Assembly (NCBI GenBank): GCA_903826205.1
Contig: CAIKDP010000033.1
Span: 1-38,758, forward strand
Length of the DNA: 38,758 nt
Reading direction: 5' to 3'
Source: Akkermansiaceae bacterium
GTDB lineage: Bacteria; Verrucomicrobiota; Verrucomicrobiia; Verrucomicrobiales; Akkermansiaceae
In this document: positions 1-38,758 of the stretch, piece after piece
Layout of the letters: the number at the start of each line of letters is the position of its first letter
Numbering within the stretch: the first letter of the stretch is position 1
Position numbers and translations under genes: made by a program
Notes under the pieces: generated by a model
Told to the model about the DNA's origin: nothing
Seen by the model: only the letters and a program-made list of their open reading frames with translations
Database searches by the model: none

Positions 1-2
1 GC

Positions 3-1247
3 GTGGTGCGTGATAACCAAGTCCGCGATTTTTCCCTGCCCGCCATGGCAGCCGGGGTCAGCACGCTTGACCTGGCATGGTCGAAGGGGACGCCGGTGGA
101 GGTCGGCCAAGGCCTGCGCGCCCTGCGCGAATGGTTGGGCCTACCCGCCGCGAGCCAGCCGAAAGACATTCCGCCCGCGCCCCTCACCAAGGCCGATGCC
201 GCCACCGCCCTCGATCTCGTGTGGGCCTATTGGCGTGGCCAACAGGCGGTCACCCGGGCTGCCGAGTTGAAGGACAACGCCATCACCATCGGCGACAAAA
301 GTATGCGGCTCCTGACCCGCGTCTTCGGCACGGCACCCGCCGACGGCCGCAGCCTCTGGATCTCGATGCACGGCGGCGGCGGCGCGCCCGCCCAAGTCAA
401 TGACCAGCAATGGCAGAACCAAATCCGCCTCTATCAACCCGCGGAAGGCCTCTACGTCGCGCCCCGCGCCCCCACTAACAATTGGAATTTGTGGCACGAG
501 GGCCACATCGACGATCTCTTCGACCGTCTTATCGAGGACTGCGTGATGCTGGCCGGTGTGAACCCGGACAAGGTCTATCTGATGGGTTACTCGGCCGGCG
601 GCGACGGCGTCTATCAACTTGCGCCGCGTCTGGCCGACCGCTTGGCCGCGGCCTCGATGATGGCCGGGCATCCGGGCAATGCCTCGCCGCTGGGTCTGCG
701 CAACCTGCCGTTTGCAATTTTCTCGGGTGCGGAGGATGCCGCTTACCGGCGCAACAAAATCGCCGCCGAATGGAACGGCAAACTCGACGACCTCGCCAAA
801 CAGGATGCCGGTGGCTACCCGCACCGGCTCAACATCTACGCGGGACTCGGCCACTGGATGAATGGCAAGGATGCCGAAGCCGTGCCGTGGATGGCCAAAT
901 TCACCCGCGACCCGTGGCCGAAAAAGGTCGTCTGGTGCCAGTCCGGACGGCTCCACGACCGGTTTTACTGGCTGGCCTTGCCCGAGGGCGTGGCCAAGGC
1001 CGGTCTAACAATCCGCGCCACGGCCGAACGCAACGTGATCACGCTCGACGCGCCCGAGGTCCCGCGGCTCATCCTGCGCCTGCACGACCGGTTGGTGGAT
1101 TTGGACCAGCCGCTCAAGGTGTTGTTTAACGGCAAGACCGTGTTTAACGGCAAGGTCACCCGCCAGGCCGCCGCCATCCTCAAGTCGCTCCAACAACGCG
1201 CCGATCCCAGCAGCGCCGCCACCGCGCTGCTGGAAGTCAAGCCATAG
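3..1247 (+). CDS. Alpha/beta hydrolase, esterase-like (5' end probably cut by window edge)
   Basis: The reading frame is open from the window edge and begins here with GTG-GTG, so the true start may lie upstream; 414 residues are visible. A serine hydrolase fold is indicated by HGGGG at about residues 123-127 (oxyanion-hole type), the nucleophile elbow GYSAGG at 195-200 (Ser197), a plausible acid in SGAEDAAY (Asp245) and a plausible catalytic His in GLGHWMNG (His284). This arrangement resembles PHB-depolymerase-like and acetyl-xylan-esterase-like hydrolases, which cleave ester bonds in polymers or small esters. No signal peptide can be judged because the N-terminus is uncertain. The C-terminal 100 residues look like a beta-rich add-on that I do not recognise. 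The substrate is unknown. It is followed 155 bp later by the serpin gene on the same strand. Confidence 0.75.
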   Translation: MVRDNQVRDFSLPAMAAGVSTLDLAWSKGTPVEVGQGLRALREWLGLPAASQPKDIPPAPLTKADAATALDLVWAYWRGQQAVTRAAELKDNAITIGDKSMRLLTRVFGTAPADGRSLWISMHGGGGAPAQVNDQQWQNQIRLYQPAEGLYVAPRAPTNNWNLWHEGHIDDLFDRLIEDCVMLAGVNPDKVYLMGYSAGGDGVYQLAPRLADRLAAASMMAGHPGNASPLGLRNLPFAIFSGAEDAAYRRNKIAAEWNGKLDDLAKQDAGGYPHRLNIYAGLGHWMNGKDAEAVPWMAKFTRDPWPKKVVWCQSGRLHDRFYWLALPEGVAKAGLTIRATAERNVITLDAPEVPRLILRLHDRLVDLDQPLKVLFNGKTVFNGKVTRQAAAILKSLQQRADPSSAATALLEVKP

Positions 1248-1402
1248 GGCCGATGCAAATCCCTTGACGGGCAGGGCTCATTCCACCATTCTCGACATTG
1301 CGAAGACGCGATTTGCGGGTGGCTATGCCGGGCGAGTGCTCGCGACGCCCGCATGCGGTTTCCCATCCGATGGTGATTGAATCCATTGCAACCTGAACTC
1401 CC

Positions 1403-2677
1403 ATGAACAACCGCCTTACATCGCTGTGTGTGACAGTTCTGAGTCTCGGCTGCCCGCTGCTAACATCTGCCGCCGGCAACCCGTCTGAGGCAGCGCAATC
1501 CGTCAACGCGCTCGGTCTTGACCTCATGGCCAAGGGCACCACTGCCGACGCCAATGCGCTCCTCTCGCCGTATTCGATCCAGTCGGCCCTGGCCATGACC
1601 TATGCCGGCGCGGCGGGCGACACGCGCGGCGAGATGGCCAAGGTGCTGCATTATCCCGCGGATGAACCGGCCATGCATCAGTCGTTCACCGCCCTGCAAA
1701 AGGCCCTCGAAGCGGTGGCTAAATCCACCGCGGAACGGGCGGCCAACGCCAGGAAATTCGGCGGCTCCGCGGAGCCGGTTGTTCTAACAGTCGCGAACCG
1801 CCTGTTCGGCCAACAAGGATATGAATTCCGCCAGCCATTCCTGGATTTGGTGAAGGACGGCTACGGCGCGCCCCTGCAAGCGATGGACTTTATTAACAAG
1901 GCCCCGCAGGAACGACTCAAGATCAATGGCTGGGTCGAGGACCAGACGCACCAGCGCATCCGTGATTTGATTCCGCAAGACGGCTTGACCCGCGACACCC
2001 GCCTGGTGCTGGTCAATGCGATCTACATGAAGGCCCCGTGGGCCGAGTTATTCGAGGTGGCCGCCACCCAGCCGCAGCCGTTTGAGGTCAAGGGCAAGGA
2101 ATCCGCCAAAGTGCCCACCATGCGCCGGACCGGACACATGGGCTATGCCAAGCGGGACGGCTATCAGGTGGTCACGGTGCCCTACACGGGAGGTGAGATT
2201 CAATTGCTCGTGTTGTTGCCGGACGCGAAGGACGGCCTGGCGGCGCTCGAAGCCAAGCTGACGCCGGAAATCCTCGGCGGTTGCGCCAAGCCCGGCACGG
2301 CCGAACTGGAGTTGTACCTGCCCAAGTTCAAGCTGGAGCCGCCGTTGTTCAAGATGGGCGAGGTACTGCGCAAGCTTGGCATGCTGAGCGCCTTCGACCA
2401 ACCGAAAGGCAGTGCCAACTTCGACCGCATGGCACCGCGCAAACCCGACGACTATCTGTGCATTTCAGAGGTGTTTCACAAAACCTTCATGGCACTGGAC
2501 GAAAAGGGCACCGAGGCCGCCGCCGCCACCGCCGTGGCCATGATGAAGGCCACTGCCATCATGATAGACAAACCCAAGCCGGTTGAAGTGCGCGTGGACC
2601 GGCCTTTCCTGTTTGCGATCCAACACGCACCCAGCGGCGCTTGCCTCTTCCTGGGCCGCGTCTCCGATCCCCGCTAG
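1403..2677 (+). CDS. Secreted serpin (serine protease inhibitor family I4)
   Basis: The 424-residue product starts with a signal peptide (MNNRLTSL..., hydrophobic core, cleavage near LTSAAG), so it is exported. Serpin signatures are clear: NAIYMKAPWAELF near residue 204, the hinge EKGTEAAAATA at about 367-377 before the reactive-centre loop, and the C-terminal serpin signature DRPFLFAIQH...LFLGRVSDPR. The small-residue hinge is the form found in inhibitory serpins, which trap a protease by inserting the cleaved loop into a beta-sheet. Counting from the hinge as in alpha-1-antitrypsin puts P1 at about residue 383 in MMKATAIM (Ala by the strict count, with Lys and Thr adjacent). The loop looks several residues longer than usual, so target specificity is uncertain. 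No strong ribosome-binding site precedes the ATG. The gene may protect the cell surface against foreign proteases or control its own secreted proteases. Confidence 0.93.
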   Translation: MNNRLTSLCVTVLSLGCPLLTSAAGNPSEAAQSVNALGLDLMAKGTTADANALLSPYSIQSALAMTYAGAAGDTRGEMAKVLHYPADEPAMHQSFTALQKALEAVAKSTAERAANARKFGGSAEPVVLTVANRLFGQQGYEFRQPFLDLVKDGYGAPLQAMDFINKAPQERLKINGWVEDQTHQRIRDLIPQDGLTRDTRLVLVNAIYMKAPWAELFEVAATQPQPFEVKGKESAKVPTMRRTGHMGYAKRDGYQVVTVPYTGGEIQLLVLLPDAKDGLAALEAKLTPEILGGCAKPGTAELELYLPKFKLEPPLFKMGEVLRKLGMLSAFDQPKGSANFDRMAPRKPDDYLCISEVFHKTFMALDEKGTEAAAATAVAMMKATAIMIDKPKPVEVRVDRPFLFAIQHAPSGACLFLGRVSDPR

Positions 2678-2835
2678 ACGCGGTAGTTACGGCCCTGATT
2701 CAATGAATCGAAGCGGTCTAATTGCATGATATTCATGCTGATGATTCATGGTGTCGTAAGGTTTTGGTTGAAAATCGCCCACTGCAGGGATAATCTGCGT
2801 GCCTGTTTCAGCGAGCAATCCCACCCACCCACATC

Positions 2836-4095
2836 ATGACCTCCCGCGAACGCTTCATCGCCACCCTCAATCACCGCCAGCCCGACCGGGTTTGCGTCGA
2901 CTTCGGCGGCACCTGGATCTCCGGCATCCACACCTCCATCGTCCACCAACTCAAGCAGCGGCTCATCGGCCCCGGCGCCTCCCCGGCCCGCGTGCATGAA
3001 CCCTATCAAATGTTGGCCGAGGTGGACGCGGAACTTCAGGCGGCGCTGGCGGTGGATATCGTCGGCGTCTGGCCGCGCAAGAATATTTTCGGTTATGAAG
3101 TCGGCGACTGGAAGCCGTTCACGTTGTTTGACGGGACGCCGTGTCTGGTGCCGGGCAACTTCAATGTCACGCCCGCCGAAGATGGTGGGTGGTTGACCTA
3201 TCCGGAAGGCGATCTCAGCGCGCCGCCCTCGGCGCACATGCCCAAGGGCGCTTATTTCTTCGACACGCTCATCCGCCAGGAACCCATCGACGAGGACCAT
3301 TTGAACCCGGAAGACAACCTTGAGGAATTCGGCCTGTTCAACGCGGAGGACATCGCCCATTACGAACGGCAGGTCGCTTGGCTGGACCAGAATGCCACCG
3401 ACAAGGGCGTTGTGTTGTTAGCTCCCGGCACGGCCTTCGGCGACATCGCCCTGGTGCCGGCCCCGTTCCTCAAACACCCGAAGGGCATCCGCGACATCGG
3501 CGAATGGTATATGACCACCGCCGCCAACCCGGAATATGTCCATGCCATCTTCGAGAAACAATGTGAGTATGCACTGAAGAACCTGCAAACGCTCATCGAA
3601 ATGTTCGGCGACCGCGTCCAGGCGGTGGTGACCACCGGCACCGACTTCGGCACCCAGAACAGCCTGTTTATATCCGTGCCTTCCTACCGCGACCTGTTCA
3701 AGCCCTATCACAAACAACTCAACGACCTTATCCACAGCAAGTCGAATTGGAAAACCTTCATTCATTCCTGTGGTGCGGTGGCGCCCTTGATCCCCGAGTT
3801 CATCGAGGCCGGCTTCGATATTCTCAATCCGGTCCAGTGCTCGGCCTGCGGCATGGATGCGGCCCAACTCAAACAAAACTTCGGCCGCGACATCACCTTC
3901 TGGGGCGGAGGCGTCAACACCCAGCACACCATGTATGAATCGCCGGAGGCGGTCTATCGCGAGGTGCGCGAGCGCATCGACATCTTCAACAAGGACGGTG
4001 GCTTCGTGTTCAACGCGGTTCACAACATCCAGGGCAATTCACCCATTGAAAACGTCCTCGCCATGTTCAAGGCCATCAAGGATAGCGGTTGTTAG
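2836..4095 (+). CDS. Uroporphyrinogen decarboxylase-fold protein, MtaA/CmuA-like corrinoid methyltransferase homologue
   Basis: The 419-residue protein opens with MTSRERFIATLNHRQPDR, typical of the UroD-like methyltransferase branch rather than of HemE. It carries His310-x-Cys312 in FIHSCGA and a Cys335-x-x-Cys338 pair in NPVQCSACGMD. A His-x-Cys with a distal Cys is the zinc site that activates the thiol in MtaA/MtbA-type methylcobamide:thiol methyltransferases. A role in methyl transfer from a corrinoid or from a methoxylated or methylated compound is therefore inferred; true haem synthesis is unlikely. No corrinoid protein or reactivase gene is adjacent, so the partner must lie elsewhere. 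It is a single gene on its strand and ends convergently with the lipoprotein gene downstream. The stop codon lies inside a copy of the dispersed TTGTTAG heptamer. Confidence 0.82.
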   Translation: MTSRERFIATLNHRQPDRVCVDFGGTWISGIHTSIVHQLKQRLIGPGASPARVHEPYQMLAEVDAELQAALAVDIVGVWPRKNIFGYEVGDWKPFTLFDGTPCLVPGNFNVTPAEDGGWLTYPEGDLSAPPSAHMPKGAYFFDTLIRQEPIDEDHLNPEDNLEEFGLFNAEDIAHYERQVAWLDQNATDKGVVLLAPGTAFGDIALVPAPFLKHPKGIRDIGEWYMTTAANPEYVHAIFEKQCEYALKNLQTLIEMFGDRVQAVVTTGTDFGTQNSLFISVPSYRDLFKPYHKQLNDLIHSKSNWKTFIHSCGAVAPLIPEFIEAGFDILNPVQCSACGMDAAQLKQNFGRDITFWGGGVNTQHTMYESPEAVYREVRERIDIFNKDGGFVFNAVHNIQGNSPIENVLAMFKAIKDSGC

Positions 4096-4113
4096 GAATC
4101 ATCCGCGCGTGGC

Positions 4114-4130
4114 GGCGGTTTGCAACCGCC
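4114..4130. terminator. GC hairpin between convergent genes
   Basis: GGCGGTT-TGC-AACCGCC is a perfect 7-bp stem with a 3-base loop, placed between the stop of the UroD-like gene (4095) and the stop of the convergent lipoprotein gene (4155). There is no T-tract on either side, so it is at best a weak bidirectional terminator. It could instead be one copy of a short palindromic repeat. Confidence 0.45.
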
Positions 4131-4154
4131 ATGCCCAGCGCCACCCTCGACTGT

Positions 4155-4637
4155 TCAGCGATGGGGTGGCCCGGCAGGCTTTCCCGCTCGCGTTGGCGCG
4201 GCGGCCGCGGGCCTGCCTGCCGCTTCCTGTTTGAAGCCCTGAAGCAGGCGGGACTCGCGCCGCGTCATCGGGTACGGGCCGGAAACCTCGATCTCGCGGG
4301 TTTCGGGAGCCTTGGCCCGGCAGGCATAGGCGCACTTCGCCTTGAGGTAATAGAGGATGAGAAAGTGGCGGTTGCTGGCGTTGGATTCCGCGAGGAAATC
4401 CGGCATCCCGCGGGTGCGCAGGAAGGTTCCGAGATCCGGATAGATTCCGGCCTGACTCGTCAGGCGCCGGTGTCCCAGCGAGGGCGGGTCGTTTCGCACC
4501 AGCATGAGCTGATCCTTGGCTGCGGCCTCCGTCCAGCCCGTCATCCACGCGTCGGAAACCGGGTGGCAAGCGCTGAGCAGCACGATCCACAGTCCCGTCA
4601 AGCCACCAGTCTTCCATCTCTGCATCATGATTTTCAC
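4155..4637 (-). CDS. Small predicted lipoprotein, function unknown
   Basis: The 160-residue product has a lipoprotein signal: a basic start, a hydrophobic run GLWIVLLSAC and a lipobox LSAC with Cys24. It should be lipid-anchored outside the inner membrane. The mature part has no family I recognise. Visible features are a Cys pair in KCAYACRAK around residue 104 and a disordered Ala/Pro/Arg-rich tail. Two further ATG codons lie within the first five residues, so the exact start is open. It lies 51 bp downstream of the trypsin-like lipoprotein gene on the same strand and is probably cotranscribed with it, so a role with that envelope protease is possible but unproven. Confidence 0.6.
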   Translation of the reverse strand: MKIMMQRWKTGGLTGLWIVLLSACHPVSDAWMTGWTEAAAKDQLMLVRNDPPSLGHRRLTSQAGIYPDLGTFLRTRGMPDFLAESNASNRHFLILYYLKAKCAYACRAKAPETREIEVSGPYPMTRRESRLLQGFKQEAAGRPAAAAPTRAGKPAGPPHR

Positions 4638-4688
4638 TCCAAGGTTCCCGTCGTCACACCATCTCTGCTGTTCACACTCCGGGCGGCT

Positions 4689-5504
4689 TCAACGACCATT
4701 GCCCGTAGGAGCTCCTGTTACGGGCGTTGGCCTGTCCATATTTCGCAGGCGATCCCGCTGGATCAATTCCTCGATCAATTGTGTGTTAGGCCGCCGTCCC
4801 TCGGAATCCACAAAAAACGCGGTATCCACCGGCACCAAAAACTCAACCGCGGAATTGATCCCCACCAAGCCGCCCGTGGCGTCCACCACCGGGCCGCCAC
4901 TGTCGCCAGGTTGCAAGGGAATATCGATCTTGAAACTGCGTGCCCGGGTCAATCCATTTTGTGGTGCCAGCGCTGTTGTTAGCTTCCCCGTCCCGGGCTT
5001 CAGGCCGGTCACAATCCCGCCGTGGATAACGCCGGCACCCTCCGGCAACCAGCGCTGCGGCGGCGTCCATTGATAGAAAAAAGGCGTGGCAAGGGGCGCG
5101 TGCAACATGGCCAGATCCGAACCGGCGGACCGCCAGACGACGCGCGCCTTGGCGGTTACCAGCGTGCCACTCCAGCGATACACCACGAAGGCCTCCCTGC
5201 CTTTTCCGACCCGTGCCAGCACGTGGTCGGCGGTCAGAAAATACCCGTCCGCGGCAATCGGTGTGGCCGACCCTCCATCCACATCCTCATGCGCATACAT
5301 CTTGGGAAACCGCTTCACCGCCCAATCCTGGACACTCGCACGCTTGGCGACCACCACCGCGCTGACCCGCTCCAAGACGTATTGGCGCACCTTGGGCCCA
5401 AGTGGCGCATGGGTCGAAGGCGCCGGCGTGGGTGCCAACTGTATGCAGCCTTGCACCAACCCCACCGCCAGCAAGCAACTCCGATACATTATCACCCGTG
5501 TCAT
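4689..5504 (-). CDS. Trypsin-like serine protease lipoprotein
   Basis: The 271-residue protein begins with a lipoprotein signal ending in LVQGC (Cys20), so it is probably membrane-anchored in the periplasm. The chymotrypsin-fold triad is visible: His94 in FLTADHVL, Asp130 in GSDLAML and Ser202 in LQPGDSGGPVVD. This resembles the protease core of the DegP/HtrA or S1 group, but no PDZ domain follows; the tail after residue 240 is short. It lies downstream of mutY (33 bp) and upstream of the small lipoprotein (51 bp), all on one strand. It may act in envelope protein quality control. The substrate is unknown, and activity is likely because all three catalytic residues are present. Confidence 0.85.
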   Translation of the reverse strand: MTRVIMYRSCLLAVGLVQGCIQLAPTPAPSTHAPLGPKVRQYVLERVSAVVVAKRASVQDWAVKRFPKMYAHEDVDGGSATPIAADGYFLTADHVLARVGKGREAFVVYRWSGTLVTAKARVVWRSAGSDLAMLHAPLATPFFYQWTPPQRWLPEGAGVIHGGIVTGLKPGTGKLTTALAPQNGLTRARSFKIDIPLQPGDSGGPVVDATGGLVGINSAVEFLVPVDTAFFVDSEGRRPNTQLIEELIQRDRLRNMDRPTPVTGAPTGNGR

Positions 5505-5537
5505 CCACCGCTATCAAAACATACTCTCGGCATTTCG

Positions 5538-6551
5538 TCACACCCGATCTGTGGATTCTTCCAACAATTTTTGCAGCACCGAGCGAAACGGCGACGGCAT
5601 GGGCAGGCGCGCGATGGCTTCCGGCGACAACCAGGCCTCACCTTCCAGCGGTGCAAATCCCTGCGCGGTGCCCGCATGCACGCGCAACCACACCCGGTAG
5701 CGCGTGATCGCGTAGCGTTGCTCCGCAACCACCGGCAGGCAGGCAATCTCAGCGCCCGCCCGGGTTGGCAGTTTCCACAGGCCCGTACGCCGCTTGCCAT
5801 CTTCGCAATGCAGCAACACCCGCCCGCTCTCGTCACGCAACCACAAGGCATGCTCGTCCACCTCGGTGATGGCGGTTTTCCGCTGTTTGACCGGCAAGCG
5901 CGCGGGTTCTTGAGCCAGGCAAAATCCGGCCACCGGGCAGGCATTGCATTCCGGCACCCCGGGACGACACCGCGTTTGCCCCAACTCCATCAGGGCCGAG
6001 TGGTAGATCCTTGGATGTGCCTTGTCCTCCAACACCTCCGCCCATTGCCAGATCTGGCGTAGCCCTTGTGACTGGTCCACCGGCGAGGAAAAATTCATCA
6101 AGCGGGCCAGGACCCGTATCACATTTCCATCCACCACGGTTCCCGGAAGGTCGAAGGCAAACGCCCGCAGCGCCCCGGCTGTGTAGGGTCCGATCCCGGG
6201 CAGATCCAGCAATTCATGCAGGTCCCGTGGAAACTCCCCACGATGCCTGGCGATGACCGCCCGAGCGGTTTCCCGCAGCATGCGCGCGCGGCGGTAATAT
6301 CCCAGGCCTTCCCAAACCCTGAGCAAGGGGGCGTCATCCGCCGCGGCCAAGGCTGCCACATCGGGATACGTCTCCAGAAATCGCGTGTAATAGCCTTTTC
6401 CCAACACCGTGGCGATCTGCGTCTGCTGCAACATCACCTCAGACACCAGAACTTCATAAGCATCCCGCGTCCGCCGCCATGGGTAGTCCCTCCCGTGGCG
6501 GCCAAACCACTTCACCAATGCGTCTCGGAACGCCTCCCGCCTCTCAAGCAT
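5538..6551 (-). CDS. mutY: A/G-specific adenine DNA glycosylase MutY
   Basis: MutY removes adenine mispaired with 8-oxoguanine or guanine, starting base-excision repair. With the ATG at 6551 the protein has 337 residues and its landmarks fall almost where they do in E. coli MutY: the general acid Glu38 in SEVMLQQTQ, the helix-hairpin-helix LPGIGPYTAGA, the catalytic Asp141 in VVDGNVIRVLAR, and the 4Fe-4S cluster Cys195-x6-Cys202-x2-Cys205-x5-Cys211. The C-terminal 110 residues form the NUDIX-like 8-oxoG recognition domain. The frame also extends upstream to a TTG at 6632, but homologues start as this ATG does (MLERREAFRDALVKWF), so I prefer 6551. deoB lies 108 bp upstream on the same strand, and the protease gene 33 bp downstream. 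Confidence 0.96.
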   Translation of the reverse strand: MLERREAFRDALVKWFGRHGRDYPWRRTRDAYEVLVSEVMLQQTQIATVLGKGYYTRFLETYPDVAALAAADDAPLLRVWEGLGYYRRARMLRETARAVIARHRGEFPRDLHELLDLPGIGPYTAGALRAFAFDLPGTVVDGNVIRVLARLMNFSSPVDQSQGLRQIWQWAEVLEDKAHPRIYHSALMELGQTRCRPGVPECNACPVAGFCLAQEPARLPVKQRKTAITEVDEHALWLRDESGRVLLHCEDGKRRTGLWKLPTRAGAEIACLPVVAEQRYAITRYRVWLRVHAGTAQGFAPLEGEAWLSPEAIARLPMPSPFRSVLQKLLEESTDRV

Positions 6552-6659
6552 GGCTCGCACCCTCGTTGTGCGTGCCGCAATTTCAAGGGCAATTCTGTCG
6601 GCAGTGGGATTTGCCCCGGTTTTTCCTAACAAGAATCTTGCAGGCTCCCCATCGGGATT

Positions 6660-7811
6660 TTAGTTAGATCCATGGTGGCTTGGCAATGGGTGTCGGTTGC
6701 GCTCCGCGAAATACCCTTCCACCCATCGCGCGACGTCTGTAAAGTTTCCATCCACCGGTGCCCGGCCCAGGCCCAGGGTCAAGACCGGCACTTGCTCGCG
6801 CGTGTGATCGGTTCCCGGATGGTACGGGTCGTTGCCGTGATCTGCAGTTAGAATCAGCAAATCCCCAGGTTCAACCTGCAACAGGAACATCCCGAGCCAG
6901 GCATCGAAGTCGCGCAAGCACTGCGCGTACCCCGGAGCATCGCGCCGATGCCCGTAGAGCGCGTCGAAATCCACCAGATTGGCAAACAGGAAGTGGGGGG
7001 ACTCCCGCCGCTGCGCCCACACCCGCGCGATTTCCGCCATGCCCGCCGCATTCGACGGCGCGGGATAGGACTCGGAAATTCCGGAGCCCGCGAAGATATC
7101 CGCGATTTTTCCCACCCCGATGACGGTGACCCCGGCCGCCTGCAAGCGATTGAGGGCGGTGGCTTCCGGCCGGCATGAAAAATCGTGGCGGTTGCCGGTG
7201 CGTTGGAAATTGGCGGCGGAGTCGCCGAGAAACGGTCGGGCAATCACCCGCCCGACCCGCATCCGCCGCTCATCCAACAAGCCGCGCGCGGTTTGGCACA
7301 AGTCGTACAAGCGTTGCAGGCCGAAGACCTCCTCATGTGCCGCGAGCTGCAGCACGCTGTCCGCGCTGGTGTATAAGATCGGTCTTGCGGTCCGCAAATG
7401 TTCCTCGCCCAGGCGCGTCAGGATCTCCGTGCCGGACGCCACTTCATTGCCCAAAAAACGCACCCCGCCCCGCGCCTCCAGTTCTAACACGAATTCAGCA
7501 GGGAACCGCTCAAAGGTGGCGAGCCCTTCCTTGAGCGTATAGCCCATCAACTCCCAGTGTCCGCTGGTGGTGTCCTTTCCCGCGGCGTGCGCGGTCAGTC
7601 GCGCGGCCGCGGCCCCGGCCCGCAGCGGCGTGCGTCCGTGATACCCCAACACCTCATCCAACCCCAGCGCCGCCAGATTGGGCAACCGCAAGCCGTCCAC
7701 CCGTTCCAACAAGTGCCCCAGTGTATTCGCCCCCAGATCGCCATAGGCCGCGGCGTCCGGCGCATGGCCACAGCCCGCGGAGTCCAAAATGATACACGCC
7801 ACCCGGTTCAC
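6660..7811 (-). CDS. deoB: Phosphopentomutase DeoB
   Basis: DeoB interconverts ribose or deoxyribose 1-phosphate and 5-phosphate, linking nucleoside salvage to the pentose phosphate pathway. The 383-residue protein shows the alkaline-phosphatase-superfamily features of DeoB: MNRVACIILDSAGCG with the metal ligand Asp10, the loop GKDTTSGHWE at 78-87 that carries the phospho-threonine, YTSADSVLQ, NLVDFDALYGHRRD, LTADHGNDP and GTDHTREQVP, the last two being the dinuclear Mn ligands. The start codon is GTG at 7811, supported by the conserved N-terminus. It is divergent from the GldF-like gene across a 125-bp intergenic region and is followed by mutY on its own strand. Confidence 0.96.
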   Translation of the reverse strand: MNRVACIILDSAGCGHAPDAAAYGDLGANTLGHLLERVDGLRLPNLAALGLDEVLGYHGRTPLRAGAAAARLTAHAAGKDTTSGHWELMGYTLKEGLATFERFPAEFVLELEARGGVRFLGNEVASGTEILTRLGEEHLRTARPILYTSADSVLQLAAHEEVFGLQRLYDLCQTARGLLDERRMRVGRVIARPFLGDSAANFQRTGNRHDFSCRPEATALNRLQAAGVTVIGVGKIADIFAGSGISESYPAPSNAAGMAEIARVWAQRRESPHFLFANLVDFDALYGHRRDAPGYAQCLRDFDAWLGMFLLQVEPGDLLILTADHGNDPYHPGTDHTREQVPVLTLGLGRAPVDGNFTDVARWVEGYFAERNRHPLPSHHGSN

Positions 7812-7901
7812 AAGGTGTGTATATCCCGGGTCCGGCCATTGCGCCAGCAGGATTGTCCGGGAGTCCCGGCGGCCTGTGTTCTTTTGCCTTTGCGTAGGGG
7901 C

Positions 7902-7907
7902 TAAAAT
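7902..7907 (+). promoter_or_regulatory. Candidate -10 element for the GldF-like operon
   Basis: TAAAAT matches five of six bases of the sigma70 -10 consensus and lies 29 bp before the ATG at 7937 in the divergent deoB/gldF-like intergenic region. No good -35 hexamer is found at 16-18 bp, so this is a weak prediction. Confidence 0.35.
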
Positions 7908-7936
7908 GGCATACGAAGAGCCCCCACCGCTATCAC

Positions 7937-8689
7937 ATGAGATTGTTCCGCATCTTGATTTTCAAAGAACTGAAGGGGTATTTCCTGACGCCCTTCGGCT
8001 GGGTCGTGCTGGTGTTTGTGACGTTGATGCAGGGGATTTCCCTGTCCATGGCCATGAAGGGCTTTCGCGATTCGCCGATGAAGGACAGTTTGATTTACGT
8101 GACCTTCCACACGCCCTTGTTCTGGTTTTATTTTCTGTTCATTTTCCCGTTGATCACCATGCGGCTGTTTGCTGAGGAAGAGCGAACCGGCACGCTTGAA
8201 ACCCTGCTCACCGCCCCCGTGCAAACCTGGCAGGTGGTGTCGTCGAAATACTTCGCCGCCATGATTTTTTATGCGCTGCTGTGGCTGCCATCCCTGTTCC
8301 AATTCAAACTCTTCGAGTGGGTCACCGGTCTGCCGCCGGCATGGACCGGCAGTGCGCTGGGCGGGACCTTTACCGCACTGATGTTGATGGGGGCGGCCTT
8401 TACCGCCGTGGGTTGCCTGGCCTCTGCCCTCACCTCCAGCCAGATCATTGCCGGTATCATCACCATCGGGCTGTTGGTGATCCAATACTTCGTCGGTTAT
8501 GTCACGGTCATCTGGGGTGAATCCTTCGTCGGCGCGCCGTTGTTTCATTACATCTCCGCGCAGCAGCACCTGCATTACTTTGCCAGCGGCCTGTTTGACA
8601 GCCGGCCCTTTGTCTATTACCTGAGCGTGACGGCCTTCCTGCTGTTCCTGACCTATCAGGTGGTGGATTTCCGCCGCTGGCGCAAATGA
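7937..8689 (+). CDS. ABC-2 type transporter permease, GldF-like
   Basis: The 250-residue integral membrane protein has about six hydrophobic segments (roughly 20-40, 58-77, 104-122, 140-164, 168-190, 225-241). The cytoplasmic coupling motif EEERTGTLETLLTAPV at 80-95 is typical of ABC-2 permeases of the GldF/NosY group. It is followed 18 bp later by a GldG-like gene and then a DUF4340 gene, an arrangement known from Bacteroidetes gliding loci and from many non-gliding bacteria. The ATPase gene that normally comes first is absent: upstream is the divergent deoB. The transported substrate is unknown. Confidence 0.88.
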   Translation: MRLFRILIFKELKGYFLTPFGWVVLVFVTLMQGISLSMAMKGFRDSPMKDSLIYVTFHTPLFWFYFLFIFPLITMRLFAEEERTGTLETLLTAPVQTWQVVSSKYFAAMIFYALLWLPSLFQFKLFEWVTGLPPAWTGSALGGTFTALMLMGAAFTAVGCLASALTSSQIIAGIITIGLLVIQYFVGYVTVIWGESFVGAPLFHYISAQQHLHYFASGLFDSRPFVYYLSVTAFLLFLTYQVVDFRRWRK

Positions 8690-8707
8690 TCAGCCCTTCC
8701 TTATTGC

Positions 8708-10252
8708 ATGTCTGAAGCCACCCCAACCCCCGCGGCATCGCCTGCCCGCCCCGTCAACCGCTGGGGCATCGGGACGCTCTCCATGGTGCAAATCGCGCTG
8801 GTCGCCCTGACCCTCATCGCGCTCAACTATCTCACCGCACGCCATTTCAAGCGCGTGGATCTGAGCCGGGATGGCAACTACAGCCTGTCGCCGGCGAGCA
8901 CGCGCTACCTGGCCTCGGCCGCGCTGAGCGGCCGCGCCAAGCCGGTGAAATGGGTCATGGCCTGCCGCAGGTCCACTCCCTTCTACGAGCGGGTGCGGGT
9001 GTTGGCCGAGGAATACGCACGCCTCTCGCAGGGGAAAATCACCTTGGAAGTCATTGATGCCCTGCGCAGCCCGGACCGCACCCAACAAGTGCTGGCCGCC
9101 TACGACCTGAGCCTGTTGCGGGACATGATCATCATTGACGCCCGCTCCGATGAGCGCGCCGCGGTGACCACCAACGCCAGCGGCACCCACGAACTCAACC
9201 CACATGTGAAACTCGTCCTGGCCGAGGACATGATGCTGCACACGACCGATCCACAGGGCCAGCGGCGGCCCAGCGGCTTTCAAGGCGAGGACATCCTGAC
9301 CGCCGGTCTGGTGCAGGCCATCGAAGGCCGGCCACGCCAAATGCTGTTCCTTGCCGATAAGAGCAAAATCGATGCCGAAGGTGAGACGTCCCCATGGAAA
9401 TCCTTGGAAAACACCCTGCGCTTTCAAAACACCGAGCTCAAGGGCATTAATCTATCAGGCCTTGAGGACATCCCGGCCGAGGCCGACGGCGTGACCTTGG
9501 TCGCGCCTAAATACGATCTAACGGATGCGGAACTGGCGGTGTTGGATCGCTATTGGGGGCGTCCCCGCGCGGCGTTGTTAGTATTGTTGGAGCCGGGCAA
9601 CTCACTGCCGAAACTGCGGGCCTTCCTGCGCTCCAACGGCGTGACGCCGCACAACGACCGCCTCATTGCCCGGGAAAAAGACCGCATCATAACCTTTGCG
9701 CGCGGCACCTTCACCTACAACATTGATTTCCTCAAGGATCTGGCTGGGCAGACCAGCGTGTTCGAGGGGGCCAGTTCGTCCCTGGAGGTGCGCGAAAACT
9801 CGGAAGACTTGGGGAGTCGCAAAATCTACCCCTGGGGGTTGTTTCAAGTGGCGGACGGCTTTTGGGGTGAGACCAAATTCGGCGACGGCAATGAATCCTT
9901 CGACAAGGTCGAGGATCACGCCGCGCCGTTGTTGCTGGCCGCCAGCGTGACGCGGGGCGGCACCGCGGATGACAAACAGGCGGCGACCACCGGGCGCATG
10001 ATCGTCGTGGCCAACACCGATTTTCTAAAACCCGAAAACCAACGCGCGGCCAACATCGATTTTCTGGCTTCATCGGTGAACTGGCTGGTGGGCCGCGAGG
10101 CCCTGGCCGGCATTGGCCCGCGCTCCCTCGGCACTTACAAGATGCCCATCCTTGAAGCACAGGTTTCCTTCATCAATCGCGTCAACCTGTTCTTCCTCCC
10201 CGCGTTTTTCGTGCTCTTGGGGGTCATCATCTGGTCCACGCGCCGCGCCTGA
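8708..10252 (+). CDS. GldG-like ABC transporter auxiliary protein
   Basis: The 514-residue protein has one N-terminal membrane segment (about 23-41), a large extracytoplasmic part and a C-terminal membrane segment (FFLPAFFVLLGVIIW, near 495-510). The sequence after the first helix, DLSRDGNYSLSPAS, is the typical opening of the GldG/ABC_transp_aux family, which pairs with GldF-like permeases. A middle region with alternating beta and alpha segments (KPVKWVMACRR, ITLEVIDALRSPD) fits the thioredoxin/IFT52-like fold reported for this family. It lies between the permease gene (18 bp upstream) and the DUF4340 gene (5 bp downstream), so cotranscription and a shared complex are likely. Its biochemical role is not established. 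Confidence 0.86.
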   Translation: MSEATPTPAASPARPVNRWGIGTLSMVQIALVALTLIALNYLTARHFKRVDLSRDGNYSLSPASTRYLASAALSGRAKPVKWVMACRRSTPFYERVRVLAEEYARLSQGKITLEVIDALRSPDRTQQVLAAYDLSLLRDMIIIDARSDERAAVTTNASGTHELNPHVKLVLAEDMMLHTTDPQGQRRPSGFQGEDILTAGLVQAIEGRPRQMLFLADKSKIDAEGETSPWKSLENTLRFQNTELKGINLSGLEDIPAEADGVTLVAPKYDLTDAELAVLDRYWGRPRAALLVLLEPGNSLPKLRAFLRSNGVTPHNDRLIAREKDRIITFARGTFTYNIDFLKDLAGQTSVFEGASSSLEVRENSEDLGSRKIYPWGLFQVADGFWGETKFGDGNESFDKVEDHAAPLLLAASVTRGGTADDKQAATTGRMIVVANTDFLKPENQRAANIDFLASSVNWLVGREALAGIGPRSLGTYKMPILEAQVSFINRVNLFFLPAFFVLLGVIIWSTRRA

Positions 10253-10257
10253 CGTCC

Positions 10258-12144
10258 ATGCGCTCCCTCGCCTTCACTCTCCTGCTCATCCTATGCACCC
10301 TGCTGGGCGGCGGGTTGTTCGCCTGGCGCCTGGTGGATGGCAACTTCAGCGCGCTGTTAGGCGTGGTGCCAACCCCGCCGGGCGAACGCCTCTACACCTC
10401 CTTCACGCCGGACGCGGTGCAAAAAATCCAGATTTCGGCCAAGGGCACGAGTGCGGAGTTTGTGAAAGGTGCGAATGGTTGGCAGATGCTCCAACCTTGG
10501 CAGGACCGCATGGACCCGCGGGCGGCCATCGGCATCATCGGTTTCACGCTTGGCATGCGCGTCGAAGACCTCGCGCCCGTCGATGAAGTCCAGATGCAGG
10601 AAGCCGGCCTAACCGATGAGTCGATCCATCTGCGATTGGAGGGTGGGAATGGCAGTCCTCTGGCCAAATACCGCCTTGGCCGCCGCGCCCCGTGGCAGGG
10701 GACCGATCCGGACACCGCCGAGCCCATCCCGACGGTGTTTGTGCAACCCTGGGATAAGAACCGCAAAAGCCATGTGTTTGCCTGCTCCGGAGACATCCTC
10801 CCGCTGTTCAAGAACAACCTGCAATTTCTCCGCGACCATCACCCGTTCTATTTCCATCCCACCGCCCTGCGACAGATCCGGATCCGCAGCACCGAGGGTG
10901 AACTCACGCTCGGCCGTGCCACCCCGAAGGAGGCCTGGCACATTATCAAACCGCTGGATCTGCGCACGGATCCCGCCGCCATCAAGTCCCTCATTGAAGG
11001 ACTGCACAACCTGCAGGCCGTGACCGTGAAAGACCGCAACGGCACCAGTCTTCCGGCCAAGGGTGTCACCATCGCGCCCAAACAAATCGCCCTGACGCTG
11101 TTCGGTTCGGAAACGGAAACCGTGTTGGATATCTATCCGCCGGAGACCCCGGAGGCTCGCGACGTGCCGGCCACGATCAGTGATCGACCTAACACCGTCT
11201 TCAGTCTGCCGCGCAAGCCGGAGCGCAACCTGGTTTCACTCGCCGACCTGCCGCTCGCCGTCAATGACCTGCGGGACGCCACGCTCACCAATCTCAATAT
11301 CGCCTCATTGCAGGCAATCTCCATCCAGCCCGCCACCGGCCCGGAAATCTTCCTCGCGCGCGAGGGCCCGAAGCTGTGGACCACTCTGTTAGATGGACGC
11401 GGCAGCCAAGTCAACGAACTCCGCCTGTTTGAACTGCTCAAGGCCGTCACCAGCGAGCGGGTCATCGGCTTTGAATCGGATGCCGCCAGTGATTTCAGTC
11501 CGTGGGGGCTGCACCGTCCGATTCTTAAGTTGGACTTCATCAGCCAGGACAGCCGCACCCTCACGCTGCGTATCGGTATGGACAAATCCGGGGCCCTTTT
11601 CGTCAACCGTCTCGGCACCGCCAGTGTCATGCGCATCGACAGGTCGCTGCTGGCCGCCATCGCCATCCATGCCTATGAATGGCGTCACGCGCGTCTCTGG
11701 TCGCTGAGTCGCGCCGATCTGCTCAGCATCGAGCGCAGCATCCCGCCACACGCACCGCTCAGGCTGGCCTATGACGACCGCGATGAGACCTGGAAGGGGG
11801 AAAGCGCCGGCAAGGATGTCAGCGACGAGGTCAACCCCGACCGCGCCAATTTTGTGTTAGGTGCGTTGGAGTCCCTGGAGGTCGCCCGCTGGCTCGCGCC
11901 GGCGGACGCGGCGGCCACCACCGCCTTGTCCAAACCTGTACTCATCCTCAAAGTGGAGGAAAAAATCGTCAACGAGTTGTCAGAAGTCACCGGCGTGAAA
12001 ACCCATGAGCTGAAGTTCGCCCCGCTGCCGGGCGCGTCCCCGCCGCAGTTCTACTATGGCAGCCTGACCCTGGACCCTCATCCATTTTTGATAGATGATG
12101 CCGTCTTTGAAAAACTCGCCGTGGAATTGTGCGTGGAGAAATAG
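10258..12144 (+). CDS. DUF4340 domain-containing membrane-anchored protein
   Basis: The 628-residue protein begins with a single hydrophobic anchor (about 4-24) followed by a long extracytoplasmic part. The repeated pattern of a short beta segment followed by a Trp-containing stretch (for example VQKIQISAKG...NGWQMLQPW, then LRQIRIRSTEG...AWHIIKPLDLRTD) is characteristic of DUF4340 proteins, which contain duplicated copies of one domain. DUF4340 genes commonly follow GldF-GldG genes, and here the spacing is 5 bp. The product probably sits on the outer face of the membrane and works with that transporter. The gene ends 25 bp from the convergent DUF2752 gene with no obvious terminator. Confidence 0.84.
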   Translation: MRSLAFTLLLILCTLLGGGLFAWRLVDGNFSALLGVVPTPPGERLYTSFTPDAVQKIQISAKGTSAEFVKGANGWQMLQPWQDRMDPRAAIGIIGFTLGMRVEDLAPVDEVQMQEAGLTDESIHLRLEGGNGSPLAKYRLGRRAPWQGTDPDTAEPIPTVFVQPWDKNRKSHVFACSGDILPLFKNNLQFLRDHHPFYFHPTALRQIRIRSTEGELTLGRATPKEAWHIIKPLDLRTDPAAIKSLIEGLHNLQAVTVKDRNGTSLPAKGVTIAPKQIALTLFGSETETVLDIYPPETPEARDVPATISDRPNTVFSLPRKPERNLVSLADLPLAVNDLRDATLTNLNIASLQAISIQPATGPEIFLAREGPKLWTTLLDGRGSQVNELRLFELLKAVTSERVIGFESDAASDFSPWGLHRPILKLDFISQDSRTLTLRIGMDKSGALFVNRLGTASVMRIDRSLLAAIAIHAYEWRHARLWSLSRADLLSIERSIPPHAPLRLAYDDRDETWKGESAGKDVSDEVNPDRANFVLGALESLEVARWLAPADAAATTALSKPVLILKVEEKIVNELSEVTGVKTHELKFAPLPGASPPQFYYGSLTLDPHPFLIDDAVFEKLAVELCVEK

Positions 12145-12169
12145 CGCGGTCACTTTCGAGCACGTGGCC

Positions 12170-12577
12170 TCACGGCGGTGCGAGCAAGGGGCACGGCCAC
12201 CACGGCAGGTTGCGCAGGATCCAGAACGCAATGACCGCCACGGCGATGACCCAGCCACCGTAAGCACCCAGGCGCAAACGCCAGGGCGGGGGTCGGTCAC
12301 GGACCCAACCTAACAACTCGAGCCCGCCGCCAAGGATGACCAGCGGCAAGAGCAGCATGCCGAGTGGATTGAACCGCCACGCCGCCCCCAACTGGCCGTG
12401 CAAGGCTGCCACCGTGGCGCGCGTCATGCCACAACCCGGGCAATTGAGGCCGGTGAGCTTGCGGAAAGTGCAACCCGGCCACCAACCGTCGGGACCCACC
12501 TGGCGCAGCACGTAGAGCGCGACCACCAGTCCCAGCACGCCCAAGCCCGCACCGATGACCCGCTTGCGATGGATCAT
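12170..12577 (-). CDS. DUF2752 membrane protein
   Basis: The 135-residue protein carries the DUF2752 hallmark CPGCGMTRA (Cys-x-x-Cys-Gly-Met-Thr-Arg) at about residues 46-54, between hydrophobic segments near 8-24, 72-90 and 103-121. The frame reads further upstream, but that part overlaps the preceding gene. The ATG at 12577 overlaps the TGA of the upstream gene as ATGA, which decides the start and indicates translational coupling. The function of DUF2752 is unknown; the conserved CxxC could bind metal or be redox-active. The partner gene encodes a GYF_2-CD225 protein, a recurrent neighbour of this family to my knowledge. Confidence 0.82.
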   Translation of the reverse strand: MIHRKRVIGAGLGVLGLVVALYVLRQVGPDGWWPGCTFRKLTGLNCPGCGMTRATVAALHGQLGAAWRFNPLGMLLLPLVILGGGLELLGWVRDRPPPWRLRLGAYGGWVIAVAVIAFWILRNLPWWPCPLLAPP

Positions 12578-13077
12578 CTGAGGTTGGCGGCTCCGGCCGC
12601 CGCGAGCAGGTAGATGAGCACCACCGCGAGACCCACACCGAAGGTCACCCAGCACCAGGTTTTGGCGCTGGCCGAGGCCGCCATGGCTCCCGCGATATCG
12701 CCGCGCGCCTTCAGGCTGTCCACCTTGGCGGCATAGACAATCGCCGGGATTCCCAGCGGCCAACAACAAAAGATGGTCACCACGATGGATTGCCACAAGT
12801 AATTCGGAATCAGCGCGGCGTAGGGCGAACCCTGGGTTCCCGCATGCGGCGGGGCATAAGGCGAAACACCGCTCTCATCACTCAGCTGCAAGGGCGGAGG
12901 CGCCGCAGCAACCAGCACCCGCAACTCGTTGATCTGCCCGGACGGAGTCCAATCGGCCATGCCCTCACGCCAGACCAGGTCGCTGGCCGTCACTTCGCCG
13001 GTGGCCATTCGGGCGACCAACTCCCCCTGCTCGACCGGGCCGAGCTGGGTGCCATTTTTCGAGTAATACCATTGCAT
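12574..13077 (-). CDS. GYF_2 (DUF4339) and CD225/dispanin domain membrane protein
   Basis: Two domains are visible in 167 residues. Residues 1-50 (MQWYYSKNGTQLGPVEQGEL...LVWREGMADW) match the GYF_2/DUF4339 domain. After a Pro-rich linker, residues 91-165 form a CD225/dispanin-like double-helix membrane region: a first helix with CCWPLGIPAIVYAAKV, a loop with AxGDIAGAMAASASAKTW, then a second helix. In eukaryotes CD225 proteins include the IFITM proteins; bacterial versions are uncharacterised. The stop overlaps the DUF2752 start by four bases. fabI ends 50 bp upstream on the same strand. A role in membrane organisation is possible, but nothing in the sequence proves it. Confidence 0.84.
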   Translation of the reverse strand: MQWYYSKNGTQLGPVEQGELVARMATGEVTASDLVWREGMADWTPSGQINELRVLVAAAPPPLQLSDESGVSPYAPPHAGTQGSPYAALIPNYLWQSIVVTIFCCWPLGIPAIVYAAKVDSLKARGDIAGAMAASASAKTWCWVTFGVGLAVVLIYLLAAAGAANLR

Positions 13078-13127
13078 GGGATTGGAGGTGTGGGTTCGAT
13101 GAGGGAAACTGGTTTTTGATAGAGGGG

Positions 13128-13904
13128 TTACATGCCCATGATTTGATAGCCGCCATCGACGTAGATGACCTGCCCGGTGATGGCCGCCGCCCCGTCACTG
13201 GCAAGAAACACACCGGTGGCGCCGATTTCCTCCAGCGTGCAGGAGCGGCCGAGCGGCGCGCGCTCCTCATAGTGCTTGATCATCTGGCCAAAACCGGCGA
13301 TGCCCCGTGCCGCGAGGGTCTGCACGGGCCCGGCGCTGATGCAATTGACGCGGATCGCCTGTTTGCCCATGTCCCAGGCAAGGTAACGTGTGCAGGCTTC
13401 CAGACTGGCCTTGGCCACACCCATGATGTTGTAGTTGGGAATGACCTTTTCGGCACCATAATAGCTCATCGCCAGGATGCTTCCGCCGTGGGTCATCAGG
13501 GGCTCCACCCGTTGCGCCAGCGCCATGAGCGAGTACGCGGAAATATCGTGGGCTATCCGATAGGCCTCGCGCCCGGTCGCCACAAACCGCCCTTCCAGCG
13601 CCTCCCGCGGCGCATAGGCCACCGAGTGCAACAACAGGTCCACCCGGTCCGTGTGGCGGCGGACGTTGGCAAAAAACGCGTCTATCTCGTCATCGTGGGT
13701 GACGTCGCACGGATAGAGTGCCACCTCCGCACCGAAGGTGGCCGCGAGCTCCTCCACATTCTCCTTCACGCGCTCCCCTTGGTAATTGAAAATCAATTTC
13801 GCGCCCTGCTCAGCCCACGCCTGGGCAATCGCCCAAGCGATGCTGCGCTTGTTGGCCACCCCGAAAACCACCCCCACTTTTCCTTCCAGCGATTTGCCAT
13901 TCAT
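13128..13904 (-). CDS. fabI: Enoyl-[acyl-carrier-protein] reductase (NADH) FabI
   Basis: FabI catalyses the last reduction of each fatty-acid elongation cycle. With the ATG at 13904 the protein has 258 residues, close to the 262 of E. coli FabI. It shows the NAD-binding opening VVFGVANKRSIAWAIA, Tyr148 in MSYYGAEK, and the catalytic Tyr158-x6-Lys165 in NYNIMGVAK, nearly the same positions as Tyr156/Lys163 in E. coli. The C-terminal pattern AITGQVIYVDGGYQIMG is also typical. In-frame ATG codons at 13916 and 13940 are possible but would add residues not seen in the family. It lies 76 bp downstream of the CorA-like gene and 50 bp upstream of the GYF_2 gene on one strand. It is the likely triclosan/diazaborine-type target in this organism. 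Confidence 0.96.
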   Translation of the reverse strand: MNGKSLEGKVGVVFGVANKRSIAWAIAQAWAEQGAKLIFNYQGERVKENVEELAATFGAEVALYPCDVTHDDEIDAFFANVRRHTDRVDLLLHSVAYAPREALEGRFVATGREAYRIAHDISAYSLMALAQRVEPLMTHGGSILAMSYYGAEKVIPNYNIMGVAKASLEACTRYLAWDMGKQAIRVNCISAGPVQTLAARGIAGFGQMIKHYEERAPLGRSCTLEEIGATGVFLASDGAAAITGQVIYVDGGYQIMGM

Positions 13905-13980
13905 CCGCGCCAGCATTCCCGTCCCGCGCCCGCAACGCAACCTAGAAAATTTTCCCGCGCCACCCGCCCGCGGCTTCCGC

Positions 13981-14739
13981 TTAGTGATCCTTGAATTCAG
14001 CGGCTTTGCCGGTTTGGCGTCCCACCAGCCACAGCAACATGGCGCCGGTGCCGATGCCCACGATGAAAATCCCCCAAAACATCGGTTCCATGAACCCGGG
14101 AATTGTCACATTCATGCCGAATAATCCGCTGAACGCCATCAACGGCAGAAAAAATCCGGCCAATAAATTCATCCGGAACGCGATCTTGCCCAAGCGTTCC
14201 GACGCGCGGGATTGTTCCTCGGAGTGCTCCGCCTGCCAAAATTCCAGAGTCACCCGCGCATCCGTGTTGAGCAACTCCGCCGCCCGCTCCAACTCCCGCG
14301 CCCGGTCGCGATAGGCCCGCACCTCGCGATTCTCGGGGTCGGAGGCCAGCGTCTGCTCCATTGCCAGCACCAGATTGCGGGTGCTGCGTGCCAAGGGGCC
14401 GGAGTGGCGCAACACCCCGAAGATATCCGCCGCGGTGTTCACCTTATCCAGACTTCCCTCGTGGCCATCCATCGCCGCAGCATAGCGGTCGAGCAACTCG
14501 CCCAATTCGTTCAGGCCCACCCCGCCCGGTTGCGTCCAGCGACCATCCCGGCGTTTCCAAAAAAACAACGCCTCGCGTTCGGGAATGCCCGGTTGCGGTA
14601 CTTCATGCACCACCAGCAGCAGCTCGTCGTGCCCCTCCACACAGCGTTGATGGCCAGGCCGGTTGCTGAATTGCTCCCGCAACTCAGCTTCAATCTCATA
14701 ATGCGCAGGCAATTTGAATGACTTGTTAGACGTCACCAT
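13981..14739 (-). CDS. Short CorA-like divalent metal ion transporter
   Basis: The 252-residue protein ends with two membrane helices (about 190-208 and 221-240), and the CorA signature Gly-Met-Asn is at 208-210 in SGLFGMNVTIPG, the pore-mouth motif of CorA/ZntB/Mrs2 channels. The cytosolic part is short and divergent compared with a full CorA of about 315 residues, with a long helical stretch around 120-185 that would form the stalk. It probably moves Mg2+ or another divalent cation as a homopentamer. A second, full-length CorA occurs at 31443-32426. A perfect 19-bp inverted repeat lies 43 bp before its start and may control it. fabI follows on the same strand. Confidence 0.8.
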   Translation of the reverse strand: MVTSNKSFKLPAHYEIEAELREQFSNRPGHQRCVEGHDELLLVVHEVPQPGIPEREALFFWKRRDGRWTQPGGVGLNELGELLDRYAAAMDGHEGSLDKVNTAADIFGVLRHSGPLARSTRNLVLAMEQTLASDPENREVRAYRDRARELERAAELLNTDARVTLEFWQAEHSEEQSRASERLGKIAFRMNLLAGFFLPLMAFSGLFGMNVTIPGFMEPMFWGIFIVGIGTGAMLLWLVGRQTGKAAEFKDH

Positions 14740-14782
14740 GGCGCGAGGCTACACCCCACTCGCAACAAGTCAATACCACCCT

Positions 14783-14822
14783 TTTGCAATATATTTGGAC
14801 GACCGTCCAAATATATTGCAAA
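14783..14822. promoter_or_regulatory. Perfect AT-rich inverted repeat, candidate operator
   Basis: Two perfect 19-base arms, TTTGCAATATATTTGGACG and its reverse complement, are separated only by AC. The AT-rich arms stand out in this GC-rich region. The centre, TTGGACG-AC-CGTCCAA, has the short-spaced dyad form seen in TetR-type operators. It lies 43 bp upstream of the CorA-like start and about 92 bp downstream of the kinase-like gene, so it could be an operator, a strong terminator hairpin without a T-tract on the minus strand, or a mobile palindrome. The structure is certain; the role is not. Confidence 0.65.
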
Positions 14823-14866
14823 TTTCAGGCGTGCTGGAACCGGCGGCGGATTGCCCCGTGGAACCG

Positions 14867-14914
14867 GCGGGCCGGCGGGGGCGGGCCGGCGGGGGGCGGG
14901 CAGGCGGGGGGCGG
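14867..14914 (+). repeat. G-rich, G-quadruplex-prone tract
   Basis: The plus strand has six runs of at least three G (14869-14871, 14877-14881, 14883-14885, 14891-14896, 14898-14900, 14906-14911) separated by 1-6 bases, mostly C and G. This is a low-complexity repeat of GGCGGG/CCGGCGGGG units that ends three bases before the stop codon of the minus-strand kinase-like gene. It could fold as a G-quadruplex on the plus strand. A role in ending transcription or messenger stability of that gene is a guess. Confidence 0.6.
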
Positions 14915-17452
14915 CTATTTGAGTTCCTTCAAGCGTTGGCGGCACCAAGTGACACCTTCTTCATATTCCTCGCTCACGGGACGGGTTTTGAGCAGCTTCT
15001 CCCACGCCGCCAGCGCATCGCCAAAGGCCGCCTTGGCATCCGGCTTTTTATCCACCAACTGCAGGCCATGCCCGAGGTCACCGAGCAGATAGGCCAACGA
15101 GCGCTGGATCTGCTCGAGCGGCGGTCCCGCGGGCTGGCGATCGTTTTCGAGTTTGCTCAACAGCGCGCGCGCCCGGAGGGTCAGCGAAATCTCGTCGTCG
15201 CGCTTGCCCTCGCCCCCTAACATCCTGGCCTTTTGCCACCACAACAACGCCAGACGGTAGTTTGCGCCCGCATCATTCGGCGCCGAGGCGAGCACGCCCT
15301 CCAACATCCGGATGGCCTCGTCGAAGGCTTTCATGGCCTCGGCGGTCTGGCCGCGATCCCGCATCAAGCCGGCGCTCAGGCCCAATTGGGCGGCCATCCG
15401 TGCCACGGTCTCACTGTTATCGGGTTGCTCGCGCAGCAGTTTTTCTAACAATTTCATCGCCTCCTTGGAAAGCGACTCCGCCGCCATGGTGTCCGCGGCT
15501 AACAACGCGGCATCGGCCATCGCGCCATAACAACCGGCCAGCTCCAGCCGCAACGCGAAGTCCGCAGGCGACTGCTTCAGCAAGCGCTTCAACTCCGCCA
15601 TGGCCAGCGTGCGCACCTCGCGTGCATCGCCGAGTGTGCCGAGCCCTTCGAGAATTGTGGCGGAGGCCAAGTAACAAGCGGCGAGCTCCGAACGCAACAC
15701 CACCGCGTCCGGACGTTGGTCCGCCAAGCGGTTCAAGCTTTGGGTGGCCCGCATCAATTGCTCCGACGCCTTGGCGCCGTCACCTTGTGCCGCCAGCAAA
15801 TTGGCTTCATGGAAATCAAGGATGGCCGACAATTCACATACGCGATCGGCATTTGCCGCCGTGGGTGGCACCTCGGCCAAGGCCTTGCGCGCCGCTGCAA
15901 ACGCCGGGGCCGTTTCCGGGGCCGCGGCCGTCTGCCGCAACAAGGCCAGCACCAAGCGATTGGTGGCCAAGCGCATGCGCCACTCCGCATCCATCGGCTG
16001 CCCGTCCCACGCTTGCAAGGCCTCGCCAAGTCGTTGCATTGCCACCTCCGTCTGGCCTTGGGCCAGTGAGACTTCGGCCAATTCCATGCGCACCCGCAGC
16101 CGCTCCTCGTGCAACGCCTGGCTGTCTGCCGTGCCTGCCAAAAAATCCTGGAAATAGCGCTCGAGCCGCTGCAAGCGCAGCTCGCGTCCATCGAGCGGCG
16201 GCAGCAAGCGGTGGCCCTTCTCCATGGCCCAGGCAAACAACTGGTCGCCCATCAACCGTGATGCCTGCAAGCGGGCCAGCATCACCTCCCGCTCGGACTC
16301 CAGCAGACGCGTCGCCTCGGCGGCGCGGGTTTCCGCCACCTCGCGCGCCTGCACGGCGGTGTCAGTCCGGCTCTGCAACTCGCGCGTTTCTGTCTGCCGT
16401 TGGAGCATTTCCCGCCGCAAGCGGGACGCCGATAATTGCCACAAACCAGCCAGCACGACTGCGGCGACCACCGCCAGAACGGCCGCCAGTGAGGTTCGCC
16501 ATGCGCGCCGGTCCGCGCGTCGCCGCTGATCCAGCAAGTGTTCGCGTTCATCTTCGAGGACCACGTGTTCCTCCACTCCATCCAGGCCAGCAACCACTTC
16601 GAGCATCGTCGCCGGTCGCTGCAACGGGTCCAACGCGAGGCAATGGACAATCCAATCCCGGAACCCGGCTTCCAGTGTGTTGCCCGCCTCAGCGGGCCAC
16701 TCCACATGGGGCTCCGCGTAGAGATTGTGCGCCATGAGCGCCAAGTCCGCCTCTGCCACCTCGGTCCGCGTCTCCCCGGGAACCGGTGCCAGCGTCGCAA
16801 AAGATTCATGGCAGCGGGGAAAATGCCCGGTCAATAGGCGGTAGGCCAGTACCCCGAAGGCGTAGACATCCCACTGATACCCCTTGCCCTCGGCATAGCC
16901 GGTTGCCTCCAAAAGTTGTTCGGGTGGCTGATAGAGCAGCGCATCCGTAAAGTCAAAGCGCCCCACGCCCGGCATGTTGCCCAGCGTCCAATCCGCCAGC
17001 AAAATGCCACCCGCTTCATCGAAAAACACGTTGCCCGGCTTGAGATTTCCATGGGCCACACGCCGCAGGTGCATCGCTGCCAGCGCGCGCGCCAGCGCCC
17101 TTACCAACGGCCATGAATCCCTGCCCGGATGGTCGTGCAGGCGATGTTGCAAGGTCCTTGGCAACAGGCCCAGCTCCACGTCAGGATCGCCGTCCGCCAG
17201 CCAAGGCGTCACCCGCAGGGCGGGCCGGCTTTCCAAGTCGGAAAAAACCACGGGCATCACGCCCTCCGGCCAACCGCCCACCGCCAAGCGCCCGGTCATC
17301 TTTGCCAGCAGGCCACGCTGGATCGCCATGCCATCAAACACCTTGAGCGCAAACAACCCCCCGTTGTCGTCTTCCGCGAGATAAACACCTCCGCACCCGC
17401 CCGCGCCAAACAGGCGTCGAACTTTCAAGCCTTCCACGCGCGGCGCTTCCAT
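14915..17452 (-). CDS. Kinase-like (pseudokinase) membrane protein with C-terminal TPR-type repeats
   Basis: The 845-residue protein starts at the ATG at 17452; the frame stays open 600 bp further, but that part is antisense to the acyltransferase gene and looks non-coding. Residues 10-290 have a Ser/Thr protein kinase fold: glycine loop FGAGGCGGVYLA (15-26), Lys37 in FALKVF, HGNLKPGNV at 134-142, ADWTLGN at 153-159 in place of DFG, and YQWDVYAFGVLAYRLLTG. The catalytic Asp of HRD is Asn136, so phosphotransfer is doubtful; metal-binding Asp154 is kept. A membrane helix at about 321-341 is followed by a coiled coil (345-400) and a long helical region with TPR-like repeats (430-845). It is probably a signalling or scaffold protein with the TPRs outside the cytoplasm. 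Confidence 0.88.
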   Translation of the reverse strand: MEAPRVEGLKVRRLFGAGGCGGVYLAEDDNGGLFALKVFDGMAIQRGLLAKMTGRLAVGGWPEGVMPVVFSDLESRPALRVTPWLADGDPDVELGLLPRTLQHRLHDHPGRDSWPLVRALARALAAMHLRRVAHGNLKPGNVFFDEAGGILLADWTLGNMPGVGRFDFTDALLYQPPEQLLEATGYAEGKGYQWDVYAFGVLAYRLLTGHFPRCHESFATLAPVPGETRTEVAEADLALMAHNLYAEPHVEWPAEAGNTLEAGFRDWIVHCLALDPLQRPATMLEVVAGLDGVEEHVVLEDEREHLLDQRRRADRRAWRTSLAAVLAVVAAVVLAGLWQLSASRLRREMLQRQTETRELQSRTDTAVQAREVAETRAAEATRLLESEREVMLARLQASRLMGDQLFAWAMEKGHRLLPPLDGRELRLQRLERYFQDFLAGTADSQALHEERLRVRMELAEVSLAQGQTEVAMQRLGEALQAWDGQPMDAEWRMRLATNRLVLALLRQTAAAPETAPAFAAARKALAEVPPTAANADRVCELSAILDFHEANLLAAQGDGAKASEQLMRATQSLNRLADQRPDAVVLRSELAACYLASATILEGLGTLGDAREVRTLAMAELKRLLKQSPADFALRLELAGCYGAMADAALLAADTMAAESLSKEAMKLLEKLLREQPDNSETVARMAAQLGLSAGLMRDRGQTAEAMKAFDEAIRMLEGVLASAPNDAGANYRLALLWWQKARMLGGEGKRDDEISLTLRARALLSKLENDRQPAGPPLEQIQRSLAYLLGDLGHGLQLVDKKPDAKAAFGDALAAWEKLLKTRPVSEEYEEGVTWCRQRLKELK

Positions 17453-17589
17453 CTGCACACACTCTAATCGTTTTTCAGCTCCAGCCAACCCCGAAAATCG
17501 GCAAAATCCGCTTGCTGATGACGCTCGGCGCCTTCGGCCCGCCCTTCCGCAACAAAGCCGCCGCCGGCCTTCCAGCGTACGGTATGGGA

Positions 17590-17618
17590 TTGACAAGCGA
17601 ATTGACCCCGCACTAAGA
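17590..17618 (+). promoter_or_regulatory. Possible sigma70-type promoter for the acyltransferase gene
   Basis: A perfect -35 hexamer TTGACA (17590-17595) is followed after 17 bp by the poor -10 CTAAGA (17613-17618). If used, transcription would begin very close to the GTG start at 17628, giving a leaderless or nearly leaderless message. The poor -10 makes this uncertain. Confidence 0.3.
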
Positions 17619-17627
17619 AACGGTTCC

Positions 17628-18875
17628 GTGCCTCCTCCCAAGTTTGAAAACCCTGTGAAGCCCCTGCAATGGCGGGTGGAGTGCCTCGGCCACTCGTTGG
17701 TCGAGGGCCTCGTCAGCCTGCTGCCCGGACCTTGGGTGTTTCGATTCGGCGAAGCCCTTGGCGGGCTGGTCTGGCACTTCATGCCCCTGCGCCGCAAAAT
17801 CATCCTGCGCAACTTGCGCATCGCCTTCGCCGGTGAAAAACCCCTGCCCGAACTCCGGCGCATGGCCAAGGCCACCTTCCGCCGCACCAGCGGCAACCTG
17901 ATGTCCGCCGCCCATACCGCCCGCCTCGCCCCCGACCAACTCGCCGCCGTCATCCAGATCGATAACCTCGAACTCCTCGAACAATCCCTCAAGGATAACC
18001 ATGGCGTCGTCATCCTCCTCGCCCATATGGGCAATTGGGAAATCCTCAGCCGCATCGTCCACTTCTTCCCACAGCCTTCCCACGCCGGCGCATTCTACCG
18101 CCCCCTCAACAACCGCCTCCTCGACGCCCATGTCCTCGCACGCCGCCAGGCCGATGGCACCCGCATGTTCTCCAAACGCGACAACCCCCACCTCGTCGCC
18201 GGTTTCCTCCGCGATCACGGCATCGTGGGCATCTTATCAGACCAACGGGTTGGTATTCAAGGCGAACTGGTGCCCTTTTTCGGGCGTCTGACGCGGGTCA
18301 GTCCGTTACCGAGTCTCTTGGCGCGGCGGTCCAAGAGTGCGGTGCTGGCGTTGGCGGTGACCACGGAGGAGCCGGGCAAATGGCGAGCGGTGTTCATGCC
18401 GGTGGCCGCGCCGGCGACGACGGCGCATTGCATGGCGGCGCTGGAACGGGCGATGAAGGTGGATCCGGTCGATGTCTTTTGGTTTCAGGAGCGGTGGAAA
18501 GTATACATCCGCCACGCGGAAACGATTCGGGAATGGCTGGGGCCGGAAGCCGCAGGTGGCGGCAAACCGCACCGTGCGCTGCTGTGGTTGGCGGGGGTGC
18601 CGGACGGGTGGTGCCTGCCTGTCGCATGGACCCATCCGGACGTGGTTTACGAAGCCGTGTTGGGCCCCGACCAAGCGCTGCCCGCGTGGCTGGACCAAGC
18701 GACGCGGGTGCATAGGGTGGCCTGCGCTGCGAATCCACGCGCGCTGCGGCAAGCCATCGTGTCCATGGATGAATCCGCCGCCTTGCCACTGGATTTCATC
18801 CTGACCCCCGCGGCCCCCCCCGCCTTGGTCAAGGCTGGCCGGCGCGAGGCCATCCCCGTTGTTTCCGCGCCCTGA
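17628..18875 (+). CDS. Lysophospholipid/lipid A acyltransferase family protein (LpxL/HtrB type) with unassigned C-terminal extension
   Basis: The 415-residue protein matches the LpxL/LpxM group of acyltransferases that add secondary acyl chains to lipid A or related lipids at the inner membrane. Visible landmarks are FMPLRRKIILRNLRIAFAG near residue 52, the catalytic His-x4-Glu in LAHMGNWEIL (about 132-141), a later FYRPLNN, SDQRVGIQGELVPFFGR and DPVDVFWFQERWKVYI. The family usually ends near residue 300; here about 110 more residues follow (RALLWLAGVPDGW...), which I cannot assign. The start is GTG, with no ATG in a sensible place. Codon endings change sharply from C to G near 18235, inside the gene. 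The deacetylase gene follows 83 bp later on the same strand, consistent with an envelope-glycolipid theme. Confidence 0.85.
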   Translation: MPPPKFENPVKPLQWRVECLGHSLVEGLVSLLPGPWVFRFGEALGGLVWHFMPLRRKIILRNLRIAFAGEKPLPELRRMAKATFRRTSGNLMSAAHTARLAPDQLAAVIQIDNLELLEQSLKDNHGVVILLAHMGNWEILSRIVHFFPQPSHAGAFYRPLNNRLLDAHVLARRQADGTRMFSKRDNPHLVAGFLRDHGIVGILSDQRVGIQGELVPFFGRLTRVSPLPSLLARRSKSAVLALAVTTEEPGKWRAVFMPVAAPATTAHCMAALERAMKVDPVDVFWFQERWKVYIRHAETIREWLGPEAAGGGKPHRALLWLAGVPDGWCLPVAWTHPDVVYEAVLGPDQALPAWLDQATRVHRVACAANPRALRQAIVSMDESAALPLDFILTPAAPPALVKAGRREAIPVVSAP

Positions 18876-18958
18876 TCCATCAGCCGTCCCCGTGGCCCCC
18901 GCAACAATCGGTTTCTCTAACAAAAGCATGCAACGATTATCAACCCGGACCCGAGGCG

Positions 18959-19780
18959 ATGAGTGAGTGGCTGTTCATCGGCGGCGCACTGGCGCTGGTG
19001 CTGTGGTTTTCCCAGCGCTATGGCTGGTGGCGGAAAACCGTGCCGTGGGAGCGGCCGCGGGTGCTGATGTATCATTTGATCACACCACCTGTGCCCGGCG
19101 GCAGCTACCGGGGCATGCGGGTGGCGCCCGCGGCGTTTGAGCGCCAGTTGCAATGGCTGGCGAGGCGCGGATTCCATTTCGCCACGGTCAGCGAGTTGTT
19201 GGAATCCCGCCCGCCGCCGCGCACCGTGGTGCTGACCTTTGACGACGGTTACGCCGACAATTTCACCCATGCGTTGCCGTTGCTGCAAAAGTACCGGGCC
19301 AAGGCCACCCTCTATCTGGTGGCCGACCGCGAGGAAGGCAGCGATTGGTCGGCCAAGAAAAAAGCCCACCACAGCACCGGTGAATTGGCCCGCGAGCCGA
19401 AGCTGAGTGATGCCCAAGTGCAGGAGATGCTCGCGTCCGGGGTTTTCGAGTTGGGGGCGCACACGCTTACCCACGCCAACCTCGCGCGGCTGGACGCCGC
19501 GGCCAAACAACATGAAATCGCCGGTTCCAAGCAATGGCTGGAGACGCGCTTCGGCGTGCCGGTCCGGAGTTTTGCCTATCCGTTTGGAATCTGGGACGAG
19601 ACCGACCGGGACATTGTCCGCGCCACGGGATTCAGCACTGCCGTCACCACGGACGCCGGTATCGACGCGCTGCCGTTGGCCGACCCGCTGGCCTTGCGCC
19701 GCATCAAGGTCAGCGGCAAGGAAACCTTGCTGGCCTTCCGCCTGCGCCTGCGCACCGGCCGCCGCGGGTTGTGGAAATGA
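18959..19780 (+). CDS. Polysaccharide deacetylase (NodB/CE4 family), membrane-anchored
   Basis: The 273-residue protein has an N-terminal membrane anchor (about 4-18) and a NodB homology domain. The metal and catalytic residues are present: Asp95-Asp96 in LTFDDGYADN, His168 and His172 in GAHTLTHANL, and the FAYPFG motif at 205-210. CE4 enzymes remove N- or O-acetyl groups from peptidoglycan, chitin-like or exopolysaccharide chains; the substrate here is unknown. GAGGCG before the ATG is a modest ribosome-binding site. It follows the acyltransferase gene and ends only 2 bp from the stop of the convergent methyltransferase gene, leaving no room for a terminator. Confidence 0.92.
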   Translation: MSEWLFIGGALALVLWFSQRYGWWRKTVPWERPRVLMYHLITPPVPGGSYRGMRVAPAAFERQLQWLARRGFHFATVSELLESRPPPRTVVLTFDDGYADNFTHALPLLQKYRAKATLYLVADREEGSDWSAKKKAHHSTGELAREPKLSDAQVQEMLASGVFELGAHTLTHANLARLDAAAKQHEIAGSKQWLETRFGVPVRSFAYPFGIWDETDRDIVRATGFSTAVTTDAGIDALPLADPLALRRIKVSGKETLLAFRLRLRTGRRGLWK

Positions 19781-19782
19781 GC

Positions 19783-20637
19783 TTAGCGATAGGCCAGCGC
19801 CCACAGGTTGTCGCTGGTCGGCAGCCGCCAGACCAACGGGATCCAGGTCCGTGAAAACCCGCAGCGTTGCAGCAGTCCGGCGAGAGAATCCGGAGTGAAA
19901 TAGTTCACGTGATCGGGGCAGCGGATGCCGGGCCAACCAGCGCCGCGCAACCGGGCACTCCAACAGGCGAAGTTCGGCACCTTGATGAGGACTTTCCCTT
20001 GGGGGGCAAGTTTCGCGTGGCAGCTCAGCAGGGTTTCCTCAGCCATCACGTCGTGTTCCAGAAACGAACGCATCAGGATGAAATCGAATTTCACCTCCTC
20101 TGGCAGCTCGCGCAATCCAAGGTGGGCGATGTTGTGAATGCAGAATCCGCCCCGCGCCCGAAACGAGGCGTCGGCTTGTTGCTGCATGCCGGGCGAAGGC
20201 TCGATGCCGAAGGGCACGATCGGCCCGGGCATGCCGGCGAGGATATGGCCGCCGCCGCAACCGACATCAAGGATGCGCGGCCCCTCGGCGTAGCGTTGGA
20301 TATAGCGGTATTCCTTCTTGGTCACAAACCCGCGCGCAAACGCCCGCACCCGCTTGATCCCGTCACTCACCAGATAGTACCCCGCACCCCGGGCGGCCCT
20401 CCGGCGGGCCCGCTCGTGGTTTTTCAAGACATCCCAGTCCAACTCCGACTTGAGCAGTTCGGGTGGTGGCGGGTTGCGCAGAAAAACCATCCCGCAGCCG
20501 CTGCAGCGCACGTTCTGCCAGGGGACCTTGGACCATTTGTCGAGGGGGGCCGACTCCGTGCCTCCACAGACCGGACAAGGTCTGGCACCATTGGCATCAG
20601 CGGTGGCGCAGGCCGGGTCTACGGTCAGGTCATTCAT
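19783..20637 (-). CDS. Class I SAM-dependent methyltransferase with N-terminal zinc ribbon
   Basis: Starting at the ATG at 20637 the protein has 284 residues. Residues 21-48 carry two CxxC pairs (CPVC and CSGC), a zinc-ribbon-like module. SAM-binding motif I is RILDVGCGGGHIL at 121-133, followed by the acidic end of strand 2 in FGIEPSPG, and FDFILMRSFLEHD as motif IV. This layout (zinc ribbon plus Methyltransf_23-like domain) is common in enzymes encoded near surface-polysaccharide genes, often methylating sugars. An upstream ATG at 20679 is in frame, but the product then starts with an unlikely hydrophobic run. It lies back to back with the deacetylase gene; the substrate is unknown. Confidence 0.86.
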   Translation of the reverse strand: MNDLTVDPACATADANGARPCPVCGGTESAPLDKWSKVPWQNVRCSGCGMVFLRNPPPPELLKSELDWDVLKNHERARRRAARGAGYYLVSDGIKRVRAFARGFVTKKEYRYIQRYAEGPRILDVGCGGGHILAGMPGPIVPFGIEPSPGMQQQADASFRARGGFCIHNIAHLGLRELPEEVKFDFILMRSFLEHDVMAEETLLSCHAKLAPQGKVLIKVPNFACWSARLRGAGWPGIRCPDHVNYFTPDSLAGLLQRCGFSRTWIPLVWRLPTSDNLWALAYR

Positions 20638-20717
20638 CTTTGAAAAACCTAAAAGAGGGACTGTGGCAGCAGCAAGCAAATTTCATACGGTTGCTTGGGA
20701 CTTCGCCGATCGGATGA

Positions 20718-20745
20718 TTGACAGCGCCGGATCCAGTGAGATACT
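20718..20745 (+). promoter_or_regulatory. Candidate sigma70-type promoter for the lipoprotein gene
   Basis: A perfect -35 TTGACA (20718-20723) and a -10 GATACT (20740-20745, four of six) are separated by 16 bp. Transcription would start near 20752, about 70 bases before the ATG at 20823. This is one of the best promoter matches in the window. Confidence 0.5.
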
Positions 20746-20822
20746 TGTCAGACATGCGTTGGAGGAACTAACCAACGCAGCGCTGCGCATCGTTCGTCCT
20801 TAACCATCCACATCCAAGACCT

Positions 20823-21542
20823 ATGAAAACCGATTCGATTGTTAGACAGCCCCGCGTCGTCCGCCACTCCGGAGGCGGTTTGGGAAATCCGGCCGGAGCC
20901 TGGACCGCCTGCTGGCTGCTGCTGCTGCCGGGTTGTGCCCCCGACCCCGCCATTTACGGCCTGCATCCGGCCTCCCCCCCCCAACGAATGGGTGCCAAGG
21001 TGAGCGGTAGCGACGTGGAACTCGAATTCCCGAAAGTGGCAGGCAACCCGCCTGTTCTCAAATGGAAAGCCTATGTTCCAGCGCCGGGGTCTGGCGCTAG
21101 CGGCACCTCACCCGGCCTTGTCACCTATGACCTGCGGATCTGGGAAATGCGTCACGGCCAACCCGCCAGCCTCGTCTACGAAAAATCTGCGTTGCCCAAG
21201 CCCAAGCACGTGGTGGAGTATCCGCTCAAGCCAGGCACCCCTCATTTCTGGTCAGTCCGCGCCCGCATCGAAAGCGACGGCGCAACCCAACTCACCGAGT
21301 GGAGCCGTTCGCTGCGTTCCTATCAGACAGATTTCAGCGCGACGCGTCCGGCCGAAGTCCCTGCGACCAATTACTTCCGCTTTGTGACGCCGGGTTGCCA
21401 ACACAATCGCATCACATCCGAGCTGCGGAGTTGGAAGGATTTCTTTGCCACCAAGGAACTAACCGGTGGCGCCGACTTGAACAGCGTAAGAACCGAACTT
21501 TTCAGTTGGAAGGAGTTTTTTGACGGGAATTTCACCATGTAG
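20823..21542 (+). CDS. Predicted lipoprotein with fibronectin-III-like region, function unknown
   Basis: The 239-residue product has an unusually long N-terminal region before a hydrophobic run and lipobox (WLLLLPGC, Cys38), so it is probably lipid-anchored; an internal start is possible, but I see no ATG closer to the signal. Residues 65-170 read like a fibronectin type III-like beta-sandwich (VLKWKAYVP, VTYDLRIWEM, HVVEYPLKPGTPHFWSVRARI, TEWSRSL). The C-terminus has two similar motifs, ELRSWKDFFATKEL and ELFSWKEFFDGNF, a short internal repeat. It stands alone between divergent and convergent neighbours. No function is assigned. Confidence 0.7.
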   Translation: MKTDSIVRQPRVVRHSGGGLGNPAGAWTACWLLLLPGCAPDPAIYGLHPASPPQRMGAKVSGSDVELEFPKVAGNPPVLKWKAYVPAPGSGASGTSPGLVTYDLRIWEMRHGQPASLVYEKSALPKPKHVVEYPLKPGTPHFWSVRARIESDGATQLTEWSRSLRSYQTDFSATRPAEVPATNYFRFVTPGCQHNRITSELRSWKDFFATKELTGGADLNSVRTELFSWKEFFDGNFTM

Positions 21543-21592
21543 GACAGGCCGGCGTGCCATGCCCTGCAGGGAAAAGCCCCCGCCTATATCAT

Positions 21593-22753
21593 CTATCTTG
21601 CGGCGATAACCTCGACAGTGAAGCCTTTCAAATAGCTGGTTTCAGGGATCGATATGAGAACCGGGTGGTCGGCACGCTGGGCGTGCTCGGCGATGAGGCG
21701 CAGGGATTTCTTGGCATCCACGGAGGCGTCGACCAAATTTTCGAGAAACATCTCGCGGGAGGCATGGTGGGAACAACAGAAGGTGGAGAGAATGCCGCCC
21801 TTGTCTAACAACTTGAGCGCGCGCAGGTGGATTTCCTTGTAGCCGCGCATGGCGTCCATGAGGGTTTTCTTGTTGCGCGTGAAACTGGGGGGATCGAGGA
21901 TGATGAGGTCGTAGTCCGGCTTGGCGTGTTTGAGAAAATCAAAGACATTGTGCTCAAGGACCTCGATTTCCAAACCGTTGAGGGCGGCATTGCGGCGGGC
22001 GGCTTCACAGGCGCTGGCGGAGACATCCACCGCGGTGACTTTGGCGGCGCCGGCCTTGGCGCAGGCCAGGGCGAAGCCGCCCTGGTTGGTGAAGCAATCA
22101 AGCACATGGCGGCCCTTGGCAAGGCGGGCGATTTCCGCGTGGGATTGGAGTTGGTCGAGGTAGAGGCCGGTTTTCTGGCCGTCACACAGGTCGATCTCAA
22201 ACTCGAGGTCATTGGAGCGGACGATGAACGGCCCGGGGCTCTCACCATAGAGCATTTCGATGCCGGGTTCCATGCCTTCGGCCTTGCGGAACGGGGAATC
22301 GTTGCGCAGCACAATGGAACTGGGGGCCAGGAGCGCGACGATCGCGTCGCGGATGAGATCACGGCGCAGGTCCATCGCCAGGGTCAGCGTTTGGACGCTG
22401 AGGTGCGGGCCGTAGCGATCGACGATGAGGCCGGGCAGTCCGTCGGATTCGCTCCAGACGAGGCGGCAGAGGGTGATATCGAGACCGCGGCGCTGGCGGT
22501 GCTCGATGGCCTGGCGGATGCGGCGGATGAAAAAGTCCAGATCGAGGTCCTGACGGCGGCGGGAGAAACGGCGGGCGACGATCTGCGACTGCGGGTTGTA
22601 AATGGCGGAACCGAGCGGACGATCGCGGAAATCCTTGAGCGTGATGACGTCGCCGGGTTGCGGGTCACCGAAGGTTTTCTTGATTTCGGTCGAGTAAATC
22701 CACTCGTGACCGTGGAAAATACGTGCGCGGGGTGCGATGATGAGGCCTGCCAT
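21593..22753 (-). CDS. RlmI-like 23S rRNA (cytosine-5-)-methyltransferase family protein
   Basis: Using the ATG at 22753 the protein has 386 residues, close to the 396 of E. coli RlmI (YccW), which methylates C1962 of 23S rRNA. The opening MAGLIIAPRARIFHGHEWIYSTEI is the N-terminal PUA-type domain typical of the family. The linker contains DGLPGLIVDRYG, then the Rossmann methyltransferase domain with GLYLDQLQSHAEIA, VLDCFTNQGGFAL (motif I), DVSASACEAARRNAALNG, the catalytic-loop motif LDPPSF, and CCSHHASREMF, where family members have CSxHxS. The open frame extends another 40 residues upstream without homology. It is convergent with the lipoprotein gene and divergent from the small basic protein gene. 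Confidence 0.92.
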   Translation of the reverse strand: MAGLIIAPRARIFHGHEWIYSTEIKKTFGDPQPGDVITLKDFRDRPLGSAIYNPQSQIVARRFSRRRQDLDLDFFIRRIRQAIEHRQRRGLDITLCRLVWSESDGLPGLIVDRYGPHLSVQTLTLAMDLRRDLIRDAIVALLAPSSIVLRNDSPFRKAEGMEPGIEMLYGESPGPFIVRSNDLEFEIDLCDGQKTGLYLDQLQSHAEIARLAKGRHVLDCFTNQGGFALACAKAGAAKVTAVDVSASACEAARRNAALNGLEIEVLEHNVFDFLKHAKPDYDLIILDPPSFTRNKKTLMDAMRGYKEIHLRALKLLDKGGILSTFCCSHHASREMFLENLVDASVDAKKSLRLIAEHAQRADHPVLISIPETSYLKGFTVEVIAAR

Positions 22754-22875
22754 GGGACGGGAATTTGGGGCGGTGCGAGGGGCTTTGTCGAATGCGAAAA
22801 CCGCTGACTCGAAACTCTTTTGCGATTTGCGCTTGATTCGGGTCGGATTTGGGCCTACCCCAGTGGCCACCAACC

Positions 22876-23187
22876 ATGGGCCAACAAACGAATAAAATCA
22901 TCAAACGCCGTCGTCGCGCGGATTATTTGAAGCGCAAGCAGGAGCAGGCGAAGCTTGGCGGAACCGTGAAACACAAGGCGGTTTCGAGGAAATCCTCCGC
23001 GGATAAGCCGGTCGCCACGAAAAAAACCGCCGCCAAGAAGGTGGCGAAAAAAGCCCCTGCCAAGAAAGCCGCCAAGAAAGTGGCCAAGCCGGCGGTGGCT
23101 GATGTGGCCGTGGAAACTGCGGAGGACGCAGCCGTGGTGGAAGAAACCGTCGCGGTGGAAGCTGCTGAGGAAGCCGCAGAGGCCTGA
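22876..23187 (+). CDS. Small Lys/Ala-rich basic protein with acidic tail (histone H1-like)
   Basis: From the ATG at 22876 the product has 103 residues in three parts: a very basic N-terminus (MGQQTNKIIKRRRRADYLKR), a histone-H1-like Lys/Ala repeat at about 45-70 (units such as AAKKVAKKAP and AKKAAKKVAK), and an acidic Glu/Ala/Val tail (72-103). The basic N-terminal motif resembles small conserved basic proteins I associate with Verrucomicrobiota, which may bind rRNA or DNA; this is recollection, not proof. An in-frame ATG at 22849 lies upstream, but the family-like start is 22876. It is divergent from the rlmI-like gene and ends just before a perfect 20-bp palindrome. Confidence 0.8.
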   Translation: MGQQTNKIIKRRRRADYLKRKQEQAKLGGTVKHKAVSRKSSADKPVATKKTAAKKVAKKAPAKKAAKKVAKPAVADVAVETAEDAAVVEETVAVEAAEEAAEA

Positions 23188-23195
23188 TGCAGGTG

Positions 23196-23215
23196 AGGTG
23201 GGCCGCGGCCCACCT
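23196..23215. terminator. Perfect 20-bp GC palindrome between convergent genes
   Basis: AGGTGGGCCGCGGCCCACCT is a perfect 20-base palindrome 9 bp after the stop of the small basic protein gene and 57 bp before the stop of the convergent antiporter gene. It has no T-tract and no natural loop, though the central bases could form one. A bidirectional transcription block is the simplest reading. Confidence 0.45.
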
Positions 23216-23271
23216 GGAAGGCCCAGGGTAAAACAGCCGTGCTCCGGTATTTGCACGGCGCTGGCCCGGAC

Positions 23272-24690
23272 CTAAAGATAGCGCAGAACCCAATAGACAT
23301 GGGCCACGGCGATGTGAACCACCATCATCGGGAAGGCGTGCTTGGTGTAAGTGAGGAAACGGAACGGAATGCCGTTGCGTTCGGCAATGCCGGCGACGGT
23401 TAGATTGGCGCTGGCCCCCACCAGCGTGCCGTTGCCGCCAAGGCAGGCACCCAGCGACAGGGCCCACCACAATGGCAGCAGACCCTCCGGCCCGCCAAAG
23501 GTGGGTGCCATGGATTTGATCAGCGGAATCATGGTGGCCACGAACGGGATGTTGTCCACGATGGCGGACAACAAGGCCGAAGCCCACAGCACGCCCAACC
23601 CGGTGGCTTTGAGATCGCCGCCGGTGATGGCCACAAGGTGGTCGGCGAGCATTTTCAAAAAACCGGTGTGCTCGACGCCCGCCACCACCACAAACAACCC
23701 GATGAAGAAAAACAGCGTGATCCACTCCACTTCGTTGAAGACATGGGTCACCCCCTTGGTTTGCTCATCGGCGGATTTTCCAAGGTTGTCTAACAGCAAC
23801 ATCAGGGTGGCTCCCGCGATGCCGATGGTTCCCGACTCAAGACCGATGTGCCGTGCCAGGATGAAGGCCACCAGCACCCCGCCGATGACAACGAGGGATT
23901 TGATCAGCAAGGTTTTGTCGCTGATGGCGGCGCGTTCATCCAGCGCCATGATCCAGGCCTGCGCTGCGGGCGTGCTGCGCAGGTGTTTGCCCCAGAACAG
24001 ATGGATGGCCAGCGTGTGCACCACCAGAATAATGAGAATGACCGGGGCCAGGTTGCTCACAAAAGCATTGAACGAGAGCCCGGCGCCGGCTCCGATGATG
24101 ATGTTAGGCGGGTCGCCGATGAGGGTGGCGGTGCCGCCAATGTTGGAGGCTATCACCTGGGACAGCAAAAATGGATAGGGGGGCACCTTCAGGTGAGAGC
24201 AAATCACCAGCGTCACCGGCACCACCAACAGCACGGTGGTGACGTTGTCCAACAACGCGGACACCACCGCGGTGACCACTCCCAGCAAGGCCAGAATCCC
24301 GGCAGGATGGCCCTTGGCCAGCTTGGCTGCCCGGATGGCGAGGTATTCAAAGATGCCGCTTTTGCGCGAGATGGACACGATGATCATCATCCCGCAGAGC
24401 AGGCCGAGGGTGTTGAAGTCAATGCCGGCGATCGCCTCGTGCTGGTTGAGAATGCCGCTGGCTATCATCAGCACCGCGCCGCTCAGCGCGACAATCGCCC
24501 GGTTCAGGCGTTCCGTCATGATGGCACCATAGGTGAGAAACAGCAACCCGACGGCAACCCACATCGGCTGCATCCCGAAAATCAGCAACAGGTCGCCGTG
24601 CGGGGCGTCGGCCGCAATCATTGCGAGGATGGATTGGGTGGCTGCCACTGGGTCCGCAGGTTGCGACAAATAATCCGTTAGACAAGGCAT
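23272..24690 (-). CDS. NhaD-like Na+/H+ antiporter (ion transporter superfamily)
   Basis: The 472-residue integral membrane protein has about 12 hydrophobic segments and the duplicated signatures of the IT superfamily: SALLDNVTTVLLVVP and IGDPPNIIIG in the first half, SAIVDNIPFVATMIPLI and GASANLTVAG in the second. The LLDN/IVDN Asp-Asn pairs and the DPPN loop are typical of NhaD/ArsB-like antiporters; Na+/H+ exchange is more likely than arsenite export because no ars genes are near. I chose the ATG at 24690 because GGGAGAA lies immediately upstream; a start at 24747 would overlap the divergent gene. It shares a 56-bp divergent intergenic region with a second antiporter gene. Confidence 0.9.
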   Translation of the reverse strand: MPCLTDYLSQPADPVAATQSILAMIAADAPHGDLLLIFGMQPMWVAVGLLFLTYGAIMTERLNRAIVALSGAVLMIASGILNQHEAIAGIDFNTLGLLCGMMIIVSISRKSGIFEYLAIRAAKLAKGHPAGILALLGVVTAVVSALLDNVTTVLLVVPVTLVICSHLKVPPYPFLLSQVIASNIGGTATLIGDPPNIIIGAGAGLSFNAFVSNLAPVILIILVVHTLAIHLFWGKHLRSTPAAQAWIMALDERAAISDKTLLIKSLVVIGGVLVAFILARHIGLESGTIGIAGATLMLLLDNLGKSADEQTKGVTHVFNEVEWITLFFFIGLFVVVAGVEHTGFLKMLADHLVAITGGDLKATGLGVLWASALLSAIVDNIPFVATMIPLIKSMAPTFGGPEGLLPLWWALSLGACLGGNGTLVGASANLTVAGIAERNGIPFRFLTYTKHAFPMMVVHIAVAHVYWVLRYL

Positions 24691-24746
24691 TTCTCCCGCC
24701 GCGGCCGGAAACCAAGGCTTGTCAACGCAGGGGCTGCGCCATATCA

Positions 24747-26324
24747 ATGAATCAGCCCCCCATGCCCCGCTTCCTGGCCATCAGCATCACCATTTTCCTG
24801 ACGCTCGCGTCTTCCAACGTCGCGCCGGGCGGCGTGACGCCCGCGGCCGCCCCGGCGGAGGTCGGTGCCGTGGCGGTGCCTCATGCGGCCTTTCCCAGGC
24901 CGCTGGATGCCTACGGCGTGGCGGGCGACGGATTGTTAGACAAGCTTCGGGCGCGGGTGGCCGCGGAGCCGTTCAATCTGGCGGCTACGGGCATTTTCCT
25001 GCTTGCGATTGTGCACACCTTCGCCTGCGGATGGTTCACCCGTTTGGCGCACAGGTATGAGCATCTCCATCAGGAAGAGTTGCAAAGCCGCGCGATGCCT
25101 GATGAGGAGTGGCCGGATGGCGTGGCGGAGGTATCGTTCCGCGGCACACTGTTTCACTTGTTAGGTGAGGTGGAGGTGGTGTTCGGGTTGTGGATCATCG
25201 TGTTGGCTGCGGCCGCCTCGCACTATTACAGTTGGGTGGATTTCAAGCTCTATATCGGTTCGGACTGCCGGTTTGCCGAACCCTTGTTCGTGGTGGTCAT
25301 CATGGCGATTGCGGCGAGTCGCCCGGTGTTGCGCTGTGCCGAGCGGGTGATGGCCCTGGCGGCCGCGCTCGGCAGGGGCAGTCCCGCCGCCTGGTGGTTG
25401 AGCGTGCTCACGGTGGCGCCGGTGCTTGGGTCGTTCATCACCGAGCCGGCTGCCATGACCCTCGGTGCCTTGTTGTTAGCCAAGAGGTTTTTCCCGCACC
25501 GGCCGTCGGCGAAGCTCGCCTACGCCACTCTGGGATTGCTGTTTGTCAACATCTCGGTCGGGGGCACGCTGACCAGCTTTGCCGCGCCGCCGGTGCTGAT
25601 GGTGGCCGCGAAGTGGGGGTGGGACACGCCGTTCATGCTGCTGCATTTCGGGTGGAAGGCGGTGCTGGGAATCGGTCTGGCCAATGGTTGTTATTATCTG
25701 ATATTTCGCGGCGAGCTGGGCCGGTTGGCCGCGGCGGCCCGGGCGGGTGGCGAGGCCCCCGTCGCGCCGCCATCATGGGATGAGCGGGAAACGCCGATTC
25801 CGGGTTGGATCCTTGGTGTGCATCTGGCGTTTCTGGCATGGACGGTTTATTCCGCGCACTATCCGGTGTTGTTCATTGGCGGGTTCTTGTTTTTCCTCGC
25901 GTTTGTGATGGCCACACAGCATCACCAGAATAACGTGGTCATGCGCGGTCCGCTGCTGGTCGGGTTTTTCCTGGCGGGTCTGGTGGTTCACGGCGGCTGT
26001 CAGGGGTGGTGGATAGAACCCGTGCTGCTGAGCCTTCACGACCAGACGTTGATGTTAGGGGCCACCCTCCTAACCGCTTTCAACGACAACGCGGCCATCA
26101 CCTATCTCGCGGCGCAAGTGGCTGGCATTTCCGCCACCGCCAAATATGCGGTGGTCGCCGGCGCGGTGGCTGGCGGCGGCTTGACCGTGATTGCCAACGC
26201 GCCCAATCCCGCAGGTTACAGCCTGCTGGCGCGTTTTTTTCATTTTGGCATCTCGCCGCTCGGGTTGGCGCTGGGAGCCCTGCCGCCGACCCTCATCGTC
26301 TATGGATGTCTGATGTGGCTTTGA
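24747..26324 (+). CDS. Putative Na+/H+ antiporter of the Na_H_antiport_3 type
   Basis: The 525-residue protein begins with a signal-like hydrophobic stretch (about 10-28) and a Pro/Ala-rich segment, then around 11 membrane helices. LGSFITEPAAMTLGALLLAK near 230-250, GGTLTSFAAPPVLMVA near 278-293, AFNDNAAITYLAAQVAG near 448 and LTVIANAPNPAGYSLL near 485 match the putative Na+/H+ antiporter family (Pfam Na_H_antiport_3), which resembles the IT superfamily with buried Glu/Asp and Asn residues. Assignment to that family is from memory; transport activity is inferred. It is divergent from the NhaD-like gene. A gap of about 330 bp follows before the next gene. Confidence 0.82.
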   Translation: MNQPPMPRFLAISITIFLTLASSNVAPGGVTPAAAPAEVGAVAVPHAAFPRPLDAYGVAGDGLLDKLRARVAAEPFNLAATGIFLLAIVHTFACGWFTRLAHRYEHLHQEELQSRAMPDEEWPDGVAEVSFRGTLFHLLGEVEVVFGLWIIVLAAAASHYYSWVDFKLYIGSDCRFAEPLFVVVIMAIAASRPVLRCAERVMALAAALGRGSPAAWWLSVLTVAPVLGSFITEPAAMTLGALLLAKRFFPHRPSAKLAYATLGLLFVNISVGGTLTSFAAPPVLMVAAKWGWDTPFMLLHFGWKAVLGIGLANGCYYLIFRGELGRLAAAARAGGEAPVAPPSWDERETPIPGWILGVHLAFLAWTVYSAHYPVLFIGGFLFFLAFVMATQHHQNNVVMRGPLLVGFFLAGLVVHGGCQGWWIEPVLLSLHDQTLMLGATLLTAFNDNAAITYLAAQVAGISATAKYAVVAGAVAGGGLTVIANAPNPAGYSLLARFFHFGISPLGLALGALPPTLIVYGCLMWL

Positions 26325-26656
26325 CAAGCCGGCTCAATTTCCCCATCCGCTTTTTCCCGCGACTGCGCTCTCCGTGGAAAACCCGCCCTTGCTTGCCTTA
26401 TCCCCGCGGGGCTTCCCATCCTCAACAACCAGCATCGATACACTTTCGCAGCGTTCATGCCTTTTTTTGTGGCGGGCGTAACCCAGGCCGCCGCACCGCG
26501 CCTGCCGTGTCCGACATGTTCATGCACGAGGGAATCGGATTCAGCCTACGCTGTCAATAACATAATGACTGGCATTATAAATAATGGTAGTCCAGTCAGC
26601 CTAACGTTCTGTTAAAGGCGTCATTAAGGTTGTCAGACAAGGTGTTCCATGATGCC
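26325..26656 (+). other. Gene-free stretch with AT-rich promoter-like region
   Basis: No convincing coding frame is seen. The first 200 bases are C-rich, plus strand, with no clear terminator. The last 100 are AT-rich and contain a possible -10 TATAAA (26576-26581) inside an inverted repeat GACTGG...CCAGTC (26567-26572 and 26592-26597, 19-base spacing), which could be an operator over the promoter of the downstream three-gene set. No good -35 is present. One CTAAC motif lies at 26601. Confidence 0.4.
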
Positions 26657-27634
26657 ATGAGTTCACCTCCCATGACATTCGTCCAATCGCTCCGTTCCTT
26701 GGTCCCGCTGGCCGTGGGTCTGCTTGTCGGCGGGGTGGGCGCCACCTTGTATGTGCAAAGCCAGCCCGGTGAGGCGGGTTCGCCCGAGGCGCGCGCCAAC
26801 CGGTTGGAGGTCGAGTTGCAACGGGCGCATAACCGTGTGGCCGCGCTGGAGGCCGCGGAGCCACAGGGGCGGCGTCGCCCGGGACGGACGTTGGTCGATG
26901 GCGCGCGCACCATTGCCGAGGACATTCGGGAGGGTCGGTCGGTGAGTCCGGACGATTTATTCCGCGCGAGCCAACCGTTGCTGCGGGATCTGGCGCCCTT
27001 GTTGGATCGCATGCGGGTGAAGCAACAGCGGCAGATGATCGACAGCATGACGGGTGAACTGGCCCGCAAATACAACCTGACGCCCCAACAGCAGGACGCC
27101 CTCAAGCAATGGTTTGAACAAAAAACGGAGGCGGAGGCGAAGCGCTTCAGCGACTTGGTCGGCAGGGACGGCACGCGGCTCCAAGACCTCATGCAGGCAT
27201 CCCGTGATGTCCGTCCCGACGAGGGGCTGGATGGATTCATGGCCGGCATCCTGAGCGGTGACAAGCTGACAACCTTCAAGGCCGAACGCATGGCACAGCA
27301 GGCGGAGCGGGTCCAACAAGATGCCGACATGCGGGTGGCCCGGCTCGATGCGCTGGTGAAGCTCGATGACGCGCAGCGCGACGAGATGTTCGGGGTGATG
27401 GCGCGCACCTCACGTGACTACGATCCGGCGATGAAGCTGGAGGGGGTGGGTGGAGCGATAGGTGCCACACCGGCTGGAAGCCGGCAGCAGGCGATGTTGG
27501 GCGTGTTGCGGCCGGAGCAGCGCGCCGTCTATCAGGCCGAACAACAACGCCGCCGCGAGGAGGCCGCGAAGGATATGGACGCCATCGGCCTGACCCTTCC
27601 CGCCGATTGGGATATGTTCAACAACGATTTCTGA
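26657..27634 (+). CDS. Membrane-anchored helical protein with LTxxQ-like motifs, function unknown
   Basis: From the ATG at 26657 the product has 325 residues; a TTG 27 bases upstream is in frame but less likely. One membrane segment (about 14-32) follows a short N-terminus. The rest is charged and helical, with a coiled coil near 43-65 (ANRLEVELQRAHNRVAALEA). The motifs YNLTPQQQDALKQWF and LGVLRPEQRAVYQAEQQ resemble the LTxxQ-type motifs of Spy/CpxP-like envelope proteins. No enzyme motif is seen. The ABC ATPase gene begins only 4 bp after its stop, then the permease overlaps, so the three genes are almost surely one operon. It could be an accessory or sensor subunit of that exporter. Confidence 0.72.
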   Translation: MSSPPMTFVQSLRSLVPLAVGLLVGGVGATLYVQSQPGEAGSPEARANRLEVELQRAHNRVAALEAAEPQGRRRPGRTLVDGARTIAEDIREGRSVSPDDLFRASQPLLRDLAPLLDRMRVKQQRQMIDSMTGELARKYNLTPQQQDALKQWFEQKTEAEAKRFSDLVGRDGTRLQDLMQASRDVRPDEGLDGFMAGILSGDKLTTFKAERMAQQAERVQQDADMRVARLDALVKLDDAQRDEMFGVMARTSRDYDPAMKLEGVGGAIGATPAGSRQQAMLGVLRPEQRAVYQAEQQRRREEAAKDMDAIGLTLPADWDMFNNDF

Positions 27635-27638
27635 GACC

Positions 27639-28616
27639 GTGGATAGCGATTATTCCAACCCTCCGGACGGTCTCACGCCGGCCATCGACATCCGCTCGCT
27701 ACGGGTGGACTACGGCGATTTCTGTGCCGTGGACGATCTCACGCTGAGCGTGCCGGCGGGCGAGGTGTTCGGGTTGGTCGGTCCCAACGGCGCGGGTAAA
27801 ACCAGCACCTTCCGGGTTTTGACCACGTTGTTAGAGCCGACCTACGGTGAAGTGATCCTCGATGGCGTGGATGTGATCGAGGACATCGAAAGCGCCCGCC
27901 GCATCCTTGGCTACATGCCGGATTTGGCGCCGTTGCCCACCGATCTCAAAGTCTGGGAGTTTCTGGATTTTCACGCGGCGGCCTACGGGCTTGGCAGCCG
28001 CAGGCAGCGGCGCGAGCGGGTGGCCGAGTGTTTGGAGGAAGTGGCGCTCAGCGCGCAATGGCATAGCTGGTGCAAGGAACTTTCCCGCGGCCAGATGCAG
28101 CGGGTGGTGCTAGCCAAGACCTTGTTGCACCGGCCACGGGTACTCATTCTCGATGAACCGGCGAGCGGGCTCGACCCGCTGGCGCGCCGCGATTTGCGCA
28201 ACGCGTTGCGCAAGCTGGCAACGGCGGGCGCGACGGTGTTTGTCAGCTCGCACATTTTGAGCGAACTCGCCGAAATGTGCTCGTCCCTCTGCGTCATGAA
28301 CCGCGGCCAACTGCTCGCTGCGGGCACCGTCGATCAAGTCCGCGGCCAACTCGGCCGCACCGAACGCACACTCACCGCCACGCTGCTCGGACAGCCCGCG
28401 GAAGCCGCCGCCTGGCTGCGCGCGCAAGCGGCCGTGCACGACCTGCGCGTCGGCGGGTCGCAAGTGGTCTTCGGCTTCACCGGCAGCGACGAGGCGCAAG
28501 CGGAGTTGGTGGCGGGTCTCATCCATTTGGGGCTGCGCCTGCGGGCGTTCGAGGAAAAGCGCTCGTCGTTTGAAGATATTCTGGTTGAAGTCGCAGAAGC
28601 CAACCGCCGCCCATGA
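27639..28616 (+). CDS. ABC transporter ATP-binding protein
   Basis: The 325-residue protein starts with GTG at 27639. It has Walker A GPNGAGKT at 48-55, GYMPD at 91-95 in the Q-loop position (Asp instead of Gln, a change seen in ABC-2-type ATPases), the signature LSRGQMQR at 148-155, Walker B VLILDEP at 168-174, a D-loop SGLDP and the switch His205 in VSSHIL. The last 90 residues form the C-terminal extension common in ABC-2 exporters. The following permease gene overlaps its stop as ATGA, so the two are translationally coupled. It powers export of an unknown substrate. It is not next to the GldF/GldG genes and probably belongs only to its own permease. Confidence 0.93.
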   Translation: MDSDYSNPPDGLTPAIDIRSLRVDYGDFCAVDDLTLSVPAGEVFGLVGPNGAGKTSTFRVLTTLLEPTYGEVILDGVDVIEDIESARRILGYMPDLAPLPTDLKVWEFLDFHAAAYGLGSRRQRRERVAECLEEVALSAQWHSWCKELSRGQMQRVVLAKTLLHRPRVLILDEPASGLDPLARRDLRNALRKLATAGATVFVSSHILSELAEMCSSLCVMNRGQLLAAGTVDQVRGQLGRTERTLTATLLGQPAEAAAWLRAQAAVHDLRVGGSQVVFGFTGSDEAQAELVAGLIHLGLRLRAFEEKRSSFEDILVEVAEANRRP

Positions 28617-30310
28617 ATCTAACACATCCCAACATCGTCCTTGCCCGCCATGCCGCATGGAAAATCTGGAGCAATCCGATATTCCTGCGGTATTGCCAGT
28701 CGCGGTTGCGGATGCGCGGGGTGGGGGTGGCCATGCTGCTCACGGTGCTCATCGCCGGGTTCATCGTGGCCATGGCCAGTTCCATCGGCATCAGCGGCCG
28801 GATGAGTCCGTCTGATGCCGCGCGCAGCGCCATCATTCCGCTGCTCATCATGCAGGCGGTCATCCTGTTTGTGTTAGGCACCGCGCAGGTGGCAGGCAGC
28901 ATGACCGCCGAACGTGACGAGGGGGTCATCGACTATCAACGCCTCATTCCGATGTCGCCCCTGGCGAAAGTTTTCGGCTATCTCTTCGGTCTGCCGGTGC
29001 GCGAGTATGCGATGTTGCTGGCCACGCTGCCGTTCACGGGGTGGGCGCTGTGGCGCGGCCAGGTGGCCATGGGCGTGTGGCTGCCGTTGTATGCCGTCGT
29101 CTGGAGCTCCACGCTGCTCTATCACTTCACCGGTTTGCTCACCGGCACGGTGGCCCGCAACCGCCGCTGGGCCTTTCTCGCCTCGATCGGGCTGGTGTTT
29201 TGTCTCTACACCATCATTCCGCAGATGGCGAAGTTCGGGTTGGTGTTTTTCAAGTATCTGACCATCATGCCGGTGTTTGAGGAAAGCCTCTCCGGCTTGC
29301 TGCCGGAGGCTGCGGGTGCGGTCGTCAAGGCCGGCCAGCGGCTGTTGCCAAGCGTGAAGTTTTTCAATCTGGATTTTTCCGAGGCGGTGTTCAGCGTGTT
29401 TTCGCAAGGCGGGCTGATCCTCACATTCGTGATCATGCTGTGCCGGAAATGGCGGCGGACGGAGTCTCATTTGTTAGGAAAACCGTGGGCCGCGGGGTTC
29501 TTTGTATGGATCCAGGTTCTGTTGTTAGGTAATGCGCTGCCGCTGATTGAGCCGGGCACGTTGTTTCCGTCGCGTGGCTTCTACCGGATGGTGCAGGTGC
29601 TGCCCGATTGGGCGCCCAGTCCCATGGAGGCGGTGACGATGTCCGGGATGTACGGGTTGGTCACGCTGGTGCTGATTTTCGTATTGGGAGGCATCATCAC
29701 GCCCACGGCGGATCATCAACTGCGCGGCTGGCGGCGGGCCCGCAAACAGGGGGCGGTCGCGTTGCCGCGCCTGGCGGATGCGGCCACCGCGTATGGGTGG
29801 GTGCTGGTGATGGCCTTGGTGGGTGCGGCGGGCTGGTTTTTGTTCACCCGCGCATTGGTTGAGTCGCGCTGGTTTCCGGGCCATGTTGTGCCCCTCCGCA
29901 CCTTGGGGTTTTTCGCGGCGGTCATGCTGGCCGGCGGCCTTGGCTTTCAAACTTTGTTAGAATGGAAGGGCGGCCGCGTGGTCGGCCTGACTGCCATCTT
30001 CGTCGGGGTGGTTCCCCTCATGGTAGGGGCGGTGTGCAGTGCTGTGAGCGAACGCCTGCTGGCCACGGCGTTGTGGTTGATAGGGATGTCGCCGGTGAGC
30101 CTGCCGTTTTATGCCGCGGGCTCGTTGCTCTCGATCGCGGAGCTGCCGGTGGTGGCGGCACGCGCGGTGCCACGGGCGTTCTATTTCTGGTTGTTAGTCG
30201 GGGTGTTGGTGATGTTGTGGCTGAGCGTGCGGCTGTGGGCGGCGCGCCAGGCGATGGCCCGCCGCGTGCTCGCGGCCCCGGCCGCCGGCGATTCGCAATC
30301 CCCGGTTTAA
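28613..30310 (+). CDS. Large ABC transporter permease
   Basis: The 565-residue integral membrane protein has about 12 hydrophobic segments, roughly twice the usual ABC-2 permease of six, so it may act as a single full-length membrane unit. The coupling motif TAERDEGVIDYQRLIPMSPLAK near residues 99-120 resembles the E-x-x-x-G-x(n)-P loop of ABC-2 permeases. Its ATG overlaps the ATPase stop. Four copies of the dispersed heptamer TTGTTAG fall in this gene, all read as Leu-Leu. The substrate is unknown; there is no immunity or modification gene nearby to suggest a bacteriocin or natural product. Confidence 0.85.
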   Translation: MNLTHPNIVLARHAAWKIWSNPIFLRYCQSRLRMRGVGVAMLLTVLIAGFIVAMASSIGISGRMSPSDAARSAIIPLLIMQAVILFVLGTAQVAGSMTAERDEGVIDYQRLIPMSPLAKVFGYLFGLPVREYAMLLATLPFTGWALWRGQVAMGVWLPLYAVVWSSTLLYHFTGLLTGTVARNRRWAFLASIGLVFCLYTIIPQMAKFGLVFFKYLTIMPVFEESLSGLLPEAAGAVVKAGQRLLPSVKFFNLDFSEAVFSVFSQGGLILTFVIMLCRKWRRTESHLLGKPWAAGFFVWIQVLLLGNALPLIEPGTLFPSRGFYRMVQVLPDWAPSPMEAVTMSGMYGLVTLVLIFVLGGIITPTADHQLRGWRRARKQGAVALPRLADAATAYGWVLVMALVGAAGWFLFTRALVESRWFPGHVVPLRTLGFFAAVMLAGGLGFQTLLEWKGGRVVGLTAIFVGVVPLMVGAVCSAVSERLLATALWLIGMSPVSLPFYAAGSLLSIAELPVVAARAVPRAFYFWLLVGVLVMLWLSVRLWAARQAMARRVLAAPAAGDSQSPV

Positions 30311-30352
30311 CCCTGAGGATCCGCGCTTGCCAGTGGGTGGAAATCCGCTTCA

Positions 30353-31441
30353 ATGACGGGCATGCAAAATGACGACCGCGAGTTTTTGTTCCGGCTGCTG
30401 GAGACTCCCAGTCCCACGGGTTTTGAAATGCCCGGCCAGCGGGTGTGGGCGGATTGGCTCCGTCCCCATGCCGCGGAGGTTGCCTGTGATGCGTATGGTT
30501 CGGCCTGGGCCACCCTGCCCGGCAAATCCACGCGATCTATCATGCTCGCGGCCCATGCCGATGAGATCGGCTACATGATCAAGCACATCGATGACAAGGG
30601 GTTTTTGCGCATCGACCGGGTGGGCGGTTCGGATGCGGCCACCGCCAGGGGCCGCCGCCTCACCCTGCTCGGCGACAAGGGCCCGGTCCCCGGCATCATA
30701 GGCAACACCGCAATCCACTTGCGCCGCGACGACCCCGGCGCCGAGAAAGCCCCGGCCGTGCATGACCTGTGGGTCGATGTCGGGGCCTCCAACCCCGCCG
30801 AGGTTGCCGCTCTCGGCCTGCGCGTCGGCCATCCCTCGGTCTATCAGGACGGTCCGCTCGAACTCGCCCACAAACGCCTCGTCGGCCGCGCCCTCGACAA
30901 CCGGATCGGCAGTTACATCATCGCCCAGGTGCTCAAGCGTCTCGCCCGCTCGAAGCAAAAACCGGTATTCAGCTTGGTCTGCCTCAATGCCATTCAAGAG
31001 GAAATCGGCGGTCATGGCGCGGTGATGGCGGCATACCGCATCAAGCCGGACCTGTGCCTTTGCCTCGATGTCACCCACGCCACGGACACTCCCGGCCTCG
31101 AGCCGGCCAAGACCGGCAGCGTCAAACTCGGGGGTGGTCCCACCGTCACCCATGGCACCGCCAATCACCCGCAAGTCATCAAGCGCCTGCTGGAGGTGGC
31201 CGCCGCCAAAAGAATCCCGCTCCAACATGAGGCCAGCAGCCGCTTCACCGGCACCGATACGGACAAGATTTTCACCAGTCGCGAAGGCATTCCCAGCGCG
31301 CTGGTTTCGCTGCCATTGCGCTGCATGCACTCGGTGGTTGAGACAGCCCACCTCGATGACATCGCCCACACCATCGATCTGCTCGGCGCCTTTGTCCTTT
31401 CGCTCACGGCCAAGGACCTCTTTCACCAGACTCTAACATGA
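30353..31441 (+). CDS. M42 family metallopeptidase (glutamyl/deblocking aminopeptidase, FrvX type)
   Basis: The 362-residue protein has the M42 dinuclear metal site: His68 and Asp70 in LAAHADEIG, Asp182 in RALDNRIG, the catalytic Glu216 and metal ligand Glu217 in QEEIGGHGA, Asp239 in LCLDVTHATD and His326 in LRCMHSVVE. Family members form large tetrahedral cytoplasmic aminopeptidases that trim peptides; which N-terminal residue is cut cannot be read from sequence. An ATG three codons later (30362) is an alternative start. The stop is one base from the stop of the convergent corA gene. Confidence 0.92.
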   Translation: MTGMQNDDREFLFRLLETPSPTGFEMPGQRVWADWLRPHAAEVACDAYGSAWATLPGKSTRSIMLAAHADEIGYMIKHIDDKGFLRIDRVGGSDAATARGRRLTLLGDKGPVPGIIGNTAIHLRRDDPGAEKAPAVHDLWVDVGASNPAEVAALGLRVGHPSVYQDGPLELAHKRLVGRALDNRIGSYIIAQVLKRLARSKQKPVFSLVCLNAIQEEIGGHGAVMAAYRIKPDLCLCLDVTHATDTPGLEPAKTGSVKLGGGPTVTHGTANHPQVIKRLLEVAAAKRIPLQHEASSRFTGTDTDKIFTSREGIPSALVSLPLRCMHSVVETAHLDDIAHTIDLLGAFVLSLTAKDLFHQTLT

Positions 31442-31442
31442 G

Positions 31443-32426
31443 TTAGAGCCAACCCTTGCGCCGGCAGAACCAGAACGGGACGATCACCGAGATGACCATC
31501 AGGCAGATGGAAAACGGATAGCCATAATGCCAGTCTTTTTCCGGCAGATTCACGAAGTTCATTCCGTAAATGCTCGCCACCAAGGTGGGCGGCAGGAAAA
31601 TCACCGCCGCCACCGAGAAGATTTTCACGATCGCATTCTGCTCGATGTTGATCAACCCGAGCGTCGCATCCAACATGAAATTCACCTTGCTGGAGAGGAA
31701 TCCGGCGAATTCCGAGAGCGATTGCAAGTCCCGGGACACCGGCTTGAGCCGCGGATAAATCGGGGACACCGGGCCTTCGCCGCCATCATCAAAGTCCTCG
31801 TGACCCGCATATTGGACCAGCCGCGCCAACGAGACAATGCAGTCCCGCTCGCGTGCGATGAGGTTGCCGCTGCGTCCGAGTTGGAAAATGGCTTCCCGCA
31901 AGTGGCTTTCCGATTCCTTGGCCTGCGGCAGTCGGCGGAAGATCCGCTGCGAGAGTTCTTCCGTCTCCTTGGAGAGGCGCTCCAGGAAGTCCGCCTGCCG
32001 GTCAATGATTGTTTCGATCAGCGCAATGAACACCTGGTCGCGCGACACACTGGTCCGCCTCGCAAACAACGCCGCGGTCTGCCGGAAACTTTGCGGCTCC
32101 ACATCCCGGATCGTGAGCAAAAACCGCCGCACCAACACGAAACTCACTTCCGTGGATTCCGGTGCGTCCGACTCCGTGCTGTAGAGCAGTGAGGTGGTCA
32201 TGAAGCGCGCCCCGTCCTCGCAATACAAGCGGCTCGTGCTCTCGATCTCGCGCATTTCCTCCCGCGTGGGCAGTGCAATGCCAAGGGCCTTCTCCACCGC
32301 CGCCACTTCCTCGGGCGTGCCTTTTAACAAATCGATCCAGACCACAGTGTCCGTCAGCGCCAAGCCAAATTTTTCCACCGGCACTGCCTGCTGCGAATTG
32401 ACCGAAGGATAAACGAAAATCGCCAT
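31443..32426 (-). CDS. corA: Magnesium/cobalt transporter CorA family
   Basis: The protein has 327 residues from the ATG at 32426 (MAIFVYPSVNSQQ), the length usual for CorA; in-frame ATG codons at 32492 and 32504 would add 22-26 residues. It shows an N-terminal alpha/beta cytosolic domain, long stalk helices around 130-260, and two C-terminal membrane helices with the pore signature YGMNF (Gly-Met-Asn at about 288-290) and a basic C-terminus (FWFCRRKGWL). It takes up Mg2+ as a homopentamer gated by cytosolic Mg2+. It is convergent with the M42 gene and divergent from polA, with about 240 bp between the starts. Confidence 0.92.
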   Translation of the reverse strand: MAIFVYPSVNSQQAVPVEKFGLALTDTVVWIDLLKGTPEEVAAVEKALGIALPTREEMREIESTSRLYCEDGARFMTTSLLYSTESDAPESTEVSFVLVRRFLLTIRDVEPQSFRQTAALFARRTSVSRDQVFIALIETIIDRQADFLERLSKETEELSQRIFRRLPQAKESESHLREAIFQLGRSGNLIARERDCIVSLARLVQYAGHEDFDDGGEGPVSPIYPRLKPVSRDLQSLSEFAGFLSSKVNFMLDATLGLINIEQNAIVKIFSVAAVIFLPPTLVASIYGMNFVNLPEKDWHYGYPFSICLMVISVIVPFWFCRRKGWL

Positions 32427-32666
32427 GCGCGGAGGATGGGTCGGCACGGGTTTCCTGTCCAGTCCAAGCTGAATGGAGGCCAAGTTTTCCATGCAGGATC
32501 TCAAGTTTGATCCCCGGTTGCCGTGTCCGCCAGTTGTTGTCTGGTGTTTGTCAGGAACGCCTCAATGATTTTGTCATTGCCCCTAAACCTCCGCCGGACT
32601 AGCCATTGGCATCGTTGTGTGATTCGCACGTGACGAATTCTGGCACCCTCCTGCTGTTCCACCTCC

Positions 32667-35567
32667 ATGCGCCTTTTCCTCCTTGATGGCATGGCCCTGA
32701 TTTACCGGGCTCACTTTGCGTTCATCCAAGCCCCGATCCGCAATTCCAAGGGCGTCAACACCTCGGCGCTTTACGGTTTCATCAACACCCTGCTGGCCAT
32801 CCTCGAAAAGGAACAACCCACCCATATCGGGGTGGCCTTTGATACCGCCGCACCCACGCCGCGCCATCTCAAGTTCCCCGCCTACAAAGCCCAGCGTGCT
32901 GAAATGCCCGAGGAACTGGCCGCCGCCATTCCGCATGTCAAGGCGCTCTGCCGGGCCTTTCACATCCCGGTGCTGGAAGTTGATGGCTTTGAGGCCGATG
33001 ACATCATTGGCACCCTCGTCAAGCGTGCGGAAGCCGCGGGGTTTGAGTCGTTCATGGTCACCCCGGACAAGGACTTTGCCCAACTTATTTCCACCCAAAC
33101 CTCGATGTGGAAACCTGGTCGCAAAGGCTCCGACCACGAAATCATCGACCTGCCCACCATGCTCAAAAATTGGGATATCGAGCGACCCGGGCAAGTCATC
33201 GATATTCTCGGCCTGTGGGGCGACGCCTCGGACAACATCCCAGGCATCCCCGGCATCGGCGAAAAGACCGCCAAAAAACTCATCGCGGAATTCGGCTCGA
33301 TGGAAAACCTCATCGCCCATGCCGCCAGCCTCAAGGGCAAACAACGCGAAAACATCGAAGCCTATGCCGATCAGGCCCTGCTCTCGAAAGAACTCGCCAC
33401 CATCATCACCGACGTTCCCATCCATGTCACCTGGGAGGATCTGGTGCTTTCCGCGCGCGATGACGACGCCCTCAAAACCCTTTTCAACGAATTTGAATTC
33501 CGCACCCTGACCAAACGGCTGTTTGGGGAGAGCGGCGGCGGGGCGTGGGGTGCCGGTCTTGCGGGGAACGCCAACATGCCGGGGGGTACCGGCATCCTGC
33601 CGGCTGCTTCCGGCGTCTCGCCGGAAGCTTCCTCCGCCATAGCGCAGCCATCTGCCGCCACACAACCGACGTTGCTCGAATCCTTCCGCAGCGTCCGCGA
33701 CACCGCCCACACCTATCACCTCGCCGACACCCCGCAACTCCAACAGCAACTTCTAACAAAACTACGGGCCCAGGCCAGCTACTGCTTTGACATTGAAACC
33801 ACCGGGCTCGACCGTTTTGCTGCCAGGCTGCTGGGGATTGCCTTCGCCTGGCAGGCCCATGAAGCGTGGTACCTTCCCATCGCGGATTTCAAATCCCAAA
33901 TGCCGGATCTCCAGGCCCTGTTTGCCGGGCCTGCGGAAAAAACCGGCCATAACCTCAAATACGACCTGTCCATCCTGCATCATCACGGCATCGACGTCGC
34001 CGGGCCGTTCTTTGACACCATGCTGGCCGATGCCCTGGTGTTTCCCGAGCGCCGCCACTCGATGGACTATCTCTCGGAAGTTTTGCTAGGTTATACGCCG
34101 GTCAAGTTTGCCGAGGTGGCGGCTGCGGCCAAGGGGCCGTCCCAGCCGCCCTCCGCGGTGGACGATCTGTTTGAGTTTGCCGCGGCCCAACAAGCATCCA
34201 CCGACATCGATGTCGCCGCCATCCCGTTAGAGAAACTCGCGGAATACGCCGCGGAGGACGCCGACGTCACCTGGCAGCTCGCGCAAAAGCTCCGCCCGCT
34301 GCTTACCGCATCCGGCCAGGACCTGGTGATGCAAGACATCGAAGGCCCGCTGCTGCCGGTGCTGGTGCGCATGGAGATGGAAGGCATCGCCATCGATACC
34401 GGCTCACTCAAATTCATCGGCGATGAGTTGCAAATCCAGATTGACGGGCTTGCCGCTTCGATCCAACAACATGCCGGCACGCCCTTCAACATCGCTTCGC
34501 CCAAACAACTCGGGCAGATTCTCTTCGATCACCTCAACCTCGACGGGAAAGCCAAGAAGACCAAGACCGGCCAATACAAGACCGACGAGCAGACGCTGGC
34601 CACCTTTGAAGGCAAGCACCCGATCATCAGCGATATCCTTGCCTGGCGCGAAGCCACCAAACTCAAGTCCACCTATCTTGACGCACTGCCCACCCACATC
34701 GTTGCGGAAACCGGCCGCATCCACACTCACTTCCACCAACTGGTGGCGGCCACCGGTCGTCTCGCCTCCTCCGATCCCAACCTCCAGAATATTCCGGTGC
34801 GCTCTGAGGCCGGTCGCAAAATCCGCAAGGCCTTCGTACCTCGTGATGCGCTGATTCCAAATTTGCAATATCAGCTTCTTTCCTGTGATTACTCGCAGAT
34901 TGAATTGCGGGTGATGGCTGCGCTGGCGCAGGACGCCGGCATGATCGCCGCTTTCGAGAATGGTGAGGACATTCACACCGCCACTGCGGCCAAGGTCTTC
35001 CGCGTGCCCCCGGCGGACGTCACCACCGCCATGCGCCGCTCCGCCAAGATGGTCAATTTCGGTATCATCTACGGCATCTCCGCCTTCGGCCTGTCCCAGC
35101 GCCTGGCCATTCCGCGCACCGAGGCCGCCGCCATCATCGAGGCGTATTTCCGCGAGTATCCCGCCATCCGCCAATTCATGGACCGCACCATCGCCCGGGC
35201 CCGCGAGGCAGGTTATGTGACTACTCTAACGGGCCGGCGGCGGTCGTTCCCGGATCTGATGTCTTCCAACCAAAACCTCCGCAGCAACGCCGAGCGCGCC
35301 GCCATCAACACCCCGATCCAAGGCACCGCTGCCGACATGATCAAACTCGCGATGATCCGCATCGACGCTTTGCTACGAGAAAACTCGTACCAAACCCGGA
35401 TGCTGTTGCAGGTGCATGACGAACTGGTGTTTGATCTGGCGCTGCACGAGCAGGAGGAACTTGTCCCGCAAATCCTGCATGCCATGAAGAGCGCCCTGCC
35501 GCTGCCACATCACGTGCCTATCGAAGTGGAACACGGCATCGGCCCGAACTGGCTCGCGGCGCATTGA
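32667..35567 (+). CDS. polA: DNA polymerase I
   Basis: The 966-residue enzyme fills gaps and removes RNA primers. All three domains look intact. The 5'-3' exonuclease (1-285) has MALIYRAHFAF, DGFEADDIIGTL and the HhH GIPGIGEKTAKKL. The 3'-5' exonuclease keeps Asp375 and Glu377 in FDIETTGLD plus GHNLKYDLSIL and YAAEDADVTW, so proofreading is expected. The polymerase domain has motif A with Asp741 in SCDYSQIELR, motif B RRSAKMVNFGIIYG and motif C QVHDELVF (915-922). The linker at about residues 292-322 is encoded by a hairpin-rich palindromic sequence, probably an in-frame repeat insertion. The stop is 6 bp from the convergent ilvH stop. Confidence 0.97.
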   Translation: MRLFLLDGMALIYRAHFAFIQAPIRNSKGVNTSALYGFINTLLAILEKEQPTHIGVAFDTAAPTPRHLKFPAYKAQRAEMPEELAAAIPHVKALCRAFHIPVLEVDGFEADDIIGTLVKRAEAAGFESFMVTPDKDFAQLISTQTSMWKPGRKGSDHEIIDLPTMLKNWDIERPGQVIDILGLWGDASDNIPGIPGIGEKTAKKLIAEFGSMENLIAHAASLKGKQRENIEAYADQALLSKELATIITDVPIHVTWEDLVLSARDDDALKTLFNEFEFRTLTKRLFGESGGGAWGAGLAGNANMPGGTGILPAASGVSPEASSAIAQPSAATQPTLLESFRSVRDTAHTYHLADTPQLQQQLLTKLRAQASYCFDIETTGLDRFAARLLGIAFAWQAHEAWYLPIADFKSQMPDLQALFAGPAEKTGHNLKYDLSILHHHGIDVAGPFFDTMLADALVFPERRHSMDYLSEVLLGYTPVKFAEVAAAAKGPSQPPSAVDDLFEFAAAQQASTDIDVAAIPLEKLAEYAAEDADVTWQLAQKLRPLLTASGQDLVMQDIEGPLLPVLVRMEMEGIAIDTGSLKFIGDELQIQIDGLAASIQQHAGTPFNIASPKQLGQILFDHLNLDGKAKKTKTGQYKTDEQTLATFEGKHPIISDILAWREATKLKSTYLDALPTHIVAETGRIHTHFHQLVAATGRLASSDPNLQNIPVRSEAGRKIRKAFVPRDALIPNLQYQLLSCDYSQIELRVMAALAQDAGMIAAFENGEDIHTATAAKVFRVPPADVTTAMRRSAKMVNFGIIYGISAFGLSQRLAIPRTEAAAIIEAYFREYPAIRQFMDRTIARAREAGYVTTLTGRRRSFPDLMSSNQNLRSNAERAAINTPIQGTAADMIKLAMIRIDALLRENSYQTRMLLQVHDELVFDLALHEQEELVPQILHAMKSALPLPHHVPIEVEHGIGPNWLAAH
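33540..33632 (+). repeat. Palindromic hairpin-rich insert within polA
   Basis: Nested perfect hairpins occur within about 90 bases: ATGCCGG...CCGGCAT (33576-33595, 6-base loop), an alternative CCGGCA-TCC-TGCCGG (33589-33603), and GCTTCCGGCG-TCT-CGCCGGAAGC (33606-33628, 10-bp stem). The element is read in frame as a Gly/Ala/Pro/Ser-rich linker between the two exonuclease domains. The form fits a REP-like or palindromic mobile repeat inserted without breaking the gene. Its boundaries are estimates. Confidence 0.65.
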
Positions 35568-35573
35568 GTAAGG

Positions 35574-36110
35574 TCACGTCGGTTCCTCGCCGCGGGCCAT
35601 CACCACCTTGCCGGTGCGCACGGTTTCGATGATCTCAAATTGCGAGAACATGGCGATGGCGGAGTCCAGCTTGGGGCTGTCGCCGGTGATCATGACAATC
35701 ATCGAAACCGGGGTGAGATCGACGGTTTTGCCGGCGAAGTGCTCGGTGATCTGCAGGGCTTGCGAGCGTTCGTTAGGTGAGCAGCGGATTTTGATGAGCA
35801 CCATTTCCTTGGTCACCGAATTGTCCAACGTGTGCTCGGAGCAATGAATGACATCGATGAGTTTGGCGACCTGTTTGATGATCTGATCCAAGCCCTCGGG
35901 GTCACCGGTCAGGCCGATGGTGATGCGCGAGTAACGGGCGTCGCGGCTCTGGGAAACCACCAGCGAATCAATGTTGAAAGCGCGCCGGGCGAAGGCCTGA
36001 CAAATCCGCATCAACACGCCGGGGCGGTTGTTGACATAAACCGAAAGTGAATGCGGCACCTGCCTCGGTGAGGAATCGGCCGGAGTATCGGTGGGGGTGA
36101 CGGTTTGCAT
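35574..36110 (-). CDS. ilvH: Acetolactate synthase small (regulatory) subunit
   Basis: The 178-residue protein has an N-terminal ACT domain (about 20-95: HSLSVYVNNRPGVLMRICQAFARRAFNIDSL) and a C-terminal domain with EMVLIKI, then FAGKTVDLTPVSMIVMITGDSPKLD and a final FEIIETVRTGKVVMARG, as in IlvH/IlvN. It activates the large subunit and gives feedback inhibition, usually by valine. The length is slightly above E. coli IlvH (163) because of a disordered 19-residue N-terminus. It lies 39 bp downstream of ilvB on the same strand, as expected for an ilvBH operon. Its stop is 6 bp from that of the convergent polA. Confidence 0.95.
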   Translation of the reverse strand: MQTVTPTDTPADSSPRQVPHSLSVYVNNRPGVLMRICQAFARRAFNIDSLVVSQSRDARYSRITIGLTGDPEGLDQIIKQVAKLIDVIHCSEHTLDNSVTKEMVLIKIRCSPNERSQALQITEHFAGKTVDLTPVSMIVMITGDSPKLDSAIAMFSQFEIIETVRTGKVVMARGEEPT

Positions 36111-36149
36111 GAAGATGGGCGGGTTGGGGATGTTAGATAAGGGCGGGGC

Positions 36150-37877
36150 TCACGTGGAACCGGTGGGCTTGGCCATTTTGTGTTTGGGCGGCTCGGTGAG
36201 CATGTCCTCCAGCGCGGCCCCGGCGGGAATCATCGGAAACACGTTGTCGGTCTTGAGGCACTCGGCATGAATCAGGATCGGCCCGTCATTGTAGGCAAGC
36301 GCCTTTTTCACCATGCGGGTGACGTCCGCGGGGCGCTTGATGTGCACGCTGGGAATCCCATAGGCACCTGCCAGCTTGCAGAAATCCGGGTTACCGATGA
36401 GATCGACGCCGGACTTGCGGTCATCGAAGAACAATTCCTGCCACTGGCGCACCATGCCGAGGTAGTGGTTGTTGAGGACGACGATTTTGACCGGCAGCTT
36501 GTGCAAGGCGACGGTGGCCAGTTCAAACAAGGTCATTTGGAAACCGCCGTCACCCGAGAAGGAAATGACCGTCTTGTCCGGGCAGGCGAATTGGGCGCCG
36601 ATGGCGGCGGGAAATCCGAAGCCCATGGTGCCCGCACCACCGGAGGAAAGCCATTCGTGTGGCCGGTCGTTGAGGAAAAATTGGGCGGCCCACATCTGAT
36701 GCTGGCCCACATCGGTGGCCACAATCGCCTTGCCTTTGGTTTGTTTGTAAAACTCCTGGATGACCTGCTGCATGCGCAGGCCCCCTTGTTTCTTGTAGCT
36801 GAGCGGGTATTTCTTCTTGTAGCCGTCGAGCGTGGCCAACCAGGGCGCGGTTTCAAGCTTGGCAATGCGCTTGTTCAACTCGCCGAGCACGGCCTTGGCG
36901 TCGCCCACGATTTGAATGTGCGGGCGGATCATCTTGTTCATCTCCGCGGGATCGATATCGACGTGGATGATTTTCGCGTGTTTGCCGAACTCCTTGGGTT
37001 TGCCGATGATGCGGTCATCAAAGCGCGAGCCGACGTTGAAAATCAAATCCGCCTCGCAGATCGCCTTGTTGGCGTAGGCGGTGCCGTGCATGCCGATCAT
37101 GCCCAGCGAAAGTTTGTGGGTTTCCGGAAACACGCCCTTGCCTAACAAAGTGTTGGTGACCGGGCAGCCGAGGGTCTCGGCAAACTCCATCAATTCCGCG
37201 CTCGCCCGGGCAATCATCGCTCCCTGGCCGGCCAGGATCACCGGGCGCTTGGCGTGGGAGATGAGTTGCACCGTTTCACCGATCGCGGCCAGATCGATGT
37301 CGAACGCCCGCTCCGGATGGTAGCCCGGCAAATCCAGCGGCGGGTCGAGCTCGCCGCTGAACGGGCCTTGCGACACATCCTTGGGCACGTCAATGAGCAC
37401 CGGTCCGGGCCGGCCGCTGGTGGCTATGTGGTGGGCTTCGCGGATGATGCGGGGCAGGTCGTTGGTTTGCTTGACCAGATAGTTGTGTTTCACCACCGGC
37501 ATGGTGATGCCGAAGATGTCCGCCTCTTGGAAAGCATCCTTGCCGAGCATCCAGGTCACTTGCTGGCCGCAGATGACCACCATCGGCACCGAATCCATCT
37601 GCGCGGTCATCAGGCCGGTCACGGTATTGCCGGCTCCAGGGCCGGAGGTGACCAACACAGCGGCCGGCTTGCCGGTGGCCCGGGCGTAGCCATCGGCCAT
37701 GTGCACGGCACCTTGCTCATGGCGCGCCAAAATGAATTTCATCTGGGTCTTGACCGTTTCCAGCGCGTCAAAAATCGGCAGCGCCGCGCCGCCGGAGTAG
37801 CCGAAAATATACTCAATGCCCAAGGCGTCGAGGGTCTTGATGAGGGCCTGTGCACCATCCATTTGCTCTGTTTTCAT
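36150..37877 (-). CDS. ilvB: Acetolactate synthase large (catalytic) subunit
   Basis: This thiamine-diphosphate enzyme makes acetolactate or acetohydroxybutyrate, the first common step of valine, leucine and isoleucine synthesis. From the ATG at 37877 the protein has 575 residues. It shows [15 protein letters not shown] (usually GYPGG, here Ser), the catalytic Glu54 in [17 protein letters not shown], the central FAD/ThDP domain with [12 protein letters not shown] and [10 protein letters not shown], and the ThDP-Mg motif [15 protein letters not shown]...VLNNHYLGM. The frame stays open 51 bases further upstream, but that region holds the promoter. It is followed by ilvH. A good promoter match lies just upstream. 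Confidence 0.97.
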
Positions 37878-38246
37878 GAAAATTGGGGTTCCGAAGGCAA
37901 ATATGCACGCTATCCTAATAATTGGCAATCAAAAATTGACAATTTTAATCAAAATGGTCGATTCAAATGATTTTTAGATTTGAAAACGATGGTTTTATGG
38001 CGATATCTTGGATTTTTACACAAGAGTCTTTGTAAAGTACGGCCGAATTGGCCATGACGACTGTTGGCGGGCGACCTGTCCGCGCCACGGTGGCCCGGGC
38101 GTTTAGTCCGGATTTTGTCCGGCGGCTGACAACCCGCCTGCGCCACTTGTAGTTCAAACCATGACACCATTATCACAAACGCATGGGCTTTTCAGGCTTC
38201 CCTAGCCGACTGACAATGTACAGCGTCCACGTCCAGCCACTGCAAG
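37878..38246. other. Gene-free AT-rich control region between ilvB and the right-edge gene
   Basis: No coding frame is seen. The 150 bases next to ilvB are strongly AT-rich. They contain two inverted repeats: AAAATTG-A-CAATTTT (37932-37946), overlapping the -35 of the ilvB promoter, and TTCAAAT-N9-ATTTGAA (37962-37968 and 37978-37984), just upstream of it. Either could bind a regulator of ilvB. The half nearer the right-edge gene is GC-rich and shows nothing I can name. No leader peptide rich in Leu, Val or Ile codons is seen, so attenuation is not supported. Confidence 0.5.
37915..37942 (-). promoter_or_regulatory. Promoter of ilvBH
   Basis: Read on the minus strand, the -35 TTGTCA (37942-37937, five of six) and the -10 TATTAG (37920-37915, four of six) are 16 bp apart. 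Transcription would begin near 37908, about 31 bases before the ilvB ATG. The -35 lies in the centre of a 7-bp-arm inverted repeat, a likely operator position. Confidence 0.5.
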
Positions 38247-38758
38247 ATGAGACCCAACGCAAAGCGGAAACCATGGCGACGTCCGTTGGCTGACATGGCA
38301 GCCGTCGGGCGGGCCTTGGCCGCTGGGCAAGCCCTGACCCGCAGCTACCGGGCCGGTGTGTGGGGCGTCGCTCTGGCGCTCGCCGGGTGGCCCGGCGGGT
38401 TGTGGGCGTGGACGCCGGGCAGCTACCCGCCGGGCAGCGGCGATTTCACGGTGGACAGCCTCAACCGCAATGATGTGATTGCCTTTTGGCACGGTGTCTA
38501 TCAGGCATCCGAAGGCTATCAGGACCGCCACGCCTGGACTGGCAATTACACGGCGACCAGCCCCTACACCAACGCGGAGGGCACCACGGCCGCCGCCTTT
38601 GTCACCGATATCGAGCGTCGACTCAACTTCTATCGCGCGCTGTGCCAGGTGCCGGCAGGGACCCACCTCAACAGCAGCGCCAGCGTGTTGATCGATGCCA
38701 CGGACCCGACCAATCTCTATCACCCGGCGTCCACCCCGTCACTGTCAGCGTCCGTCAC
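38247..38758 (+). CDS. Secreted protein, probably CAP/SCP-domain type (3' end cut by window edge)
   Basis: The frame is open from a stop at 38211 through the window end, 170 residues visible. The ATG at 38247 gives a long basic start (MRPNAKRKPWRRPLAD); an ATG at 38295 is an alternative. A hydrophobic stretch (RAGVWGVALALAGWPGGLWA) is probably a signal peptide, followed by a low-homology region. The last visible part, VTDIERRLNFYRALCQVPAG, resembles the first helix of bacterial CAP/SCP domains, where an ERRxNxYRAxxGVPA pattern is common in PVC-group proteins. CAP domains can bind lipids or act in the envelope; function is unassigned. The opposite-strand frame here has no recognisable content. 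Confidence 0.6.
   Translation, partial: MRPNAKRKPWRRPLADMAAVGRALAAGQALTRSYRAGVWGVALALAGWPGGLWAWTPGSYPPGSGDFTVDSLNRNDVIAFWHGVYQASEGYQDRHAWTGNYTATSPYTNAEGTTAAAFVTDIERRLNFYRALCQVPAGTHLNSSASVLIDATDPTNLYHPASTPSLSASV

Follow-up and report, generated by a model that had tools for sequence, protein, structure and literature searches.

REPINs consist of two inverted REPs forming one unit. The parts of Di Nocera et al. 2013 (PMC3733652) drawn on here describe intragenic REPs in many species, with targets that include DNA polymerase I, uvrA and tRNA synthetases, so that protein-embedded repeats are not the rarity outside Rickettsiales that the original prediction for this locus supposed. In those parts, the verrucomicrobium Opitutus terrae has the most intragenic GTAG REPs and both of its uvrA genes are doubly hit, and there is speculation on a role of REP-tagged repair enzymes, possibly in mutator states. 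The same source gives CGTC as the end of RPEs and links no transposase genes to CGTC repeats. Its TIRtrons and TIRYTs were linked to TnpA-Y1 subclass 2.1 in PMC6006769, which, in the portions used here, discarded unexpectedly long proteins (as gene fusions or annotation errors) and calls the long vertical persistence of RAYTs an open question.

In this study, we analyzed a palindromic insert in the polA gene of an Akkermansiaceae bacterium (assembly GCA_903826205.1), located in a window which is the whole 38,758-nucleotide stretch of contig CAIKDP010000033.1 (Table 1). The insert, which is read as (G)SAGILPADSG-like residues, lies between the C-terminal domain of the 5'-3' exonuclease (residues 173–265) and the 3'-5' exonuclease domain (residues 351–546), as delimited by Pfam. 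This linker is predicted to be disordered, with residues 289–334 all having pLDDT values below 50 in the AlphaFold2 model of PolA and the flanking domains mostly above 85; residues 493–511 are also partly of low pLDDT. The predicted 10-bp stem with a 3-base loop at 33606–33628 and the two mutually exclusive stems around 33576–33603 are present. The accompanying statement that such structure is absent elsewhere in polA was too broad, as 18 inverted repeats were listed across the gene, although the only perfect 10-bp stem with a short loop is indeed that of the linker.

Table 1. Features of polA and of the insert in its linker (positions are those of the window).
Feature	Position	Strand	Basis
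polA, encoding DNA polymerase I (966 aa); carries the insert	32667..35567	+	ORF; Pfam domains
Disordered inter-domain linker with insert, codons 289-334	33531..33668	+	AlphaFold2 pLDDT < 50 (predicted)
Degenerate head copy GCGGGGAACGCCAACATG	33561..33578	+	Sequence; presumed equivalent to the head
Alternative stem 33576-33582/33589-33595 (7 bp, loop 6), excludes hairpin 1	33576..33595	+	
R1 element core, 47 bp, two hairpins	33581..33627	+	Covariance model R1, 57.5 bits, E 5.8e-11
Hairpin 1, CCGGCA-TCC-TGCCGG (6 bp, loop TCC; arms 33589-33594/33598-33603)	33589..33603	+	Inverted repeats
Hairpin 2, GCTTCCGGCG-TCT-CGCCGGAAGC, perfect 10-bp stem, 3-base loop	33606..33628	+	Inverted repeats
Tail CTTCCTCC, like CTCTTCC after many other R1 copies	33628..33635	+	Flank comparison

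A BLAST comparison of the linker DNA (33500–33680) with the host genome returned matches on contigs C61 (78%, E 1.7e-6), C114 (E 7.1e-5) and C335 (E 0.003). These belong to a repeat family, here termed R1, whose layout is a head GGGGAGCG, hairpin 1 (CCGGCA-TCC-TGCCGG), CTG and hairpin 2 (about 9 bp around TCC), often followed by CTCTTCC; the hairpin loops are TCC or TCT. A covariance model trained on nine other copies, with the polA copy left out of training, identified 47 places in the 5.57 Mb host genome at E<=10, of which 30, polA among them, have E<1e-4. As had been predicted, the linker is therefore translated from one copy of a palindromic, REP-like family, but the part clearly in the family is 47–55 bp (33581–33635) rather than the full 93 bp. 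Six of the 30 places are in verified genes (one in polA, two in uvrA and three in alaS) and the remaining 24 are without a verified host gene, these counts being based on ten proteins examined and not on every spanning frame. No domains were detected by Pfam on both sides of the R1 copy in seven host spanning frames (L124, L126, L127, L131, L135, L144 and L148). The search of the whole genome for further members of the hairpin family thus returned copies that lie mostly outside verified genes and are, like REPs, dispersed short palindromes. The uvrA copies are in a fused UvrA-type protein of 1978 aa (C61:10893-16826, L162), which has a third, weak R1 match besides the two clear ones.

Pairing was analyzed in 26 of the 30 copies, the four irregular ones (C448, C246, C61:11636 and C439:16951) having been dropped; both-sided changes occur in nine of 16 pairs, and no pair is formed in fewer than 22 of the 26 copies. 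Clear inverted R1 pairs are found on C7, C335 and C9, with gaps of 49, 88 and 98 bp, as well as two with a weak partner on C331 and C114, and many copies, including that in polA, are single. R1 has inverted pairs as REPINs do, but every R1 end comprises two hairpins on its own, and the polA copy is a single end. The intragenic REPs in the parts of PMC3733652 used here are, like R1, short palindromes read in frame as 20–30 residues, but they are GTAG- or CGTC-tagged, whereas R1 has a GGGGAGCG head: among nine aligned copies, GTAG is absent from the consensus, which begins GGGGAGCG, and CGTC is not at the ends, being found only within the hairpins of some copies. RPEs are likewise palindromes inserted in frame in proteins with open frames; however, according to PMC3733652 they have CGTC ends and no transposase link, and the suggested likeness to the Rickettsia elements did not extend to membership, because the ends of R1 are of another kind and a RAYT is associated with it. 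We also rejected R1 as a known RNA gene, as searches of four R1 loci against Rfam gave no match above the gathering score and one sub-threshold match (Bacillaceae-1, 25.2 bits versus 35). The polA insert represents a new repeat family, intragenic REPs having been described before in genes such as those of DNA polymerase I and UvrA.

Just upstream of the polA core, the sequence resembles degenerate copies of the GGGGAGCG head, and at the equivalent place in the polA gene of genome G035 there are three 18-bp units of the head in tandem, GCGGGGAGCGCCGCCACT. In-frame tandem head copies (GGGGAGCG, 15 or 18 bp) were observed just upstream of the element within alaS of the host (G000), G035 and G018 and within polA of G035 (L159, L238, L271 and L208). 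A single codon phase is common to 14 of the 15 same-strand R1 copies in verified genes at E<1e-5, the exception being in G009; these copies are in polA (five genomes), uvrA (two), alaS and recG and represent about six independent sites, as orthologous sites are not independent. With weak matches added, 15 of 19 share the phase, those that differ being the third uvrA copy (E 0.0067), two leuS copies and that of G009. The G028 polA copy has the shared phase. No stop interrupts any of the six frames in 22 of 26 R1 copies, compared with 477 of 2000 composition shuffles.

A polA locus was available for 29 relatives, and its linker could be read in 24, three of these being poorly delimited. The linker is 29–45 aa long in 19 of the 24, some with other palindromes, and R1 was found in two (G035 and G018), and also in G028. 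Among the four named relatives scanned (L041, L042, L048 and L066), R1 matches are present in the polA linkers of L041 (E 2.3e-6), a Lake Pavin Verrucomicrobia MAG which is the closest named PolA relative in the scan (84%), and of L066 (E 5.5e-8). The R1 linker sequence is therefore absent in most relatives read rather than universally conserved, which agrees with the prediction of an acquired insert. R1 itself is patchy, present in 23 of 59 genomes including the host with 0–70 copies under stricter filters, and it was not found in the polA linkers of the R1-rich genomes G009 (39 copies) and G025 (21 copies). The linkers of G024 and G029 contain a different palindrome, AGCGCGGAATTTATTCCGC and AGCGCGGAATTCATTCCGC, with 21 and 12 genomic copies, respectively; it is absent from G000, G018 and G028, and a reversed control pattern gave no matches in any genome. 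This second dispersed palindrome family of relatives, with the pattern AGCGCGGANTTNNNTCCGC, has one copy in each of the two linkers, and four genomes rich in it (G017, 23 copies; G019, 27; G013, 15; G008, 14) have no intact copy listed in polA. The palindromes in other relatives' polA linkers have a common GGGAGCG head and the same reading phase. The linker is thus a tolerant site that different repeat families have occupied, either by repeated insertion or through conversion of a single old insert. The relatives belong to different species and are represented by assemblies or MAGs; among them, no close strain with an empty site was found that would reveal an insertion.

The association of R1 with a transposase is most evident in alaS. 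The host genome has 17 Y1_Tnp matches, 16 of them above the Pfam cut-off, and three are contained in the frames of alaS (1260 aa), metH (1296 aa) and ispG (970 aa). On contig C439, the Y1_Tnp match at 17148–17432 lies between R1 copies at 17555–17601 and 16862–16908, so that R1 flanks the alaS RAYT (P0002, L159) as inverted ends, an arrangement of RAYT gene and flanking repeat that is characteristic of REPs. Because this R1-RAYT-R1 cassette is integrated in frame, AlaRS and RAYT form one open frame, with both alaS halves (model positions 2–374 and 378–845) in it, and would be translated as a fusion. No second alaS was detected at E<=0.001 beyond these two halves in the 97.7% complete assembly. 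Frames of RAYT size (1160–1263 aa) with an insert at the same place in alaS were found in ten genomes, with G035 and G009 cut by contig ends, and many relatives have an alaS of about 950 aa with no insert. In G018, two R1 ends occupy the same site with no RAYT between them, and no RAYT of the P0002 clade was found in that genome (46 R1 copies), the best match being 40%. The G009 RAYT is split over two frames (394–609 and 609–860 of C76), indicating a break in the alaS frame or an assembly error. Nine smaller inserts occur at the alaS site; in eight (L272–L279) R1 was not found and the inserts look unrelated, and the site therefore accepts unrelated sequence too. Genome G005 has two alaS genes, one uninterrupted (C28) and one with a RAYT (C161), in an assembly that is possibly contaminated.

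Inverted R1 copies bracket seven of the eight RAYT loci that are at least 55% identical to P0002 (L159 of the host, L238, L239, L240, L242, L294 and L295), the eighth (L296) having R1 on one side only, and none of the ten alaS RAYTs at 45–52% identity, of which L297 has one side; the 55% cut was chosen after the identities were seen, and the scanned loci are those returned by searches. Weak R1 matches flank some leuS and ispG RAYTs. The seven bracketed loci each have a RAYT-like gene between long inverted repeats, as do the TIRtrons and TIRYTs in the parts of PMC3733652 cited here. Of the eight letters of GGGGWSAS, which the same parts give for some TIRs, GGGGAGCG fits seven. Two points set the R1-RAYT unit apart from TIRtrons: it is open throughout and fused in frame within alaS, and the repeats at its ends come from a dispersed family with two hairpins. 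The embedded RAYTs of nine genomes form two groups (G000/G035 and seven others) that are 44–53% identical to each other. Between G000 and G035, dN/dS was 0.14 for the RAYT and 0.17 for the C-terminal part of its alaS. Within groups (22 pairs with RAYT identity of at least 70%, 18 of them measurable, many with dS also above 1), RAYT values were 0.067–0.167, and those of the alaS host over the same 22 pairs were 0.106–0.225. Between groups, dN/dS was 0.20–0.51 with dS near or above 1 and therefore saturated. The alaS-embedded RAYTs are under purifying selection.

P0002 relatives at E<=1e-15 were found in 47 of 288 genomes of the phylum, and 29 of the 66 matches fall in open frames that span 700 aa or more. 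Twenty embedded-RAYT candidates (the host alaS, then ten and then nine further loci) were examined with Pfam, and 17 have host-enzyme domains on both sides; for L240, L294 and the host alaS (at the 1e-5 cut) Y1_Tnp was not reported by Pfam and the RAYT call is from a protein match. The three without are L263, L303 and L297, the last truncated at the end of its locus. A long frame is not proof of embedding, because L303 has no host domain and L263 has a downstream NUDIX domain only. The RAYT hosts are alaS, leuS, metH, ispG, carB, recG and a HsdR-like protein. Individual cases include two in the host genome, with a RAYT in frame in the activation domain of metH (C360:7500-14500, L160; 1296-aa frame) and another in ispG (C294:25000-31500, L161; 970-aa frame), and L302, where a type I restriction R-like protein has a RAYT between its HSDR_N and SWI2_SNF2 domains. 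Like an intein, the RAYT is a guest domain in frame within conserved enzymes, but we rejected an intein, since no Hint splicing domain was among the Pfam hits. RAYT embedding in a host enzyme was not met in the parts of PMC3733652 drawn on, and our search of the open-licence literature, with subscription journals thinly covered, returned no report of RAYTs inside housekeeping enzymes.

Based on these sequence comparisons, we consider it probable that the polA insert is a single non-autonomous REP-like R1 copy that was moved by such a RAYT. R1-type elements exist singly, as inverted pairs and as inverted ends of a RAYT (Y1, HUH-type) cassette, and the RAYT would recognize single-stranded R1 hairpins and move R1 copies in trans. 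Coding insertions would survive where they comprise a whole number of codons, have no stop and fall in a tolerant loop. R1 would have entered polA in a readable frame and may persist, presumably with neutral effect on PolA, because it is within a disordered linker between two exonuclease domains. Alternatively, processes that need no RAYT, such as replication slippage, recombination or gene conversion between copies, may have spread or maintained R1. The RAYT would then be a mere passenger between two copies, and the differing linker palindromes would be a single old insert that each genome converted with its own repeat family. The G024 and G029 linkers do hold their own genomes' palindrome, and the GGGAGCG head and same phase of other linker palindromes are as expected of an old, repeatedly converted insert. 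However, the pairing of R1 with one RAYT clade (seven of eight loci versus none of ten) extends across the phylum and the inverted R1 arrangement is conserved, making spread without a RAYT unlikely.

It is less likely still that the insert is functional in the host rather than merely tolerated, with selection acting on the PolA linker, on a hairpin in the DNA or on a pause signal in the mRNA. Such a role would fit the recurrence of repair and replication genes as hosts (polA, and the fused uvrA with its three copies) and the pairing of hairpin 2, kept despite two-sided change between G000 and G035/G018, but linker length and content vary freely among the relatives read, the linker is predicted to be disordered and its RNA (121 nt) folds no better than shuffles (z = -1.22, with 25 of 200 shuffles folding equally well). 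That fold value, together with the occurrence of at least one 10-bp stem (loop 3–8) in 15 of 300 synonymous-codon shuffles of polA, means that the polA hairpins by themselves are only mildly unusual, as would be so for a low-complexity Gly/Ala/Pro expansion in a GC-rich gene with chance hairpins. What far exceeds chance is membership in a dispersed repeat family (E 5.8e-11, from a model built without polA). A chance origin is refuted by this match, though the hairpin alone is weak evidence, and we regard such an expansion as very improbable.

With movement of R1 by a RAYT as the preferred reading of the polA insert, we give about even chances to a wider proposal, in which the RAYT-REP elements of Verrucomicrobiota are in-frame guests in essential enzymes. 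The RAYT would be translated as a domain of AlaRS, LeuRS, MetH, IspG, CarB or RecG and held under purifying selection since loss of the frame would kill the host enzyme, and it would spread R1 ends, readable in six frames, into polA and uvrA, much as inteins live but with no splicing. The repeat, the transposase presumed to move it and the genes that carry them can be linked in one system, and in-frame fusion of a transposase with an essential gene that seems to be single-copy would account for the long vertical persistence of RAYTs.
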